From Sphingobacteriia bacterium (lineage in GTDB: Bacteria > Bacteroidota > Bacteroidia > Bacteroidales > UBA7960), in assembly GCA_011390785.1 (NCBI GenBank), contig JAABRR010000023.1, positions 1-64,000 of the forward strand: a DNA stretch of 64,000 bases, written 5' to 3'. Numbering within the stretch: position 1 is the stretch's first letter; the number at the start of each line of letters is the position of its first letter. Both the position numbers and the translations under genes were made by a program. Shown here piece after piece: positions 1 through 64,000 of this stretch. Below the pieces are notes generated by a model that was not told the origin of the DNA, did not search any database, and worked only from the letters and a program-made list of their open reading frames with translations.

Positions 1-816
1 GCCGGTGTGGAAGTTCATGCATGGATGTGGACCATGCCCAACAACAATCCCTTTTACATCGAAAACCATCCTGAATTTTATGCCGTTAATGGATTGGGGC
101 AACCCTCCTACAGTCATCCTGCCTATGTTGGGTACTATAAGTTTATGTGCCCCAACCAGCCAGGCGTAAGAGATTTCCTGCAACGGAATGTTTCAGAACT
201 GGCTGCAAAAGAAGGGCTAAGCGGAGTGCACTTTGATTATATCAGACTGCCGGATGTAATTATTGCTGAAGCTCTGCAACCGGTTTATAATATTACCCAG
301 GACAGAGAGTACCCCGAATACGATTATTGTTACTGTGAAGTTTGCCGCGAAAAATTCAAATCCCAAACCGGCATCGACCCCCTGAATGACCTGGAAGATC
401 CTTCTGCTAACGAGCAGTGGAGACAATTCCGCTACAACTCTGTAACAGAAATGGTAAATACGGTATTGATTCCGGAGGTGAAATCTCAATCTTTACAGGC
501 AACCGCCGCAGTTTTCCCCAACTGGGAAAGCGTAAGGCAACAATGGAGCCAGTGGGATATGGATGCCTATTTCCCAATGCTGTATCACAACTTCTATAAT
601 GCGCCATTATCGTGGATAGGAAGCAATCTTGAAAAACAAATCAGTGAGTTAAAACGCAAAGTGCCCATTTATTCCGGTCTTTATATACCCTCCTTATCGC
701 CTGATGAACTCTCAGAAGCTGTTTCCATATCCCGGCAGGCAGGAGCCTCAGGAGTATCCGTATTTTCATACCATACACTAAAAGACGACCATTGGAAAGC
801 CTACACTAGTAAATAG
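1..816 (+). CDS. Putative glycoside hydrolase, GHL10/DUF187-like, 5' end missing
   Basis: The reading frame is open from the first base of the window, so the N-terminus lies outside it; the GTG at position 7 is almost certainly internal. The visible 270 residues look like the second half of a GHL10-type (YngK-like) TIM barrel, a family of predicted extracytoplasmic glycan hydrolases. Supporting features are the early strand with EVHAWMW, the conserved HFDYIRLPD strand (about nt 235-255), a later FPNWESV segment and a DAYFPMLYH strand near nt 560-590, as in family-10-like hydrolases where acidic residues at strand ends act in catalysis. It sits 353 bases upstream of a SusC/SusD pair and points the same way, which fits a polysaccharide utilisation locus. 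Substrate cannot be told from the sequence. Confidence 0.7.
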   Translation, partial: AGVEVHAWMWTMPNNNPFYIENHPEFYAVNGLGQPSYSHPAYVGYYKFMCPNQPGVRDFLQRNVSELAAKEGLSGVHFDYIRLPDVIIAEALQPVYNITQDREYPEYDYCYCEVCREKFKSQTGIDPLNDLEDPSANEQWRQFRYNSVTEMVNTVLIPEVKSQSLQATAAVFPNWESVRQQWSQWDMDAYFPMLYHNFYNAPLSWIGSNLEKQISELKRKVPIYSGLYIPSLSPDELSEAVSISRQAGASGVSVFSYHTLKDDHWKAYTSK

Positions 817-894
817 TTTTAAATGTTCATTTAAAACAAAATAGTCTAAACCGATAAAGCAGATTTATATAATTTAGCAAATATTCAAAAAACA

Positions 895-971
895 ACCCAG
901 TCCGCTCATTTACAAACATTTGTTACCTATGCAAATAGTTGTTTATCTGCATATCTGGGTGTTTTTTTTTG
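895..971 (+). terminator. Possible rho-independent terminator
   Basis: ACCCAG (895-900) pairs with CTGGGT (955-960), an inner TATGCA/TGCATA pair (928-933/948-953) lies within, and a run of about ten T follows at 962-971. The outer stem is only 6 bp with a long loop, so this is a modest call. Confidence 0.35.
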
Positions 972-1043
972 TTGAATAAAACAGATTGTTAAGTTCAGGT
1001 TAAATTTTAATCTATTTTTTCTAAATCGTTTTAGTATTTTTTA

Positions 1044-1051
1044 TAGTTTTG
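1044..1051 (+). promoter_or_regulatory. Bacteroidota -7 promoter element upstream of susC
   Basis: TAGTTTTG matches the TAnnTTTG consensus exactly. No clear -33 TTTG lies 19 bases upstream. It would give a leader of roughly 110 bases before the susC start at 1170. Confidence 0.5.
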
Positions 1052-1169
1052 CAAGACAATTTTCATAAACTTTAGAAAGTTTATAAACTATTTTAATTTC
1101 TAAAAGTAGGTTATCAAACTTTCCCAATCAACTCAAACAAACTAATTTATTAACAAAATCCAAAAAAAC

Positions 1170-4100
1170 ATGCGAAAAACATTATTGGTTTTCTTCTTAT
1201 CAATGGGATTGCTGTCAGGGCCATTATTTGCCCAAAATCTCAGGGTAACAGGAACAGTAACCGATCAGACAGATGGTAGTGCATTGCCTGGTGTTACGGT
1301 AGTTATTAAAGGAACTACAACAGGAACAACTACCGATTTAAATGGTAACTACGAAATCAATGCACCCGCAGGGAGTGTGTTGGTTTTCTCTTTTATCGGG
1401 ATGCTTGAAGAAGAAGCAACTATAGAAAGAGCCGGAGAACTCAACATGGTGATGGCACCTGACCTGATGATGCTTGATGAATTTGTGGTAACGGCCCTTG
1501 GTATAAAGCGCGACCGCAAATCGCTGGGTTATGCCATTCAGGAAATCCAGGGTGACGTGTTAATGGAATCACGCGAAGCCAACCTAGCCAACTCCCTTAC
1601 CGGGAAGGTATCCGGGTTGCAGGTTATCCGCTCCAGTAACGGCCCTGCAGGATCATCCAAACTCGTTTTAAGAGGTTATAGCTCGCTAACCGGCGACAAC
1701 CAACCCCTGATTATTGTTGACGGAATGCCGCTGCAAAATTTCACGGGTGCCGAAAACAATGACTACTGGAATCCATCACTCGATATGGGTAGTGGTATTG
1801 CCGATATTAACCCCGACGATATTGAAAGTATTTCAGTACTCAAAGGTGCATCTGCTGCTGCACTTTACGGTTCACGAGCAGGTAACGGTGTTATTCTCAT
1901 CACTACCAAATCCGGAAGTAGTCGTCCAGGTCTTGGAATCACTTTCTCATCTTCCCTTGGAGTTGAATCGATGTTTTCAAACCCCGCTATGCAAAGTGTA
2001 TTTGGACAAGGCACCAACGGTGGTTACGACCAGCTCTCCAATTTATCATGGGGTCCGCAAATTACCGGACAAAGCGTTGAAGGCTGGGATGGAACACAAA
2101 AAAGCATGGCTTACCACGACAATGTAAACAACTTTTTTGCTGAAACAGGGATGAGCCAGAATTACAATCTCTCTTTTCAGCAACAGATAAACAATACGTC
2201 TGTTTACACATCATTAAATCGCAGAAGCGACCAAAGTATCATTCCTGGTGCAGATCTTACCAGAACCAACCTGCTAACAAGAGCGGTTTCTACCTTTGGT
2301 CCACGCGATAGCTGGACTGTAGATGCAAAATTCCAGTACCTGAATGCTGTGGCAGAAAACAGACCATTGTTGGGTGTTAACTATGCAAATCCATTCTATA
2401 CAATGTATTTGTTACCCACCAGTTTAGATGTTACAGAGTTTAAAGATGCCCGCAATGACAACGGTGGTATGGTTTGGTACGGTGGAAGCAGCCAGGTAAA
2501 TCCTTACTGGACTACCCAATACAACTTAAATGAAGACAGCCGCGATCGTATCCTCATTCAGGGTTCCGTTTCTAACCAGATCACCAGTTGGTTAAAAGCC
2601 GAAGTAAAAGGGGGTTCTGATATCTATACCACCAATTCCGAGTCAAGAATTTTTTCAGGAAGTCCACTCTCAGCAACCGGAAGATTTGGACTGGGAAAAG
2701 AAACCTTTTTCGAGCACAACTTTAGTGGTTTGCTTTCAGCATCGCAGGATAATATAATCAGCAAACTGGGTATCGCAGGTAATTTAGGCGGTAATGTAAT
2801 GATGCAAGAGTATTCATTGTTACGCTCAAACTCCGGCGAACTGGAAGTTCCCGATTTGTTTGCTCTCAACAATGGCCAAAACCCGGCATCCGTTACCGAA
2901 GGATTCTACCAGAAAAGAATTCTTTCCCTTTACGGTACTTTACAATTCAACTGGGATGACTATTTATTCCTGGATGGAACCTTACGCAATGACTGGTCTT
3001 CAACACTGAGTCCGGATAACCAATCATTCCTGTATCCATCCTTCAGTGCTTCTTATGTATTTACCGAAATGATGGAAAAAATGAATGCCAACCTGCCGCA
3101 ATGGTTTACTTTTGGTCGCTTACGCGCATCTATTGCCCAGGTAGGTAACTCATTAAGCCCTTACGAACTCTATAACTCATACCAAATTGGCAGCGACCCG
3201 CTGGGAAATACTACCGCCAATATCGGCAATGTATTGTTCAATCCCGATGTTAAAAGTGAGTTGATCTCATCTACAGAATTTGGTGCAGACTTAAGGTTCT
3301 TTGAAAACCGGTTAGGTTTCGACTTTACCTGGTATAAATCAAATGCCACACGCCAGTTGATCAATCTGCCCATGGACCCACTTAGTGGCTTCCAGTCCAG
3401 AAAGATAAATGCCGGAGATATTCAGAACGTAGGTACCGAATTTGTTCTCAATGCACGCATTCTCGAATCAAGGGAAGGTTTCAACTGGGCAACCCAGTTT
3501 AATTACTCAACCAACAAAAACACTGTTGAAGTATTGGCCGATGATGTTGATCTTTATGGCATTGGTGGCTTCGACAATCTTTCTATACTTGCCGAAGCAG
3601 GCGCTATGTATGGTGAAATATACGGTTCAGGATTTCTGAGAGTAGATGATGAAAGCAGCCCTCATCATGGAAAAATGGTTGTAAACGCTGATGGTTACCC
3701 ACAAGTTGATCCGGTAAGTAAAAAACTGGGCAACCAGCAACCCGATGCTTTGATGGGTATTACCAATACCTTTGGTTATAAAGGGGTAAATCTTTCCTTT
3801 ATGATTGACGGAAGATTTGGCGGACAAATGTTTTCTGCTACCAACCAGGCCATGCAATTTGCTGGCACCTCTGATGTAACAGCACCTGGTGGCAACCGCG
3901 AAGATATGGTTGTAGAAGGAGTTGTTTATGATGCAGATTCTGAAACATACAGCGCAAACACCACACCTATTACACAGCAGCAATACTGGCAAACCGTTGC
4001 CGGAACCGGTAACCTGGGAATCATCGAAGCCAACATCTACGATGCTACCAACGTTAGGCTTAGGTATATCAATTTAAGCTACGATCTTCCACGCAGCCTT

Positions 4101-4289
4101 TTGGCCAATACACCCATTCAGGGCGCCAGACTGGGAGTTACTGTTAATAACGTTTGGCTTATTTCAAGCAACCTGAATGGCGTTGACCCCGAAGCAGTTT
4201 ACGCTACAGGAACAAACGCAGTAGGTTTTGAAAACGCGGCACCTCCCACCACAAGATCCGTGATATTTAACTTAAGTGTATCATTCTAA
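1170..4289 (+). CDS. SusC/RagA-family TonB-linked outer membrane protein
   Basis: A 1039-residue TonB-dependent transporter of the SusC type, which moves oligosaccharides or other nutrients across the outer membrane using energy from TonB-ExbBD. Residues 1-22 form a signal peptide ending FAQ. Residues about 25-105 are the carboxypeptidase-regulatory-like N-terminal extension (VTGTVTDQTDG ... LPGVTVVIKGT), then an EFVVTALGI segment, then the plug (about 115-250, with LVLRGYSSLTGDNQPLIIVDG) and a large barrel that ends in the usual terminal aromatic (SVSF). The next gene, 13 bases downstream, is its SusD partner. The pair is probably driven from the TAnnTTTG site at 1044. No sigma/anti-sigma genes are visible in the window, so control of the locus is unknown. 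Substrate is not predictable. Confidence 0.95.
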   Translation: MRKTLLVFFLSMGLLSGPLFAQNLRVTGTVTDQTDGSALPGVTVVIKGTTTGTTTDLNGNYEINAPAGSVLVFSFIGMLEEEATIERAGELNMVMAPDLMMLDEFVVTALGIKRDRKSLGYAIQEIQGDVLMESREANLANSLTGKVSGLQVIRSSNGPAGSSKLVLRGYSSLTGDNQPLIIVDGMPLQNFTGAENNDYWNPSLDMGSGIADINPDDIESISVLKGASAAALYGSRAGNGVILITTKSGSSRPGLGITFSSSLGVESMFSNPAMQSVFGQGTNGGYDQLSNLSWGPQITGQSVEGWDGTQKSMAYHDNVNNFFAETGMSQNYNLSFQQQINNTSVYTSLNRRSDQSIIPGADLTRTNLLTRAVSTFGPRDSWTVDAKFQYLNAVAENRPLLGVNYANPFYTMYLLPTSLDVTEFKDARNDNGGMVWYGGSSQVNPYWTTQYNLNEDSRDRILIQGSVSNQITSWLKAEVKGGSDIYTTNSESRIFSGSPLSATGRFGLGKETFFEHNFSGLLSASQDNIISKLGIAGNLGGNVMMQEYSLLRSNSGELEVPDLFALNNGQNPASVTEGFYQKRILSLYGTLQFNWDDYLFLDGTLRNDWSSTLSPDNQSFLYPSFSASYVFTEMMEKMNANLPQWFTFGRLRASIAQVGNSLSPYELYNSYQIGSDPLGNTTANIGNVLFNPDVKSELISSTEFGADLRFFENRLGFDFTWYKSNATRQLINLPMDPLSGFQSRKINAGDIQNVGTEFVLNARILESREGFNWATQFNYSTNKNTVEVLADDVDLYGIGGFDNLSILAEAGAMYGEIYGSGFLRVDDESSPHHGKMVVNADGYPQVDPVSKKLGNQQPDALMGITNTFGYKGVNLSFMIDGRFGGQMFSATNQAMQFAGTSDVTAPGGNREDMVVEGVVYDADSETYSANTTPITQQQYWQTVAGTGNLGIIEANIYDATNVRLRYINLSYDLPRSLLANTPIQGARLGVTVNNVWLISSNLNGVDPEAVYATGTNAVGFENAAPPTTRSVIFNLSVSF

Positions 4290-4302
4290 AATATAATATA
4301 AT

Positions 4303-6216
4303 ATGAAGACTATATTAAAAACTGCTTTCATACTCCTGGCAGGTGGACTGATATTCAATTCATGTTCAGAAGATTTTCTGGATGTAAATGTGGATCCCAA
4401 AGCCGCCAGTTCTGATCAGGTGCAGGTAGAATACTTTATTAATAATTCTATTACCGGCACACAAATGGACCCTCACGTAGCTGAAAGAGCCTACGTACTT
4501 TACTGGAAAACCGCTGCCCGTCAGCACCGTGTTAATGGTGCAGTAGCACTGGGCACTTATAATGATGGATGGTCGTCAGACTACTACAGCTATTTGTCTG
4601 GTTGGCTAAAAACAGCCAACCTGGCTGTAAATGTTGCAGAAGAAAAAATGGCCAACGGTTCTGATTTTCCCTATACACCCAACCTTCTGCAGGCAGCACG
4701 TATCTGGAGAGTGTATCTGATGAGCGAATTTACTGATAACTTTGGCCCTATGCCTATTGATGGCTTTTCTGGAGAAAACCCCGAATTCAGGGAAGTAAAA
4801 GATGTTTACTATTTCATGCTTGATGAGTTAAGCGATGCTACATCAAAAATAGATTTGAACATCACTGCTCCTCCCAGCATTTCAAAATTTGACAAAGCTT
4901 ATGGTTTCGACTTCTTAAAATGGAAAAAATATGGTAACTCCATGAGAATGAGACTAGCCATGCGCCTTTCAGAAGTAGATGAAGCCAAAGCAAAAGCCGA
5001 ATTTGAAGCTGCGGCATCAGGTGATATTATCATGACCCACGATGATAACTTTAAAGTGGAAGAAAGACCAGGTTGGGATCCCCTTTCTGGTGTTATGACA
5101 CGTGAATGGAACTCTCAGCCACTATCTTCAACTCTTAACAACTTGTTCCTCGGTTTGGGCGGTATCCCTTCTGCAGATCAACTTCCTGCCGAACTGCATG
5201 ACCACATTAAGCCTGCTGACTATATGGGTCAAAAGTATGAGAACCACTGGCCAACTTACACCAACGATCCATCCAACGGTTTTTGGCTGGACGGACTGCC
5301 AGCGAAAATTGACCCAAGAGCCTACAAAGCTTTCATTATTCCAGGGTATTTCGACAATCCGGATTTCAGTTTCTTCCCTTCATGGACACAAGATGCCCGG
5401 ACTACAAAGCGAAACCTGCTTGATGAAAACGATCAGGTAGTTGATTCAATTGATGGTGCTTTTACCTGGAATGCTGCACCACTGGGTGCCTGGGGCGACA
5501 GAACATCAAGAAACCAGGTTGCATTTTATACTGGAACCCAGCCTCGTTTAAGCCAGAAATTCAGAAGAAGCAATGATCACCGTATCTTCTTCGGAAACTG
5601 GGAAACATACTTCCTTGTAGCAGAAGCTGCAGTGAGAGGATGGAGTGCTCCTATGGATGCCAAAACAGCCTATGAAGCTGGTGTAACTGCCAGTTTCGAA
5701 TACTGGGGTGTACAAGATCATGTAACCGATTATCTGCAATCTGAAGATTATAACAGAGCAGGTACTTCGGCAAAATTTGACCACATGGCAGAACCACCCG
5801 CATCGGTAACCATGACGTATGTTGATGGTTATACCAGCGAAGAAGGTACCCATACCATGACCTTCCCAACCAATACCATTTATAAAAATGGTTCGGTGAA
5901 AAATGATGCTTTAACAAAAATAATTACACAAAAGTATCTTGCACAACTACCATGGCTGCCATTGGAGGCATGGAATGATCACCGCAGATTAGGGCTTCCC
6001 TTCATGGAGAATCCTGCTGTAGATCAGCCCATTACTACATTGCCGGATCTTACTCAATCCAGCTATATGACCAATCATGTCAGATTTTTCCCACAAAGAT
6101 TAAAGTACCCATCAGGCCTTGCCAACAGCAACCCCGATGGTTACTCACAGGCAGTAGGCTTCCTTGGTGGACCCGACGAAATTCTTACTCCCCTTTGGTG
6201 GGCACAAAAGCCTTAA
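4303..6216 (+). CDS. SusD/RagB-like nutrient-binding outer membrane lipoprotein
   Basis: A 637-residue surface lipoprotein that caps the SusC channel and binds its substrate. The signal sequence ends in a lipobox with Cys21 (FNSC), followed by SEDFLDVNVDP, the usual start of mature SusD-like proteins. The helices containing AARIWRVYLMSEFTDNFGP and the W/Y-rich C-terminal half fit the SusD-like_2 subfamily rather than classical starch SusD. Its place 13 bases after susC, same strand, makes the pair. A strong terminator (6254-6286) directly follows, so the operon probably ends here. Confidence 0.93.
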   Translation: MKTILKTAFILLAGGLIFNSCSEDFLDVNVDPKAASSDQVQVEYFINNSITGTQMDPHVAERAYVLYWKTAARQHRVNGAVALGTYNDGWSSDYYSYLSGWLKTANLAVNVAEEKMANGSDFPYTPNLLQAARIWRVYLMSEFTDNFGPMPIDGFSGENPEFREVKDVYYFMLDELSDATSKIDLNITAPPSISKFDKAYGFDFLKWKKYGNSMRMRLAMRLSEVDEAKAKAEFEAAASGDIIMTHDDNFKVEERPGWDPLSGVMTREWNSQPLSSTLNNLFLGLGGIPSADQLPAELHDHIKPADYMGQKYENHWPTYTNDPSNGFWLDGLPAKIDPRAYKAFIIPGYFDNPDFSFFPSWTQDARTTKRNLLDENDQVVDSIDGAFTWNAAPLGAWGDRTSRNQVAFYTGTQPRLSQKFRRSNDHRIFFGNWETYFLVAEAAVRGWSAPMDAKTAYEAGVTASFEYWGVQDHVTDYLQSEDYNRAGTSAKFDHMAEPPASVTMTYVDGYTSEEGTHTMTFPTNTIYKNGSVKNDALTKIITQKYLAQLPWLPLEAWNDHRRLGLPFMENPAVDQPITTLPDLTQSSYMTNHVRFFPQRLKYPSGLANSNPDGYSQAVGFLGGPDEILTPLWWAQKP

Positions 6217-6253
6217 GTTTTGGCTACAAGCTATTAATTTGATTGTTGTTTTT

Positions 6254-6286
6254 GCAGAGCCGGTTTATATCGGCTCTGCTTTTTTT
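6254..6286 (+). terminator. Rho-independent terminator after susD
   Basis: Perfect 9-bp stem GCAGAGCCG (6254-6262) / CGGCTCTGC (6271-6279), 8-base loop, then seven T. It separates the SusCD locus from cutC. Confidence 0.9.
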
Positions 6287-6320
6287 ATATTTTTGCTGCA
6301 TCTCACTAAGAAAAGAAAAC

Positions 6321-7064
6321 ATGAGAATTATTTCAGAAATTGCCGTTTACACACCAGAATCAGCGCTAATTGCAGATAAGGCCGGAGCCCAAAGGATAGA
6401 ATTGTGTTCCGGGTTTTCCGAAGGGGGGCTATCACCCTCCCATGGTACAATTGCAATCGTGAGAGAAAAGATAAACACCAGAATGCATGTAATGATAAGG
6501 CCCCGTGTGGGAGATTTCATTTACAGCAATTTAGAAAAAGAAATCATCCTGGCTGACATAAAATTTTGCAGGAACGCCGGGGTGGATGGCATTGTTTTCG
6601 GTGTTCTTCTGGAAAATGGAAAAATAGACAAAGAATTTACCGAAGTGGTGGTAAAGGCTGCTCAACCCATGTCGGTAACCTTTCATCGTGCCTTCGATAT
6701 TTGTATTGACCTTAATGAAGCCCTCTATGATTTGATTGACAGTGGTGTGAAAAGGGTGCTTACTTCCGGCGGAAAACAATCTGCTATTTTGGGAGCCAGC
6801 AAGATTGCCGAACTGGTAAAACAGGCAGGAGATTCTATCATCATCCTACCGGGCGGTGGACTAACCCCGGAAAATATTAGTGATTTTGTTAAGCAAACGA
6901 AAGTGAAAGAGGTTCACCTTTCTGCAAAAATGCTAAAATTCAGCTCAGCGTTTAAAAAATCAGATATTTCCCTTATTTCTGATGGCATTGTAACTGATTA
7001 TTGCTGGCTGGAAGCTGATGAAGAAATTGTTAAGCAGGTAATACAGTTATTAAAAAACATTTAA
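6321..7064 (+). CDS. cutC: CutC family protein (copper homeostasis-like TIM barrel)
   Basis: A 247-residue CutC homologue. CutC proteins are cytosolic TIM barrels historically linked to copper tolerance; their biochemical role is not settled. The ATG at 6321 is chosen because translation from it (MRIISEIAVYTPESA) gives the usual family length and N-terminus; the in-frame ATG at 6243 lies upstream of the terminator hairpin and would add 26 unrelated hydrophobic residues. Family motifs seen: RIELCSGFSEGGLSPSHG, MIRPRVGDF, TFHRAFD, KRVLTSGG and LPGGGLTPEN. It stands alone between a terminator and a 412-base gap. No promoter of the TAnnTTTG form is obvious between terminator and start, so some readthrough from susD is possible. 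Confidence 0.9.
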   Translation: MRIISEIAVYTPESALIADKAGAQRIELCSGFSEGGLSPSHGTIAIVREKINTRMHVMIRPRVGDFIYSNLEKEIILADIKFCRNAGVDGIVFGVLLENGKIDKEFTEVVVKAAQPMSVTFHRAFDICIDLNEALYDLIDSGVKRVLTSGGKQSAILGASKIAELVKQAGDSIIILPGGGLTPENISDFVKQTKVKEVHLSAKMLKFSSAFKKSDISLISDGIVTDYCWLEADEEIVKQVIQLLKNI

Positions 7065-7476
7065 AGCATTCAGAGAAAAGTTTTTGGGGAGAAGTCTGGA
7101 CTCAGTAACTCCTTCCAAATGATATTTATAGCAGAATAAGCAATCAGCCAGAAAAATGGTTATGCACTTTTATCATACTGTAATGGGCAGGTCAAGCCCT
7201 GTCCAAAAATCACCATCCGCAGAGGGCAAAGTGATCAGCCTGTGGATATCAGAACTTTTTGCTTCCTAACCTGGACAAGCCAGAACGAGGTTTTTCCCTA
7301 ATTCAGCAATGCGAGACTTTGGTGCTGTGCAGCTTTGTTGCTGTTTTACCCTAAATCTAGGGGGATTTAGGGGTAAAAAAACGTTGAATTCCGGTAATCG
7401 TCCTTTGTAAATCGAACACCACTTTTTATCAATTTTATGACAAAAAATACACGAATTTAAGAGATAAGGTACTAAC
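7065..7476. other. 412-base gap with an imperfect inverted repeat
   Basis: No credible reading frame. Lies between the convergent ends of cutC and the sugar porter. The main feature is the inverted repeat at 7344-7378; no canonical terminator with a trailing T-run was seen for either gene. Confidence 0.5.
7344..7378. repeat. Inverted repeat in the cutC / sugar porter gap
   Basis: Arms 7344-7357 and 7364-7378 pair over 14 bp with one bulged G, loop TAGGGG. T-tracts precede and A-tracts follow the stem on both strands, so it is not a standard intrinsic terminator. Confidence 0.6.
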
Positions 7477-8802
7477 TCATCGAATATCTTTCCCTAAATC
7501 TTCCAAAGAAACCCCTTTTGTTTCGGGCATCATTCGCCAGACAAAAATTAGTTGCAGAACCATCATCACCGCAAAAAAGGCAAATATGGGTGCCTGGCCA
7601 AACTTTCCGGCAACATAGGGGAAATTACCGGCAATAACCGCAGCAAAAACCCAATGGGTGCCGCTCCCAAAAGAATTGCCCCACGCACGAACACGGTTGG
7701 GGAATATCTCTGATATAAAAACCCATATCACAGCGCCCTGTCCTACAGCATGTGAAGCAATAAAAATAAATATTAGAACCGGAAGTAATGCTGTGCCCTG
7801 TCCGGCTTCGGTTGCAAACATTATTGCTACCATGGTTAGCGAAATTATATAACCCAACGAACCGATATACATTAAAAACTTCCTTCCCATGCGATCAATA
7901 AGGACAATTCCCAGCAGGGTAAAAACCATATTTACCACACCAATACCTACGGATGACAGCAAGGCAGAACTTACTGCCATGCCCGATGCTTCAAAAATAC
8001 GGGGGGCATAATAAATAATGGCATTGATACCTGACACCTGGTTGAAAAATGCCAAAAGGAAAGCCAGTAAAATGGGGAAACGATACCGACCCGAGAAAAA
8101 CTCCCGCAAGCTGGCTCGTTTCTTATCAGTTGCTCCTTCTTTTATCTCTTTCAAAGAGCTTTCAGCCCTGTCTGCATCAATAATGGCCAAAATACGTAAT
8201 GCTTCTTCATCATCTCCCTTTTTCATAACCAACCAACGAGGGCTCTCAGGCACCAGCAACACCAATACAGTAAATAACAATGCCGGAAAAGCTTCGATAC
8301 CCAACATCCAGCGCCATGCATCAGGAGCTTCGGAACCAATAAGCCAGTTGGAGAAATAGGCTACCATGATCCCAAAAACTATATTGAACTGAAAGAGCGC
8401 GGTTAGCTGCCCTCTTTTTTCTTTCGGTGATATCTCGGCAATATACATAGGGGCCACAACAGAGGAAGCACCCACGCTTAAACCACCAATAAACCTAAAG
8501 AACATGAGCATCCAGCTGCTTGTAGCCAGGGCTGACCCAACAGCAGAAACCAGGAATATGATGGCAATAACAAACAGTGCCTTTTTCCTGCCATAGAATT
8601 GCGCCGGCATACCGCCAATCAACGCACCTATCACCGTTCCATACAGTGCCATGGCTACCATTTGCCCGGTTAAGGCATCGCTCATACTCCAGAGCTCCTG
8701 CACAGTGCGTTCTACGCCTGATATTAATGCGGTATCCATCCCAAAAAGGAAACCTCCTAAAGAAACGGTAACAGACCAGAAATAAACTTTCTTCTTGTTC
8801 AT
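7477..8802 (-). CDS. MFS sugar porter (sugar:proton symporter family)
   Basis: A 441-residue, 12-helix Major Facilitator of the sugar porter subfamily. Diagnostic motifs are present in order: loop 2-3 GRKKALF, the RFIGGLSVGASSVVAPMYIAEISP signature, PESPRWLV at the end of helix 6, NQVSGINAIIYYAPRIFE in helix 7, DRMGRKFLM in the 8-9 loop and PETKG near the C-terminus. This family takes up hexoses or pentoses such as xylose, glucose or galactose at the inner membrane. It follows nadC by 55 bases on the same strand, so it may be the last gene of the nadABC transcript, though the gap leaves room for its own promoter. Sugar specificity is not readable. Confidence 0.92.
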   Translation of the reverse strand: MNKKKVYFWSVTVSLGGFLFGMDTALISGVERTVQELWSMSDALTGQMVAMALYGTVIGALIGGMPAQFYGRKKALFVIAIIFLVSAVGSALATSSWMLMFFRFIGGLSVGASSVVAPMYIAEISPKEKRGQLTALFQFNIVFGIMVAYFSNWLIGSEAPDAWRWMLGIEAFPALLFTVLVLLVPESPRWLVMKKGDDEEALRILAIIDADRAESSLKEIKEGATDKKRASLREFFSGRYRFPILLAFLLAFFNQVSGINAIIYYAPRIFEASGMAVSSALLSSVGIGVVNMVFTLLGIVLIDRMGRKFLMYIGSLGYIISLTMVAIMFATEAGQGTALLPVLIFIFIASHAVGQGAVIWVFISEIFPNRVRAWGNSFGSGTHWVFAAVIAGNFPYVAGKFGQAPIFAFFAVMMVLQLIFVWRMMPETKGVSLEDLGKDIR

Positions 8803-8857
8803 TGATTCCTGCTTTTTAAAAGAAACATATAGAATTTACACTTTTAACACATCTTTA

Positions 8858-9691
8858 TCAATAAAACTTAAGGCTGATATCCATAGCTTTTACACTATGC
8901 GTGAGGGCACCCATGGAAACCAGATCGACACCGGTTTGTGCCACATCCAGAAGATTCCGTTGATCCATATTGCCTGAAGCTTCAGTCAGCGCCTTGCCAT
9001 TTACCATGTTAACCGCTTCCCTCATAGTCTGATTGTCCATATTATCGAGCATAATAATATCGGCCCCTGCATCCAGCGCTTCCTGAACCTGGCTGAGAGT
9101 TTCTGTTTCCACTTCAATTTTGAGTGTTTGCGGGGCATTTTGCCGGGCTGCATCAATGGCAGGCTTAATACCACCAGCCGCTTTTATGTGGTTATCCTTG
9201 ATTAAAATTCCATCAGAAAGATTCATGCGATGATTATAACCACCCCCTGTTTTTACGGCGTACTTTTCCAGCACTCTTAATCCAGGAGTTGTTTTTCGGG
9301 TATCAACAATTTTCATGGAACTCCCACCGATTAACGAAACCAGCCGGGCAGTTTCGGATGCAATACCTGAGAGATGTTGCATAAAATTGAGCGCCACCCG
9401 TTCACCCGAAAGAACCCCCCGGGCAAGACCTTCAATTTCTGCAATTACATCGCCTGAATTAACTCTATCACCATCTTTTATATACACGGTAATTTCTACC
9501 CCTTTATCAACCAGCTCAAAAACCTTTTTTACAACCGAAAGTCCGCAAATTACACCACTATCTTTGGCAATAAAACGTCCTTTAATGATCGTATTTAAAG
9601 GCACCACAGAATTGGTTGTGATATCTCCTGTTCCCAGATCTTCCTCCAGTGCCAGATTTATAATTTTCTCAATAAAAGAGTTCATTAGCAT
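8858..9691 (-). CDS. nadC: Nicotinate-nucleotide pyrophosphorylase (carboxylating)
   Basis: A 277-residue quinolinate phosphoribosyltransferase: quinolinate plus PRPP gives nicotinate mononucleotide, CO2 and pyrophosphate, the third step of de novo NAD synthesis. Motifs seen are LALEEDLGTGDITT at the N-terminus, SGERVALNFMQHLSGIA, DTRKTTPGLR followed by KYAVKTGGGYNHR (substrate-binding Arg/Lys/His cluster), IEVETE and the C-terminal SMGALTHS. Start is ambiguous between ATG at 9691 and the ATG two codons in (9685), the latter giving MNSFIEK. It lies 26 bases after nadB in the nadA-nadB-nadC order. Confidence 0.95.
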   Translation of the reverse strand: MLMNSFIEKIINLALEEDLGTGDITTNSVVPLNTIIKGRFIAKDSGVICGLSVVKKVFELVDKGVEITVYIKDGDRVNSGDVIAEIEGLARGVLSGERVALNFMQHLSGIASETARLVSLIGGSSMKIVDTRKTTPGLRVLEKYAVKTGGGYNHRMNLSDGILIKDNHIKAAGGIKPAIDAARQNAPQTLKIEVETETLSQVQEALDAGADIIMLDNMDNQTMREAVNMVNGKALTEASGNMDQRNLLDVAQTGVDLVSMGALTHSVKAMDISLKFY

Positions 9692-9717
9692 AAAATATGA
9701 AGTTATTAGTTATAAAC

Positions 9718-11277
9718 TTACCAAACAGGGTACAAGGCGATTTCAGGCTCTTCTTCCATGTAGTGCGAACCAATACTCTCTCTGCGCGCCAAAGCTGCCA
9801 GAAGAATCTCTCTTCCCACCAAAGACATGTTTAACAACTCGAAGGCATCACTACTTTTTAAATCAGACAATTCACACATAGCCATAACCTTGGTAAGATG
9901 ATCAAGTGCATGAACCAGCCCTTGCGGACTACGGGCAATACCGCCGTAATCCTGCATCATTTTCCTTACAGACAAAGTAAGTGCTTTAATGTCCAACCGG
10001 GATTTTGTGTATTTAGCTGGGTTTTCATCAGGCAGATCAACCTGTTTAAGATTGGCGTTATTAATAGATTCAGCAACTCTCGACCCAAACACCACACACT
10101 CAAGCAATGAGTTACTGGCCAACCTGTTGGCTCCGTGCACTCCTGTACAGGCCGCTTCGCCGCAGGCATAAAGACCTTGCAGAGATGTTTGTCCGTAGGC
10201 ATTGGTTTGTATCCCCCCCATAAAATAATGCTGTGCCGGTAAAACAGGAATCAGGTGGTTATGCATTGATATCCCATTTTCTTTCAGATGATCAAAAATA
10301 GTTGGGAAACGTGTCTGTAAATACTTTTGCCCCTTGCTACGAATATCAAGAAAAACATGATCTGTCCCAGCTTCCGTCATCTCTCTGAATATTTCCCTTG
10401 AAACAACATCACGTGGCGCCAAATCTTTAAACTTGTGCCGGAACTGCATAAACGCTTCACCTTTGTGATTCTTCAGTATCCCCCCTTCGCCTCTCACAGC
10501 TTCGGAAATTAGGAATAACGACTTATTGCTCCCGGGATTATAAAACGCAGTTGGATGAAACTGAACAAACTCCATATTATTCAGGCGGGCTCCCGCTCTC
10601 AGGGCAGCCGCAATACCATCGCCGGTTGTAATGGAATAGTTGGTGGAATGTTGATAAATGCCACCAATTCCCCCGGTTGCCACAACAACCTGCCCGGCTT
10701 TCAGAACTTTAAAGTGGTCGCCCATAGCAACAACACCTGCTACGGTGTTATCCTGGTGGGTAATAATATCTGTAAGAAAATGGTTTTCAAAGACTTCTAT
10801 ATTCGACCTTGTTCGCACCAGGCTGATCATTTGCTGCATGATCAGTTTACCTGTTGCATCGCCACCGCAGTGCAAAATGCGGGCCCGCTTATGGGCTCCT
10901 TCGCTGGTAGTTAGCCAGTTTCCCTGATCGTCCGAATCGAATTTTACTCCCAATAAAGCCAGATGTTTTATTTCTGCTGAACCGTTTTCTACCAAAACCT
11001 TAACATTATCAGTATTCGCCAATCCGGCGGAAGCTCTCAGGGTGTCTTTATAATGAATTTCAGGACTATCGTCGTCTTTTACGGCAGCGGCAATTCCACC
11101 CTGCGCCAAAAGGGAATTTGCCTGTGCCAGGTTTGCTTTTACCAACAAGGCAACTCTTAATGAAGATCTGATATTCAATGCTGTGTATAACCCGGAAAGC
11201 CCTCCCCCGGCAATTACTACATCGAACTCTTGAGTGGGAAGCTTCTTAAAAGGACTGTTTACGATATATCTTCTCAT
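9718..11277 (-). CDS. nadB: L-aspartate oxidase
   Basis: A 519-residue FAD flavoprotein that oxidises L-aspartate to iminoaspartate, the first step of NAD synthesis; it can pass electrons to oxygen or fumarate. The N-terminal dinucleotide motif reads VIAGGGLSGLYTAL; the fumarate-reductase-like core includes AQGGIAAAV, HCGGDATGK, EFVQFHPTAF, SEAVRGEGGIL, RDVVSREI and HYFMGGIQTN, and the C-terminal domain starts with GVHGANRLASNSLLE. The tail has ARRESIGSHY, shared by aspartate oxidases. It lies 20 bases after nadA and feeds iminoaspartate to it. Confidence 0.95.
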   Translation of the reverse strand: MRRYIVNSPFKKLPTQEFDVVIAGGGLSGLYTALNIRSSLRVALLVKANLAQANSLLAQGGIAAAVKDDDSPEIHYKDTLRASAGLANTDNVKVLVENGSAEIKHLALLGVKFDSDDQGNWLTTSEGAHKRARILHCGGDATGKLIMQQMISLVRTRSNIEVFENHFLTDIITHQDNTVAGVVAMGDHFKVLKAGQVVVATGGIGGIYQHSTNYSITTGDGIAAALRAGARLNNMEFVQFHPTAFYNPGSNKSLFLISEAVRGEGGILKNHKGEAFMQFRHKFKDLAPRDVVSREIFREMTEAGTDHVFLDIRSKGQKYLQTRFPTIFDHLKENGISMHNHLIPVLPAQHYFMGGIQTNAYGQTSLQGLYACGEAACTGVHGANRLASNSLLECVVFGSRVAESINNANLKQVDLPDENPAKYTKSRLDIKALTLSVRKMMQDYGGIARSPQGLVHALDHLTKVMAMCELSDLKSSDAFELLNMSLVGREILLAALARRESIGSHYMEEEPEIALYPVW

Positions 11278-11297
11278 GCATTACAGCATCTAAAAAA

Positions 11298-12209
11298 TTA
11301 ACTTGCCTCCAACATTTTAAAAAGGGGCTTTCGCGACATTTCAATAATAGTATCATCAAGCTCTATCATTTGTTTCATTTGTTGAAGACTCTCTAGTACA
11401 TTAATCAATCGGGTCTTTTTCATATTGGGACAAATAAAGTTGGGCGTAAGACTGACAATTTTTTTGGTGGGGTTTTGAGAAATGATGGGATGAAGAATTC
11501 CCATTTCGGTACCTACAATAAAGTTGGGATGATCTGTACGTTTAATAAAATCAATAATTTGTCCTGTACTGCCAATAAAATCAGCTTCTTTACGCACATC
11601 TGCCCTACATTCGGGATGAACGGCAAACAAAGCCCCTGGATTTTTGTCTCTGGTCAGCTTTACATCAATTGGCTGCACCTCTTCATGTACAGGGCAAAAA
11701 CCCTTGAATAAAACAAATTCCTTTTCCGGGATTTGCTCTGCTGCATAAGAGCCCAGGTTTTCATCAGGAAGAAATATGATTTTTTTATGGGGCAGGGAGC
11801 GAATGACCTTAACGGCATTAGAAGAAGTGCAGCAAATATCGCTCAAGGCTTTTATTTCAGTGGATGAATTCACATAAGATACTACCGCTGCATCGGGGTG
11901 CCTGCGCTTGAGGTCCAAAACATCCTTGGCAGTAACCATATCGGCCATTGGGCAACCAGCATCCGCAACCGGCAAAAGAACAGTTTTTTCAGGGCTGAGA
12001 ATTTTGGCTGTTTCGGCCATAAAACTTACCCCGCAGAACACAATCAGGGGTTCAGGTAGTTCAGCAGCCAGTTTGCTTAACGCAAATGAATCGCCCACAT
12101 GATCAGCAATATCCTGAACTTCAGGCACCTGATAATAATGAGCAAGAATTACGGCGTTTTTTTCTTTCTTTAAGCGGAAAATATCTTGTTGAATCAATTG
12201 TATATCCAT
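11298..12209 (-). CDS. nadA: Quinolinate synthase
   Basis: A 303-residue NadA, which condenses iminoaspartate with dihydroxyacetone phosphate to quinolinate using a [4Fe-4S] cluster. Visible family motifs are LAHYYQVPEVQDIADHVGDS, the first cluster Cys in VFCGVSFMAET, YVNSSTEIKA, FLPDENLGSY, HPECRADV and the last Cys region NFICPNMKKT. As first gene of nadA-nadB-nadC it has a good TAnnTTTG site 56 bases upstream on the minus strand (12272 down to 12265). The gene diverges from the transporter/5-oxoprolinase operon. Confidence 0.95.
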   Translation of the reverse strand: MDIQLIQQDIFRLKKEKNAVILAHYYQVPEVQDIADHVGDSFALSKLAAELPEPLIVFCGVSFMAETAKILSPEKTVLLPVADAGCPMADMVTAKDVLDLKRRHPDAAVVSYVNSSTEIKALSDICCTSSNAVKVIRSLPHKKIIFLPDENLGSYAAEQIPEKEFVLFKGFCPVHEEVQPIDVKLTRDKNPGALFAVHPECRADVRKEADFIGSTGQIIDFIKRTDHPNFIVGTEMGILHPIISQNPTKKIVSLTPNFICPNMKKTRLINVLESLQQMKQMIELDDTIIEMSRKPLFKMLEAS

Positions 12210-12264
12210 AAAAACATATAAAAATTTACAGGCCGGAGAACCAGCTTAAAAATTATTGAGTGGG

Positions 12265-12272
12265 CAAAAGTA
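12265..12272 (-). promoter_or_regulatory. -7 promoter element for the nad operon
   Basis: Minus-strand TACTTTTG fits TAnnTTTG; leader to the nadA start at 12209 would be about 50 bases. Confidence 0.55.
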
Positions 12273-12313
12273 CTAATTTTACAGGGATAAACACACCTGC
12301 TCAGTGCCTTATA

Positions 12314-12337
12314 GTGCAATATTAGGGTTAACTGCAC
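12314..12337. promoter_or_regulatory. Possible operator palindrome between nadA and the NRAMP-like gene
   Basis: GTGCA (12314-12318) and TGCAC (12333-12337) form a spaced dyad just upstream of the plus-strand -7 box, where a -33 contact would fall. Regulator unknown. Confidence 0.25.
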
Positions 12338-12348
12338 ACTAAATACTG

Positions 12349-12356
12349 TAAATTTG
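12349..12356 (+). promoter_or_regulatory. -7 promoter element for the pxp operon
   Basis: TAAATTTG matches TAnnTTTG, 57 bases upstream of the start at 12413. No -33 TTG at the ideal spacing. Confidence 0.5.
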
Positions 12357-12412
12357 CAGCTATTGCTGCTCAACAATAAACGCAAACTCAGAAATTACAA
12401 CTACTGCTTCTA

Positions 12413-13633
12413 ATGATCTCTTTTCTCAGAAAAATACCCAAACCGGGACCGGGTGCCCTGATAACAGCTGCTTTTATAGGCCCCGGCACTATAACAACCT
12501 GCACATTGGCTGGTGCCAGTTTTGGTTTTGCGTTATTATGGGGGCTTGTGTTTTCGGTGGTGGCGACGATCGTTTTACAGGAGATGGCTGCCCGTTTGGG
12601 TATTTATACGGGAGCCGGATTAGGAGAAGCTCTCCGCAATCATTTTAACAAGGGCCTGGCAAGACTCGTCTCGCTGGTCCTGGTTATTTCAGCAATAACC
12701 ATTGGTAACGCCGCTTTCGAAACCGGTAATATTCTCGGGGCAAAGCTGGGACTAGAATCAGTTTTGCCTGTCAGCTACAATTTTTCGGCAGGCTGGATTT
12801 TTCTCATTGGTAGCACAGCCTTTATCATCCTGCTGTCAGGCAGCTATAAATTTATCGAAAAAGCCCTGATCGGACTGGTAATACTTATGAGCATTACATT
12901 TATAGCTACTGCCATAATAGCTATCCCTCCCTTTACAGCAATTTTGAAAGGTATGTTTATTCCCCGGTCACCTGAGGGTTCACTGCTCACACTAATGGGG
13001 CTTATTGGCACTACAGTGGTACCCTACAACCTTTTCCTTTATGCATCAGCAGTAACCGAACGATACAAATCTATTGAAAGTCTTTCAGAAGCACGCACCG
13101 ACATGGTTGTTGCCGTGGTGCTGGGCGGAATGATATCAATGGCTATTGTAATAACATCGGCCACTACATTTCACCATACCGGAACAACTCCCATCCATGG
13201 GGGCGACCTTTCGGCACAACTAGAACCTTTGCTGGGAAGCATGGCCAGGTACTTTACAGGCCTGGGTTTGTTTGCAGCCGGCATTTCATCAGCCATCACA
13301 GCCCCTTTGGCAGCAGCCTATGCAACCGCCGGCATTATGGGTTGGAAAAAAGACCTTTCTTCTTGGCGGTTCAGAATTGTTTGGATGATAATTCTAGCAA
13401 CAGGGATGAGTTTTTCATTGATGGAGTTGCGCCCACTTCAGGCAATTTTATTTGCCCAGGCAGCCAATGGAATATTACTTCCGGTTATTGCTGTTTATCT
13501 TCTTTGGGTGGTAAACAGCAAAAAGATTATGGGAACAGGAGCAAACAACACTGTTCAGAACATTACTGGAATATTGGTGGCTCTCATTGCGATAATATTA
13601 GGCGCAAGAAGTCTCTGGCTGGTAATGTTTTGA
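12413..13633 (+). CDS. NRAMP-fold transporter lacking metal-site residues, linked to 5-oxoprolinase
   Basis: A 406-residue NRAMP-family membrane protein with about 11 hydrophobic helices. Canonical metal-transporting NRAMPs carry DPGN in helix 1 and an A-x-x-M-P-H-N stretch in helix 6. Here helix 1 reads FIGPGTITTCT (Asp to Gly, Asn to Thr) and helix 6 reads TTVVPYNLFLYASAV (Met to Val, His to Tyr), so the known metal ligands are gone. The gene precedes pxpA by 31 bases and is followed by pxpB and pxpC; a similar NRAMP-like gene (ycsG) accompanies these genes in Bacillus. I infer uptake of 5-oxoproline or a related organic compound rather than Mn or Fe; this is not proven by sequence. Driven probably from 12349. 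Confidence 0.85.
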   Translation: MISFLRKIPKPGPGALITAAFIGPGTITTCTLAGASFGFALLWGLVFSVVATIVLQEMAARLGIYTGAGLGEALRNHFNKGLARLVSLVLVISAITIGNAAFETGNILGAKLGLESVLPVSYNFSAGWIFLIGSTAFIILLSGSYKFIEKALIGLVILMSITFIATAIIAIPPFTAILKGMFIPRSPEGSLLTLMGLIGTTVVPYNLFLYASAVTERYKSIESLSEARTDMVVAVVLGGMISMAIVITSATTFHHTGTTPIHGGDLSAQLEPLLGSMARYFTGLGLFAAGISSAITAPLAAAYATAGIMGWKKDLSSWRFRIVWMIILATGMSFSLMELRPLQAILFAQAANGILLPVIAVYLLWVVNSKKIMGTGANNTVQNITGILVALIAIILGARSLWLVMF

Positions 13634-13664
13634 CAAGCCTTCTTAATCAGAAAAAACAAATTTT

Positions 13665-14444
13665 ATGACAATAGATATTAACTGTGATTTAGGAGAAGAG
13701 ATTGTTGATTCAGACGGCCAGCCTGTGGAAAACACCATTATACCACTCATCAGCTCGGCGAATATTGCCTGTGGCTACCATGCCGGCAACAGAGAATCCA
13801 TGCAAATGTGCCTTGATTTGGCGATGGCTAACAATGTGGCGATAGGAGCTCATCCGTCTTATAGCGACAGGGGAAATTTTGGCAGAGTTTTTATTCCCAT
13901 GCAGAAAACACTTCTCACCCAGCTTATCCTTGACCAGATTGCCAAACTTGGCGAATTGGCCGCGGCAAAGGGAGCTAAACTTAGTCACGTGAAAGCCCAT
14001 GGAGCCCTTTACAACGCCGCAGCAAAAAACCCTGAGATTGCCAAAGCTCTTACCCTGGCTGTTGCCAGCTACGATAAAAAGCTGGCATTGTTTGGATTAC
14101 CGGGTTCAGCCCTTGAAAAGGCTGCCTATCAGGCCGGATTGAGTTTTGCCGCAGAAGCATTTCCCGATAGAGGCTATTCTGATGACGGAAATCTTGCGGA
14201 CCGCAGTCTTACCGGTGCTCTGATTACGGATCGAAACACAGTAATAAAACGTGCAGTTTTAATGGCCCGCGAAAAAAAAGTGCAAACACTATCGGGTAAA
14301 TGGATAGAATTACAAGTCGATACCCTTTGCATTCATGGTGACAACCCCCATGCCATTGCCTTATTGCTGACACTCAAAGATATTTTTCAGAAAGAAAACA
14401 TTGCCATTCATCCGGCAAGCCAGAAAAAGAAAATGCAACCATGA
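13665..14444 (+). CDS. pxpA: 5-oxoprolinase subunit A (LamB/YcsF family)
   Basis: A 259-residue YcsF-family protein, subunit A of the prokaryotic ATP-dependent 5-oxoprolinase PxpABC, which opens 5-oxo-L-proline to glutamate. Characteristic motifs: IDINCDLGEE at the start, SSANIACGYHAGN, GAHPSYSDRGNFGR, HVKAHGALYN, AFPDRGYSDDGNL and CIHGDNPHA near the end; the His/Asp/Glu-rich motifs form the presumed catalytic pocket of this polysaccharide-deacetylase-like barrel. It overlaps pxpB by 4 bases (ATGA), a sign of translational coupling. Confidence 0.95.
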   Translation: MTIDINCDLGEEIVDSDGQPVENTIIPLISSANIACGYHAGNRESMQMCLDLAMANNVAIGAHPSYSDRGNFGRVFIPMQKTLLTQLILDQIAKLGELAAAKGAKLSHVKAHGALYNAAAKNPEIAKALTLAVASYDKKLALFGLPGSALEKAAYQAGLSFAAEAFPDRGYSDDGNLADRSLTGALITDRNTVIKRAVLMAREKKVQTLSGKWIELQVDTLCIHGDNPHAIALLLTLKDIFQKENIAIHPASQKKKMQP

Positions 14445-15157
14445 TTACCCTATTCCCGGCCGGAGACTCGGCCATGCTGATAAAAGCTGGCAATGATATT
14501 TCACCCGAAACCAATTACCTGGTAAGGCAATTGCTGTTTGCACTGCTAAAGAGCAGTACTCCGGGAATTATTGAAATAGTGCCGGCTTATAACGAACTAA
14601 TGGTGTATTACGACCCTACGGTTATCAATTACAAAGAAGTTAGTGGTACTATCCATGATGCTGAAAAACAACTTTCTGATGTTGAAATTCCCGCCGGGAG
14701 ACTTTTGAAAATACCGGTGTGCTATGAGGACGAATATGGCCCTGATCTGCCGTTTGTAGCTTCTGCAGTAAATCTTTCAATCGACGAGATTGTGAAGAGC
14801 CACACAAGCCAGAACTACCTGGTTTATATGCTTGGGTTTGCGCCCGGGTTTCCCTACCTGGGAGGAATGGATAAACGAATTGCCTGCGAAAGGAAGGAAA
14901 CGCCGCGTATTCGTATTCCAGCTGGTTCGGTAGGCATTGCAGGCGAACAAACCGGAATCTATTCACTCGATAGCCCGGGAGGCTGGCAAATTATCGGTTG
15001 GACACCCATACCCTTATTTTCACCCCTGGCAAAGAACCCGTTTCTGCTGCAACAAGGCGATAGAATAAAGTTTGTAGCTGTAAGCAAGGATGAAATATTA
15101 TCTGTTAAGAACAAAATTGAAACGGGTAATTACCAACTTCATATTGAAATGATATAG
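14441..15157 (+). CDS. pxpB: 5-oxoprolinase subunit B (KipI family)
   Basis: A 238-residue KipI-family protein with the cyclophilin-like C-terminal half. Motifs include FPAGDSAMLIKAGN at the N-terminus, YMLGFAPGFPYLGGM, RKETPRIRIPAGSVGIAG, IYSLDSPGGWQIIGWTP and LLQQGDRIKF. Together with PxpC it forms the biotin-carboxylase-like carboxyltransferase-fold partner pair of PxpA. In Bacillus the homologue was first named as an inhibitor of the sporulation kinase KinA; the pxp context here favours the enzyme role. It overlaps pxpA by 4 bases and ends 3 bases before pxpC. Confidence 0.95.
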   Translation: MITLFPAGDSAMLIKAGNDISPETNYLVRQLLFALLKSSTPGIIEIVPAYNELMVYYDPTVINYKEVSGTIHDAEKQLSDVEIPAGRLLKIPVCYEDEYGPDLPFVASAVNLSIDEIVKSHTSQNYLVYMLGFAPGFPYLGGMDKRIACERKETPRIRIPAGSVGIAGEQTGIYSLDSPGGWQIIGWTPIPLFSPLAKNPFLLQQGDRIKFVAVSKDEILSVKNKIETGNYQLHIEMI

Positions 15158-15160
15158 ACC

Positions 15161-16108
15161 ATGACAGTGCGCAAGGTTAAAATACTAAAGAGTGGAATGC
15201 TCACATCAGTTCAGGATAGCGGCCGGATTGGGTTCCAATCGTCGGGTATGCCGGTGGGAGGAGCAATGGATAATCTTTCCCTGAGACTTGCCAATATTGT
15301 CTTGGGAAATACTGCCGATGCTGCCTGCCTGGAAGTAACACTTGCCGGACCGGAAATTCTTTTTGAAAAACAAACCCACTTTTGCATCTGTGGGGCTGAA
15401 ATGCAGGCAAAGCTTAATGATACACCTATTGAAAATGGAAAAGCGATTTGGGCCAAAAAAAATGACATCCTGAAAATGAGTTTTGCCAGTAAAGGTTGCC
15501 GTGCCTATATAGCCTTTTCAGGGGGAATTAATGTTAAACCGATAATGGGAAGTCGCTCTACTTTTTTGGCTGGGAAAATCGGTGGATTTAAGGGCCGTCA
15601 GTTAAAAACAGGGGACGTACTTACTTTGGGCCAGATAACCGGAAAACCTATGCAGAAAAATTTGCATGATGATCTCCTTAACAGTATTTTTTCAAACAAA
15701 CCCATAAAAATACTTCCCGGACCAGAAATAAAATCTTTCGCATCTGATGCAATTAAAAAATTACTCAGCGGTACATTTACCCTAAGCCCCGACAGCAACC
15801 GGATGGGTTATCGTCTTACTGGCGAAAAGATTTCTACAAAAACTAATAAGAAGGGAATTGTTTCGTCACCCGTGCCCATGGGCTGCATACAGATACCACC
15901 CGATGGTCAGCCATTGCTTTTGATGGCTGACCGACAAACTACAGGTGGCTATCCGCGAATTGCTGTTGCAGCCACCATCGACCTACCCCGGTTGGCGCAA
16001 ATAAAACCTGGCGACCAGCTTTGCTTTGAAGAAATCAGCCTTGATGAAGCCCAAAAGTTTTTACAAGAGAGGGAAAAGATAATCAGAGAAATGATCCGGA
16101 ATCAATAA
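15161..16108 (+). CDS. pxpC: 5-oxoprolinase subunit C (KipA family)
   Basis: A 315-residue KipA/urea-amidolyase C-terminal-like protein, third subunit of 5-oxoprolinase. Family features: VLKSGMLTSVQDSGR-like start (ILKSGMLTSVQDSGR), GMPVGGAMDN, LEVTLAGPEI, YIAFSGGI, GSRSTFLAGKIGG, RMGYRLTGE, GCIQIPPDGQP and MADRQTTGGYPRIA. It is the last gene of the run; its 3' end overlaps the convergent glycosylasparaginase gene by 26 bases. Confidence 0.95.
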   Translation: MTVRKVKILKSGMLTSVQDSGRIGFQSSGMPVGGAMDNLSLRLANIVLGNTADAACLEVTLAGPEILFEKQTHFCICGAEMQAKLNDTPIENGKAIWAKKNDILKMSFASKGCRAYIAFSGGINVKPIMGSRSTFLAGKIGGFKGRQLKTGDVLTLGQITGKPMQKNLHDDLLNSIFSNKPIKILPGPEIKSFASDAIKKLLSGTFTLSPDSNRMGYRLTGEKISTKTNKKGIVSSPVPMGCIQIPPDGQPLLLMADRQTTGGYPRIAVAATIDLPRLAQIKPGDQLCFEEISLDEAQKFLQEREKIIREMIRNQ

Positions 16109-17063
16109 GTTCCGGGCCATTTTCTGAGTGAATAGCATAGTTAAATCCGGGTTGAATGGCATAGGCTCCAACATCACCCGATTTAGAAAGCACCAGAAAT
16201 CCAATCTGATGGTCTTTGTAATCAGGGGTTTTCTTTATGATTCTGTTTACCACATCCTCTGCTACTTCCTTTGGCGATGCTCCATTGCGCAGCAACTCAA
16301 CGGCCAGAAATGAACCCAGGGTGCGCATTACCAATTCTCCGGTTCCTGTTGCTACAGCACCACCTACATCATTATCGCAAAACATTCCGGCACCGATTAT
16401 GGGAGAGTCTCCTACCCTGCCATGCAGTTTGTAGGCCATCCCACTGGTGGTACAGGCACCCGACATATTTCCAAACGTATCAATTGCCAGCATACCAATA
16501 GTATCATGGTTTTCGATATTAATAATGGGTTTGTATTGGGCAGTTTGCAGCCATTTTTCCCACTCTCTTCGGGCTTTTTCAGTTAGCAGATTTTCCTTCG
16601 GAAACCCTTTTTCAAGGGCAAATTGCAAGGCACCGGCACCGGCAAGCATTATGTGTGGAGTATCTTCCATTACCTTGCGGGCCACAGATATTGGATGCCG
16701 GATATGCTCCAGCGCGCATACCGAACCGCAATTGCCGTTTTCATCCATAATACAGGCATCCAGGGTAACATGGCCATCGCGGTCGGGTCGCCCACCATAA
16801 CCCACACTCATATCTTCGGGATCGTTCTCAACTACCTTCACCCCATTTTCAACCGCATCAAGAGAGCGCCCACCCTTGCCGATAATATCCCATGCAGTAG
16901 CATTGGCCTGAACGCCGTTTTTCCAGGTAGATATTACAATGGGTTTTTTATAGGTAAGATAATCATCCGTTTTTCCTTTACTGTCAGAAGCACAGGCATG
17001 TCCGGTAATAAGGCCCATAGATGCAAGACCAGTTGTTTTTATGAAGGTTCGGCGTGTTGTCAT
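16083..17063 (-). CDS. N4-(beta-N-acetylglucosaminyl)-L-asparaginase (glycosylasparaginase)
   Basis: A 326-residue Ntn-hydrolase that cleaves the GlcNAc-Asn bond of N-glycopeptides. The precursor self-cleaves before a Thr that becomes the nucleophile; here that is Thr188 in NHDTIGM. The substrate-binding stretch HGRVGDSPIIGAGMF and the later GTGE motif are present, and the glycine-rich GYGGRPDRDG segment matches the family. The N-terminus (TTRRTFIKTTGLASMG) resembles a Tat signal with twin Arg, with Cys24 nearby, so export to periplasm or envelope is likely. A minus-strand TAGATTTG site lies 46 bases upstream. The role would be degradation of host or environmental glycopeptides. Its end overlaps pxpC. 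Confidence 0.92.
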   Translation of the reverse strand: MTTRRTFIKTTGLASMGLITGHACASDSKGKTDDYLTYKKPIVISTWKNGVQANATAWDIIGKGGRSLDAVENGVKVVENDPEDMSVGYGGRPDRDGHVTLDACIMDENGNCGSVCALEHIRHPISVARKVMEDTPHIMLAGAGALQFALEKGFPKENLLTEKARREWEKWLQTAQYKPIINIENHDTIGMLAIDTFGNMSGACTTSGMAYKLHGRVGDSPIIGAGMFCDNDVGGAVATGTGELVMRTLGSFLAVELLRNGASPKEVAEDVVNRIIKKTPDYKDHQIGFLVLSKSGDVGAYAIQPGFNYAIHSENGPELIDSGSFL

Positions 17064-17108
17064 TGTATAGAAGAATTAGCTGAGCGCATAAGAAAAATTT
17101 TACACCGG

Positions 17109-17116
17109 CAAATCTA
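17109..17116 (-). promoter_or_regulatory. -7 promoter element for glycosylasparaginase
   Basis: Minus-strand TAGATTTG fits TAnnTTTG, 46 bases upstream of the ATG at 17063. Confidence 0.5.
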
Positions 17117-17229
17117 AAGCTAAAATGAAAAAAAAGAAAGGGTTTTAATGATTCAAATCAAAATTAAGTGATTATTATGCATTATGCCAGTAATCTGATT
17201 TTTGAATTTTTAAAAATATGCATTGAAAC

Positions 17230-17260
17230 TTTGGCTGATTTAAAATGGAAGCTATTTTTG
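17230..17260 (+). promoter_or_regulatory. Full Bacteroidota promoter upstream of pagL-like gene
   Basis: TTTG (17230-17233), 19 bases, then TATTTTTG (17253-17260): both -33 and -7 elements at the ideal spacing. It is the best promoter match in the window. Leader to 17393 would be about 125 bases. Confidence 0.6.
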
Positions 17261-17392
17261 TATCCTGATTCAAAAGAATACAAATAGTTATAATATTGAC
17301 GCTTGATGAACCAGAAATAATCTTTGGGAGTTTACTAAACAGATTTCCGGGCAAAACAGAATGACTTACATGTAGAATTGAATAATTTTTAA

Positions 17393-18532
17393 ATGACACG
17401 ACAAAACTATATTTCAGGATTTCCGGGCAGGGTTTTGTTGGTTTGGATATTCGTCTCCGTTGGTTTCTTATTCACAGTAAAGGCAGAAAAGACAGATTCA
17501 ATCAAAAATCCGATTCTTTTCAATGTAAATCTTCACAAGGGATTTATTATTGCACATTATCCCGAACTTCAACCCATTTCATCTACCTACCCGCAAGGGA
17601 TAGAGGCCACTTTGGCCTGGCATCTGCTTAAGCAAGATACCTGGAAGTACTGTTTTTGCTACCCCCGAACCGGGGTTTCCCTGTTATATATTAATTACCT
17701 GAATCCGAAAGTACTGGGAAGCTCCCTCTCCGCTTACCTGTTTATTGAACCTGTTGTGGGAGCTGGAAGAAAATGGAATGGTTCTTTTCGTTTCGGCATT
17801 GGTCCGGCTTACATGACGCAGGTTTATGATGAAGAAACCAACCCGGAAAATGTGATGTACAGTTCACCCCTAAGTTTTATCGTTTTGTTAAATGCCATGG
17901 TAAACTACCAGGCTTCTGACCGTTTATATTACAGCCTTTCAGCCAATTACAACCATATTTCCAACTCAGGAATAAGCGAGCCCAATAAAGGGATCAATTT
18001 CCCCACAGCAAGCCTGGGTCTAGGCTATTATATTGATGCCCCCCAATTTATTGACTGGAACAACGGCGATGACCCGCTTTATGATGAAAAAAACAGGTTT
18101 ACTATTTACTCTTTTGCTACCGGCAAAAGTGCCCGACGGGGTGGAATACGATACCTGGTAGCAGGTGGCGGGATCAACTACAGTCGCCTGGTGGGCAGGA
18201 TCAACGCTATTAGCCTTGGATCGGAATATGTGTTTGATGGAGCAACGCAACAAAAAATTGCCAACCGGGAACTTACCCATAATGGCAAAGTTATGAAGCC
18301 CGACTACCTGTCAATGCAATTGGGGCACGAATTAATTCTTGGTCGTTTTAAATTTCAACAACAACTTGGTATATATCTTTATTCACCCTACAATCGAAAG
18401 GATCCTGTTTATCAACGTTTTGGCCTCAGTTATAACATCACAAGAAATATCTTTCTGGGTATCAACATAAAAGCCCATCGCCATGTTGCTGATTTCATGG
18501 ATTTTAGGGTGGGGTATGTTATCAGCAAATAA
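17393..18532 (+). CDS. PagL-like lipid A 3-O-deacylase / acyloxyacyl hydrolase family protein
   Basis: A 379-residue outer-membrane barrel protein with a signal peptide (about residues 1-31). The stretch NHISNSG (His188, Ser190) matches the catalytic His-x-Ser-Asn of PagL, which removes the 3-position acyl chain from lipid A. The Glu that completes the PagL triad, 14 residues after the His, is Asn202 here (PNKGIN), so the third catalytic member may differ. PagL itself is about 150 residues in its mature form; this protein extends well beyond, with extra strands at the C-terminus ending GYVISK. Expected site is the outer membrane. It converges on the tRNA-editing gene with only 21 bases between stops. 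Confidence 0.75.
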   Translation: MTRQNYISGFPGRVLLVWIFVSVGFLFTVKAEKTDSIKNPILFNVNLHKGFIIAHYPELQPISSTYPQGIEATLAWHLLKQDTWKYCFCYPRTGVSLLYINYLNPKVLGSSLSAYLFIEPVVGAGRKWNGSFRFGIGPAYMTQVYDEETNPENVMYSSPLSFIVLLNAMVNYQASDRLYYSLSANYNHISNSGISEPNKGINFPTASLGLGYYIDAPQFIDWNNGDDPLYDEKNRFTIYSFATGKSARRGGIRYLVAGGGINYSRLVGRINAISLGSEYVFDGATQQKIANRELTHNGKVMKPDYLSMQLGHELILGRFKFQQQLGIYLYSPYNRKDPVYQRFGLSYNITRNIFLGINIKAHRHVADFMDFRVGYVISK

Positions 18533-18553
18533 CCCAATTTTGCTCATCACTTT

Positions 18554-19054
18554 TCAATCATACATTGCCACATACTCCCATGAATTACCTGTATGCTTTA
18601 AAAACTTCATAAAATCATCGTAACGAACAATTAATGATGCCGTATTAATGCATGGATGAAAACTTATAGTTTGGCTGTATTGCAGATTCTCATCAAGAAA
18701 AACATGCACGTGACTTTCTTTATCATTAATAAGTGCCAAAGGGCTAACCGACCCGGGGGTAATCCCCAAATATTTCATCATGCGTTTGGGTGATGCGAAA
18801 GTGAGTTTTCCCTGTTTTAGACGTTGCTCAAGATCGCGAATATTCAGCTCCTGACGATGGTCGAGAATAACCAGATAATGGCGGTTACCCTTATGGTTGC
18901 GAAAAAAAAGGTTCTTACAATGGGTGGCATCCAGGTCTTTCCAATATTTCATGGCTTCTTCGATGGTAGGTGCAGGGGGATGCTCATGGTATTCATAATC
19001 AATAGTTAACGCTTCAAGGAGAGCATATAGTTCAGGATTTCCGTTTTTTTGCAT
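18554..19054 (-). CDS. ProXp-ala-type aminoacyl-tRNA deacylase (YbaK/PrdX family)
   Basis: A 166-residue free-standing editing domain related to the INS domain of prolyl-tRNA synthetase; relatives hydrolyse Ala-tRNA(Pro). Motifs: HEHPPAPTIEEA at the N-terminus, CKNLFFRNHKGNRHYLVIL, LTFASPKRMMKYLGITPGSVSPLALIND and HPCINTASLIV. I take the ATG at 19054 (MQKNGNPELYALLEAL). The ATG seven codons upstream, at 19075, overlaps a minus-strand TATTTTTG promoter element (19080-19073), which would place the transcript start downstream of that codon. Homologues usually begin at the later Met. Confidence 0.88.
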   Translation of the reverse strand: MQKNGNPELYALLEALTIDYEYHEHPPAPTIEEAMKYWKDLDATHCKNLFFRNHKGNRHYLVILDHRQELNIRDLEQRLKQGKLTFASPKRMMKYLGITPGSVSPLALINDKESHVHVFLDENLQYSQTISFHPCINTASLIVRYDDFMKFLKHTGNSWEYVAMYD

Positions 19055-19072
19055 GTTGATAACTTTTTTTCG

Positions 19073-19080
19073 CAAAAATA
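19073..19080 (-). promoter_or_regulatory. -7 promoter element that sets the ProXp-ala start
   Basis: Minus-strand TATTTTTG fits TAnnTTTG. Transcription would start near 19067, leaving about 12 bases of leader before the ATG at 19054 and excluding the ATG at 19075. Confidence 0.5.
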
Positions 19081-19338
19081 GAAAAACTTACCTAAAACAT
19101 TAACAATCGATTTATTATAAAAATTCAACTGTAATAAACATTCCGCCAACGTTTACCGACAATAAATTGTCAATGTTTGATCGAAATAATAATGCTATTC
19201 GCAATAAAAAAAATCAGTTATTAATTTATTTACATCGATTTTTCAACATGTTAATATTTGAGATCAAATTATTTTTAACTTTAAAAAAAGTTTAAATCTA
19301 TACCCTAAACGAACTAAATCGTTATTAATTTTTCAGTT

Positions 19339-20328
19339 ATGTCTACATCAAAACTTTTCTCAGGCAATGTTAATCATTCAGGTTTAACAGGGATGTTTAC
19401 CTTATTTTTTTTCCTTCTTATTTTTGGCTCTACCTATGGGCAGAAAGGGGCAGTAACCGCAAAAATGGACTATAGCCTTACCCCTACCTACGGAGAAATA
19501 TCATTAAGCATTCTTGGATCAACACCTCATGAAGTTGCCATAACATCCGGCGGTTCAGTAAATGCCAACTATCAGGGCGGTGATTGCTCAGGCTGGGTGT
19601 CTGAAGCTCCAGATTATCGCCTGCAATGGAGTGGTTCTGTAAACAATCTGGGAGTGCTTTTTGTCCCATCCGACCCATCAGAAGATCCTACTTTACTTAT
19701 TAATAACCCATCTGGGGACTGGTTTTGCAACGATGATATTGAATCCGGCAATTTAAACCCGGGGCTTGTTCTTTCCAGCCCTGAAAGCGGCCAATACGAC
19801 ATTTGGGTGGGCAGTTACGAAGATGGAAAGTATATTGAAGGCACGCTTTACATAATGAATGCAGACATGATTAATAGTGGAAAAAAAGGAACCACCGTTA
19901 AAAAATTGGATTACAGCCTTGAACCGCATTTCAGTTCCTTTAGTCTTACAGCTGGTTTTGAACCAGACCCGTATAAAATCAGTGGAACCAGTGGTGGTGA
20001 AATAGATGTTTCTGCCATGGGCATCGGATCCGACTGCACTGGTTATGCCGCAGAAGCACCAGATTACCGATTAAACTGGAGCGGTAGCACATCAGATTTG
20101 AAGATATTCTTCAAAGCATCAACCGCAGGCGAAGATGCCGTGTTAATTATAAATACACCTGATGGATCGTGGTTATGCAATGATGATGCTCACTCAAGTA
20201 CACTAAACCCAATGGTTTTGCTTGGTGGAGAAACAGAAGGACAATTTGACATTTGGATAGCCAGCCTGGCAAGTGGAGATTATATCGAGGGCGAACTTAC
20301 AGTTACCGAACTGGATATCAGACCCTAA
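19339..20328 (+). CDS. Secreted protein with two pre-peptidase-C-terminal-like repeats
   Basis: A 329-residue exported protein: hydrophobic signal segment (about residues 15-34, ending GSTYG) followed by two copies of a ~135-residue domain (about 38-175 and 188-327). Each copy runs Leu/Met-D-Y-S-L, then GYxxxAPDxRLxWSGS, LxINxPxGxWxCNDD, NP, and GQxDIWxxS. Two Cys are conserved per copy (DC[ST]G and CNDD), suggesting a disulfide. The pattern resembles PPC-type domains found at the C-termini of secreted peptidases. There is no enzymatic domain. The same domain occurs twice in the adjacent trypsin-like protease, 10 bases downstream, so the two are probably co-expressed and may interact. Confidence 0.75.
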   Translation: MSTSKLFSGNVNHSGLTGMFTLFFFLLIFGSTYGQKGAVTAKMDYSLTPTYGEISLSILGSTPHEVAITSGGSVNANYQGGDCSGWVSEAPDYRLQWSGSVNNLGVLFVPSDPSEDPTLLINNPSGDWFCNDDIESGNLNPGLVLSSPESGQYDIWVGSYEDGKYIEGTLYIMNADMINSGKKGTTVKKLDYSLEPHFSSFSLTAGFEPDPYKISGTSGGEIDVSAMGIGSDCTGYAAEAPDYRLNWSGSTSDLKIFFKASTAGEDAVLIINTPDGSWLCNDDAHSSTLNPMVLLGGETEGQFDIWIASLASGDYIEGELTVTELDIRP

Positions 20329-20338
20329 AAAAATCTAG

Positions 20339-22021
20339 ATGATTATTTTCTACAGACTTTTTACAACAAGGCATAAATGGATTAGAAAAACCATTATGAT
20401 TTGCGGTATCCTTTTGCTTTTATACCGAACGGCCCAGTCACAGGATCGCTTGTCGCGGGAAGAAATAGACCGGATTTCACTTGCAGTTGTGCAGGTTATT
20501 GCCCCGGATGGAAGTGGATCTGGAAGCATCGTGGCCGGAACCCCTTATGTTTTAACCAACCGACATGTTGTAGAAGGCTTTTATGAATTTACCATTGCCA
20601 CTCTCAAAGATGCTAACCGACCGGTAGAAGAATCTTTTAAGGCCGAACTGGTCTCCTTTTCGCCCGATTATGACATGGCCCTGTTAAAGATTACTTCAGA
20701 TATAGAAGGTCGAAGCCTGTCTGTTGATGATCTAACTAATGGTTATGACAACATTTTCTTGGGATTTCCAGCACTTACCTATGCTTCCGATGAAGAAATT
20801 CCAGGCCGGGGCGATGAAATTGCCCTGTTGGGTTATCCTGGAATCGGCGATGATGAATTGGTATATACCAAAGGAATCATCTCATCAGTAAAGTTTGATC
20901 TTTATAACGGGCAGGAGATGCCTGTCTGGTATAGAACCAATGCTGAAATGTCGCCCGGTAACAGCGGTGGTATAGCCATTAATGGGAATGGAGAAGTAAT
21001 TGGTTTACCCACCTATGTTAGAACCGAGAGCCAAACAGGTGGAAGGCTAGGAAGCATCCTGTCAATCCAGGTTGTTAATGCCATACTTGACTCTGAAAAT
21101 ATGCTTACCCGTTGGGATGAAGTTGATCCTTCTGACCTGAAAGGGGGTGCTGTAACCCGGGTAAACAAAGACCTTGAAACCAACTTTGGAGAGACTAAAC
21201 TTGATGGATTTTCCAACAACCCGATATTGAGAGTGCCTGTTACTTCTGGTGGAGAAATAAATATTGATTATTTAGCCAATAACTGCGTTGGATATGCTTC
21301 CAATGCTCCGGATTACAGAATTGAGTGGAATGGCTCAGATGAGAATATTTCATTTGCCTTTCTTCCTGATCAAACCGATGATGATGCAACCATCCTAGTA
21401 AATTTACCAGATGGTTCCTGGCAATGTAATGACGATATTTCTGATGGGAATGTCAATCCTGGCTTAACTGTAACCAACCCCAAAGTTGGTTATTACAATA
21501 TTTGGGTGGGAAGTTATAATGAAAGCGATTATTTGGAAGGAACCCTACTTATAAGCGAAACCATACCTGGTAATGTTGGTAATTCTATAGCTAACACCAG
21601 GGCATCGTTAGATTACAGTCTTGATCCGCAATTTGGCACCTTACGCCTGAAGGAAGGCTTTACACCTGATCCTTTCTATATCAGCGGCCAAAGCGGTGGT
21701 GATCAAAATATTGCAACCATGGGACTGGGGCAAAATTGTAAAGGATATACCTCCAGCGCACCCGATTTTCGTTTACAATGGGAAGGATCTACCGCAAACC
21801 TGAAGATCAGTTTTGTTGCTTCCAACGATGGTGAAGACGCTGTTTTAATTATCAATACGCCAGATGGCTCATGGAAATGCAATGACGACAGCGCAACCAA
21901 TAATTTAAATCCACTTATTCAATTGCCAGGTGAAAGAGAAGGACAATTTGATATCTGGATTGGTAGTCATGATGAAAATACTTTTATCAACGGAAATCTA
22001 TTTATTAGTGAAATGGAGTAG
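20339..22021 (+). CDS. Secreted trypsin-like serine protease with two PPC-like domains
   Basis: A 560-residue S1/DegP-like protease. The catalytic triad is complete: His76 in TNRHVVEG, Asp112 in PDYDMALLK and Ser209 in SPGNSGG. Residues about 21-35 form a signal peptide (ICGILLLLYRTAQSQ); an internal ATG at 20396 (residue 20) would give a more usual signal peptide than the ATG at 20339. No PDZ domain follows; instead residues about 270-410 and 422-560 are two copies of the Cys-containing domain found in the upstream gene. The protease probably acts in the periplasm or outside the cell. Ten bases separate it from the upstream repeat protein. Confidence 0.85.
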   Translation: MIIFYRLFTTRHKWIRKTIMICGILLLLYRTAQSQDRLSREEIDRISLAVVQVIAPDGSGSGSIVAGTPYVLTNRHVVEGFYEFTIATLKDANRPVEESFKAELVSFSPDYDMALLKITSDIEGRSLSVDDLTNGYDNIFLGFPALTYASDEEIPGRGDEIALLGYPGIGDDELVYTKGIISSVKFDLYNGQEMPVWYRTNAEMSPGNSGGIAINGNGEVIGLPTYVRTESQTGGRLGSILSIQVVNAILDSENMLTRWDEVDPSDLKGGAVTRVNKDLETNFGETKLDGFSNNPILRVPVTSGGEINIDYLANNCVGYASNAPDYRIEWNGSDENISFAFLPDQTDDDATILVNLPDGSWQCNDDISDGNVNPGLTVTNPKVGYYNIWVGSYNESDYLEGTLLISETIPGNVGNSIANTRASLDYSLDPQFGTLRLKEGFTPDPFYISGQSGGDQNIATMGLGQNCKGYTSSAPDFRLQWEGSTANLKISFVASNDGEDAVLIINTPDGSWKCNDDSATNNLNPLIQLPGEREGQFDIWIGSHDENTFINGNLFISEME

Positions 22022-22364
22022 AAATATCCATTCGTATTTCCAAGATAGGTTTAAAAATAAAGACCGCCAATCATCAGCTCAAAAACAGAATCGAATCGCT
22101 CACCTATTATATACTTCAGAGCAATTACTGCTTACAAAAAATTTCAACACTTGATGAGACAAAACAACAATAGCTTTTCAGCACCCTGTTTTTTTTTGTC
22201 ACTTTCACCTAAATGAAAAACTTCTCTTACCTAATGACTATGGCCATAAAGCTTTTTTTTTGGTTTGAAGTTAAAAATCATAAACCACTTACAAATATCA
22301 TTATCTTTGTTGTGCAATCGTTTGCCTTTGTTCAGGTTTTAAATTTTATTTAAACCACACATAA
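22022..22364. other. Intergenic region with promoter
   Basis: 343 bases, AT-rich, no credible gene. Contains the -7 element at 22302-22309; T-tracts are present but I could not pair a convincing terminator stem. Confidence 0.5.
22302..22309 (+). promoter_or_regulatory. -7 promoter element for the exported-protein run 22365-27412
   Basis: TATCTTTG fits TAnnTTTG, 55 bases before the ATG at 22365. Confidence 0.5.
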
Positions 22365-23267
22365 ATGATCAAATCATTCTATCTTTTTTTGCTGTATGTA
22401 GCTATTTCTGTTGGTTGTAATTATCAGTCTCCCCGAAATTCAAATGAAAATTCAAAAGAGAAAGCCACCATATACTCCCATGATACATTAAATATACTTC
22501 ATGCTGAAAAAACACCCGTTATTGATGGAAACAATGAAGACGATATCTGGGAAAATTCTGTTTGGTTGCCCATCAAGCAAGTTTGGATACCCTATGGTGA
22601 AACTATTGATTCTACCATTTTCTGCGGCAGATATAAAATAGCCTGGTCTGAATCCACCAATCTTATTTACATACTTGCGGAAATAACAGATAATGTTTTT
22701 GTTGGAGGACACACCTATCATCCTGATCCGGCCATTGGAAAAGGATATGCCGATTATGACATTTTTGAAATATTTATAGACGAAGACAAATCAGGGGGTC
22801 TGCATGTTTTTGATGCTGACAATAGTGAACTTCAACAATGGGGTTCAAACGCAGAAAATGCTTTTGCCTACCACCTAACCATTGAAACACCAAAAGAAAG
22901 CGAAGTGATAAAGGGAAAAAGGGCACTGGATATTGCCGGAAAAAGCTGGTCAGACTATTTCATTGCTGATTTTCAGGATCACATTCCCGAATTTGCTGTA
23001 AGAAAATTTGGGAATCAATACACATGGGAGTTATCTTTGAAAATTTATAATGATTCCTATGACCACGATCAACCGGAAAAATCAAGAGTTACCCTGACTG
23101 AAGAAAAAATCATGGGTTTTTCTGTTGCTTACTGCAATAATGATGATATCAATGAGGAACCCAAAAAACGGGATCATTTCTTTGGCTCAGTTTGGGTTCC
23201 GGAAGAAAACTATAATGACCACTGGAAGGATGCATCTTTTTTTGGTACCATAAAACTTAGAAAGTAA
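22365..23267 (+). CDS. Lipoprotein with CBM9-like (DOMON-type) domain
   Basis: A 300-residue lipoprotein: lipobox ending at Cys18 (ISVGC), then a low-complexity linker, then a single CBM9-like beta-sandwich. Features of that family seen here are TPVIDGNNEDDIWENSVW at the start, KIAWSESTNLIYILAEITDN, the DYDIFEIFIDED stretch, and a C-terminal WELSLKIYN ... GFSVAYCNND pattern. CBM9 domains bind reducing-end sugars, but many stand-alone relatives in Bacteroidota have unknown ligands. It is first in a run of four genes on the plus strand, 37 bases before the DUF362 gene. Confidence 0.75.
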   Translation: MIKSFYLFLLYVAISVGCNYQSPRNSNENSKEKATIYSHDTLNILHAEKTPVIDGNNEDDIWENSVWLPIKQVWIPYGETIDSTIFCGRYKIAWSESTNLIYILAEITDNVFVGGHTYHPDPAIGKGYADYDIFEIFIDEDKSGGLHVFDADNSELQQWGSNAENAFAYHLTIETPKESEVIKGKRALDIAGKSWSDYFIADFQDHIPEFAVRKFGNQYTWELSLKIYNDSYDHDQPEKSRVTLTEEKIMGFSVAYCNNDDINEEPKKRDHFFGSVWVPEENYNDHWKDASFFGTIKLRK

Positions 23268-23304
23268 ATATTAAACAACGAATTATCAACCAAATACAAT
23301 TATC

Positions 23305-25332
23305 GTGAAAAATTCAAAAAAAACCTTCGCCCAACACATTTTTGCTATCCGCCAATATCTACTTGACCATGTACCCTATAAAATAATATTTCTGGTTACC
23401 GGCCTGTTGGCTACTATCTGGTTTCTTGTAAGGGTAATACCTAAACCATCACGTGCAGGCTACCCCTGCATGCAGGCAGCAGCCCCCCTTATGTCGGGGT
23501 TCGTGATATATTTGCTCTCTTTTTCGGGCTCTTATTTTGCATTTCGGAAAGCCAGGTCACTATTTTCTCAAAAAAATTATGCTACGTCATTAGCATTCAT
23601 TTTTGCCGGAGTGCTACTGGGTGCTACATTTTTTGTAGTCAGTAATAGCGGATCCAATGCCAAAGCCAATATAACAATTGTTTCAGCCCCTCCCGATGGA
23701 GCTAACAATCCTATGGGAACAGCACAAGGAATTATACCGGGAAGAGTTATCTGGGCATGGAACCCAGACGCTATTAACCCAGATCTGCAAAATGTGCCAG
23801 GAGATGCTTTCTGGGATTATAAAAACAATGACACACTGGTTATTCGCGGTATGGTGGAGCAATCTATCCTTAAACTAACAGGCACAAGCCAATTTGAAGC
23901 TGCATGGGATTCTATTTTCTACAACCATAATCGCAAAAAACATGACATATCGCGCGGCTACCAAAGCGGAGAGAAAATTTACATCAAGATAAACCAGGGA
24001 ACAGCTCAGTGGGTATTGAACAATGAAGAAAAAGCCAATGGATATGCCTGGCAAACAAGTGGCACTATTAACCCATCATGGAGAAGAGCCCATTTTGCTG
24101 CTTCCGAAACCGGCCCCTTTGTTATTTTGAATATATTAAGACAACTAGTAAATGAAGCAGGAGTCCCGCAGGAAAATATTGCAATTGGTGACCCCATGTC
24201 ACATACTTTCAGGCACAATTATGATGTATGGCATGCAGAATTTCCGAATATAAAATACACTGATAAATTCTCGGATGACCACAACCGGACAAAAATCACA
24301 CCTTCCGCAAATCCCTCCATGACCTATTCTGATGACGGAAATATTATGGGTGATGCAATTCTAGAGTCATACTTCACTATCATGGAAGAAGCAGACTACA
24401 TGATCAATGTGGCATGTTTGAAACCGCACCTGCGAGCGGGTGTTACCCTTTGTGCCAAAAATCACTTTGGCTCCATCTCAAAGAGCGGGGCAGCACACCT
24501 GCATCCTTCGTTGATATATCCCAATGAAGTTAATTCTCCATCAGTTGTTAACCAGGGTTACAATAAATACAGGGTAGCCGTTGATATTATGGGCCATAAA
24601 TACCTGGGAGGAAACACAATGCTTTTTGTTTTGGAAGGACTTCTGGGAGGAGGCCCCAGCGAAACAAAACAACCAGTAAGATACAATATGGCACCTTTTA
24701 ATGGCGACTGGTCCAATTCCATATTTATGTCACTCGATCAGGTAGCCCTTGAATCTGTTGCTTATGATTTTCTCAGAGAGGAATTCGACGGAACCAACCA
24801 GCCTCAGGATTATCCCAATTGGCTTGGCGTGGATGACTACCTGCACCAGGCTGCCAGCCAGGACAACTGGCCAGTTGGCATTACCTACAATCCCGATGGC
24901 AGAGGCACTCTTGCAAGTCTTGGCGTTCACGAACACTGGAACAATGCCCTGGAAAAAAAGTACTCCCGAAATCTTGGCACAGGCAACGGTATTGAATTAA
25001 TTCAAACAGATGGAACTTCAAGCACAGTATCAGTTCCACAACTTTCAGCCAATAACCAATTGCAAATCAAGGCCTACCCCAATCCATTTACAGATCAGAT
25101 GACTTTTGCCTTCAGCCTTCAGGAGCCAGGCCAGGTCAACATCCAGATTCTAGATTTACAAGGCCGCACTATTTCAAATCTGGAAAACCGCAAATATGAA
25201 AACGGAAACTATGAAATCAAATGGAAAGCCACAGATCATAACCTAACACCCGGTTTTTACATAGTTCAATTTCGACTTGAAGCCGGAAAAAACAAATATG
25301 CCCAAAATCATAAAATACAACTCATAAACTAA
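23305..25332 (+). CDS. DUF362 protein with N-terminal membrane segments and T9SS sorting domain
   Basis: A 675-residue protein with a GTG start (position 23305). Residues about 27-45, 60-77 and 95-115 are hydrophobic; between the first two lies PSRAGYPCMQAAAP. Residues about 125-550 resemble DUF362, a family of unknown function, with IWAWNPDAIN, VRGMVEQ-like, NQGTAQWV, ENIAIGDP, NVACLKPH, GVTLCAKNHFG and HKYLGGNTM segments. The last ~80 residues are a type A Por sorting domain (AYPNPFTDQMTFAF ... QILDLQGR ... LTPGFYIVQF), which directs type IX secretion to the surface. The combination of N-terminal membrane helices and a T9SS tail is unusual; the third hydrophobic segment might be cleaved after AKA. 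Function unknown. Confidence 0.75.
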   Translation: MKNSKKTFAQHIFAIRQYLLDHVPYKIIFLVTGLLATIWFLVRVIPKPSRAGYPCMQAAAPLMSGFVIYLLSFSGSYFAFRKARSLFSQKNYATSLAFIFAGVLLGATFFVVSNSGSNAKANITIVSAPPDGANNPMGTAQGIIPGRVIWAWNPDAINPDLQNVPGDAFWDYKNNDTLVIRGMVEQSILKLTGTSQFEAAWDSIFYNHNRKKHDISRGYQSGEKIYIKINQGTAQWVLNNEEKANGYAWQTSGTINPSWRRAHFAASETGPFVILNILRQLVNEAGVPQENIAIGDPMSHTFRHNYDVWHAEFPNIKYTDKFSDDHNRTKITPSANPSMTYSDDGNIMGDAILESYFTIMEEADYMINVACLKPHLRAGVTLCAKNHFGSISKSGAAHLHPSLIYPNEVNSPSVVNQGYNKYRVAVDIMGHKYLGGNTMLFVLEGLLGGGPSETKQPVRYNMAPFNGDWSNSIFMSLDQVALESVAYDFLREEFDGTNQPQDYPNWLGVDDYLHQAASQDNWPVGITYNPDGRGTLASLGVHEHWNNALEKKYSRNLGTGNGIELIQTDGTSSTVSVPQLSANNQLQIKAYPNPFTDQMTFAFSLQEPGQVNIQILDLQGRTISNLENRKYENGNYEIKWKATDHNLTPGFYIVQFRLEAGKNKYAQNHKIQLIN

Positions 25333-25347
25333 AAAAATTACCCGGAA

Positions 25348-26400
25348 ATGAAGAAATTATCATTAGCATTCTTTGCATTACTTGCCCTTGTTATGTATGG
25401 TTGTGAAGACAACAACAACAATGATGTCGAAACCCCTGCAGGTCTTCCCGGAAACAAAGTTTTTGCCATTTATGTTACTGATGATGGCCTGAAATATTTT
25501 GCTACTGACAAGGGAATTGCAAGCTTCGATGGCACCCAATGGGCAGTCCATAATGATAATCCCAAAGTTAGCAAAGGCATGATACACGATATGGATTTTG
25601 AACAGACCACTTACGGACCAGAATTGTGGCTTGGCACCAACGAGGGCGTAAATGTAATTACTCTGCCTGTTGACGCTACTTCCGGGGCCACAATTTACTC
25701 CAAAGCCAATACCCCGGGAATTTTTCCAGGCCAACCTACCCTGGCAGGCGACACGGTTCTTGCTGTAAAGGTTGATGGCAACAATATACGATGGTTTGGC
25801 ACCAGTGAAGGTTTGTCGGCATTCAGCGGCAATCAATGGCCTGCGATCGATTTTAACGGACACTATTTTGCTGGGTTTTTCGAGAACAACAGGATTACAT
25901 CCATCGATTTTGCCAATGATACCATATACATTGGAACCATGGGGGGGGGAATTGCCCGTATGATTACTTCTGCACCCGATGCAATCAGTGGTGCATCTCC
26001 CTTTGAAATTCCATGGAGTAATCTGCCTTCAGAAAATATACTATCGGTATTTGTTGATGGGCACTCTCAATGGTTTGGCTCCGACGAGGGACTTGCCAGA
26101 CATGATGGTACTGAAGCCAAAGAAAACTGGTCGCATTTCTATGTTTCTCATGGACTGGCAAATCAGTATGTACAAGCTATAAACAAAGATAATGATGGCA
26201 ACATGTGGTTTGGAACCCAGGTGGGTATTTCCAAATATGATGGTACAGACTTCATTAATTACACTACCGTACAAGGATTAGCTGGTAATAATGTATTCTG
26301 CATTACAATTGATAAAGATGGCACCATTTGGTTTGGAACCGACAATGGTGCTTCACATTTCAATGGAAGCAGTTTCACAAACTATCAGGCAGCTGATTAA
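25348..26400 (+). CDS. Lipoprotein with two-component-regulator-propeller repeats
   Basis: A 350-residue lipoprotein with lipobox Cys19 (VMYGC) and an Asn/Asp linker. The mature part is made of about seven blades with the Reg_prop signature, e.g. RWFGTSEGLSAF, QWFGSDEGLARHDG, MWFGTQVGISKYDG and IWFGTDNGASHFNG. These repeats form the sensor domain of hybrid two-component systems in Bacteroidota, but here there is no kinase: this is a stand-alone propeller, presumably periplasmic or surface exposed. A run of nine G (25941-25949) encodes part of MGGG. It follows the DUF362 gene by 15 bases. Confidence 0.8.
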   Translation: MKKLSLAFFALLALVMYGCEDNNNNDVETPAGLPGNKVFAIYVTDDGLKYFATDKGIASFDGTQWAVHNDNPKVSKGMIHDMDFEQTTYGPELWLGTNEGVNVITLPVDATSGATIYSKANTPGIFPGQPTLAGDTVLAVKVDGNNIRWFGTSEGLSAFSGNQWPAIDFNGHYFAGFFENNRITSIDFANDTIYIGTMGGGIARMITSAPDAISGASPFEIPWSNLPSENILSVFVDGHSQWFGSDEGLARHDGTEAKENWSHFYVSHGLANQYVQAINKDNDGNMWFGTQVGISKYDGTDFINYTTVQGLAGNNVFCITIDKDGTIWFGTDNGASHFNGSSFTNYQAAD

Positions 26401-26446
26401 ATTACCCGATAATTTAGTAAATTAGCTTTTTAAAAATTAGAGCTAA

Positions 26447-27412
26447 ATGATAAAAATTATCCGTTCCATCACCTTTATTGCTATATACCTGATGATAGCT
26501 TCTATGAGTATTGCTAAAGCCAACTTCCCCGTAGTCTCATCAGAACTCTTATACAATTCTCAATCTCAACTAGGAGAGGGTGCTTTCTGGAACCACCAGA
26601 CAAACACCTTCTGGTGGGTAGATATTCTGGGAAAGCAATTGCATGTATACGACCCTGCAACAAAAGTAAATCTTTCCTACACAATGCCCCAACTTATCGG
26701 TACCGTAGTGCCGGATAAGGCCGGGAATGCTATTGTTGCTCTTCAGGATGGCATATACCGGTTCTATTTTCATAGTGAAACACTGGAACTACTGGCAAAG
26801 GCAGATCATGATCCGGGTAAGTTTCGCTTTAATGACGGGAAATGCGACCCTGCAGGCAGGCTATGGGTAGGCAGCATATCTATGGATGGATCAAAAGAAA
26901 CTTCAGCACTATATATGATGGATACCAATTTCACCTTCAAAAGAGTGTGGGAAGGTATTACCATTTCAAATGGCATTGTATGGTCTGCCGATAAAACAAA
27001 GATGTATTACATAGATACACCAACGCAGCAGGTTAAAGAGTTCAATTATAATAATGAAACCGGAGAAATAACCTTTTCAAGAATTGCTGTTGAGATACAG
27101 CGCGAATTAGGATCTCCTGATGGCATGGCCATTGATGAGAACGATAATCTATGGATAGGCCATTGGGGTGGATTGGCTGTTTACTGCTGGGATCCGGTTT
27201 CTGGCGATCTTATAACCAAAATAGATGTTAGAGCAAAAAATGTTACATCATGCGCCTTCAGCGGAGAAAACCTTGATCAGCTAATAATTACAACTGCCCG
27301 TGTTGGAATGTCTGAAGCAGAAAGAAATAGCTTACCGAACAGTGGAGGGCTTTTTCTGGCTATTCCTGGTGAAAGAGGGACCAAAAGCTCATTTTTCGGA
27401 AATCCAGAATAA
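26447..27412 (+). CDS. SMP-30/gluconolactonase-family exported protein
   Basis: A 321-residue six-bladed propeller of the regucalcin/gluconolactonase (SGL) family, with a signal peptide (residues about 1-25, MIASMSIAKA). Motifs: LGEGAFWN near the start (metal-binding Glu), FRFNDGKCDPAGRLWVGSI (Asn and Asp), ISNGIVWSADKTKMYYIDT (Asn) and SPDGMAIDENDNLWIGHWGG (Asp). Such enzymes hydrolyse sugar lactones with a divalent metal. The signal peptide suggests the periplasm. It is the last gene of the run begun at 22365, and converges on the gene at 27441. Confidence 0.88.
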   Translation: MIKIIRSITFIAIYLMIASMSIAKANFPVVSSELLYNSQSQLGEGAFWNHQTNTFWWVDILGKQLHVYDPATKVNLSYTMPQLIGTVVPDKAGNAIVALQDGIYRFYFHSETLELLAKADHDPGKFRFNDGKCDPAGRLWVGSISMDGSKETSALYMMDTNFTFKRVWEGITISNGIVWSADKTKMYYIDTPTQQVKEFNYNNETGEITFSRIAVEIQRELGSPDGMAIDENDNLWIGHWGGLAVYCWDPVSGDLITKIDVRAKNVTSCAFSGENLDQLIITTARVGMSEAERNSLPNSGGLFLAIPGERGTKSSFFGNPE

Positions 27413-27440
27413 GCTGCCTTAGCTTCTATACTTGCCCGAT

Positions 27441-28574
27441 CTAATCTTCTCTACCCAAAATACCGGCTGCAGTTCCAAACCGGTACACAATGTAAAGAGA
27501 GAAGCTAAATTCAGCTTTTTCTGATTGAAAATCATAAAACGGCTCTAGCCTGGCACTGAGGTGAAGCTCTTCGTCTAATGCACGATTATACATTAATCGC
27601 AAGAATAGTAATTCCCTTTGGGGTAAAAATAAGGCAGGATCATTTCTTGACTGGCTTTGATAAATATAAGTGCCATCCAAAGATTGAAATTTATTTCCGC
27701 GAAACCATGAAAACATTAACGTAAAACTCTGACTATCATAACTTAAGTTTGAATATTGACCTAAGCCAATTTTATCGTTTCCAATCTCATTATTTGAGAG
27801 AAGACTATAATAGTCCCAATTAATAAAATTCCCGGGAAAGAACTCCCAACTTACCTGCAATCCAGCACCACCATTTACTGATGAAAATTGTTTAGTGGTA
27901 TCTGAATTTAGCTGACCACCTTTATGATAAAATAATAATTGAACCGGAAAACTTAAATATAAGTCATTGTCATCTATTTTTATCTTGGGTAAAATATTAA
28001 ACCCGGCAGTAAAGCGCTCGTGTTCATCCCCTTTCCATGGCAAATAATTTTGCCAGTTAATCCAGGTATCGAGAAAAAAATTGTCATTATCAATAAAAAA
28101 TTGGGCACCTTGTTCAATTCTGTTTTCAATCGCATTGTTTACATTAAAAAGAGGCTCAATAATCTGATGTGAAAGAGCCCCGTTTATAGTACCAAAAATG
28201 AAAGTCCCCGAATTTGATGTATGCGAAAGACTTATTATTGGAGAGATATTATCTATTTTATGTGAGCCGAATGAATGGTTGATTGATATTCCGCATCTTA
28301 ACCGGGTAGATTTATTAGCCTGCAACCACAACGAAGGAATTAACTGTGATCCAAACAAAGTTTGTCCTGACTCAATTTGATTGAAATACTCAGTATTTCT
28401 CAAATAATTAAAACTATGAGTAGCAAGCCCCCAATTGCCAGCATCGATAGAGTCAGGTCTAAACTTATCACTAATTACTGAATTGTTTAGCTGAGAAAAG
28501 GAATATCCAATTGAAATGGTGAAAAAAAGAAGACAAAGTATTGTTTTCAAACCAACTATATTTACTGATTTCAA
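27441..28574 (-). CDS. Putative outer-membrane beta-barrel protein of unknown function
   Basis: A 377-residue protein with a signal peptide (about residues 8-27, ending YSFSQ) and many alternating strands rich in aromatic residues (e.g. LYLSFPVQLLFYH, SFTLMFSWFRG, FLRLMYNRAL, FSFSLYIVYRFG), as in outer-membrane barrels. I do not recognise the family. The start is a TTG at 28574 whose last two bases overlap the TGA of the GGGP synthase gene (TTGA), implying translational coupling; no ATG exists near the signal peptide. Its link to a lipid-synthesis gene suggests an envelope role, but that is only context. Confidence 0.65.
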   Translation of the reverse strand: MKSVNIVGLKTILCLLFFTISIGYSFSQLNNSVISDKFRPDSIDAGNWGLATHSFNYLRNTEYFNQIESGQTLFGSQLIPSLWLQANKSTRLRCGISINHSFGSHKIDNISPIISLSHTSNSGTFIFGTINGALSHQIIEPLFNVNNAIENRIEQGAQFFIDNDNFFLDTWINWQNYLPWKGDEHERFTAGFNILPKIKIDDNDLYLSFPVQLLFYHKGGQLNSDTTKQFSSVNGGAGLQVSWEFFPGNFINWDYYSLLSNNEIGNDKIGLGQYSNLSYDSQSFTLMFSWFRGNKFQSLDGTYIYQSQSRNDPALFLPQRELLFLRLMYNRALDEELHLSARLEPFYDFQSEKAEFSFSLYIVYRFGTAAGILGRED

Positions 28575-29329
28575 GCACGAACCTGATTAATCTGATCCCT
28601 TTCCTTGCAGAGATCATCCAGAAAATAGGGAGATTTTTCCAGGGCATTGCCCACTACAATAATATCCGCTCCTGCATCCCATGCAGCGCGGGCAGAAGAT
28701 GCACAACGTAATCCACCACCAATAATTAGTGGAACCTGAATATGTTTCTTCACCGAAGAGATAACTCTTTCAGATACTGGCTTTGAAGCACCACTTCCTG
28801 CATCCATATAAATAAGTTTCATCCCCAGCATTTCGCCGGCCATTGCAGTACAAAGGGCTATATCAACTTTATCTGAAGGTATTGGGGTTGTATTGCTCAT
28901 GTAAACTACTGATGTAAGTTTCCCACTTTCAATAAGCATATAACCGGTAGAAATAATTTCAAGACCAGAATTTCTCAATACAGGCGCAGCTATTACATGA
29001 TTACCAATCAGCAGTTCAGGATTGCGACCCGAAATCAGACTCAACAATAAGATTCCATCAGCGAAAGGATTAATCTGTAATGAATTCCCTGGAAAAAGCA
29101 ACACAGGCACGTTAGAATTATTTTTAATCAGGCTAATGCACTCAGATAAAAAAGTTCCGGTCATCAGGCTTCCTCCTACCAGGACAAAATCAACACGGTT
29201 TAAATTTACCAGCTGAATTAAAGCAATAAGATCTTCCTTATTGGTTTTATCGGGGTCAACGAGCACTGCAAGTTGTTTTGCATTTTTATCGGACGAAGCC
29301 TTTATTTGAGAATAAATGGCATTTTGCAT
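28571..29329 (-). CDS. Geranylgeranylglyceryl/heptaprenylglyceryl phosphate synthase
   Basis: A 252-residue TIM-barrel prenyltransferase of the PcrB/GGGPS family, which joins sn-glycerol-1-phosphate to a polyprenyl diphosphate. Motifs: LAVLVDPDK near residue 22, VDFVLVGGSLMTG, VPVLLFPGNSLQINP, DGILLLSLISGRNPELLIG, GYMLIESGK, IYMDAGSGA and the phosphate-binding PLIIGGGLR and VVGNALE. Bacteroidota homologues are known and the archaeal-type ether product in bacteria is not well placed. It lies between a phosphopantetheinyl transferase and a barrel protein on the same strand. No G1P dehydrogenase is visible in this window. Confidence 0.9.
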   Translation of the reverse strand: MQNAIYSQIKASSDKNAKQLAVLVDPDKTNKEDLIALIQLVNLNRVDFVLVGGSLMTGTFLSECISLIKNNSNVPVLLFPGNSLQINPFADGILLLSLISGRNPELLIGNHVIAAPVLRNSGLEIISTGYMLIESGKLTSVVYMSNTTPIPSDKVDIALCTAMAGEMLGMKLIYMDAGSGASKPVSERVISSVKKHIQVPLIIGGGLRCASSARAAWDAGADIIVVGNALEKSPYFLDDLCKERDQINQVRA

Positions 29330-29383
29330 GCAGGCTCTGGTATTATTGGGTATTAATTAGGAAAAGTAAAAATAAAATGATGA

Positions 29384-30040
29384 TCAAAGATAAGAAAAAC
29401 GGCTTCTATCAACAGCATACGATAAAATATAATCATCAATTACCTGATAATGAACAGTGTACATTTTCTCTCCATCATCATTTTTTATCGTTCCATATAT
29501 AAGACCCTCCTTCTGGGGCGAAAAGGGTGCTATATAAATGTGATCTTTGAAAAGAATATCCCGCTTACCATGCAGTTTGAAAAGCGTTTCCTTGGCGGCC
29601 CACATAATATATAAAGCATCGAGCGATAGGTCGCCTCCTAGTTCAGAAAGTTCCATTTCAGTGAGAAACTTATGACTTACTTTCTCAATTTTATCTTCAA
29701 TTCTTTCAATGTCAACTCCTACCGAATGAATTGGACTGGCAATAAGTGCCGAATATTTACCCGAGTGGGATACGGATATATGACGTACACCATTATTAAG
29801 GTAAGGTTTACCATAAACATCATAAGAAATAGCACTAAGTTCGTTTTCACTTACCAGATAAGGTAAAATCATCCGATAGCTTAACCAATGTTGCTTACGT
29901 GTTGCCGTTTTGAGTGATGAAAAAATTCTTTCTTCATCATTCGAAAGGGTTAACTGAGCATATAACTCATCAACCGATTCTTTTATCTCCCAAACGCCAA
30001 TTGACGCGTCTTTGATACTTTTTTTCAGATAAAGACTCAT
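29384..30040 (-). CDS. 4'-phosphopantetheinyl transferase (Sfp type)
   Basis: A 218-residue enzyme that moves phosphopantetheine from CoA to a carrier protein. The core motif is GVDIERIEDK followed by FLTEMELSEL and WAAKETLFKLHGK (the W-x-x-KE-x-x-x-K signature), with SVSHSGKYSALI upstream. It would activate acyl carrier protein for fatty-acid or other carrier-based synthesis. It is first in the minus-strand trio with GGGP synthase and the barrel protein, and diverges from ahcY. No good TAnnTTTG site was found upstream of it. Confidence 0.92.
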   Translation of the reverse strand: MSLYLKKSIKDASIGVWEIKESVDELYAQLTLSNDEERIFSSLKTATRKQHWLSYRMILPYLVSENELSAISYDVYGKPYLNNGVRHISVSHSGKYSALIASPIHSVGVDIERIEDKIEKVSHKFLTEMELSELGGDLSLDALYIMWAAKETLFKLHGKRDILFKDHIYIAPFSPQKEGLIYGTIKNDDGEKMYTVHYQVIDDYILSYAVDRSRFSYL

Positions 30041-30198
30041 TCTCTTACTTAAAGGGGCAAAGCCAAAAAGGTGGAATTTTCATTCGCTAATTACAAAAAA
30101 TTAACCTAATAAAACATTGCCGTGTTTGAACCTATGTGTAATTGAATTTGTATTAAAATAGCCTGTCGGGCACATGTACACTTTTGCCTTTAAAGTGT

Positions 30199-30206
30199 TA
30201 CATTTG
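30199..30206 (+). promoter_or_regulatory. -7 promoter element for ahcY
   Basis: TACATTTG fits TAnnTTTG, 31 bases before the ATG at 30237. The short leader leaves no room for a riboswitch. Confidence 0.55.
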
Positions 30207-30236
30207 CAAAATTAAAAAATTAAACTGAATTTACTA

Positions 30237-31658
30237 ATGGAAAAAACTCTAACTGAAACTCCAATTGCTTACAAAGTAGCAGATATCTCCCTGGCTGATT
30301 TTGGCCGTAAAGAAATTGATATTGCAGAAAAAGAGATGCCAGGTCTTATGGCATTGCGCGAAAAATATGGAAATGAGAAGCCTCTCAAGGATGTTCGCAT
30401 TATGGGCTCATTACATATGACTGTTCAAACTGCCGTTCTTATTGAAACGCTGGTAGAACTTGGCGCCAACGTCAGATGGGCAAGCTGTAATATTTTTTCT
30501 ACCCAGGATCATGCAGCAGCAGCCATAGCTAAGAGAGGCATCCCGGTTTTTGCCTGGAAAGGAGAAACTTTAGCTGAATATTGGTGGTGCACAGACCAGG
30601 CACTTTCCTTCCCTGGCGGAAAAGGCCCGCAGCTTATTGTTGATGATGGCGGTGATGCTACATTACTCATACATTTGGGATACAAAGCCGAAAATGATGC
30701 TTCTATTCTTGATAAAACCCCCGAAAGTCGGGAAGAAGCTGAAATCCTAAAATTGCTAAACAGCACCCTTGAAAAAGATAACCAGAAATGGCACCGGTTT
30801 GTAAAGGACTGGAGAGGTGTTTCTGAAGAAACAACCACCGGAGTTCATCGTCTGTATCAAATGATGGAACGTGGTGAACTGCTTATTCCTGCCATCAATG
30901 TTAACGATTCTGTTACCAAATCAAAGTTTGATAACCTTTATGGATGCCGCGAATCACTTGCTGATGGTATCAAAAGAGCCACAGATGTAATGATTGCCGG
31001 AAAAGTAGTTGTAGTTTGTGGTTATGGTGATGTTGGAAAAGGCTCAGCCAAAAGTATGCGTGGATATGGTGCCAGAATTATTGTAACTGAAATTGATCCC
31101 ATTTGCGCCCTGCAAGCTGCAATGGAAGGTTTTGAAGTAAAAACTCTTGAAGATGCACTCGAAGAAGGGAACATTTTCGTAACAGCAACTGGAAATCGCG
31201 ATGTTATTACTGTTGAACACATGAAAAAGATGAAAGATCAGGCTATTGTTTGTAATATTGGCCATTTCGATAATGAAATTCAAGTGGATAAACTGGATAA
31301 CACACCCGGAGTTCAAAAGATTAACATCAAGCCCCAGGTAGATAAATATGTTTTCCCCGCCGGTCATGAAATATTTATGCTGGCAGAAGGCAGGCTGGTT
31401 AATCTGGGATGCGCAACCGGGCACCCATCATTTGTAATGAGCAACTCTTTTACCAATCAGGTGGTTGCCCAAATGGAGCTTTGGAAAAATAATTATGATA
31501 TCGGTGTTTATCGCCTACCCAAGCACCTTGATGAGGAGGTTGCTCGTTTACATCTCGAGAAAATTGGTGTAAAACTAACAACCTTAACCCCTGAGCAAGC
31601 TGAATATATTGGAGTTCCCAAATCAGGTCCCTACAAACCCGATCACTACAGATACTAA
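30237..31658 (+). CDS. ahcY: Adenosylhomocysteinase
   Basis: A 473-residue S-adenosylhomocysteine hydrolase; it splits SAH to adenosine and homocysteine with bound NAD, clearing the product of methyl transfer. Complete family pattern: [30 protein letters not shown], the CTDQAL and DDGGDATLL stretch, [12 protein letters not shown], the NAD-binding [34 protein letters not shown] and the C-terminal [10 protein letters not shown] that reaches into the neighbouring subunit. A bidirectional terminator follows at 31701-31734. Confidence 0.97.
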
Positions 31659-31700
31659 AACATAATTTATTACAGAATACCTGTAATATTTAACTGATTT

Positions 31701-31734
31701 AAAACCACTTGTATAATTTTACAAGTGGTTTTTT
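31701..31734. terminator. Bidirectional terminator between ahcY and the Rieske-like gene
   Basis: Perfect 13-bp stem (31701-31713 / 31720-31732) with a 6-base loop; T-rich on the right and A-rich on the left, so it can serve both convergent genes. Confidence 0.88.
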
Positions 31735-31781
31735 CAAGGAAAAACATTACTTGATGCAGATTAAGATCATGAAGATCCTTT

Positions 31782-32219
31782 TTAGTAACTGTAAACGTAA
31801 AGAAAAGGGTTGTTAAATTGTGTACGATAAGACCGTAAGGGGTGTTTCGATGGTCCGGTAACAATTGTGCCATCAAGTAAAAGAAAAGTAGAACCACAAA
31901 CCGGGCATTTTGCCAATGGTGGGTCTTCAACAATAACACGGGCAGCTTCATCGTAAGGATGATAAGGGCATGCACGATCAAAAGCACGAAATTCGTCGAT
32001 TGAAAACCGGTAAATCACAATCCCACCAAATCCACCAAATACATTGACCCACCCTCCCGGACTATTCAATTCTATATATTGAAACTCTGTATTTATGGTA
32101 AAATCTACAGGAATTACCGGCACAGGATTGCGTTCTTCATCGGCGCATGAATACATCATAAAAGTTAGTATTACCAACATAAAGAACATCCTGTATCTAT
32201 GGAGAAATATTATTTTCAT
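31782..32219 (-). CDS. Rieske-like iron-sulfur lipoprotein with altered ligands
   Basis: A 145-residue lipoprotein: hydrophobic N-terminus and lipobox at Cys25 (MMYSC). The mature domain has the Rieske layout (two metal-binding loops in a small beta fold), but the ligands read Cys84-Pro-Tyr-His87 and Cys105-Pro-Val-Cys108-Gly-Ser. Classical Rieske centres use Cys-x-His and Cys-x2-His. Here the first loop has an extra residue and the last His is Cys. Whether it holds a [2Fe-2S] cluster with 3 Cys/1 His, a mononuclear iron, or zinc cannot be told. Predicted location is the periplasmic face or outer membrane. Its transcript should start from the minus half of the mirror promoter at 32238-32265, giving a very short leader. 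Confidence 0.75.
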   Translation of the reverse strand: MKIIFLHRYRMFFMLVILTFMMYSCADEERNPVPVIPVDFTINTEFQYIELNSPGGWVNVFGGFGGIVIYRFSIDEFRAFDRACPYHPYDEAARVIVEDPPLAKCPVCGSTFLLLDGTIVTGPSKHPLRSYRTQFNNPFLYVYSY

Positions 32220-32237
32220 AGAAGTTTTCTAAAAAAG

Positions 32238-32265
32238 CAAAGTTAACCTGTTTTTCTTAACTTTG
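32238..32265. promoter_or_regulatory. Mirror-image divergent promoter pair
   Basis: CAAAGTTAA (32238-32246) and TTAACTTTG (32257-32265) form a perfect 9-bp inverted repeat with a 10-base spacer. Each arm is itself an outward-facing -7 element (TAACTTTG): the left one serves the Rieske-like gene starting at 32219, the right one the lipoprotein gene starting at 32342. Confidence 0.55.
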
Positions 32266-32341
32266 CTATCAGATAGGGTATCCTTACAACCAAAAACCCC
32301 GGTAGATAATTGGTAATAAAAGAAAACAACCCGATCTTTCG

Positions 32342-32644
32342 ATGCATCATCTAAAAAGTTTTAAATATTACGTAACAATAACCGTTTTATTACTTCTTCC
32401 CTTACTTTCGTGCGGGCCTCAATTTAAAGCAACAAAAGAACAAAGAAAACAGGAAAAAAGAATAGGAGCACGACAGAATACCGGAGAAATTGCCTTTAAT
32501 GAAGGTAAGAGACGTCATTTAGAAGCTCAGAGCAGAGAAACAAGAAAACGAATGAAACAATCGCGCAGACAAAGCGAAAGGATAAACAAAAACAAAAAGA
32601 TCCCGTTTTATAGAAGATGGTTTATAACTTTATTAAACAGGTAA
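32342..32644 (+). CDS. Small basic lipoprotein, unknown function
   Basis: A 100-residue protein with a signal peptide and lipobox at Cys24 (PLLSC). The mature part is very rich in Lys, Arg and Gln and is likely helical (EQRKQEKR, RETRKRMKQSRRQSERINK), ending in an aromatic FYRRWFITLLNR tail. It could bind nucleic acid, lipid A phosphates or peptidoglycan, but nothing identifies it. The promoter at 32258-32265 faces it; the next gene follows by 25 bases on the same strand. Confidence 0.6.
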   Translation: MHHLKSFKYYVTITVLLLLPLLSCGPQFKATKEQRKQEKRIGARQNTGEIAFNEGKRRHLEAQSRETRKRMKQSRRQSERINKNKKIPFYRRWFITLLNR

Positions 32645-32669
32645 TTTTAAACTAACAATTGTGTAAACA

Positions 32670-33230
32670 ATGGAAGATTTTATTTACATCATTTTAGGTA
32701 TAGTTTGGTTGGTAATCAGCATTATTGGCAGCAAAAAAAAGAAGCAAGGCCAGACATCAAGACCCAATACACAAAGATCGGAACCACAACCTGTTTCTAC
32801 AAAAGAACAACCCCAAAATACCGGTAGTGATTTCGAAGATATGCTGGAAGATTTTTTTGGGACCGGATCAAAAAAACGAAAGGATCAACCTGCCCCCCAA
32901 CCATCTATGAAACAAGAGACGCCCCATTCTTTCAGTGATTATACACCTGAAATTGAATCTCTGGAAACAACGGCATCTGATGAAATGTCAGACTATAAAG
33001 GAACTTATGCTGTTGATTCAGATTATAAATTTTCAACCCAACCCAGCAAGGTGGAGACAATGGAAGATATTATAAAATCATACCAAATGAGAGATCAACA
33101 AATCAAAAATGAGGATGATAAATTAAATGTTGTTGATCTTGATGTAGATGAAGCAATCCAAACAGGAATAGATTTTGATGCAAGAAAAGCGATTATTTAT
33201 TCAGAAATAATTAACAGAAAGTATTCCTGA
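32670..33230 (+). CDS. Single-pass membrane protein with acidic disordered tail, unknown
   Basis: A 186-residue protein. Residues 3-20 (DFIYIILGIVWLVISIIG) form one membrane helix, followed by a Lys-rich stop, then a long polar, probably disordered region with PQP and GTGSKKRK tracts, and an acidic C-terminal block (EDDKLNVVDLDVDEAIQ) ending in a conserved-looking FDARKAIIYSEIINRKYS. The layout (N-in anchor with cytosolic tail) is common among Bacteroidota-specific proteins of unknown function; the last 25 residues may be the functional motif. Confidence 0.65.
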   Translation: MEDFIYIILGIVWLVISIIGSKKKKQGQTSRPNTQRSEPQPVSTKEQPQNTGSDFEDMLEDFFGTGSKKRKDQPAPQPSMKQETPHSFSDYTPEIESLETTASDEMSDYKGTYAVDSDYKFSTQPSKVETMEDIIKSYQMRDQQIKNEDDKLNVVDLDVDEAIQTGIDFDARKAIIYSEIINRKYS

Positions 33231-33345
33231 CATACCTGTTTTTACTCCTAACAATCGTAGTTTGGTGTAGGATAATATTTTAAATAAGGTAAAAAGTAAA
33301 ATTTAAATAAGACGGGAAATTATTTCCCGGTAACAAAAAAAGAAT

Positions 33346-33353
33346 TATATTTG
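33346..33353 (+). promoter_or_regulatory. -7-like element directly before a terminator hairpin
   Basis: TATATTTG fits TAnnTTTG; transcription would start near 33360, at the base of the hairpin at 33356-33387. Confidence 0.3.
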
Positions 33354-33355
33354 TC

Positions 33356-33387
33356 AATGCAAACGCTTTAGCACGTTTGCATTTTTT
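33356..33387 (+). terminator. Rho-independent terminator
   Basis: Stem AATGCAAACG (33356-33365) / CGTTTGCATT (33374-33383), 8-base loop, T-run through 33387. It would end transcripts from the 32342-33230 pair. Confidence 0.75.
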
Positions 33388-33528
33388 CTAAAGTGTAATA
33401 ATTAAGACAGCAATTTGCAATTAAGTCATTTATTCTGTCTAACATTGCAGATTCCTCAAAAGTTGTCAGTTTGGTAAAAACCTCAGGCTGCCAACTGTTT
33501 TTTTTATGTATTCGTATTTAGAATTGTA

Positions 33529-33750
33529 ATGATTAAAGCCATTAAGAATTATATCTTATTTCATATTACTTGCGGGAGAATGCCCTGTAAAGTAGAAGAT
33601 ATTATTTATGGGCTTTCCCCCTTCTACCATCCCGGGGACCCGACATCGATCAAATTACGATTTCTGAATCTGTCGCCGGTATTAAAATACTTAGATGATT
33701 TATCTCAACAAAATTTTTTAATACCAATACCTACCCCCGGAAATAATTAA
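33529..33750 (+). CDS. Possible small hypothetical protein
   Basis: A 73-residue frame with a plausible ATG (MIKAIKNYILFH), two Cys near the N-terminus (CGRMPC) and a Pro-rich tail. I do not recognise it. It lies alone between a terminator and greA, and codon use looks acceptable, but no promoter or neighbour confirms it. Confidence 0.3.
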   Translation: MIKAIKNYILFHITCGRMPCKVEDIIYGLSPFYHPGDPTSIKLRFLNLSPVLKYLDDLSQQNFLIPIPTPGNN

Positions 33751-33861
33751 ATTACAATTTCACAATTTTATCAAAACAGTTTTGGTTCCTTTTGCATAAG
33801 TCATTGAAAAAAATCAATGAAAAAACTGCAGGAACATTGTCAAACAATAATTTCTTTAATC

Positions 33862-34335
33862 ATGAGTGATGTTAAGTATTTTACAAAAGAAGGTCTGGAG
33901 AAACTTAAAGATGAATTAGAACAGCTGAAATCAGTTGAAAGGCCTGCTATTTCTCAACAAATTGCAGAAGCCAGAGAAAAGGGTGACCTTTCTGAAAATG
34001 CTGAATATGATGCGGCAAAAAATGCACAAGGAATGCTCGAATTGCGCATATCAAAACTGGAAACCACACTTAGTAATGCCAGAGTTATTGATGAATCGCA
34101 ATTAGATGAAAGTAAAATATCTATCTTATCGAAGGTAAAACTTAAAAATCTTAAGAACAACGCTGCCATGACCTATACCCTTGTGCCGGAAAATGAAGCT
34201 GATATAAAATCAGGTAAAATATCGGTAAGTAGTCCTATTGCAAAGGGATTACTTGGTAAGCAAATTGGTGAAAAAGTGGACATCCAGGTTCCGGCAGGTC
34301 TAATGACCTTTGAAATTCTTGAAATAAGCAGATAA
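33862..34335 (+). CDS. greA: Transcription elongation factor GreA
   Basis: A 157-residue Gre factor, which rescues backtracked RNA polymerase by stimulating transcript cleavage. The N-terminal coiled coil carries the acidic tip motif REKGDLSENAEYDAAK (catalytic Asp and Glu); the C-terminal FKBP-like domain has SVSSPIAKGLLGKQIGEKV. The ATG at 33862 (MSDVKYFTKEGLEKL) is chosen over the in-frame ATG at 33817 because homologues begin at this point. The HIT gene follows by 16 bases. Confidence 0.95.
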   Translation: MSDVKYFTKEGLEKLKDELEQLKSVERPAISQQIAEAREKGDLSENAEYDAAKNAQGMLELRISKLETTLSNARVIDESQLDESKISILSKVKLKNLKNNAAMTYTLVPENEADIKSGKISVSSPIAKGLLGKQIGEKVDIQVPAGLMTFEILEISR

Positions 34336-34351
34336 AAAATACCATAGTATT

Positions 34352-34744
34352 ATGTCAACCATATTCTCAAAAATTGTTGCTGGTGAAATTCCTGCCTATA
34401 AGGTAGCAGAAGATGAAAATTTTCTGGCTTTTCTTGATATTAATCCACTGGCCAAAGGCCATACTTTAGTAATCCCTAAAAAGGAGACAGACAATATCTT
34501 CGATATTGAAGACAATGAATATCAACAGCTTTTTCTGTTTGCCAAAAAAGTGGCCAATGCCATAAAAAAAACAGTTCCTTGCGAAAAAATTGGGATTGCT
34601 GTGGTAGGCCTTGAAGTTGCACATGCGCACATTCATTTGGTACCTATCAACAGCATTTACGATATTGACTTTAGTAAACCCAAACTTAGCTTAAGTGCCA
34701 ATGAGTTTGCCCTGATTTCTGAACGAATCAGCTCAAAATTATAA
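34352..34744 (+). CDS. HIT family nucleotide-binding hydrolase
   Basis: A 130-residue histidine-triad protein of the Hint/HinT type, which hydrolyses adenosine phosphoramidates or aminoacyl-AMP. The N-terminal IFSKIVAGEIPAYKV and FLDINPLAKGHTLVIPK motifs and the triad HAHIHLVPI (His-x-His-x-His) are all present. Probably co-transcribed with greA. It converges on ruvC with 9 bases between stops. Confidence 0.93.
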   Translation: MSTIFSKIVAGEIPAYKVAEDENFLAFLDINPLAKGHTLVIPKKETDNIFDIEDNEYQQLFLFAKKVANAIKKTVPCEKIGIAVVGLEVAHAHIHLVPINSIYDIDFSKPKLSLSANEFALISERISSKL

Positions 34745-34753
34745 CCTGATTTA

Positions 34754-35305
34754 TTATTTCACCCGGTCTGGATTTTGTGTAACAAAAGCCTTCCAGCCAG
34801 AGAGAGTTGGGGATTTTTCTCCTGTTACTCCTTTTTGGAAATGATGACAAACCGCAACCGCCAGTGCATCGGTAATGTCCAGATTTTCGGGTATTTGCTT
34901 CATCGAAAGCATTCCCGCCAAAAGGCCCGCCACCTGCTCTTTTGATGCGCTTCCTTTTCCTGTAATGGACTGTTTTATTTTTCTGGGAGAATACTCAAAA
35001 ACCGGAATATCGCGATAAAGAGCTGCTGCTATGGCAACTCCCTGAGCACGTCCCAACTTTAACATTGATTGTATATTCTTACCATAAAACGGGCTTTCAA
35101 TGGCCAATTCATCCGGATGAAAATGATCAATAGTTCGCAAGGTGGTTTCAAATATTTTTTTCAATTTTAAAGGCTGCCCAGATAGCTTGTCCAACTTTAA
35201 AACATCCATGGCAATAATTTCAATTTTACTACCTTTAACTTCTATAACACCAAGGCCCATATTGTTTGTTCCGGGATCAATACCTAAAATAATTTTTTCT
35301 GTCAC
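34754..35305 (-). CDS. ruvC: Crossover junction endodeoxyribonuclease RuvC
   Basis: A 183-residue Holliday-junction resolvase. Catalytic acids are visible: Asp9 in ILGIDPGTNNMG, the Glu in LAIESPFYGKN, and the Asp pair in NLDITDALAVAVCHH. It cleaves four-way junctions moved by RuvAB. It is transcribed alone, with a TACATTTG site 47 bases upstream on the minus strand. Confidence 0.96.
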   Translation of the reverse strand: MTEKIILGIDPGTNNMGLGVIEVKGSKIEIIAMDVLKLDKLSGQPLKLKKIFETTLRTIDHFHPDELAIESPFYGKNIQSMLKLGRAQGVAIAAALYRDIPVFEYSPRKIKQSITGKGSASKEQVAGLLAGMLSMKQIPENLDITDALAVAVCHHFQKGVTGEKSPTLSGWKAFVTQNPDRVK

Positions 35306-35317
35306 TGTTTATTTTTT

Positions 35318-35539
35318 ATGCATCTGAATACTACTACCCTTGCATTATCAGCAAATGTACATAAAAATTCTCTGCCTTTAATCAGGATCACCATAGCCTT
35401 TGCAGTTGTTTATATATTCTGCGCAATGATTTTAGCGGGTATAAGCGAAATCAATCACTGGGCAGGTAAAATCAGATTAAATTATGGTTACGAAACTATT
35501 TTTCTGCTGGCTTTTCCCTTATTTTATTTAATGTATTAA
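35318..35539 (+). CDS. Doubtful small membrane protein
   Basis: A 73-residue frame with two hydrophobic stretches (ITIAFAVVYIFCAMILAG and IFLLAFPLFYLMY). Against it: its first codons overlap the ruvC promoter on the other strand and it has no recognised family or partner. It could be a genuine short membrane protein of unknown role. Confidence 0.25.
   Translation: MHLNTTTLALSANVHKNSLPLIRITIAFAVVYIFCAMILAGISEINHWAGKIRLNYGYETIFLLAFPLFYLMY
35352..35359 (-). promoter_or_regulatory. -7 promoter element for ruvC
   Basis: Minus-strand TACATTTG fits TAnnTTTG, 47 bases upstream of the ruvC start. Confidence 0.5.
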
Positions 35540-35968
35540 ATGAAAGGTTAAAAAGGGAAAAGATTTCATTCAAGTTAGAATCATTAATCTGGAAACCATA
35601 ATTTTAATAAATTTACGATAGTAAAACTTCAGGATCTATTACTCCCCTTAAAAACAGATGAACCGAACCATGACAATAATATTGACACACATGTGGATGA
35701 TTATAATTCGCAGCATGGCAAAACTTGCAGAATGACTATTGTTGGTGATTTATCCCGTTTTTCGCGGGAGCTCTCTCGCTGAAAAAGCGAGACTAGCTTT
35801 CTGACCGAATTAATAAAATTATAAACAGATGAATTTCCAAAGTGTAAAACAATTCAACAATATTTTGTATCGGCAACAACCTGGGGATAATCAATCCGGG
35901 GATCCCGGGATTAGCTGTTGGGTTAATCGAATTAAACTTTCAGATAAGAAAAACGTATTCTAACAAAA
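35540..35968. other. 429-base gap with hairpin and startless open frame
   Basis: No convincing gene. A frame without ATG is open from 35588 to 35782. A hairpin sits at 35769-35798, and a GC-rich imperfect palindrome at about 35897-35915. Composition shifts from the neighbours around 35750-35800. May be a decayed gene or an extragenic repeat copy. Confidence 0.4.
35769..35798. repeat. Extragenic hairpin
   Basis: TCTCGCT (35774-35780) / AGCGAGA (35786-35792) with a GAAAA loop, extended by an outer AGCT/AGCT pair. It lacks a T-run, so it is not a plain terminator. Confidence 0.5.
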
Positions 35969-37099
35969 ATGATTGATGCCTTAACCATTATACTTATAGT
36001 TTTCAGTTTTCTTTATTTTTTTCTGATTGTAATTTTTACCTGGGGTTGGAATAGAAAACCAGAGAAAAATGACTTATCCTGTAATGAAAAAAAAACTGTT
36101 TCAGTAATAATTGCTGTACGTAACGAAGAAAAAAATCTTCCGGAATTGCTCCATAATATCTCATCGCAAAACTACCATCAAGAGTTAATTGAAGTAATTA
36201 TCTGCGATGATGCATCTGAAGATAACTCAGTGAGTGTAACTGAAAACTTCTCTCTTACAAATAAAAATATCAGAATTATTACAACAGCAAAAGGAGCTTC
36301 AATAGGGAAAAAAGGAGCCTTAAAAGGTGGCTTTAAGGAAGCCAAGGGAGAGATATTGATAACAACTGATGCGGATTGTAATTTAAACCCCAATTGGATC
36401 AGAAGTATTGTAAATGGATTTAACAGCAGCTACCAACCCAAATTTATAATTGGCCCTGTATTAATTGATTACAAAGATAACAGCATCTTTTCACGTTTTC
36501 AGGCACTGGAGTTTATAAGTCTGCAGGGAAGTACTGGTGGTGCGTCAAATATTGGCTTTCCAATTATGTGCAACGGTGCCAATCTTGCCATTACCAGGGA
36601 AACATGGCTCCAAGCTGAAAATACATTAAAGGGAAGTAGATATAAATCTGGAGATGATATTTTTCTGTTACAGGCCATCAAAAAAATATGCCCTGACAAA
36701 ATCCTGTTTCTGAAAAACCAGGAATCTGTAGTTACGACCAAGCCATCAGAAAAACTAACGGAGTTTCTCAGTCAACGTATGCGTTGGGCAGGGAAATCGT
36801 TGGGATACTCAGATTTTTTTAGTCTTTTTACGGGAGCTTTAATTGGCGGATACAATCTAACACTTTTGGTTTGGATCATAAAACACTTTGTATCTGCCCA
36901 GCCCATGACCGCTCTGGCTTTTGTTGGCATAAAAATGATTATTGATTTTCCATTAATGCTTCAAACATCAATATTTTTTAAATCAAGGAGACTCATGTCC
37001 CTGTATCCGCTTCTTTCTTTAATTTATCCCTTTTACGTGAGTATAACCCTTTTTAGCAGCATTTTCATTCCTAACAAATGGAAAAAGAGAGCCATTTAG
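35969..37099 (+). CDS. Membrane glycosyltransferase family 2
   Basis: A 376-residue GT2 enzyme with an N-terminal helix (about 5-25), a GT-A domain and two to three C-terminal membrane helices. Motifs: SVIIAVRNEEKNL, ICDDASEDNS (nucleotide-binding Asp pair), TTDADCNLNPNW (DxD-like), and QRMRWAGK, the Q-x-x-RW motif of processive GT2s. Such enzymes add sugars to lipid or polysaccharide carriers at the inner membrane. Donor and acceptor are not evident. It stands alone and its end lies 18 bases from the convergent MerR gene. Confidence 0.9.
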   Translation: MIDALTIILIVFSFLYFFLIVIFTWGWNRKPEKNDLSCNEKKTVSVIIAVRNEEKNLPELLHNISSQNYHQELIEVIICDDASEDNSVSVTENFSLTNKNIRIITTAKGASIGKKGALKGGFKEAKGEILITTDADCNLNPNWIRSIVNGFNSSYQPKFIIGPVLIDYKDNSIFSRFQALEFISLQGSTGGASNIGFPIMCNGANLAITRETWLQAENTLKGSRYKSGDDIFLLQAIKKICPDKILFLKNQESVVTTKPSEKLTEFLSQRMRWAGKSLGYSDFFSLFTGALIGGYNLTLLVWIIKHFVSAQPMTALAFVGIKMIIDFPLMLQTSIFFKSRRLMSLYPLLSLIYPFYVSITLFSSIFIPNKWKKRAI

Positions 37100-37117
37100 C
37101 GCTCTTAAAAATAAAAA

Positions 37118-37462
37118 TCAGGGATTTTCCAAATGTTTTTTAACCCCAAGAAGAAAACTTTCCATCTTCTGTAAAGATTTTATGATCTCAAACTCTTTGA
37201 GACTATCATCAGGATTGGATTTCAACTTTTCGCTGGCTCCTTTTAAGGTATATCCTCTATCCTTTACCAGGTTATAAATAAGATGAAAATTATCCACATC
37301 CTTTTGAGTAAAGAGCCGGTTTCCCTTTTTATTTTTTTTAGGTTGAATAATATCAAATTCCCTTTCCCAAAATCTAATAAGAGAAGTATTTACCCTAAAC
37401 ATATCTGCTACTTCTCCGATGGTATAGTATATACGACCTATGTTATCATCCTTTTTATCCAT
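37118..37462 (-). CDS. MerR-family transcriptional regulator
   Basis: A 114-residue DNA-binding protein: N-terminal winged helix-turn-helix (YYTIGEVADMFRVNTSLIRFWEREF, then GNRLFTQKDV), followed by a helix that would form the dimer coiled coil. There is no long effector domain and no Cys cluster for metal sensing. This short MerR next to an M23 peptidase and alaS is a common gene order in Bacteroidota. Its targets are unknown. Confidence 0.9.
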   Translation of the reverse strand: MDKKDDNIGRIYYTIGEVADMFRVNTSLIRFWEREFDIIQPKKNKKGNRLFTQKDVDNFHLIYNLVKDRGYTLKGASEKLKSNPDDSLKEFEIIKSLQKMESFLLGVKKHLENP

Positions 37463-37534
37463 GGTAAACTTATCACATATTTATCCAATCAAGAAACATT
37501 TTGTAAAATTAAAAAAAACAACCGATTTATTATG

Positions 37535-37567
37535 AAAAAAGGCCATCCACAAACAATGGAGGCCTTT
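37535..37567 (-). terminator. Rho-independent terminator after the M23 peptidase gene
   Basis: Stem of 7 + 4 bp with one bulge (arms 37538-37549 and 37557-37567) and a 7-base loop; on the minus strand it is followed by six T. It lies about 25 bases beyond the stop at 37593. Confidence 0.8.
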
Positions 37568-37592
37568 CACATTTTTCGATCAATAAAAAATC

Positions 37593-38561
37593 TTATGACA
37601 GAGATTGGTTAACTCTTGAAGCTACTTCAATAATATATTCAAATTCTTTCGGAGACAAATCGTTAAAGAAATAATTAACCGGATTTACAGTTCGGTCATT
37701 TTTTCTTACCTCATAATGAAGATGAGGTGCAGTAGATACACCAGTATTTCCAACGTAACCAATAATCTCACCCCGGGTTATCGTTTGCCCTTTCCTAACA
37801 TTAAACCTGCTAAGATGAGCATACAGGGTGGTATAACCATAACCATGATCAACAATCACCATCATACCATAGCCATGCCGGCTTCTTTCAACTGTTTTAA
37901 CCACACCGTTGCCAGGAGAGTATACCGGAGTACCTGTTGGAGCGGTAAAATCAACACCTGCATGCATACGCAGGGTTTTATAGATTGGATGAATTCTCAT
38001 ACCATATCCGGATACCAAACGCTGCGTACCTCTTTCAATTGGCATTATGGCAGGAATACTGGCAAGCATATCAGCTTTGTCTTTTGCCATATTAAATACT
38101 TCATCAAAAGAAACCGACTGAACATACAATTGCCTTGATATTTTGTCAATCCGCTGCATTGTAGCTGTAATTACGGCGCTGTTATTAAACCCTTCAAACT
38201 GTTCATAACGATCAGTTCCACCAAAAGCAGCATCTCTTTGTACTGCAGACATGGGCTCAGCTTCAAATATTACCCTGTAAATCTGATCATCACGATGTTG
38301 AAGATCTTCCAAAACCGATGACAGCATATCAAGTTTATCATTTACAACCTGGTAATTAAGTTGATATTGATCAATCTCCCGTCGCAACATTTTTTCCTTT
38401 GGCGAATCGAAGAATGTGTAACCAATACTAAGAACTAATACCGAGAAAACCATTCCCGCCAAAACTATTCTAAGAAATCTTTTGGATTTTTCCCAGAGTG
38501 TCTCTCTTACAGGCTCTACAGCAAGAGATTTGGTATTAAACTGGTACTTAATTTTCGACAT
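37593..38561 (-). CDS. M23 (LytM) family zinc metallopeptidase, membrane anchored
   Basis: A 322-residue peptidoglycan endopeptidase. Residues about 27-50 form one membrane helix (RIVLAGMVFSVLVLSIGYTFF), residues 55-100 a likely coiled coil, and the C-terminal third is the M23 domain with zinc ligands in HAGVDF and HLHYEV. The active site is therefore periplasmic, cutting cell-wall crosslinks during growth. Both MerR and this gene point away from alaS. A promoter of the TAnnTTTG form lies at 38676-38669 and a terminator at 37535-37567, so it is probably a single-gene unit. Confidence 0.93.
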   Translation of the reverse strand: MSKIKYQFNTKSLAVEPVRETLWEKSKRFLRIVLAGMVFSVLVLSIGYTFFDSPKEKMLRREIDQYQLNYQVVNDKLDMLSSVLEDLQHRDDQIYRVIFEAEPMSAVQRDAAFGGTDRYEQFEGFNNSAVITATMQRIDKISRQLYVQSVSFDEVFNMAKDKADMLASIPAIMPIERGTQRLVSGYGMRIHPIYKTLRMHAGVDFTAPTGTPVYSPGNGVVKTVERSRHGYGMMVIVDHGYGYTTLYAHLSRFNVRKGQTITRGEIIGYVGNTGVSTAPHLHYEVRKNDRTVNPVNYFFNDLSPKEFEYIIEVASRVNQSLS

Positions 38562-38668
38562 ATCTGAAATAAAAGCTTTAACTCTTTAACGGCAAGCAAC
38601 CGATTTGGGTAGTTATTTACTTATAACGCCTGACCATTTAATTTACGTGGATAACAAGTAATTAGTTA

Positions 38669-38676
38669 CAAAACTA
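38669..38676 (-). promoter_or_regulatory. -7 promoter element for the M23 peptidase gene
   Basis: Minus-strand TAGTTTTG fits TAnnTTTG; leader about 100 bases. It stands back to back with the alaS element. Confidence 0.45.
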
Positions 38677-38689
38677 AATAAAATTAATT

Positions 38690-38697
38690 TAATTTTG
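38690..38697 (+). promoter_or_regulatory. -7 promoter element for alaS
   Basis: TAATTTTG fits TAnnTTTG, 56 bases upstream of the ATG at 38753. Confidence 0.5.
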
Positions 38698-38752
38698 TCA
38701 GTGATTTTACTAAAAAAAATATTACAAAACACCTAAAAACTTCTCAGTTTCA

Positions 38753-41368
38753 ATGAATTCCAATCAGATAAGAAACACCTTTCTCAGCTACTTCGAATCA
38801 AAAAGCCATTTTATAGAACATTCTGCGCCAATTGTCGTAAAAAATGACCCCACATTAATGTTTACAAATGCTGGAATGAACCAGTTTAAGGATATCTTTT
38901 TGGGTAATTCTCCGGAAAAACATTTACGGGTAGCCAATACACAAAAATGCCTGAGAGTTTCGGGAAAACATAACGACCTCGAAGAAGTTGGCCATGATTC
39001 CTATCATCATACCATGTTTGAAATGCTTGGAAACTGGAGTTTTGGCGATTATTTTAAAAAAGAAGCTATAGATTGGGCGTGGGAATTACTTACTGATGTT
39101 TACGGAATCGAAAAAGATGATCTCTACGTAACTGTTTTTGGTGGAGATAAAATGGATGGACTGGATGCCGATAATGAAGCAAAAGATTTCTGGAAAAACC
39201 ACATTGCCGAAGATAGGATTCTTTTTGGTTCCAAAAAAGACAATTTTTGGGAAATGGGAGATACCGGCCCTTGCGGCCCTTGTTCTGAGATTCATGTTGA
39301 CATAAGGCCTGCCGAAGAAAAAAAAACTACACCCGGACATGAACTGATAAACAAAGATCACCCTTTGGTAATCGAAATATGGAACCTGGTGTTTATTCAA
39401 TACAACCGTACTGCCAATGGAAATCTAAATCCCTTAAAGGCCAAACATGTTGATACCGGAATGGGATTTGAACGACTTTGCATGGTATTGCAGGGGAAAA
39501 AATCTAATTATGACACCGATGTTTTTCAGCCTTACATTCAAAAATTGTGCGAGATTACAGGTAAAACATACGGAGACAATCAACAGGCAGACATTGCTAT
39601 GAGGGTAATAAGTGATCACCTGAGAGCTGTGGCGTTTGCCATTGCAGATGGAGAGTTGCCTTCCAATAACAAGGCCGGATATGTAATCCGCAGGATTTTG
39701 CGCAGAGCCGTAAGATATGGCTACACTTTCCTCGACATCAGAGACCCCTTTGTTAATCAACTGGTTCCTATATTAGCTGAGCAGCTGGGTCCATCTTTTC
39801 CTGAGCTAACCGCTCAGCAAGATATCATTACCAGAGTGATAAACGAAGAAGAGAGCACCTTTTTAAAAACCCTGGCTATGGGCATACAAAAATTTGAAAA
39901 CCATATTCAGGCTCATCCTAATGAGAAGATCATTGACGGTGAGTTTTCCTTTGAACTATTTGACACTTACGGTTTTCCAATTGATCTTACCCAATTAATG
40001 GCCAGGGAAAAAGGCCTTGGAGTTGATATGAAAGGGTTTGAAAAAGGGATGAAAAAGCAAAAAGAACGCAGCCGCGTAGCTGCTGTGATTGCCACTGATG
40101 ACTGGGTAGAACTTCAACCTGGCAGTTCCGAAACTGTTTTTCTGGGCTATAAAAACCTTCAGGCGCAGGTAAAACCAATTAAGTATAGAAGAGTAACATC
40201 CAAAGGAAAAACTTTTTATCAGCTGGTATTGGATAAAACTCCCTTTTACGCTGAATCTGGCGGACAGGTTGGCGACAGAGGCACCCTTGAATCAGAAGGG
40301 ATTACCTTACAGGTAACAGATACTCAAAAGGAAAATAATCTTTCTATCCATCTTCTCAATAAAATTCCGGATCAATGGCCATCTTCCTTTATTGCAACAG
40401 TTGATGCTGACAAACGAAAACTAACAGAAAACAACCACAGTGCAACACATCTGCTGCATGCAGCTCTAAGAAAAGTACTCGGCACGCATGTGCAACAAAA
40501 AGGTTCGTTGGTGAATGAAGAGAGACTTCGCTTCGATTTCTCCCATTTCGCCAGAGTAACCCCCGAAGAAATTGCCCAAATAGAAAATATTGTAAACGAA
40601 AGGATCCGATCCAACATCGAGCAACAGGAGCATTTGGATATGAGCATGGATCAGGCTCGCGAAATGGGCGCCATGGCATTGTTTGGCGAAAAATATGGAG
40701 ATAAGGTACGTGTTATTTCCTTTGATCAGGAATATTCAACAGAACTTTGCGGAGGAACACATGTTGGAGCTACAGGGCAGATTGGTTTATTTAAAATCAT
40801 CTCTGAAGGAGCTATTGCTGCCGGAATAAGGAGAATTGAAGCCATTACAGGTAAACTTGCCGAAGATTTTGTAGATGATAAAATCGGCACGCTAAACCAG
40901 GCTCGTGAAATTCTTAAAAACCCAAAAGATATTATTAAAGCCATCGAGCAACTTCAAAACGAAAACGATAAACTCAACAAGCAATTACAGGAAGCACAAA
41001 AATCTCAGGCCAGGAATCTGGTTGATGAACTGGCCAAAAAAGCAGTATTGATTAATGGGATTAATTTCATAGCGGTTAAACTAAGTGTTTCCGGCGATTT
41101 GGCAAAAGATCTGGCGTTTGAACTGAAGAAGCAGGTCAACGATCTTTTTGCTGTTATTGCCCATCTGCATGAAGGCAAACCGGGTATTACCATTATCATT
41201 TCAGAAAATTTGACCAAAAACAAAGGCCTTCATGCCGGCAATATTATACGTGAATTGGCGAAGGAGATTCAGGGAGGTGGCGGAGGCCAGCCCCATTTTG
41301 CCACTGCCGGAGGAAAAAATCCGGATGGGCTGGAAAAAGTGATTACCAAAGCTAAAAACTATCTTTAA
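38753..41368 (+). CDS. alaS: Alanyl-tRNA synthetase
   Basis: A full-length 871-residue AlaRS: class II aminoacylation domain (motif 1 region with DPTLMFTNAGMNQFKD, motif 2 and the GDTGPCGPCSEIHVD stretch), tRNA-recognition domain, the editing domain with HSATHLLHAAL and CGGTHVGATGQIG (zinc-binding His/Cys), and the C-terminal coiled coil and C-Ala domain ending GGGGGQPHFATAGGKNPDGL. It charges tRNA(Ala) and edits Ser- and Gly-tRNA(Ala). It may be co-transcribed with the MFS gene 24 bases downstream. Confidence 0.98.
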   Translation: MNSNQIRNTFLSYFESKSHFIEHSAPIVVKNDPTLMFTNAGMNQFKDIFLGNSPEKHLRVANTQKCLRVSGKHNDLEEVGHDSYHHTMFEMLGNWSFGDYFKKEAIDWAWELLTDVYGIEKDDLYVTVFGGDKMDGLDADNEAKDFWKNHIAEDRILFGSKKDNFWEMGDTGPCGPCSEIHVDIRPAEEKKTTPGHELINKDHPLVIEIWNLVFIQYNRTANGNLNPLKAKHVDTGMGFERLCMVLQGKKSNYDTDVFQPYIQKLCEITGKTYGDNQQADIAMRVISDHLRAVAFAIADGELPSNNKAGYVIRRILRRAVRYGYTFLDIRDPFVNQLVPILAEQLGPSFPELTAQQDIITRVINEEESTFLKTLAMGIQKFENHIQAHPNEKIIDGEFSFELFDTYGFPIDLTQLMAREKGLGVDMKGFEKGMKKQKERSRVAAVIATDDWVELQPGSSETVFLGYKNLQAQVKPIKYRRVTSKGKTFYQLVLDKTPFYAESGGQVGDRGTLESEGITLQVTDTQKENNLSIHLLNKIPDQWPSSFIATVDADKRKLTENNHSATHLLHAALRKVLGTHVQQKGSLVNEERLRFDFSHFARVTPEEIAQIENIVNERIRSNIEQQEHLDMSMDQAREMGAMALFGEKYGDKVRVISFDQEYSTELCGGTHVGATGQIGLFKIISEGAIAAGIRRIEAITGKLAEDFVDDKIGTLNQAREILKNPKDIIKAIEQLQNENDKLNKQLQEAQKSQARNLVDELAKKAVLINGINFIAVKLSVSGDLAKDLAFELKKQVNDLFAVIAHLHEGKPGITIIISENLTKNKGLHAGNIIRELAKEIQGGGGGQPHFATAGGKNPDGLEKVITKAKNYL

Positions 41369-41392
41369 CAAATATTTACCAAAATCCGAAAC

Positions 41393-42775
41393 ATGAACGT
41401 AAAAAAAATGATTAACGACTCACCCGCTGCCCGCTGGGGAATTATGCTATTGGTGAGTTTGGCCATGGCAACCAATTACTATTTTTATGATGCTCTTTCG
41501 CCATTAAAAGACCTAATGCATACCAAACTGGGATTTTCATCATCTGATTATGGCCTTTTTATGGGTGCCTATTCATGGCCCAACGTATTCCTTGCTATGG
41601 CTGTTGTTGGAGGTATTATTCTGGATAAAATAGGAATCCGAATAACCGGGTCTTTTTTCATTCTGCTTCAGGTGCTAGGCGCTGCCATAACAGCCTATGG
41701 GACAACAGATTATTATATTAATGGTGGCGTTGGTTATCAATTCATGGAATCTTTTTTGCCTTCCTGGTCACCAATCCTGAAAATGACCACCCTGGGATTT
41801 TTCATTTTCGGCTTGGGAGCAGAAACAGCTATTGTAGTTATTTCAAAAGTGATTGTAAAATGGTTTAAGGGTAAAGAACTTGCCCTGGCATTAGGGTTAA
41901 ACCTTGCCATCGGCCGTTTAGGAATGGCTGCAGCATTGATTATTTCACCAAGATTGGTAGGAGAATCGAATCTTTCTCTGCCTATTTGGTTTAGCACTAT
42001 ACTTCTGGGAATTGGCTTTTTGGCCTTTTTGGTTTATATTATTTATGATATAAAATTCGATCAACAATTAAACACCCGGGAAAGTCTGCTTGATGAGACA
42101 GAAGAGTTTAGATTGTCAGATATAACAAAATTAATTACAACCCGCTCTTTTGTTTATATTACAATGCTTTGTGTTCTTTTCTACTCTGCAGTTTTCCCAT
42201 TCGTAAAATTTGCCCCAGATCTTATGACCAATAAATTTGGCGTTTCGCGAGAACTGGCTGGAACCATCACATCCGTTTTACCCTTTGGCACACTCATCTT
42301 TACCCCGTTATTTGCCTGGATATGCGATTTTAAGGGAAAATCTGCCACATTAATGATCTATGGGTCGCTGCTACTTGTAATCGTACATTTGATGTTCGCC
42401 TTTACCAACATCACCCCCTATATTCCCATTTTTATTCTTGGTGTTGCATTTTCTTTGGTACCTGCCGCAATGTGGCCATCAGTAGCAAAAATTGTTGAAA
42501 CCAACAAAATTGGCACTGCTTATGGGTTAATGTTTACCATTCAGAATATCGGATTAATGATATTTCCGATGCTAATTGGTTATGTTCTTGATGCATCTAA
42601 CCCCGGTGTGGCAGAAACATTGGCATCAGGAGAATCTGCTGTTTATAACTATACAAATCCTACAATTATGTTGGCAGGATTGGGTCTTTTGGGTGTATTG
42701 TTTGCGTTCCTTTTAAAACATGATGACAAAACATCTGGCTACGGCTTAGAACTTCCAAATAAAGTAAATGAGTAA
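41393..42775 (+). CDS. MFS transporter
   Basis: A 460-residue Major Facilitator with about 12 helices. Loop 2-3 reads GGIILDKIGIR, the MFS motif A, and the loop 8-9 equivalent reads AWICDFKGK. The N-terminal AMATNYYFYDALSPLKDLM and SSSDYGLFMGAYSWPNVF patterns recall the MFSD1-like group, whose studied animal member carries dipeptides; this is a loose resemblance. Substrate unknown. It follows alaS closely and is closed by a terminator at 42820-42851. Confidence 0.85.
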   Translation: MNVKKMINDSPAARWGIMLLVSLAMATNYYFYDALSPLKDLMHTKLGFSSSDYGLFMGAYSWPNVFLAMAVVGGIILDKIGIRITGSFFILLQVLGAAITAYGTTDYYINGGVGYQFMESFLPSWSPILKMTTLGFFIFGLGAETAIVVISKVIVKWFKGKELALALGLNLAIGRLGMAAALIISPRLVGESNLSLPIWFSTILLGIGFLAFLVYIIYDIKFDQQLNTRESLLDETEEFRLSDITKLITTRSFVYITMLCVLFYSAVFPFVKFAPDLMTNKFGVSRELAGTITSVLPFGTLIFTPLFAWICDFKGKSATLMIYGSLLLVIVHLMFAFTNITPYIPIFILGVAFSLVPAAMWPSVAKIVETNKIGTAYGLMFTIQNIGLMIFPMLIGYVLDASNPGVAETLASGESAVYNYTNPTIMLAGLGLLGVLFAFLLKHDDKTSGYGLELPNKVNE

Positions 42776-42819
42776 AGCATTAAACCAAAAAATCAGTTTT
42801 TTCAAATAACAAATCCTTC

Positions 42820-42851
42820 GCCCTATGAAATAACGCATGGGGCGTTTTTTA
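42820..42851 (+). terminator. Rho-independent terminator after the alaS/MFS unit
   Basis: Stem CGCCCTATG (42820-42828) / CATGGGGCG (42837-42845) with one T-G pair, 8-base loop, six T. Confidence 0.85.
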
Positions 42852-43032
42852 TCAGATTTCTTTTTTCCCCCTTAATTAGCCCGTCTGTGTGTAAAGAGGC
42901 ATTAACCTGGTTAATTCAGGAAAAAACAAAATTATCAGAGAAATTATTTGTCAGGAAAAGGTTGATGGCCTAGACTAATCTAAAAAGCAAACCTTTTTCG
43001 ATTAGCCGTGTTAATAGTAACTAAAAAAAGTC

Positions 43033-43058
43033 AGTTAAGATAGGAATTAATCTTAACT
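43033..43058. repeat. Perfect hairpin upstream of the men operon
   Basis: AGTTAAGAT (43033-43041) / ATCTTAACT (43050-43058), 8-base loop, no T-run. Could be an operator or leader structure for the genes from 43195. Confidence 0.45.
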
Positions 43059-43194
43059 TCCATTATTGTTATATCATACCGGTAATTGGCTGTAAATAAC
43101 TAATTTTATGGTTTTTGAATGTGTTTTTCAAAACATTAACCCATATCCAACAAACTTAAATTTCTGATTATTTTTATAACACCATAGAAATTAA

Positions 43195-43602
43195 ATGAAG
43201 ACCATAGCTGACTTAAATAAACTTTGTGAAAATTCACTGATTGACCACCTGGGTATTGAATTTACTGAAGCAGGAGAAAATTTTTTAAAAGCTCGCATGC
43301 CCGTTGACAACAGGACCAAACAACCCATGGGCATTTTACATGGAGGTGCAAGTTTAGCATTGGCAGAAACCGTAGGAAGTGCTGCATCCATTGCCATGGT
43401 TGATCTCTCAAAATATTCTGTTGTGGGTATGCAATTGACCGCCAGTCATATCGGACAAGCCACACAGGGTTTCGTTTATGCATTGGCAACCCTGGTACAC
43501 AAAGGCACACGCACCCATTTGTGGGATGTATTGATAACCAATGACGAAGGAAGAAAAATATCTGCCTGCCGATTAACTAACATGATTTTGGAAAAGCCCT
43601 GA
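43195..43602 (+). CDS. menI: Hotdog-fold thioesterase, likely 1,4-dihydroxy-2-naphthoyl-CoA hydrolase
   Basis: A 135-residue PaaI-type hotdog thioesterase. The signature is QPMGILHGGASLALAETVGS, with the Glu of LAET as expected catalytic acid, preceded by LGIEFTEAGENFLKARMPV. Position as first gene of the menaquinone cluster suggests it hydrolyses DHNA-CoA made by MenB to free 1,4-dihydroxy-2-naphthoate before prenylation. The name rests on context; many PaaI-type thioesterases look alike. MenF begins 7 bases after its stop. Confidence 0.85.
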   Translation: MKTIADLNKLCENSLIDHLGIEFTEAGENFLKARMPVDNRTKQPMGILHGGASLALAETVGSAASIAMVDLSKYSVVGMQLTASHIGQATQGFVYALATLVHKGTRTHLWDVLITNDEGRKISACRLTNMILEKP

Positions 43603-43609
43603 TCGACCC

Positions 43610-44758
43610 ATGGATACAACTTTTACCCATAAATTAACTCTTTCTCAACTGCACAGACTTGCTCTTGACAATGCTTTTGCGTTTGTGTCTTATCGCGTAC
43701 CCAATGCTGCACAAACCACAACAATGCTTCAATGGACCAAGGCTCCGGCAAGGTTTTCCCATATTCATGATATTTCACACCACTCAGGGTTTGTTTTTGC
43801 CCCTTTCGATTTTGATTCAGGAACTCCTGCCAGAATCATACAACCCGATCTGATCATTGAAGGCGATAAATATGTTGAGCCGAAAACCACCATTGATAAA
43901 AGTCAAAAAGAAACCCTTTTACAGTCGGATTACATTTTTGCTGACACAGATAATTACATCACTACCCGTAACGAATTTATGGCCCAGGTAGAACAAGTAA
44001 AAAAACTGATCAACCGAAAAACTATTGAAAAAGTTGTTTTATCGCGTATTAGTCGTGAAGAAAAACCAAAAAACTTTGATTCAGCCACATTTTTCTATGC
44101 TCTGGAAGTTGCCTATCCTGACGCTTTTGTTTTTGCCTTGTATATTCCTGATGCAGGCTTATGGTTTGGAGCCAGCCCCGAGCCTTTAATGGTTCTCAAA
44201 AATAACACAGTATCTACAGTTTCACTTGCCGGAACACGAAAATATGATCCTGAGAATGCTGAAAAAGAGTGGGGAGAAAAAGAAAAAGACGAACAAAATA
44301 TTGTTACCCTATATATCGAGAATATCATTAGGAAATCGGGAGTTAAAAACCTTCAAATAAAAGGTCCTGACTCGCAGATTGCAGGAAAAATTGAGCATTT
44401 AAAAACTACCTTTTGCTTCCCTTTAAATGAATTGGAAGGAAGGCTATTCGATTTTATTAACGACCTCCACCCTACTCCCTCGGTTTGTGGATTACCCAAA
44501 GATATTTCTATGCAGATCATCAAGAACACAGAGATGCATCGAAGGGAATATTATACCGGATTTCTGGGTCCGGTAAATTATAATAACGAATGGAATCTTT
44601 TTGTAAACCTTCGCTCGCTAAAAACACATGGCAACACACTGGAGTATTATCTTGGAGCGGGTATAACCCAGGGTTCTCAACCAGATGAAGAGTGGGAAGA
44701 GACCAATAACAAAATGAACACCCTTAAGTCAATCATAGAAAAACTGAAAGAACAATAA
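43610..44758 (+). CDS. menF: Isochorismate synthase
   Basis: A 382-residue chorismate-binding enzyme that converts chorismate to isochorismate, the entry to menaquinone synthesis. The C-terminal signature includes KVVLSRI, LWFGASPEPL, SLAGTRKYD, HLKTTFC, HPTPSVCGLPKD and HRREYYTGFLGPVN, followed by GAGITQGSQPDEEW. Mg-binding Glu residues sit in the ENT/EMH and PDEEWEE stretches. The position beside menD separates it from siderophore or salicylate homologues. Confidence 0.93.
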   Translation: MDTTFTHKLTLSQLHRLALDNAFAFVSYRVPNAAQTTTMLQWTKAPARFSHIHDISHHSGFVFAPFDFDSGTPARIIQPDLIIEGDKYVEPKTTIDKSQKETLLQSDYIFADTDNYITTRNEFMAQVEQVKKLINRKTIEKVVLSRISREEKPKNFDSATFFYALEVAYPDAFVFALYIPDAGLWFGASPEPLMVLKNNTVSTVSLAGTRKYDPENAEKEWGEKEKDEQNIVTLYIENIIRKSGVKNLQIKGPDSQIAGKIEHLKTTFCFPLNELEGRLFDFINDLHPTPSVCGLPKDISMQIIKNTEMHRREYYTGFLGPVNYNNEWNLFVNLRSLKTHGNTLEYYLGAGITQGSQPDEEWEETNNKMNTLKSIIEKLKEQ

Positions 44759-44762
44759 AGCC

Positions 44763-46445
44763 ATGCCATCAAACAGAAGGGGAGTTAGTGAGTTACCATA
44801 TATCTGCGAGTCTTTTGGTATTCAACACGCCATAATTTCTCCCGGTTCTCGCAATGCCCCTTTAACCATTGCATTTACATCACACCCATTCATTCAATGC
44901 CATAGCATTACTGATGAGCGGTCTGCAGGCTATTTCGGATTGGGTATGGCTCAACAACTTGGAAAACCAGTCGCCCTGATTTGCACATCAGGCACAGCCC
45001 TGGTAAACTACGGACCACCATTGGCTGAAGCATTTTACCTTCGGATTCCGCTCATAGCCATATCTGCCGATCGCCCACCTGAGTGGATAGACCAAAACGA
45101 TGGACAAACCATCAGACAGTTTAACATATTCAGTAATCTGGTAAAAAAATCATTTGAACTGCCTGTTGAAACAGAAAAAGATGAAGACCTGTGGCTTTTT
45201 CGGCGTAAGGTATCGGAAGCTTTCAACACGGCTCAAAATGGATTACAGGGACCGGTTCATATCAATGTTCCGCTCAGAGAACCTCTATATGACCCGTTGC
45301 CGGAAGTTGTAGAAAAACCCAGCATCATTTTTTCAGAAAGTCCCTCAATAGAAGTGAATCAACTCTATTGGGAATCATTAAAGGAAAAATTGTCAGCTTA
45401 CCCCAAAAAACTAATTATTTGTGGGATGCAAAGCCCTGATACTGGTCTTTCATCCCGAATTGATCAAATTATTAAACAAAAAAATGCTGTAGTAATAGCT
45501 GAAAATATTGCCAATATCAATGCAGATGGCCCGATAGAAACACCAGATCTGTTTATGGCATTTCTGGGCATGGAACAAAAAGTTGAGTTTCAACCAGACT
45601 TACTGATTACTGTTGGTGGACCTGTTGTTTCCAAACGATTAAAAAAATATCTCAGACATTATCAACCCAAAGAACACTGGCATATAGGCCTGGAACAACC
45701 TTTTATTGATACTTTTCAGAACTTAACCAAGAATATAGAAATAAGTCCGGAAGTTTTCCTTGGTGGCCTTTCTGATGTAATGGCAGAAAATCAACAATAT
45801 GTGTTGAATGCACAACAATATTTACAGCAGGCAAAAAAAGCACATCATAAGTTTATAGAGAGTACCCCCTATAGCGATATGGCCGTTTACAACCTTATTC
45901 TTGAAAAACTTCCTGAAAAGTGCACCCTTCATCTTGCCAACAGCACGCCTGTAAGATATTCGCAGCTATTCCCAACAAACAAGGAATTAAAATATTACTC
46001 CAACCGAGGCACATCAGGTATCGACGGGTGCATTTCTACCTCAGCAGGGGCAGCCACCGTTTCAGATGAAATAAATGTGGCCATTGTAGGTGATCTGGCA
46101 TTTATTTATGACTCTAACGGATTGTGGAATAGCAACTTACCAGGAAATCTCAGGATAATTGTTATCGATAATGGAGGGGGTAATATTTTCAGATTGATTG
46201 ATACATCACCAGTAATTAATCCTATAAGGAATTTTTTCGAAACCCCACACAACATTAAATTAGACAAACTTTGTGAAGCCTTTGGTGTGGAATATCAGTA
46301 TGCATCCAATCTTGATGAGATTTCAAAAAAAACAGAACAATTCTTTCAACCAACCGGCAAGCCCGGTGTTTTACATATAAAAACACCGGGAGATATCTCG
46401 GCAAAAATTTTTAAACAATATTATCAATATATTTCCCCAAAATAA
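44763..46445 (+). CDS. menD: 2-succinyl-5-enolpyruvyl-6-hydroxy-3-cyclohexene-1-carboxylate synthase
   Basis: A 560-residue ThDP enzyme joining isochorismate and 2-oxoglutarate (SEPHCHC synthase). Seen: [11 protein letters not shown] and [15 protein letters not shown] at the N-terminus, [28 protein letters not shown], and in the C-terminal ThDP domain [17 protein letters not shown] and [14 protein letters not shown] with NGGGNIF. Its stop shares one base with the menB start (TAATG). Confidence 0.96.
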
Positions 46446-47269
46446 TGAGCGCTACAAGAAACTGGATTACACTAAAAGAATACAGCGAAATTAAATTTCA
46501 AATTTTTGAGGGCATTGCAAAAATTACCATCAACAGACCTCGTTACTATAATGCCTTTACTCCCGACACCATTCAGGAGATGAAAGATGCCATGGTGATC
46601 TGTCGTGAGAATGACGATATTTTCACTGTGATCATAACCGGCGAAGGCGACAAGGCATTTTGCAGCGGTGGCGATCAGAATGTGAAAAGCATTGGCGGAT
46701 ACATTGGTAAAGATGGAGTTCCCCGATTGAATGTACTGGACTTGCAGCGACAAATTCGTTCGCTACCCAAGCCGGTTATTGCTATGGTAAATGGGTATGC
46801 CATTGGAGGAGGCCACGTACTGCACGTGGTTTGCGATCTTACCATTGCTTCTGATAATGCCATTTTCGGGCAAACAGGTCCCAAAGTGGGTAGTTTTGAT
46901 GCAGGCTTCGGTTCTTCTTACCTGGCCCGGCATGTAGGACAGAAAAAAGCGCGTGAGATCTGGTTCCTTTGCGATCAATACACAGCAGAAGAAGCCCGTG
47001 AAATGGGCATGGTAAATAAAGTAGTGCCATTGAACGATCTGGAAGATACTACGGTAGAATGGTGCAAAAAAATGATGAAACGCAGCCCCCTGGCTTTGCG
47101 AATGATTAAAATGGGATTGAATGCTGAGCTCGACGGACAGGCAGGAATCCAGGAGTTGGCCGGAAATGCCACCCTGCTTTACTATCTTACCGAAGAAGCC
47201 CAGGAAGGCAAACAAGCATTCCTTGAAAAACGCGATCCTGATTTTAAAAAATACCCAAGATTTCCATAA
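46445..47269 (+). CDS. menB: 1,4-dihydroxy-2-naphthoyl-CoA synthase
   Basis: A 274-residue crotonase-fold enzyme that closes the second ring of the naphthoquinone. Motifs: [26 protein letters not shown] (oxyanion hole), [44 protein letters not shown] and the C-terminal [16 protein letters not shown], which is typical of MenB. It starts within the menD stop. Confidence 0.97.
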
Positions 47270-47339
47270 TCACAGGAAACAGAGTAAATTTGTCTGGAAA
47301 AACCCAGAAATCACTGAATTAAAAAATAACAAAACGCAC

Positions 47340-48239
47340 ATGAATATTAAAGCCTGGATAGAAGCAGCCCGATTGAAAACATTACCGCTTGCCGTGGCCA
47401 GCCCCCTTATGGGTAGCTTTTTGGCCTGGTCGGAAGGTAGTTTTCAATGGATTGTATTTATCCTGGCTACTACCACTACTTTGTTGCTGCAAATACTTTC
47501 GAACCTGGCCAACGATTACGGCGATTTTACCAGTGGGGCCGATAATGAAGAGCGCATTGGCCCGCGAAGATTGGTTCAAAGTGGTGAAATCAGTCCCCAA
47601 AAAATGAAAACCGGCATTATTATCAATATTATTCTGGCACTAATTTCGGGTATATTGTTAATTTTCATGGGGGCAAAAGGAAAAGATTCTTTGATCATTA
47701 TTCTATTCCTTATTCTTGGTATAGCAGCCATTGTAGCGGCCATTAAATACACCGTTGGAAAAAACCCTTATGGTTACCGGGGGTTGGGTGATATTTCCGT
47801 TTTCCTGTTCTTTGGTTTGATAGGAGTTTTGGGAACTCACTTTTTACATACGGGTTCATTCAATGCCTGGCATGCCTTACCGGCTGCTGCTATCGGCCTT
47901 CTCAGCGCAGGGGTTCTCAATCTCAATAATCTGCGCGACTACGAGAGCGATAAAAAATTCCAAAAGAGAACCCTTGTTGTATGGATGGGAAATCAAAAGG
48001 CAAAATACTATCATTTAGCACTTATTATTGTATCAGCAATTCTTGGCCCGTTATACGTAGTATTTAATTATCAATCAGCTTACCAGTTTCTCTTTCTGTT
48101 GGCTTTCCCCCTTTTTATCCTGAACATAAGAGCCGTTTTTAGTTATACCAACCCAATGGAACTATATCCTGAGCTTAAAAGGCTTGCACTGGCAACCCTG
48201 TTGTTTGCCATAACCTTTGGTATTGGAATGGTTATATAA
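47340..48239 (+). CDS. menA: 1,4-dihydroxy-2-naphthoate polyprenyltransferase
   Basis: A 299-residue UbiA-superfamily integral membrane prenyltransferase that attaches the isoprenoid tail to DHNA, giving demethylmenaquinone. The first Asp-rich motif is NDYGDFTSGADNEERIGPRRLVQSGEI (split here: NDYGDFTSGADNEER then GPRRLVQ), and the second is NLNNLRDYESDKKFQKRTL. About eight to nine helices. The start is the ATG at 47340 (MNIKAWIEAARLKTLPLAVA); the same frame is open into menB, but homologues begin here. Confidence 0.96.
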   Translation: MNIKAWIEAARLKTLPLAVASPLMGSFLAWSEGSFQWIVFILATTTTLLLQILSNLANDYGDFTSGADNEERIGPRRLVQSGEISPQKMKTGIIINIILALISGILLIFMGAKGKDSLIIILFLILGIAAIVAAIKYTVGKNPYGYRGLGDISVFLFFGLIGVLGTHFLHTGSFNAWHALPAAAIGLLSAGVLNLNNLRDYESDKKFQKRTLVVWMGNQKAKYYHLALIIVSAILGPLYVVFNYQSAYQFLFLLAFPLFILNIRAVFSYTNPMELYPELKRLALATLLFAITFGIGMVI

Positions 48240-48279
48240 AATATCAGCAATTTAAGTTCATCCCTGCAAAACCCAACGA

Positions 48280-49323
48280 ATGATCGCAAGTATCAAAAAA
48301 CTTGAACTGGAATTTATTACTCCCGGAAAAACATCACGTGGAACCCTATACACCAAGCCATCGTGGTTTTTTATTCTCGAAAAAGATGGTAATGTGGGTA
48401 TTGGAGAATGCTCAGTTATTCCCGGTTTAAATCCGGAATATACTGAAGGTTATGAGCAAAGAATATTTGACATCGCAAACCAAATCAACAAAGACACCCT
48501 GCCAGAGCTTAGCAAACCTGATGCTTTTCCATCTATACGATTTGGTTTGGAAACCGCACTTATCAATCTGTCTCAAAAAGTAGAAGGCATTCTGTATCCC
48601 TCTTCCTTCACCAGAGGAGAGAAAAGTATAAACATCAACGGACTTATCTGGATGGGCAATCCTACAGAAATGAAATCCCGCATAAGCGAGAAGTTAAACC
48701 AGGGGTTTAAAGTGTTGAAATTAAAAGTTGGTGCACTTGATTTTAGCGAAGAATTGTCACTTCTTAAAAGCATACGCAAAGAATATTCACCATCTGATCT
48801 GGAAATCAGATTGGATGCCAATGGAGCGTTCCATGCTGATGAAGCCCTCAACAAACTTGAACAACTCTCTGATTTTCACATACATTCTTTGGAACAACCC
48901 ATTAAGGCAGGACAATGGGAAAAGATGGCAGAAATTTGCCGTCAATCGCCCATTCCTGTTGCTCTGGATGAAGAATTGATCGGAACTTATAATTTAGACA
49001 AAAAGAAAAAACTCGTTGCTGCCATTTCCCCTCCATACATTATTTTGAAACCCGGATTATTGGGTGGTTTTGAAGCCAGCCAGGAATGGATTGACATCGC
49101 TACAGAAAATCAGGTTGGTTGGTGGGTAACTTCTGCCCTGGAGTCTAATGTAGGACTAAATGCCATTGCGCAGTGGACATTTACCCTGAATCCCCAAACC
49201 GTTCAGGGATTGGGAACCGGGCAGGTATTCAGAAATAACATTTCATCACCCTTATATTTAAAAGGGCCGAATTTAATGTATAACCCCGATACTTCCTGGG
49301 AACTGGGAAACATCATTAACTAA
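48280..49323 (+). CDS. menC: o-Succinylbenzoate synthase
   Basis: A 347-residue enolase-superfamily dehydratase that makes o-succinylbenzoate from SHCHC. Catalytic layout is visible: the K-x-K in KVLKLKVG, metal ligands in IRLDANG (Asp), HSLEQPI (Glu) and ALDEEL (Asp), and the second Lys in IILKPGLLGG. The order menA-menC-menE, 40 and 10 bases apart, supports one transcript. The MenH step that makes SHCHC has no gene here. Confidence 0.95.
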   Translation: MIASIKKLELEFITPGKTSRGTLYTKPSWFFILEKDGNVGIGECSVIPGLNPEYTEGYEQRIFDIANQINKDTLPELSKPDAFPSIRFGLETALINLSQKVEGILYPSSFTRGEKSININGLIWMGNPTEMKSRISEKLNQGFKVLKLKVGALDFSEELSLLKSIRKEYSPSDLEIRLDANGAFHADEALNKLEQLSDFHIHSLEQPIKAGQWEKMAEICRQSPIPVALDEELIGTYNLDKKKKLVAAISPPYIILKPGLLGGFEASQEWIDIATENQVGWWVTSALESNVGLNAIAQWTFTLNPQTVQGLGTGQVFRNNISSPLYLKGPNLMYNPDTSWELGNIIN

Positions 49324-49333
49324 TTCAGAAAAG

Positions 49334-50413
49334 GTGCTAATCCTTAAGAACAAATCATATCATTACGAAGAGTTAAAAGATCATACTCTGGATTTCTCTG
49401 CATCAGGAGAGCTTTCATCGTGGGAGAAAAGCATCGTTCGCTTTGTTAAAGATTGGCTGAGCGATTCTGAATTTATTCTCCAGCAAACTTCCGGCTCAAC
49501 GGGTAAGCCCAAAACCATTAAACTAAACAAAAAATGGATGGAGTACTCAGCCAGGCAAACCTGTCAATACTTTAACCTGAACGAAAGTCATAATGCATTG
49601 CTTTGTCTCCCGGTTGACTATATTGCCGGAAAAATGATGGTAGTAAGGTCATTGACTTGTGGTTTCAACATTTATTGTGCAGAACCCGCCGGTAATCCAT
49701 TCAAAGATATCGGAATCCCAATGGATTTTGTCGCCATTACCCCATTTCAGCTTTTTCAATCGCTGGATACACTAGAGATAGCACCTGTTAAAACTATTAT
49801 TGTAGGCGGGGGCGAAATAACCAGGGCGCTTGAAAACGAAATACAAAATTTATCAGTTGAAGTATTTGCCACTTACGGAATGACCGAAACAAGTAGTCAT
49901 GTTGCGCTCAGGCAGGCAAATGGCAAGAAACGAAGTGACAATTTTCAGGTAATAGGTGATACACAAATATCAACAGACGAGCGTAACTGTCTGGTATTGG
50001 AAAATTCGTATCTTTTTGATGGAAAGCTTTTCACCAACGATATTGTGGAAATCATTTCCAAAAACTGTTTCAAATGGCTGGGCCGCTTCGACAATATTAT
50101 AAACAGTGGAGGCATCAAAATCATTCCTGAAGAAATAGAGAATCTTATTGTGCATCTGCTCCCTGACACGATGGTTGTAACTTCAGTTCCCGATAAAAAA
50201 CTGGGAGAAGCTATTGTGCTTGCAATTGAAACAGAAGTAATATCTAAGGAGATGAAGAAACACTTACTCCAACAGATTAAACCTGTTTTACATACCTATA
50301 CCATGCCACGAGAGATCATTTGTATTCCTGAATTTCCCAAAACAGCCACAGGAAAAATAAGTAGAAAAGCCTTGAAGGATATGATCCGAAATAAAACGGA
50401 GAGTAAAATATAA
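49334..50413 (+). CDS. menE: o-Succinylbenzoate-CoA ligase, short form
   Basis: A 359-residue AMP-forming ligase, GTG start at 49334. The ATP-binding P-loop is QQTSGSTGKPKTIKL; then FATYGMTETSSH, WLGRFDNIINSGGIKIIPEEIE and the catalytic Lys region PKTATGKISRKAL. It is about 100 residues shorter than typical MenE, lacking part of the N-terminal domain, as is usual in this phylum as far as I recall. It is last in the men run and converges on purL with 13 bases between stops. Confidence 0.93.
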   Translation: MLILKNKSYHYEELKDHTLDFSASGELSSWEKSIVRFVKDWLSDSEFILQQTSGSTGKPKTIKLNKKWMEYSARQTCQYFNLNESHNALLCLPVDYIAGKMMVVRSLTCGFNIYCAEPAGNPFKDIGIPMDFVAITPFQLFQSLDTLEIAPVKTIIVGGGEITRALENEIQNLSVEVFATYGMTETSSHVALRQANGKKRSDNFQVIGDTQISTDERNCLVLENSYLFDGKLFTNDIVEIISKNCFKWLGRFDNIINSGGIKIIPEEIENLIVHLLPDTMVVTSVPDKKLGEAIVLAIETEVISKEMKKHLLQQIKPVLHTYTMPREIICIPEFPKTATGKISRKALKDMIRNKTESKI

Positions 50414-50426
50414 GAACCTCAATTTT

Positions 50427-53400
50427 CTAACTCTGCTCTTCCACCCACTTTCTCGCATTCACAAATGCTTCTATCCATGGGCTTACTTCATCATTTTTTC
50501 TATCAGCAGGATAATGAGCCCATTGCCACGGGAAGATGGCTCTTTCAAGGTGGGGCATCATGGCTAAATGACGGCCATCTTCGGAGCATATGGCTGCCGC
50601 ATTGTGGTTGCTTCCGTTGGGATTAGCCGGGTAAGCATTATAGCCATAAACGCCGGGTATTTGATAATGATCTTCAGGCAATGGCAAACTGAATTTTCCT
50701 TCGCCATGTGCAATCCAGATACCTAACCGTGATCCTTCCAATGATTTAAACATCACCGAATTGTTTGGAAGTATCTCCATATTTACAAACCCAGATTCGA
50801 ACTTATGGCTATCGTTATGGAGCATCTGAGGCTGGTTGGTCTGATCTGGATAAACAAGATTCAGCTCAACCATCAGCTGGCAACCGTTGCACACACCCAG
50901 GCTTAAGGTATTTTCGCGGGCATAGAAGTTATTAAGTGCTTTGCGGGCCTTTTCGTTATACAGGAATGCACCCGCCCATCCTTTGGCAGAACCCAGAACA
51001 TCCGAATTGGAAAATCCACCCACGAACACAATAAAATTAATTTCTTCAAGGGTTTCGCGGCCCGCAATCAGGTCGGTCATGTGTACGTCTTTCACATCGA
51101 AACCAGCCAGAAAGAGAGAATAGGCCATTTCGCGATCGCCGTTCACCCCTTTTTCCCTTATAATAGCCGCTTTGGCTTTGCGCGAACCAGCTGCGGGCAA
51201 CTGATCGATACCCATTGATTTTAATGTGCCGGCAAATTCTGGCTGAAAACGGTACTCCAGTTTCTGAGTACCAAAATTATTGAAACGGGACAGCGCAAGG
51301 TCTTCACCACTCTGATCACGATCGAGCAGATACGACGACTTATACCACAACCGGCGAAGTTCATCAATATCCAGGGTTAGCTTCTCCCCTTTCCCGGTGA
51401 TCCAGAGTTTTCGTTCTGGCACCGGATTTCCCAGAATGGTAAACCCAACATCATGTTTCTCCATGATCTCTTCAACCGCTTTCAGGTCGTCTATCTGAAT
51501 TACAACGCCCGGGCTTTCGCAAAACAGAATCTTTACCAGGTCATTTTCTTCACTAAAGGCTTTCAGGTCAGCACTGATACCCCACGAATCATTGGCAAAG
51601 CACATTTCCAGCAGAGTGGTAACCAGTCCGCCGGCAGAAATATCATGTCCGGCAAGAATCAATCCTTCATTGATTAACTCCTGCACGGCATCAAAGGCAT
51701 CACCAAAGTAATCTGCATCAACCACTGTAGGAGCTTCATTACCCAGCTGATTTACAGCCTGGGCAAAGCTACTGCCGCCCAGTTTAAAAGTATCGTAAGA
51801 AAAATCGATGTGAAGCAGTTTGGTTTCTTTGTTTTTCACCAAAACGGGTTCTACTACTTTTCGCACGTCAGAAACTTCAGCCACCGAACTTACGATCACC
51901 GTTCCGGGTGATATTACCTTTTGTCCGTCAGGATATTTCTGCGTCATGGAAAGAGAGTCTTTTCCTGTAGGGACATTGATTCCCAAAGCACAGGCAAAAT
52001 CGCTGAGGGCTTCTACAGCAGCGTAAAGGCGGGCATCTTCGCCAGGGTTTTTGCAGGGCCACATCCAGTTGGCACTCAGGCTTACCCCTGCGAGGCCATG
52101 TGTAAGCGGAGCCCAAACCAGGTTGGTAAGTGCTTCGGCAACAGACAATACTGACCCGGCAGCCGGATTTATCAAACCTGCCACCGGCGCATGACCGATG
52201 GATGTAGCAACTCCTTTCCTACCCTGATAATCAAGGCCAGTAACGCCACAATTGTTAAGCGGAAGCTGAATTTCCCCTGCACATTGCTGTTTGGCCACCT
52301 TGCCAGTTACCGAGCGGTCCACTTTATTGGTGAGCCAGTCTTTGCATGCCACAGCTTCGAGTTGCAACACATTCTGAATGTATTCAACAATTTTATCCGT
52401 ATGGTATTGAAGGGGTTTAAGTTCTGTTTTGGGCGATTCATCCTGCATAACAGTGCGGGGTGCATTGCCAAACATATCGGCCATAGGCAGATCAATAGGG
52501 GCGGTTCCGTCGGCCTGCTCAAATTTCAAATGCATATCGCCGGTTGTTTCACCCACCACATACATGGGAGCGCGCTCGCGTTGGGCCACACGATGCAGCT
52601 GGTCAACGTCTTTTTCGTTCATTACCAGACCCATTCGTTCCTGCGACTCGTTTCCGGCAATTTCTTTGGCAGAGAGCGTTGGGTCGCCAACGGGGAGTTT
52701 ATCAAGATGAATGGTGCCACCGGTAGCTTCCACCAACTCCGAAAGACAGTTGAGATGCCCGCCGGCGCCATGGTCATGAACAGAAATAATGGGATTCTGG
52801 TCAGCTTCTACCATTGCCCTGATGGCGTTCATGGCTCGTTTTTGCATTTCTGGGTTGGAACGTTGCACAGCATTCAGCTCAATAGCATTGGCATATTCGC
52901 CCGTTGCCACCGATGATACTGCACCCCCACCCATGCCGATGCGGTAATTATCTCCGCCCAAAACCACCACTTTATCGCCGGCTTTGGGTGTATCTTTCTG
53001 GCTATCTTCTTTTTTACCGAAGCCAATACCACCAGCCAGCATAATAACCTTGTCGAAAGCTTGTGTTTGTTGGTTTTCAGTATGTTCGAAAGTGAGAACC
53101 GAGCCACAGATGAGCGGCTGGCCAAATTTATTTCCGAAATCGCTGGCACCATTGGACGCCTTGATAAGGATTTGCCGCGGTGTTTGATAGAGCCATTTAC
53201 GTGGATCAATATCTTTCTCCCAGGTTCTGCTATCTTCAGTGCGCGGATAGGCGGTCATGTAAACGGCTGTACCAGCCAAAGGCAGAGAGCCTTTCCCCCC
53301 GGCCAAACGATCACGTATTTCGCCACCCGTGCCGGTTGCAGCACCATTGAAGGGTTCAACGGTAGTTGGGAAATTATGTGTTTCGGCTTTCAGGCTGATG

Positions 53401-54122
53401 ACCGTTTCCATGGGTTTCTCGCCAAAGAAATCGGGTTTATCCTGGGTAACGGGCGCAAACTGAACCGCAAAGGGTCCGGAGATAAAGGCCACATTATCCT
53501 TGTAGGCCGATACAATAAAACCGGGGTTTTCTTTCGATGTTTTTTTGATCAACTGGAAAAGAGTACTCTGTTTCTCTTCGCCATCAATAATAAAAGTTCC
53601 GTTGAAGATTTTATGGCGGCAATGTTCTGAATTTACCTGCGAAAATCCAAACACTTCACTATCGGTAAGCGGGCGGCTTAATTTCTTGCTAAGTCCGTTG
53701 AGGTAATCCACTTCGTCGGCGCTGAGAGCCAAACCTTCCTTCTGGTTGTAACCAGCAATATCATCAATATATTCAATAGAATCAGGCTCTTTGTTGATGG
53801 TAAAGACTTCCTGATCAAGCGTATGGTACATTGCCTGAAGCATGGGGTCAAATTCAGCTTCGGGTCCATCTACTCCAAAAAACTCTTCAATTCGGATTAT
53901 GCCTTCAACACCCATGTTTTGGGTTATTTCAACGGCATTGGTACTCCATGGGGTGACCATTTCGCGGCGGGGCCCAATGTAATATCCATCAAGATTCAGC
54001 TTTTCGATAATTTTAGCATTGCTGAAAAGCCATTCCAGTTTGGATATATCTTGTTCGGGCAGTTGACTATTAACTTCTACTGCAATGATTTGGTTGGAGT
54101 TACCTCCGAAATAAAGTACCAT
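50427..54122 (-). CDS. purL: Phosphoribosylformylglycinamidine synthase, single-chain form
   Basis: A 1231-residue large-type FGAM synthase, which converts FGAR, ATP and glutamine to FGAM in purine synthesis. It combines a PurS-like N-terminus, two AIRS-type halves (SEHCRHKIFNG, ETHNFPTTVEPFNGAATGTGGEIRD, GMGGGAVSS, HDHGAGGHLNCL; later GKDSLSM, GHDISAGGLVTTLLEM) and a C-terminal glutaminase with the Cys in LGVCNGCQLM and His/Glu in the PHLERAIFP region. No purS or purQ is expected with this form. A promoter element lies 48 bases upstream. Confidence 0.97.
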   Translation of the reverse strand: MVLYFGGNSNQIIAVEVNSQLPEQDISKLEWLFSNAKIIEKLNLDGYYIGPRREMVTPWSTNAVEITQNMGVEGIIRIEEFFGVDGPEAEFDPMLQAMYHTLDQEVFTINKEPDSIEYIDDIAGYNQKEGLALSADEVDYLNGLSKKLSRPLTDSEVFGFSQVNSEHCRHKIFNGTFIIDGEEKQSTLFQLIKKTSKENPGFIVSAYKDNVAFISGPFAVQFAPVTQDKPDFFGEKPMETVISLKAETHNFPTTVEPFNGAATGTGGEIRDRLAGGKGSLPLAGTAVYMTAYPRTEDSRTWEKDIDPRKWLYQTPRQILIKASNGASDFGNKFGQPLICGSVLTFEHTENQQTQAFDKVIMLAGGIGFGKKEDSQKDTPKAGDKVVVLGGDNYRIGMGGGAVSSVATGEYANAIELNAVQRSNPEMQKRAMNAIRAMVEADQNPIISVHDHGAGGHLNCLSELVEATGGTIHLDKLPVGDPTLSAKEIAGNESQERMGLVMNEKDVDQLHRVAQRERAPMYVVGETTGDMHLKFEQADGTAPIDLPMADMFGNAPRTVMQDESPKTELKPLQYHTDKIVEYIQNVLQLEAVACKDWLTNKVDRSVTGKVAKQQCAGEIQLPLNNCGVTGLDYQGRKGVATSIGHAPVAGLINPAAGSVLSVAEALTNLVWAPLTHGLAGVSLSANWMWPCKNPGEDARLYAAVEALSDFACALGINVPTGKDSLSMTQKYPDGQKVISPGTVIVSSVAEVSDVRKVVEPVLVKNKETKLLHIDFSYDTFKLGGSSFAQAVNQLGNEAPTVVDADYFGDAFDAVQELINEGLILAGHDISAGGLVTTLLEMCFANDSWGISADLKAFSEENDLVKILFCESPGVVIQIDDLKAVEEIMEKHDVGFTILGNPVPERKLWITGKGEKLTLDIDELRRLWYKSSYLLDRDQSGEDLALSRFNNFGTQKLEYRFQPEFAGTLKSMGIDQLPAAGSRKAKAAIIREKGVNGDREMAYSLFLAGFDVKDVHMTDLIAGRETLEEINFIVFVGGFSNSDVLGSAKGWAGAFLYNEKARKALNNFYARENTLSLGVCNGCQLMVELNLVYPDQTNQPQMLHNDSHKFESGFVNMEILPNNSVMFKSLEGSRLGIWIAHGEGKFSLPLPEDHYQIPGVYGYNAYPANPNGSNHNAAAICSEDGRHLAMMPHLERAIFPWQWAHYPADRKNDEVSPWIEAFVNARKWVEEQS

Positions 54123-54169
54123 GGGATTGTAAGTTTGAGCTTGTTTGTATTGAAAATCTTAACGCGCTG

Positions 54170-54177
54170 CAAAAATA
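54170..54177 (-). promoter_or_regulatory. -7 promoter element for purL
   Basis: Minus-strand TATTTTTG fits TAnnTTTG, 48 bases upstream of the ATG at 54122. No purine riboswitch is seen in the 75-base gap. Confidence 0.45.
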
Positions 54178-54197
54178 CAAATTAAATCAGAATGCCA

Positions 54198-54785
54198 TTA
54201 CTTTATGGCAACACAACGGGTAACGTCAGCTTTTCCCCAATGATACTGACTTTCAAGAAGTTCTGTTTCTTCTTCCCAAACAGTAAGCTTTGACATAGTG
54301 CTAAATACCTTGTTTACTTCATCAGCATTAAGCAACATGGCAGGGTTTTTTGGCCCTCCCGAGGTATTATTCATTTGCTTTTTATTGAAGATTTCCAAAA
54401 TCAGGGTACCACCGGGTTTCAGATATGATATCAGACGCGGGTAAACAACCTGCCAGTCGGGGGCATGCGCAAAGATTACTGCCAGTACATCGAAATGATC
54501 TTGGGCAAGGGAGACAGATTGAAAGTCAGCAACCTTGTAATTAATGTTCACCCCTTTTTCCAGAGCAAGATCAAGCGCCTTTCTTCTGGCTTCATCAGAA
54601 TAATCAAATGCGGTAACCTGCCAGCCCATTGCAGCCGCATAAACGGCATTACGCCCTTCCCCCTCAGCCGGAAGCAAAAGATGGCCTCCGGAAAGCTTAT
54701 CTATTTCCTGTCGGAAAAACTCATTGGGCTCCTTCCCATATACATACTCGGGAAGTGCGTATCTTTCGTTCCAAAAATCTTTCAT
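54198..54785 (-). CDS. Class I SAM-dependent methyltransferase, TehB/thiopurine-like
   Basis: A 195-residue methyltransferase. SAM-binding motif I is LLLPAEGEGRNAVYAA, then TAFDYSDEARRKA (motif II) and FDVLAVIFAHA. The N-terminal WNERYALPEYVYGKEPNEFF is shared with TehB-like and other small-molecule methyltransferases. Substrate unknown. It precedes purL on the same strand by 75 bases, with a promoter between. Confidence 0.88.
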   Translation of the reverse strand: MKDFWNERYALPEYVYGKEPNEFFRQEIDKLSGGHLLLPAEGEGRNAVYAAAMGWQVTAFDYSDEARRKALDLALEKGVNINYKVADFQSVSLAQDHFDVLAVIFAHAPDWQVVYPRLISYLKPGGTLILEIFNKKQMNNTSGGPKNPAMLLNADEVNKVFSTMSKLTVWEEETELLESQYHWGKADVTRCVAIK

Positions 54786-54817
54786 TCATAATTATTAAAG
54801 GCAGTTCTAAAAACCAA

Positions 54818-55519
54818 TTATTGACTTGACAATTTTACCAAAACATCCTTGTAGATTCCTTCAAAAAGTGTCGCCATTACTTCATATCCTTCTTTTGTAG
54901 GGTGCACACCATCATGGGTGTATTCGGCTTTTAACCCCAGGCGATCATCAACCATAGGGGTAAAATAGTCAAGGTAAAAAAGCTCATTTTCAATAGCATA
55001 TTGCTGCAACAAGGTGTTGAGTTGCACTACTTTTTCAGCGGGTTCCCTGCCCGGGCTCCACGGAAAGTCGTTTGCAGGAAGAACCGAGCACAACACAACT
55101 TCAATACCATTGGCCCTGGCAATTTCTGTCATCGATTTTATGTTGTTAAAAATCATTCCGATTGATGACGGGCCTGTATTGCCGGCAATATCATTGATAC
55201 CTGCAAGAATAAAAACAGCAGAGGGTTTCAGATCAACCACATCAGCCCGAAAACGAATTAACATCTGCGGCGTAGTTTGTCCGCTGATTCCACGGTTTAC
55301 AAAGGGTTTTCCTTCCCAAAACTCAGGTATTTCCCTGCTCCAGCCCTCGGTTATGGAATTACCCATAAAAACAATCCGATTCTCGCCATGTGAAGGCAAC
55401 CCCATAGCTTCATTATCAGCTTGAAATCTTTCCAGATTAGGCCAATCCTGTGCAAGTCCATCGTTCATCATCATACCAAAAAACAATAGTAAACCAACAA
55501 ATACATTTTTGTGCATCAT
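54818..55519 (-). CDS. Exported SGNH/GDSL hydrolase
   Basis: A 233-residue secreted esterase-like enzyme with a signal peptide (about 1-23, ending GLAQ). The four SGNH blocks are present: FMGNSITEGW (Ser), NRGISGQTTPQ (Gly), LAGINDIAGN (Asn) and YTHDGVHPTKEGYE (Asp, His). Such proteins often remove acetyl groups from glycans. Related single-domain lipases in Bacteroidota are common near sugar-use genes; here it stands with housekeeping genes. Confidence 0.92.
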   Translation of the reverse strand: MMHKNVFVGLLLFFGMMMNDGLAQDWPNLERFQADNEAMGLPSHGENRIVFMGNSITEGWSREIPEFWEGKPFVNRGISGQTTPQMLIRFRADVVDLKPSAVFILAGINDIAGNTGPSSIGMIFNNIKSMTEIARANGIEVVLCSVLPANDFPWSPGREPAEKVVQLNTLLQQYAIENELFYLDYFTPMVDDRLGLKAEYTHDGVHPTKEGYEVMATLFEGIYKDVLVKLSSQ

Positions 55520-55536
55520 CGCTAATTATTAAATAA

Positions 55537-55764
55537 TTACTTTGCAGCCAGCTTCTTTTCAATTTCATCCAAACGGTCATTGGCAGAATGGATCATCATA
55601 GTGACCCGAATAAAGGGAAGGGAAAGAAGAAATAATGCACCGAAACCAATAAGTGCCATCCAGTTAAAGTTTATCACATTTAATACAATTCCAACCAAAC
55701 CCACCAGGGTAGCAATAATTCCACCAGGAACTCCCAGTGGACAGCGTACTTTTTTATTTTCCAT
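55537..55764 (-). CDS. Small two-helix membrane protein
   Basis: A 75-residue protein with two membrane helices (about 14-31 and 35-52) and a charged C-terminal helix (ANDRLDEIEKKLAAK). No family recognised. Its start overlaps the end of the thioredoxin-like gene by 11 bases, implying coupling between the two. Confidence 0.65.
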   Translation of the reverse strand: MENKKVRCPLGVPGGIIATLVGLVGIVLNVINFNWMALIGFGALFLLSLPFIRVTMMIHSANDRLDEIEKKLAAK

Positions 55765-56035
55765 TTTTATATTGATTTAAGTAGTTAATAAGTTCTTGTT
55801 TTGCTGGTACACCCCTGAAAGCAATTTTTTTATCGATAACCAAGGCAGGGACAGAATGGATTCCCAATCTCATCGATTTTATCATACCTACAGGAGCACT
55901 TGCCAGGGTTTTTGAAAATTTGAATGTATCAGGATATTGAGGCAAAACATCATCGAGCATTTTTTGCAGGTTTCTGCAATTAGGGCAGGATAAAGTGTAA
56001 TACATTTCAATGGGTGTTTTATTATTTTCGCTCAT
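55754..56035 (-). CDS. Small thioredoxin/glutaredoxin-like protein
   Basis: A 93-residue thioredoxin-fold protein with active site Cys-Pro-Asn-Cys (YTLSCPNCRNL) and the cis-Pro region SVPALVIDKK, a small cytosolic redox or thiol-transfer protein of the redox-active-disulfide type. No signal peptide. A minus-strand TAGTTTTG site lies at 56125-56118. Confidence 0.85.
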   Translation of the reverse strand: MSENNKTPIEMYYTLSCPNCRNLQKMLDDVLPQYPDTFKFSKTLASAPVGMIKSMRLGIHSVPALVIDKKIAFRGVPAKQELINYLNQYKNGK

Positions 56036-56385
56036 CGTATTTGGGTGGTTCTTAAGGTTTTTTTTATTGGAGTTTCATAGTCGCAAAGGCAAACAACCAA
56101 TGGGTTAAATTGTTTCACAAAACTAATTTTTGCATAACAACTGTCTTTCGGGTTTTTAACTATGTCATTGTCCCCGACGCAAAGCAAAACCAATAAGGGG
56201 GGGGTAGCAGGGACACTAATTACCGGTTTACCATCAGCCAACATGCTTAACCAGCTGCAAACAAAAACGCCGCTAAACAAGTAGGTTCTGCATAGGGATT
56301 TAGTTTAACCAATAACCGAAGCGAAGCACAGGTTCAGGCAACCCAACATTTCCCGGTTAGCAGCTACGGTTGATATTCCTGTATA
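56036..56385. other. Gap with promoter and G-tract, no credible gene
   Basis: 350 bases. Holds the promoter element at 56118-56125 and an eight-G tract at 56197-56204. An 82-codon frame (56032-56280, minus) is judged spurious. The remainder shows no structure I can assign. Confidence 0.45.
56118..56125 (-). promoter_or_regulatory. -7 promoter element for the thioredoxin-like gene
   Basis: Minus-strand TAGTTTTG fits TAnnTTTG; leader about 80 bases to the ATG at 56035. Confidence 0.4.
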
Positions 56386-57261
56386 TTATGATTTGCTTTT
56401 ATTTTTGTGGAACTTGTGAATGCATTCAGCAAATGTTTTCGCTGAGTTATTATCAAACCTAAAATAGAGACAGGGCTCAATCAATTCAAGCTCCATTAAA
56501 GCATAAGAGTTCTGAGCGGTTCTTACCAAATCAACGCGGGCATAAAATGGCGTTTTATCCAAAACACTTATGGCTTTGTTTGCCTTTTCCACAAGAAGCG
56601 GGTCAGGTATTTTTATGGGAATGACACCACCTCCGTGTTCTTCCTGCACTCGATAATCTCCTGTCTTTACTGTTTTTAGAATTGTATGATTCAGTTTTCC
56701 CTGAAAATAAATCAACGAGAATTCACCTTCATCCACAATGTTTTGCATAAAAGGTTGAATCAGACATTCCCGATTGATAAAAACAGATTCCAGCAATTCA
56801 AAATCAATTGCTGTATTCTTTTGAATTCTGAATGTATCATCTGCATTTGCCCCAATGATGGGCTTAACAATCAATTCGAACGAATTGAATTGTTCAAAGG
56901 CCGAAATTACATCTGACTTTTTCAGGGAATTGGCCTTAATGGTCGGAACCAATTCAACACCTTTGCTTTCAAGGTCAAACAGATAATTCTTATTGATGTT
57001 CCACCTTATTATCTCCAAACTGTTTATTAAAATGGCCTTTGATTCATCGATCTGATTTAAAACAGCTAAAAAAGCATCTAAATGAGCCTGGTAATCCCAC
57101 GGACTTCTTATTATAACCAAATCAAATGTATTCCAGGCAACGGATTTGTTCCAGGGGATATTTTCAACCTTCCATCCTAAACTTTGCAAATGCGGATGCA
57201 CTAGGTCGTCATCAATAAACCAACCGTCTGTATTGGATATGGAAAGAAATGCACAATTCAT
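56386..57261 (-). CDS. ATP-grasp ligase of unknown specificity
   Basis: A 291-residue ATP-grasp protein. The fold is indicated by FELIVKPIIGANADDTFRI (nucleotide-binding Lys), ECLIQPFMQNIVDEGEFSLIYF and the metal-binding ALMELELIEPCLYF; a GDYRVQEEHGGG loop precedes the last. The best general match is to the glutathione-synthetase/RimK-like group and to cyclo-ligases such as DcsG, which share the last two motifs, but the substrate is unknown. Upstream of it on the same strand, 23 bases away, is an MFS exporter-like gene, so a link between making and exporting a small molecule is possible. Confidence 0.82.
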   Translation of the reverse strand: MNCAFLSISNTDGWFIDDDLVHPHLQSLGWKVENIPWNKSVAWNTFDLVIIRSPWDYQAHLDAFLAVLNQIDESKAILINSLEIIRWNINKNYLFDLESKGVELVPTIKANSLKKSDVISAFEQFNSFELIVKPIIGANADDTFRIQKNTAIDFELLESVFINRECLIQPFMQNIVDEGEFSLIYFQGKLNHTILKTVKTGDYRVQEEHGGGVIPIKIPDPLLVEKANKAISVLDKTPFYARVDLVRTAQNSYALMELELIEPCLYFRFDNNSAKTFAECIHKFHKNKSKS

Positions 57262-57284
57262 GGTATCTGATATATTTGCTTTAA

Positions 57285-58505
57285 TTATTTCTTACAATCA
57301 ATTTTCCGGATAAAAAACATAGCCAAAAAAACCATGATGAGAAATAGCGAGAAAAATGCATTAAACCCGAACTGGTTGATTATCCAGCCACCGGCCAGTG
57401 GGAACATAGCGGGCAAGATATTTCCAGCTCCGGCAAAACCGGTATAAATGGCCCTGTTTTCGGCACCGGATACTTCAAGTAGAAGACCATTCATGGTTAT
57501 TGAATAAAGTGAGAAGATGATTCCGCCCATCACAAAAAGATAGCGCAACCAATACTCTCCGGGTATAAACATGGTTAAAAGAATCAAAAGCACTGAGAGC
57601 AATGCATTTACATGCAAAAGCAGGTTATACTTTATTTTTTTTACAAAGAAAAAAACCAACAGGCTAATACTTACCACACCCACAATTTTATAGATCAGAA
57701 ACAAGCCCGTATCTTCACTCTGGGTATTGAGATTGGTTTTTGCATAAAACATTACAAAGGGCATAAACGAAATCATTAGCCCTTGTGTATTGATAAACCC
57801 CAGAAAATAAATCAATTTGGGATTAGAAGCAAGTTCCGATTTCAACACTTTCATAAAATGTTTAAAACCAGTAATTTTCATTTTTGAAGGTACGGTTTCC
57901 CGTATTTTCCAAAACCCTCCGGAAGCTATCAATAGCAAAGAAGCGCCCAAACCAAACATAATGGCATAGTTTAAAGGATAATCGTACACGGTAAGAACCC
58001 TTTTTGCCAGAAAAGCGGAAACTAAAAATACCACACCTGCAAGAATCTGCTTTGCAGAGAAAAAGGATTTGCGTTTATCTTCGCTTACACTCTTGCCCAA
58101 TATATCAGTATAGCTAATATTGGTAAAAGCTCCGCTGAGAGAAAAAATGGAAATAAAAAGAAAGATCATCCACAACAAACCACCCGATGTATTCATCCGG
58201 AAATAATACAATATTAAACCGAGGGCAAAAAGAGAAAATATTCGTAGGTTAATACCCAGGAGCAGGTAATTCTTTTTGTAAGAAATATTGCTGAGATAAG
58301 GGGCAAAAAACAATTGTGTAAAGCTGGAACCGCCCATCATAATGGCTGTCATGATGCCAATATGCATAGCACCACCACCCGATTCAAAGATCATGGCAGG
58401 AATTACGGTATCTACATCCATAAAATTCTGGGCAAAAGCCAGAAAGCCGGCATGCCACAGGAAAGCAGAAAAATTGCGCCTGGAGGTTTGGAGGGTCAAG
58501 GACAT
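57285..58505 (-). CDS. MFS transporter
   Basis: A 406-residue Major Facilitator with about 12 helices (start MSLTLQTSRRNFSAFLWHAGF at 58505). An in-frame ATG at 58586 would add 27 hydrophobic residues not usual in this family. The pattern AQNFMDVDTVIPAMIFESGGG and IMTAIMMGGSSFTQLFFAPYLS is seen in a group of MFS proteins often annotated only as hypothetical. Together with the ATP-grasp gene 23 bases downstream it forms a two-gene unit. Confidence 0.82.
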   Translation of the reverse strand: MSLTLQTSRRNFSAFLWHAGFLAFAQNFMDVDTVIPAMIFESGGGAMHIGIMTAIMMGGSSFTQLFFAPYLSNISYKKNYLLLGINLRIFSLFALGLILYYFRMNTSGGLLWMIFLFISIFSLSGAFTNISYTDILGKSVSEDKRKSFFSAKQILAGVVFLVSAFLAKRVLTVYDYPLNYAIMFGLGASLLLIASGGFWKIRETVPSKMKITGFKHFMKVLKSELASNPKLIYFLGFINTQGLMISFMPFVMFYAKTNLNTQSEDTGLFLIYKIVGVVSISLLVFFFVKKIKYNLLLHVNALLSVLLILLTMFIPGEYWLRYLFVMGGIIFSLYSITMNGLLLEVSGAENRAIYTGFAGAGNILPAMFPLAGGWIINQFGFNAFFSLFLIMVFLAMFFIRKIDCKK

Positions 58506-58872
58506 GTTATTCTTAAATTGATAATTATTAAAATATTGGGTCAAATTAAACAAAAAAAACAAAAAGCTGGCAAATATTTTTCCCAACTAAGATTGCGGAT
58601 GGAAAATTTTCAGAGTGGCTGAAATTACAATGAGCCCGCAATAAGAAGACCGATAAAATACTGGACAGTAAAAGTTGCAAACTTAATCTATCAGCAAATT
58701 TTAGTGTAAAATATCACATCAGGTTAAAATCATGCAGATAATTGGTTAAATTAGCCATCTTTAAAAAACAGCTCTCTTACACAATCAGTTTCCTTCTCAT
58801 ACTAAACATAATAATCCTTTTTAGGGTTGTATTTCACGTCAATTTGAAATAAATTCCACAAACTAAAAATTC
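58506..58872. other. Divergent intergenic region, 367 bases
   Basis: AT-rich, no gene. A possible minus-strand -7 site (TAAGTTTG, 58685-58678) would give a 170-base leader for the MFS gene. No strict site is seen for the plus-strand peptidase run; TCAATTTG at about 58840 is one base off. Confidence 0.4.
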
Positions 58873-60504
58873 ATGAACAAAACAAAAAGAATCATTGCCA
58901 TTTTTTTCGTGCTATGGATGGCCGGTGTTTCGGCAATCAATGCCAACGAATTTACAGATGCCAAGGCATCACAGGACAAGTTAAAATCTTTGGCCGGGCA
59001 GTACCCGGATTTTGCAAAATATGAAGTTTTAACATCTACTCCGGCTGGAAACAACCTTGGAGTGCTAACCCTTGGCAGGGGAAACGCTGCTGAAAAACCA
59101 GCCATTGCCTTAGTTGGGGGTATTGAAGGACCACATCTGTTTGGCACCAAACTGGCCATTGAATTTGCCGAAAAGGTATTGGGCCAAACCGGAAACAAGC
59201 AGATTAGTGCATTGCTCGATTCGGTTTGTTTTTATGTGATCCCCTCCATAAACCCCGATGCAGCGCAGAGTTATTTTACATCACTCCGTTATGAGAGAAG
59301 AGGAAACGGCTCACCGACCGATCTTGACCGCGATGGTCGAATTGCCGAAGATGGCTACGACGATCTTAATCGTGACGGCCTCATCTCCATGATGCGCATT
59401 GCCGATCCAACAGGCAAATGGATGCCACATCCTGCTGACGAAAGAATAATGGTGGAAGCAAGACCTGCACAGGGCGAAACAGGAAGCTATCTCTACCTTA
59501 CTGAAGGTATCGACAACGATAAAGATGAATCTTTTAATGAAGATGGCGATGAGGGTGTAATAATCAATCGGAATTTTGCCTTCAAACATCCCTTTTTCAC
59601 TACCGGCTCGGGCGAGCATGCCATGTCGGAAGTTGAAACCCGAGCCATTGCAGATTTTCTCTACGATGCCAAAAATGTTTTTGCTGTAGTGAGTTTTGGC
59701 CCGGCCAACAACCTTTCAAAGCCACTCAGTTACAACGAAAGAGAAGCCAGCGCAAGAATCCATACCGGCTGGAAAAAAGACGACATTACCTTAAATGAAC
59801 AAATAAGCCATCTCTACAACAAACATCTGGGCAAGATGGCCCCGGCAGAACAATCCGGTTCTGATGGCGATTTCTTCCAGTGGGCCTATTTCCACTACGG
59901 AAGGTTTAGTTTCTCCACTCCTGGCTGGACGTTTCCTGACACAGCCAAAACCGACAAAGACGCCCCCAAATCCCAAGAGCTAAACTTTTTAAAATGGGCC
60001 GAAGCCAACAAGATAGAAAATGCATTTATCCCCTGGACAGCCATTGACCACCCCGATTTTCCCAACAAAAAAGTAGAAGTTGGTGGTCTGGCACCATTTG
60101 CCATGATCAATCCACCTGCCAATATGCACGATACAATTATCGATATCCACACCAACTTTTTGCTCGATCTGGCACGCATGCGACCCCGTATTGAAATTCG
60201 CGATGTTAAAACCGAGCATATCGGGCGTGGACTTTACAGGGTTACTGCCGAAATTGCAAATCCGGGAGATTTTCCTACCGCATCACAAACCGGAGAAATG
60301 GTTCGCTGGATGCAAAAAACAGTGGTGAGACTCACCCCTGCCCGCGGACAGGAAATAATTAGTGGAAATGTCGTGGAAGTATTTGGCGCCATGGGTCCCC
60401 GCAGCTCAGTAAAAAGAAGCTGGATTATTAAAGGAGATGGTACTATTATGCTCAGAGCAGGTGGAGAACCTACCGGGTTTGATCAGAAAGACATCAGCCT
60501 TTAA
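58873..60504 (+). CDS. M14-family protein lacking zinc ligands, probable pseudoenzyme
   Basis: A 543-residue exported protein (signal peptide about 1-24, ending INANE), homologous along its length to the two M14 carboxypeptidases downstream. Shared landmarks: the SINPDA strand, the Asp-rich DLDRDGRIAEDGYDDLNRDG insertion and the DAFVPW-like IPWTAIDHPDFPNKKVEVGG segment. The first zinc motif His-x2-Glu is replaced by Glu85-Gly-Pro-His88, the second His ligand aligns with Gly276 (SFGPANN), and the catalytic Glu aligns with Pro350. The N-R pair that binds substrate carboxylate is partly kept (INRNFAF). Probably no longer a peptidase; a binding or scaffolding role is possible. Confidence 0.8.
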   Translation: MNKTKRIIAIFFVLWMAGVSAINANEFTDAKASQDKLKSLAGQYPDFAKYEVLTSTPAGNNLGVLTLGRGNAAEKPAIALVGGIEGPHLFGTKLAIEFAEKVLGQTGNKQISALLDSVCFYVIPSINPDAAQSYFTSLRYERRGNGSPTDLDRDGRIAEDGYDDLNRDGLISMMRIADPTGKWMPHPADERIMVEARPAQGETGSYLYLTEGIDNDKDESFNEDGDEGVIINRNFAFKHPFFTTGSGEHAMSEVETRAIADFLYDAKNVFAVVSFGPANNLSKPLSYNEREASARIHTGWKKDDITLNEQISHLYNKHLGKMAPAEQSGSDGDFFQWAYFHYGRFSFSTPGWTFPDTAKTDKDAPKSQELNFLKWAEANKIENAFIPWTAIDHPDFPNKKVEVGGLAPFAMINPPANMHDTIIDIHTNFLLDLARMRPRIEIRDVKTEHIGRGLYRVTAEIANPGDFPTASQTGEMVRWMQKTVVRLTPARGQEIISGNVVEVFGAMGPRSSVKRSWIIKGDGTIMLRAGGEPTGFDQKDISL

Positions 60505-60593
60505 TCAGCCCAACAACAGGTAGGCAATCCTGATTTCATTTTATATCAAAAAATCAATTTTACTGGTAAATTCAGTATAAAAACAGTAACAAG

Positions 60594-62342
60594 ATGAAGA
60601 GAATTATTTTTTTAATATACACAGTACTGATAACTATTTCGGTATCTGCACAGAACATTGATGGTCGGGCGGTGGAGAACTTCTTCAAAGCACCCGGTAC
60701 TCCGGTAAATCCAAAGGTGGAAGTAAGCTGGAACCGATACTACACCAACGATGGGCTGCTCGATATTTATAACCGTATGGTAAGAGCTTATCCCGATCTG
60801 GTAAAACTGGAATCCATTGGAAAAAGCTACGAAAATCGTAATATATGGCTACTTACCGTTACCAACCAAAAAAACAAACCCCACAGAGAAAAGCCGGGTT
60901 TCTGGATTGATGGAGCCATTCACTCGAACGAAATCCAGGGCTCTGAAATATCAGTTTATACAGCCTGGTATCTTACCGAAAATTATGGCAAAAATGACTT
61001 CATAACCCAATTGATGGATGAAAAGGTGTTTTACATTATGCCGGTAAGCAGTCCCGATGGGCGCGAATTTTATATGAACCGACCTGGCACCGTCAATTCG
61101 TCTCGCAGTGGTGCTATACCCCTTGATGATGATGGCGATGGTTTGGCAGCCGAAGATGGGTTTAATGACCTAAACGGTGATGGCCATATTACGATGATGC
61201 GCCGCCGCAATCCTTACGGACAATGGAAAACCGACCCATCTGACCAGCGACGATTGGTTAGGGCAGAAGCTGATGAATTTGGCGAATGGGAAATGCTGGG
61301 TTTTGAAGGTATGGATGCCGACAATGACGGGCGGGCATCTGAAGATCGCGCCGATGGCTATTACGATCCCAACCGCGACTGGGGCTGGAACTGGCAACCT
61401 GATTATGTGCAGCGTGGAGCCTATCGTTATCCATTTTCACTGCCGGAATCTATGGCTGTACGCGATTTCGTTATGAATCATCCCAATATAGCCGGTGCCC
61501 AATCTTACCATAATACGGGTGGTATGCTGCTTCGTGGACCAGGATCCAACGATGATTCTAAATTTTATCTCCGGGAAGATGTAAGAGTTTATGATCATTT
61601 AGGTGAATTGGGAGAAAAACTCATCCCCGGATACAACTACTATATTATTCATGAAGACCTTTACACTGTATATGGCGGCCTTATCGACTGGTTTCATCTT
61701 ATGCGGGGTATCTTCACCTTCTCCAATGAGTTGTTTACTTCCTACTTCTACTTTAATCAGCAATCTGACGGATGGTTTGGCCGCCAGGAAGAAGCCATGG
61801 AATTTGACCGTTTTCTCCTGTTTGAAGATGCTTTTGTTCCCTGGCAGGAGTATGATCATCCACAATATGGGAAAATTGAGATAGGAGGCTTTAAGAAGAA
61901 TTTTGGAAGAATCAACCCCGGATTCCTTTTGGAAAATGAAGCCCATCGCAACATGGCCTTTACCTTGCATCACGCCTACCATACTCCACACCTTGAAATT
62001 ACTGAACTTACAAGCAAGGACCTTGGTGGAGGACTACGCGAAATAACTGCCCAGGTAACCAACTCAAGACTCATTCCTACTCATGCCGGCATTGATAATC
62101 GTTACAAAATTACCCGCCCCAACTATATTACACTGGAAGGTGGTAATGTGGTAGCTGGTATGATCATAAAAAACCGCGACCTGAATGTTGTAGAAGAACA
62201 ATTAATCAATCCTGCGACCATTGAAGTAGATAATATTCCCGGTATGAACTCGGTCCTGGTAAAATGGGTAGTAGATGGAGGAAGAAGATTTACCGTAACC
62301 GTAGATAGCGCCAAAGGGGGTAGAATAAGTAAAGAATTGTAA
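60594..62342 (+). CDS. Zinc carboxypeptidase, M14 family
   Basis: A 582-residue exported metallopeptidase (signal peptide 1-20, ending SAQ). Active-site residues are all present: His110 and Glu113 in AIHSNEIQ, the Asn260-Arg261 pair in DPNRDWGWNWQPD, His306 in SYHNTGG and catalytic Glu379 in FSNELF. An insertion (about 178-262) has repeated Asp-x-Asp-Gly loops (DDDGDG, NGDGHI, DADNDG), which probably bind calcium. It should trim C-terminal residues from peptides outside the cytoplasm. The C-terminal ~100 residues form an extra beta domain. It is 13 bases from the next paralogue. Confidence 0.93.
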   Translation: MKRIIFLIYTVLITISVSAQNIDGRAVENFFKAPGTPVNPKVEVSWNRYYTNDGLLDIYNRMVRAYPDLVKLESIGKSYENRNIWLLTVTNQKNKPHREKPGFWIDGAIHSNEIQGSEISVYTAWYLTENYGKNDFITQLMDEKVFYIMPVSSPDGREFYMNRPGTVNSSRSGAIPLDDDGDGLAAEDGFNDLNGDGHITMMRRRNPYGQWKTDPSDQRRLVRAEADEFGEWEMLGFEGMDADNDGRASEDRADGYYDPNRDWGWNWQPDYVQRGAYRYPFSLPESMAVRDFVMNHPNIAGAQSYHNTGGMLLRGPGSNDDSKFYLREDVRVYDHLGELGEKLIPGYNYYIIHEDLYTVYGGLIDWFHLMRGIFTFSNELFTSYFYFNQQSDGWFGRQEEAMEFDRFLLFEDAFVPWQEYDHPQYGKIEIGGFKKNFGRINPGFLLENEAHRNMAFTLHHAYHTPHLEITELTSKDLGGGLREITAQVTNSRLIPTHAGIDNRYKITRPNYITLEGGNVVAGMIIKNRDLNVVEEQLINPATIEVDNIPGMNSVLVKWVVDGGRRFTVTVDSAKGGRISKEL

Positions 62343-62355
62343 AACAAGAATTACC

Positions 62356-64000
62356 ATGAGATTTTATTTATCAGTAATCATCCTGTTTTTTACCCTTCAG
62401 CATCTAAGCTATAAAGCTAAAAGTCAGAATGACGGTGGTCCGATAGAAGATTTTTTCTTCAAAGCACCCGGCACACCGCCAAATCCAAAGGTTACCATAC
62501 ACTGGAACCGTTACAACACCAACGAAGGGCTTTATGAAATTTACCAAAAAATGGTAGCAGCATACCCTGAGTTGGTTACCCTTGAAACTATTGGTAAAAG
62601 TTATGAAGGGCGTGATCTGTGGCTACTTACCATTACCGAACAAAACAAACCTGGCATTGAAAAACCGGCATTGTGGATTGATGGCAACATCCACTCCAAT
62701 GAGATTCAGGCATCAGAAGTAGCTTTATACACTGCCTGGTACCTTACCGAAAACTACGAAACCAATGCGCACATTCGTCAGCTCCTACATGAAAAAGTGT
62801 TTTACATTTTACCGGTAATGAATCCGGATGGCAGGGAAAACTATATGAACGAACCAAATACATCCAGCTCTCCCCGCAGTGGTACTCAGCCTTATGATGA
62901 TGATGGCGATGGAGTGGAAGGAGAAGATGGATTTTATGATCTTAACAATGACGGACACATTACCCAGATGCGCCGCCGGAATCCAATGGGCCGGTGGATT
63001 GAAGACCCGGAAGATCCAAGAAGACTGATCCCTGCTCCTGCAGGGCAATTTGGTGATTGGGATTTGCTGGGTTTTGAAGCCATAGATGCCGATGGCGACG
63101 GGCAAATGGGTGAAGACCGACCGGCAGGATACTACGACCCCAACCGCGACTGGGGCTGGAACTGGCAACCCGACTACGCACAACGGGGGGCTTATAAATA
63201 TCCGTTTTCGCATCCAGAAACACGGGCCGTAAGAGACTTTGCAATGGCCCATCCCAATATAAGTGGCGTGCTTACCCATCACAATATGGGTGGTATGTTT
63301 CTGCGTGGGCCGGGCTACGAACCCGATCTGCAATATTTTCTGCCCGAAGACCTCAGAATTTATGATGCCCTGGGTGCAATGGGAGAAAAGCTTGTACCCG
63401 GTTATAACTACCTGATAAGCTACCGCGATCTGTATCCGGTACTTGGTGGTCAACGCGACTGGTTTCACATGATGAGAGGAGCGTTTACCTATACTGTAGA
63501 GTTATTTACCCGGTATTATTATTTTCATGATGAAAACCGTGATGGAAACCGAAATCGCAGTTCAGATGTTTACACCTTCGATAAGTACCTTCTTTTTGGT
63601 GATGCTTTTGTACCCTGGACTGATATAAAGCATCCTCAACATGGCGAAATACAAGTGGGAGGCTTTAAGAAGAATTATGTACGGGTCAATCCAGGATTTA
63701 TGCTTGAGGAGGAAGCACACCGAGTTACTGCCTATTCTATTTTTCATGCATGGCATACACCGGGCCTTGAAATTACAGAACTCAGTATTACGGATTTAGG
63801 AGATGGCCTAACTGAAGTTTTGGCCACGGTTACCAATACCCGAATGACACCCACCCACTCGGGCGTAAACCTGAAATTCAGCATTGACCGGCCAGACTAT
63901 ATAGTATTGGAAGGCGCTGATGTAGTGGCTGGAATGATTGTGAAAAACCGGTATCTGAACCAGGTAGAGGAACAAATTGTAGATCCTGCATCTCTTGAGA
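62356..64000 (+). CDS. Zinc carboxypeptidase, M14 family, 3' end outside window
   Basis: At least 548 residues are visible from the ATG at 62356 and the frame is still open at the last base. Closely similar to the preceding gene: signal peptide about 1-23, His113 and Glu116 in NIHSNEIQ, DPNRDWGWNWQPD, HHNMGG for the third ligand and TVELF for the catalytic Glu. The same Asp-rich, calcium-like loops (DDDGDG, NNDGHI, DADGDG) are present. No frameshift or stop was met on reading the frame through. A recent tandem duplicate of the 60594 gene. Confidence 0.92.
   Translation, partial: MRFYLSVIILFFTLQHLSYKAKSQNDGGPIEDFFFKAPGTPPNPKVTIHWNRYNTNEGLYEIYQKMVAAYPELVTLETIGKSYEGRDLWLLTITEQNKPGIEKPALWIDGNIHSNEIQASEVALYTAWYLTENYETNAHIRQLLHEKVFYILPVMNPDGRENYMNEPNTSSSPRSGTQPYDDDGDGVEGEDGFYDLNNDGHITQMRRRNPMGRWIEDPEDPRRLIPAPAGQFGDWDLLGFEAIDADGDGQMGEDRPAGYYDPNRDWGWNWQPDYAQRGAYKYPFSHPETRAVRDFAMAHPNISGVLTHHNMGGMFLRGPGYEPDLQYFLPEDLRIYDALGAMGEKLVPGYNYLISYRDLYPVLGGQRDWFHMMRGAFTYTVELFTRYYYFHDENRDGNRNRSSDVYTFDKYLLFGDAFVPWTDIKHPQHGEIQVGGFKKNYVRVNPGFMLEEEAHRVTAYSIFHAWHTPGLEITELSITDLGDGLTEVLATVTNTRMTPTHSGVNLKFSIDRPDYIVLEGADVVAGMIVKNRYLNQVEEQIVDPASLE

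Follow-up and report, generated by a model that had tools for sequence, protein, structure and literature searches.

A maintained M14 pseudopeptidase encoded beside its predicted catalytic paralogue in Bacteroidota

Dead and live homologues in described systems

Mitochondrial processing peptidase (MPP; alpha/beta) and the bacterial M16B heterosubunit peptidases combine an active zinc subunit with a homologous subunit that lacks the zinc motif, and prokaryotic homologues are described as encoded by a two-gene operon (PMC11266112). The two proteins that concern us here, W1 and W2, are alike in their dead/live logic but belong to another peptidase family and fold; moreover, the MPP/M16B complex is established, whereas we infer that of W1 and W2 from their genes. 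The same logic recurs in Csd1-Csd2 of Helicobacter pylori (family M23B), a heterodimer of zinc-bound and metal-free homologues (PMC5053510), which differ in being cell-wall endopeptidases of the LytM fold. It is also seen in trypanosomes, where dead prozyme is the functional partner of its live paralogue AdoMetDC (PMC5201418), although the latter is not a peptidase.

Within the M14 family, domain III of carboxypeptidase D is a dead domain tied to active M14 domains (PMC11266112; PMC5683605), but these form one animal polypeptide, whereas W1 and W2 are separate proteins. In addition, this domain is reported to keep H69 and to have T145, i.e., the reverse of W1 (PMC11266112). AEBP1, CPXM1, CPXM2, and yeast Ecm14 likewise have the M14 fold with activity lost or unproven; in the same account H69 and E72 are still present in all four, and R145 is replaced by E, H, N, and H, respectively (PMC11266112). 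In contrast to these four eukaryotic proteins, W1-type proteins have lost all ligands and keep a basic residue at position 145 in 101/114 cases. We know of no operon-like pairing of any of the four with an active partner, and a keyword search of one open-access library for an earlier report of an M14 dead/live pair returned analogues only.

The locus and the dismantled zinc site of W1

The window, i.e., the whole stretch of 64,000 nucleotides analyzed, ends within a locus of three tandem M14 (carboxypeptidase A-type) genes (58873-64119) whose products are predicted to be secreted. All three ORFs are intact and lie on the forward strand: W1 (58873-60504; 543 aa) is followed after 89 nt by W2 (60594-62342; 582 aa) and, after a further 13 nt, by W3 (62356-64000 in the window; 587 aa). 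W3 extends 119 bases beyond the window on the same contig, its whole ORF in locus L004 running to 64119 with the stop codon at 64117-64119. All exceed the PF00246 cut-off of 21.6 bits, with scores of 75 for W1, 139 for W2, and 160 for the in-window part of W3. This was the only Pfam family matched by W1-W3 at E 0.01, with no match to family M16, to which MPP belongs. At the same threshold, there were zero NCBIfam matches for W1-W3 and for the 80 members of alignment A2, which covers 79 of the 80 W1 loci (L106 was left out). A first-pass annotation had described W1 as free of frameshifts and equipped with a signal peptide. The intact frame bears this out, as do the basic start and hydrophobic core seen by eye at residues ~1-24 (58873-58944, forward strand), within which the structure model places a helix (residues 2-19). 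A lipobox-like motif was present in 2/114 W1-type proteins.

The same annotation had stated that HSNE of the paralogues becomes EGPH in W1, the third ligand Gly, and the catalytic Glu Pro, and alignment to W2 agrees on each point. H110-S-N-E113 of W2 aligns with E85-G-P-H88 of W1 (59125-59136), the position of the zinc ligands H69 and E72 of carboxypeptidase A (CPA); H306 aligns with G276 (59698-59700; third zinc ligand, CPA H196); and E379 aligns with P350 (59920-59922; catalytic Glu, CPA E270), all on the forward strand. We surveyed these positions in a census of 114 distinct W1-type ORFs of >400 aa, deduplicated from 206 ORFs; the length limit removed both W1 pieces of genome G116 as well as the W1 fragment that G326 has at a contig end. 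These proteins, W1 included, have neither the HxxE plus His ligands nor the catalytic Glu of an active M14 peptidase: H and E at 85/88, His at 276, and Glu at 350 were each found in 0/114. Position 276 holds G (61), S (49), A (2), E (1), or T (1), with no substitute for the third zinc ligand seen there among the 114 proteins, and position 350 is Pro in 99/114. At the level of sequence, this loss is neither chance nor decay.

The annotation had also noted that His and Glu appear exchanged in EGPH, to be checked by its conservation in orthologues. The string turned out not to be conserved, with E85 in 80/114, H88 in 95/114, and both in only 68/114 W1-type proteins. Counting E or D at 85 together with H at 88, both are present in 71 proteins, only the acidic residue in 14, only the His in 24, and neither in 5. 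Because the two positions vary independently and 8/12 deep-branching rows have E85 without H88, the apparent swap looks like two separate, uncoupled substitutions. A conserved swapped zinc motif is thus rejected, and the uncoupled pair and the missing third-ligand substitute lend no support to another metal geometry built on the exchanged residues. This reasoning applies to the old ligand positions; a different metal site elsewhere in W1 is considered below.

In line with the same annotation, W2 and W3 retain His-x2-Glu, His, and Glu, and this residue set predicts that both are active M14 peptidases, W3 being a second copy duplicated from W2. Across 120 distinct W2-type proteins (ORFs of >500 aa and >500 bits), the H and E of H110-S-N-E113 (60921-60932) are each conserved in 120/120, H306 (61509-61511) in 119/120, and E379 (61728-61730) in 120/120, all on the forward strand, and the equivalents of R127, N144, R145, and Y248 in 120/120 each. 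Alignment A3 of these live copies comprised W2, W3, and 55 of the 75 W2-type ORFs uncut at the 3' end in the collected loci.

Despite lacking these residues, W1 is a homologue within the M14 family: it matches PF00246, as do 80/80 A2 members, and its model (mean pLDDT 89.9) matches carboxypeptidase T with a Z score of 31.4 and an rmsd of 2.6 over 286 residues. W1 resembles carboxypeptidases A, B, and T in fold (Z 28-31) and in the N144/R145 pocket, but is without their zinc site, E270, and, by our own mapping, Tyr248 equivalent. The W2 model is weak around the active site (pLDDT 32-43 at residues 251-280), which may suit a need for a partner or only reflect a shallower alignment.

Several other features are kept in W1. 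N232-R233 (59566-59571, forward strand, as are the following) correspond to CPA N144-R145, the pocket for the C-terminal carboxylate of the substrate; N232 is conserved in 107/114 W1-type proteins, and position 233 is K or R in 101/114, Arg itself in 36. R142-R143-G-N145 (59296-59307) combines an Arg near CPA R127, in a register good to one residue either way, with an invariant Asn (R142 105/114; N145 114/114). W1 shares with W2 an Asp-rich insert of the DxDxDG type at residues 150-168 (59320-59376), in which D152 (111/114), D154 (110/114), D164 (114/114), and D168 (110/114) are conserved and the aligned Asp residues are kept in W2; we take this insert to resemble a calcium loop. The hallmark of the W1 clade is GDFFQWAYFHYGRFSFSTPGW (residues 332-352; 59866-59928), of which G332-H341, R344, S346, and T349 are invariant in the 80 rows of A2 and, in the wider census, W337 and H341 are found in 109/114 and 110/114. 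From the mapping to CPA numbering, this segment presumably covers what used to be the S1' pocket as well as the catalytic strand.

Descent and co-occurrence of the dead and live genes

In a tree of 92 chosen rows, built by a quick method and with long branches flagged, a branch with support of 100 sets off the dead group (39 rows) from all other rows, and another does so for the live group (45 rows); W3 falls inside the W2 clade beside the second copy of L036. As the two types form separate clades, one duplication and one loss suffice to explain them. W1 is under purifying selection, with a median dN/dS of 0.058 and a maximum of 0.106 (71 of 418 close pairs, dS <2), compared to a median of 0.023 for W2 (51 pairs); the pairs overlap and are not independent. 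The distances of W1 and W2 correlate strongly (r = 0.93, compared to 0.21 at best in 500 permutations), which is not specific because any two co-inherited genes correlate. W1 is a maintained homologue without catalytic residues, i.e., an M14 pseudopeptidase. The first-pass view, in which a maintained pseudoenzyme heads an operon shared with active paralogues, is upheld by dN/dS, census, co-occurrence, and gene order, and more strongly than the sequence alone could show.

We searched 395 genomes of the phylum Bacteroidota and 59 genomes of relatives. W1 was found in 35 phylum genomes, and a contig of a 36th, G326, begins with a fragment of it; W2 (E 1e-150 or better) was found in 37, among them all 36 genomes with W1 or its fragment; in the 37th, G135, W2 begins at base 2 of its contig. 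Both partners were present in 17 of the relatives, where G395 (W2 cut by a contig end) and G424 were read directly, the divergent W1 of the latter having escaped at E 1e-60. Contig ends excepted, no lone W1 or W2 was found in the 395 + 59 genomes at the thresholds used, in a search that used E cut-offs, scored only three candidates per genome in the phylum set, and could be escaped by divergent lone partners. G372, a weak match to both profiles, scored better with W2 and has an intact HxNE, and was dropped as another M14 protein.

Of the 35 phylum genomes that have W1, 34 have W1 and W2 adjacent, with W1 first. The exception is G192 (locus L031), in which they lie on different contigs, both well inside; the genes are unlinked yet both present. 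As in MPP-like systems, homologous dead and live proteins are encoded by adjacent genes: W1 precedes W2 on the same strand in 106/106 loci with both (100 distinct W1), and the gap is 3-13 nt in 66/106. Four loci have no W2 ORF of 200 aa: in L031 the genes are unlinked, as stated above; in L041 and L080 the contig ends inside or just after W1, and in L048 the start of W2 is present and cut by the contig end. All apparent cases of a partner alone (G135, G424, G395, L041, L080, L048, and L031) hence trace to contig ends, to both genes being present, or to unlinked genes. No longer conserved operon was seen among ORFs of at least 200 aa in 80 loci: no third gene of this size regularly follows the pair, and the largest same-strand downstream cluster has 7 members. 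The commonest neighbors in these loci, named by eye, are antiporter-like (35) and UspA-like (34) genes, nearly all divergently transcribed. W1-W2 fusions were absent among the ORFs of the collected loci and genomes.

Proposed role of W1 and its alternatives

In the genomes searched, contig ends excepted, the live enzyme was found together with its dead look-alike, and this suggests a working subunit rather than a broken gene. On balance, we think it somewhat probable that many Bacteroidota have an M14 carboxypeptidase made of two proteins, with W1 as its non-catalytic subunit, a complex that we infer, as we do its periplasmic location. An ancestral M14 gene would have been duplicated; the zinc site and the catalytic Glu would have disappeared from the W1 copy in a single early loss, and this copy would have been retained with W2 since. 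W2 would cut with zinc, and W3 would be a second catalytic subunit. Given that W1 keeps the fold and a partial carboxylate pocket (CPA N144, R/K145), we propose that it may bind W2 and hold, orient, or gate the peptide substrate, or steady the active-site loops of W2, with a possible effect on activity. It is a plausible but tentative proposition that the two form an obligate dead/live M14 heteromer in Bacteroidota, in which the dead subunit would add a second C-terminus pocket for substrate capture.

Alternatively, W1 could be a lone binding protein, i.e., a receptor or scavenger of peptide C-termini that serves the W2 pathway without a complex. The retention of N232 and K/R233 in proteins whose cutting residues are gone fits this account, as does the persistence of both genes unlinked in G192; however, such a receptor should sometimes occur alone, and W1 was not found without W2 in the genomes searched save at contig ends, making this reading unlikely. 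W1 might instead regulate W2 as an inhibitor or as a folding or secretion helper, roles that pro-domains play in other carboxypeptidases. Its first place in the operon, often a few nucleotides from W2, suits co-translation, and the W2 monomer model is poor near the active site, but W1, a paralogue of full length, carries a signal peptide itself, and we hold this role to be rather improbable.

A new catalytic or metal-binding function from other residues (e.g., D333, H341, H426, or E85/H88) is highly improbable: although D333 (102/114), H341 (110/114), R344 (106/114), and H426 (105/114) are conserved in W1-type proteins and not in W2, E85/H88 are uncoupled and variable, and the old positions hold no conserved ligand set. 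Co-occurrence and operon structure would be equally expected if two secreted proteins that act independently were transferred jointly as a cassette, with W1 unrelated to W2 function, and the patchy spread of W1 (35/395 genomes) fits block transfer or loss. Yet block inheritance does not readily explain the long retention of a non-enzyme, nor the co-presence of unlinked genes (one genome only), and we give this account very little credence. There is practically no chance that W1 is a decaying pseudogene or sequencing artefact, as the two-piece W1 of G116 might suggest, since this is contradicted by 114 distinct open frames, conservation of N145, low dN/dS, and a single clade.

With a non-catalytic W1 subunit, the M14 family would gain a dead/live gene pair; its pseudoenzymes, as far as reviewed, are eukaryotic, with only carboxypeptidase D domain III described as tied to an active twin (PMC11266112). 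If true, a family known as self-sufficient enzymes would have a two-subunit form, both subunits matching Pfam 'Zinc carboxypeptidase'. Since this label was placed on the dead subunit in 80/80 members scanned, peptidase counts resting on the label alone would be inflated. Moreover, the W1-W2 pair is a natural test case for the contribution of a pseudoenzyme to its live paralogue.

The tandem M14 genes and the active site of W1

Three M14 genes follow one another on the forward strand: the site-less pseudopeptidase W1 (58873-60504), its catalytic partner W2 (60594-62342), and a second catalytic copy, W3 (62356-64119), whose last 119 bases lie past the window on the same contig; all are carboxypeptidase A-type. 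All three reading frames are intact and pass the Pfam cut-off for PF00246, confirming the tandem trio, with no frameshift in W1, described in the first-pass annotation. Because the flanking genes, one upstream of W1 and one downstream of W3 (by eye, presumably a nucleoside transporter), are on the other strand, W1-W2-W3 form a closed unit. A 291-aa ORF on the reverse strand (56386-57261), which we take by eye to be ATP-grasp-like, has no Pfam match at E 0.01 and adjoins an MFS transporter gene. Additional M14 matches occur on contigs C29, C72, and C97 of the same genome; the C29 protein, when its sequence was read, retained an HxNE motif.

Alignments place H110-S-N-E113, H306, and E379 of W2 opposite E85-G-P-H88, G276, and P350 of W1, bearing out the earlier site alignment (EGPH for HSNE, Gly for the third ligand, and Pro for the catalytic Glu). 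The Asn144-Arg145 pair of carboxypeptidase A (CPA) grips the terminal carboxylate of the substrate; by mapping on CPA numbering, we take W1 to retain this pair as N232-R233 and to lack a Tyr248 equivalent. Residues R142, N145, N280, D333, H341, R344, and H426 are conserved in W1 and not in W2. Between the R127 and N144 regions, dead and live families alike carry an insert of Asp-rich DxDxDG repeats (59320-59376 and 59512-59526 in W1, with counterparts in W2 and W3), which is kept in nearly all rows and resembles calcium-binding loops.

The AlphaFold model of W1 (mean pLDDT 89.9, pTM 0.88) matched carboxypeptidase T best among solved structures (a mutant entry; Z 31.4, rmsd 2.6, 286 residues), with Z 28-30 against carboxypeptidases A and B. 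The W2 model matched the same family (Z about 28) and was weaker (pLDDT 76.4), falling to pLDDT 32-43 at residues 251-280, beside the carboxylate pocket. This low confidence may reflect an absent partner; however, the shallower W2 alignment (57 rows, 68% mean column identity, versus 80 rows, 51% for W1) is also at hand as an explanation.

Conservation and descent of the dead and live groups

A single scan of genome contigs supplied relatives (best 80 of 146 relative-encoding stretches); those with names are Bacteroidota, and the phylum is called so on that basis. Sampled genomes, 395 of the phylum and 59 relatives, supplied more. The W1-type set comprised 206 ORFs of >400 aa, 114 of them distinct by their last 250 residues; H..E at 85/88, His at 276, and Glu at 350 were each found in 0/114, and divergent W1 branches are likewise dead. 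The W2-type set, limited to proteins of >500 aa scoring >500 bits, comprised 120 distinct members; the first His, the ligand Glu, and the catalytic Glu were each present in 120/120 and the third His in 119/120. The exception, one of two tandem W2 copies in genome G326 (L181:508-2229), has Leu instead, possibly a second loss. W1 is usually ~540 aa, reaching 620-730 aa in a deep subgroup (loci L174-L177, L218, and L220); in genome G116 (L179) it is split into two overlapping ORFs of 186 and 365 aa, the cause being a frameshift or else an error in sequencing.

We compared 418 W1 pairs, 72-99% identical, and used the 71 with dS <2. Median dN/dS was 0.058 (maximum 0.106) for W1 and 0.023 for W2 (51 pairs), the pairs overlapping and not being independent in either set; these values agree with the proposal that W1 is a maintained gene. 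A tree built from 92 selected proteins (quick search, SH-aLRT, some long branches flagged) set the dead group and the live group each apart at a branch supported at 100, and eight outgroup rows placed the root with support 88. One duplication and one loss suffice to explain this topology.

The His and Glu of the zinc motif had also been read as exchanged in W1. E/D at 85 accompanies H88 in 71 of the 114 W1-type proteins, 14 have E/D85 without H88, 24 the converse, and five neither, giving an odds ratio of ~1 (by hand). E85 occurs without H88 in eight of the 12 deep-branching rows (L174-L180, L182, and L186-L189); H88 is present in L174, L186, and L189, and L180 has neither. Since positions 85 and 88 are uncoupled and the deep rows mostly carry E85 without H88, the apparent swap looks like a pair of independent changes and gives no reason to propose a new metal site.

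Pairing of W1 and W2 across genomes

In the phylum sample, where three candidates per genome were scored and absence is less firm than presence, the W1 profile matched 37/395 genomes at 1e-30. We excluded G372, whose match is a different M14 protein, and G326, which has just a W1 fragment at a contig start, leaving 35/395. W2 was found at E 1e-150 or better in 37/395 genomes. Six further W2-profile matches (1e-60 to 1e-66) were by score other M14 proteins; those of five genomes, including G179, were read directly. All 36 W1 genomes (35 plus G326) fall within the 37 W2 genomes, and in the 37th, G135, W2 starts at base 2 of its contig. By coordinates, W1 and W2 are neighbours, W1 leading, in 34 of these 35 genomes; G192 has them on separate contigs, each gene well inside its contig and amid other genes. 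Both partners occur in 17 of the 59 relatives (established by direct reading in G424 and G395); in G419 they sit at facing ends of two contigs.

W1 came first, on the same strand as W2, at 106/106 loci with both genes (100 distinct W1), upholding its proposed leading place in the operon. The gap was 3-13 nt in 66 loci, larger in 23, and smaller in 17, where negative values arise partly because the first start codon was picked mechanically. Besides W3 in the window, duplicates of W2 occur at loci L036 and L038, in G116 and G326, and in a further five genomes of the genus (G396-G400); G398 and G399 appear to be the genomes from which L036 and L038 come. A second W1 gene was observed in G092 and G426 alone, and both of these genomes also carry two W2 genes. 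Among loci L034-L113, genes that we take by eye to be antiporter-like (35 loci) and UspA-like (34 loci) lie upstream, nearly always divergently transcribed.

A putative heteromeric carboxypeptidase

On the most economical reading, we infer a complex in which W1 and W2 form a heteromeric carboxypeptidase. W2 would do the cutting and W1 would assist; the retained carboxylate pocket suggests that W1 binds the peptide C-terminus. At the W2 position matching CPA 255, most proteins have Leu or Ile (103/109 rows, two of them gaps), so we guess that hydrophobic C-terminal residues are preferred. Signal peptides (read by eye), few lipobox-like motifs (2/114 W1-type and 2/120 W2-type proteins), and no match in an NCBIfam search, sorting domains included, together suggest a periplasmic location.

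The M14 pseudoenzymes in the available part of a review of metallopeptidase pseudoenzymes are animal proteins and yeast Ecm14, and by its table H69 is retained in all of them and E72 in 4/5, whereas R145 is gone from every one (PMC11266112). W1 is the reverse of these, with the zinc ligands gone and the basic residue at 145 kept. As dead/live pairs, the same part names alpha/beta MPP and the two-gene M16 operons of prokaryotes (PMC11266112), and Csd1-Csd2, of family M23B, is described as another in the part available of its paper (PMC5053510). Keyword searches of one open-access library found no prior report of a dead/live M14 pair. Should W1 and W2 indeed form a complex, they would be the equivalent in M14 of the MPP/M16 and Csd1-Csd2 pairs.
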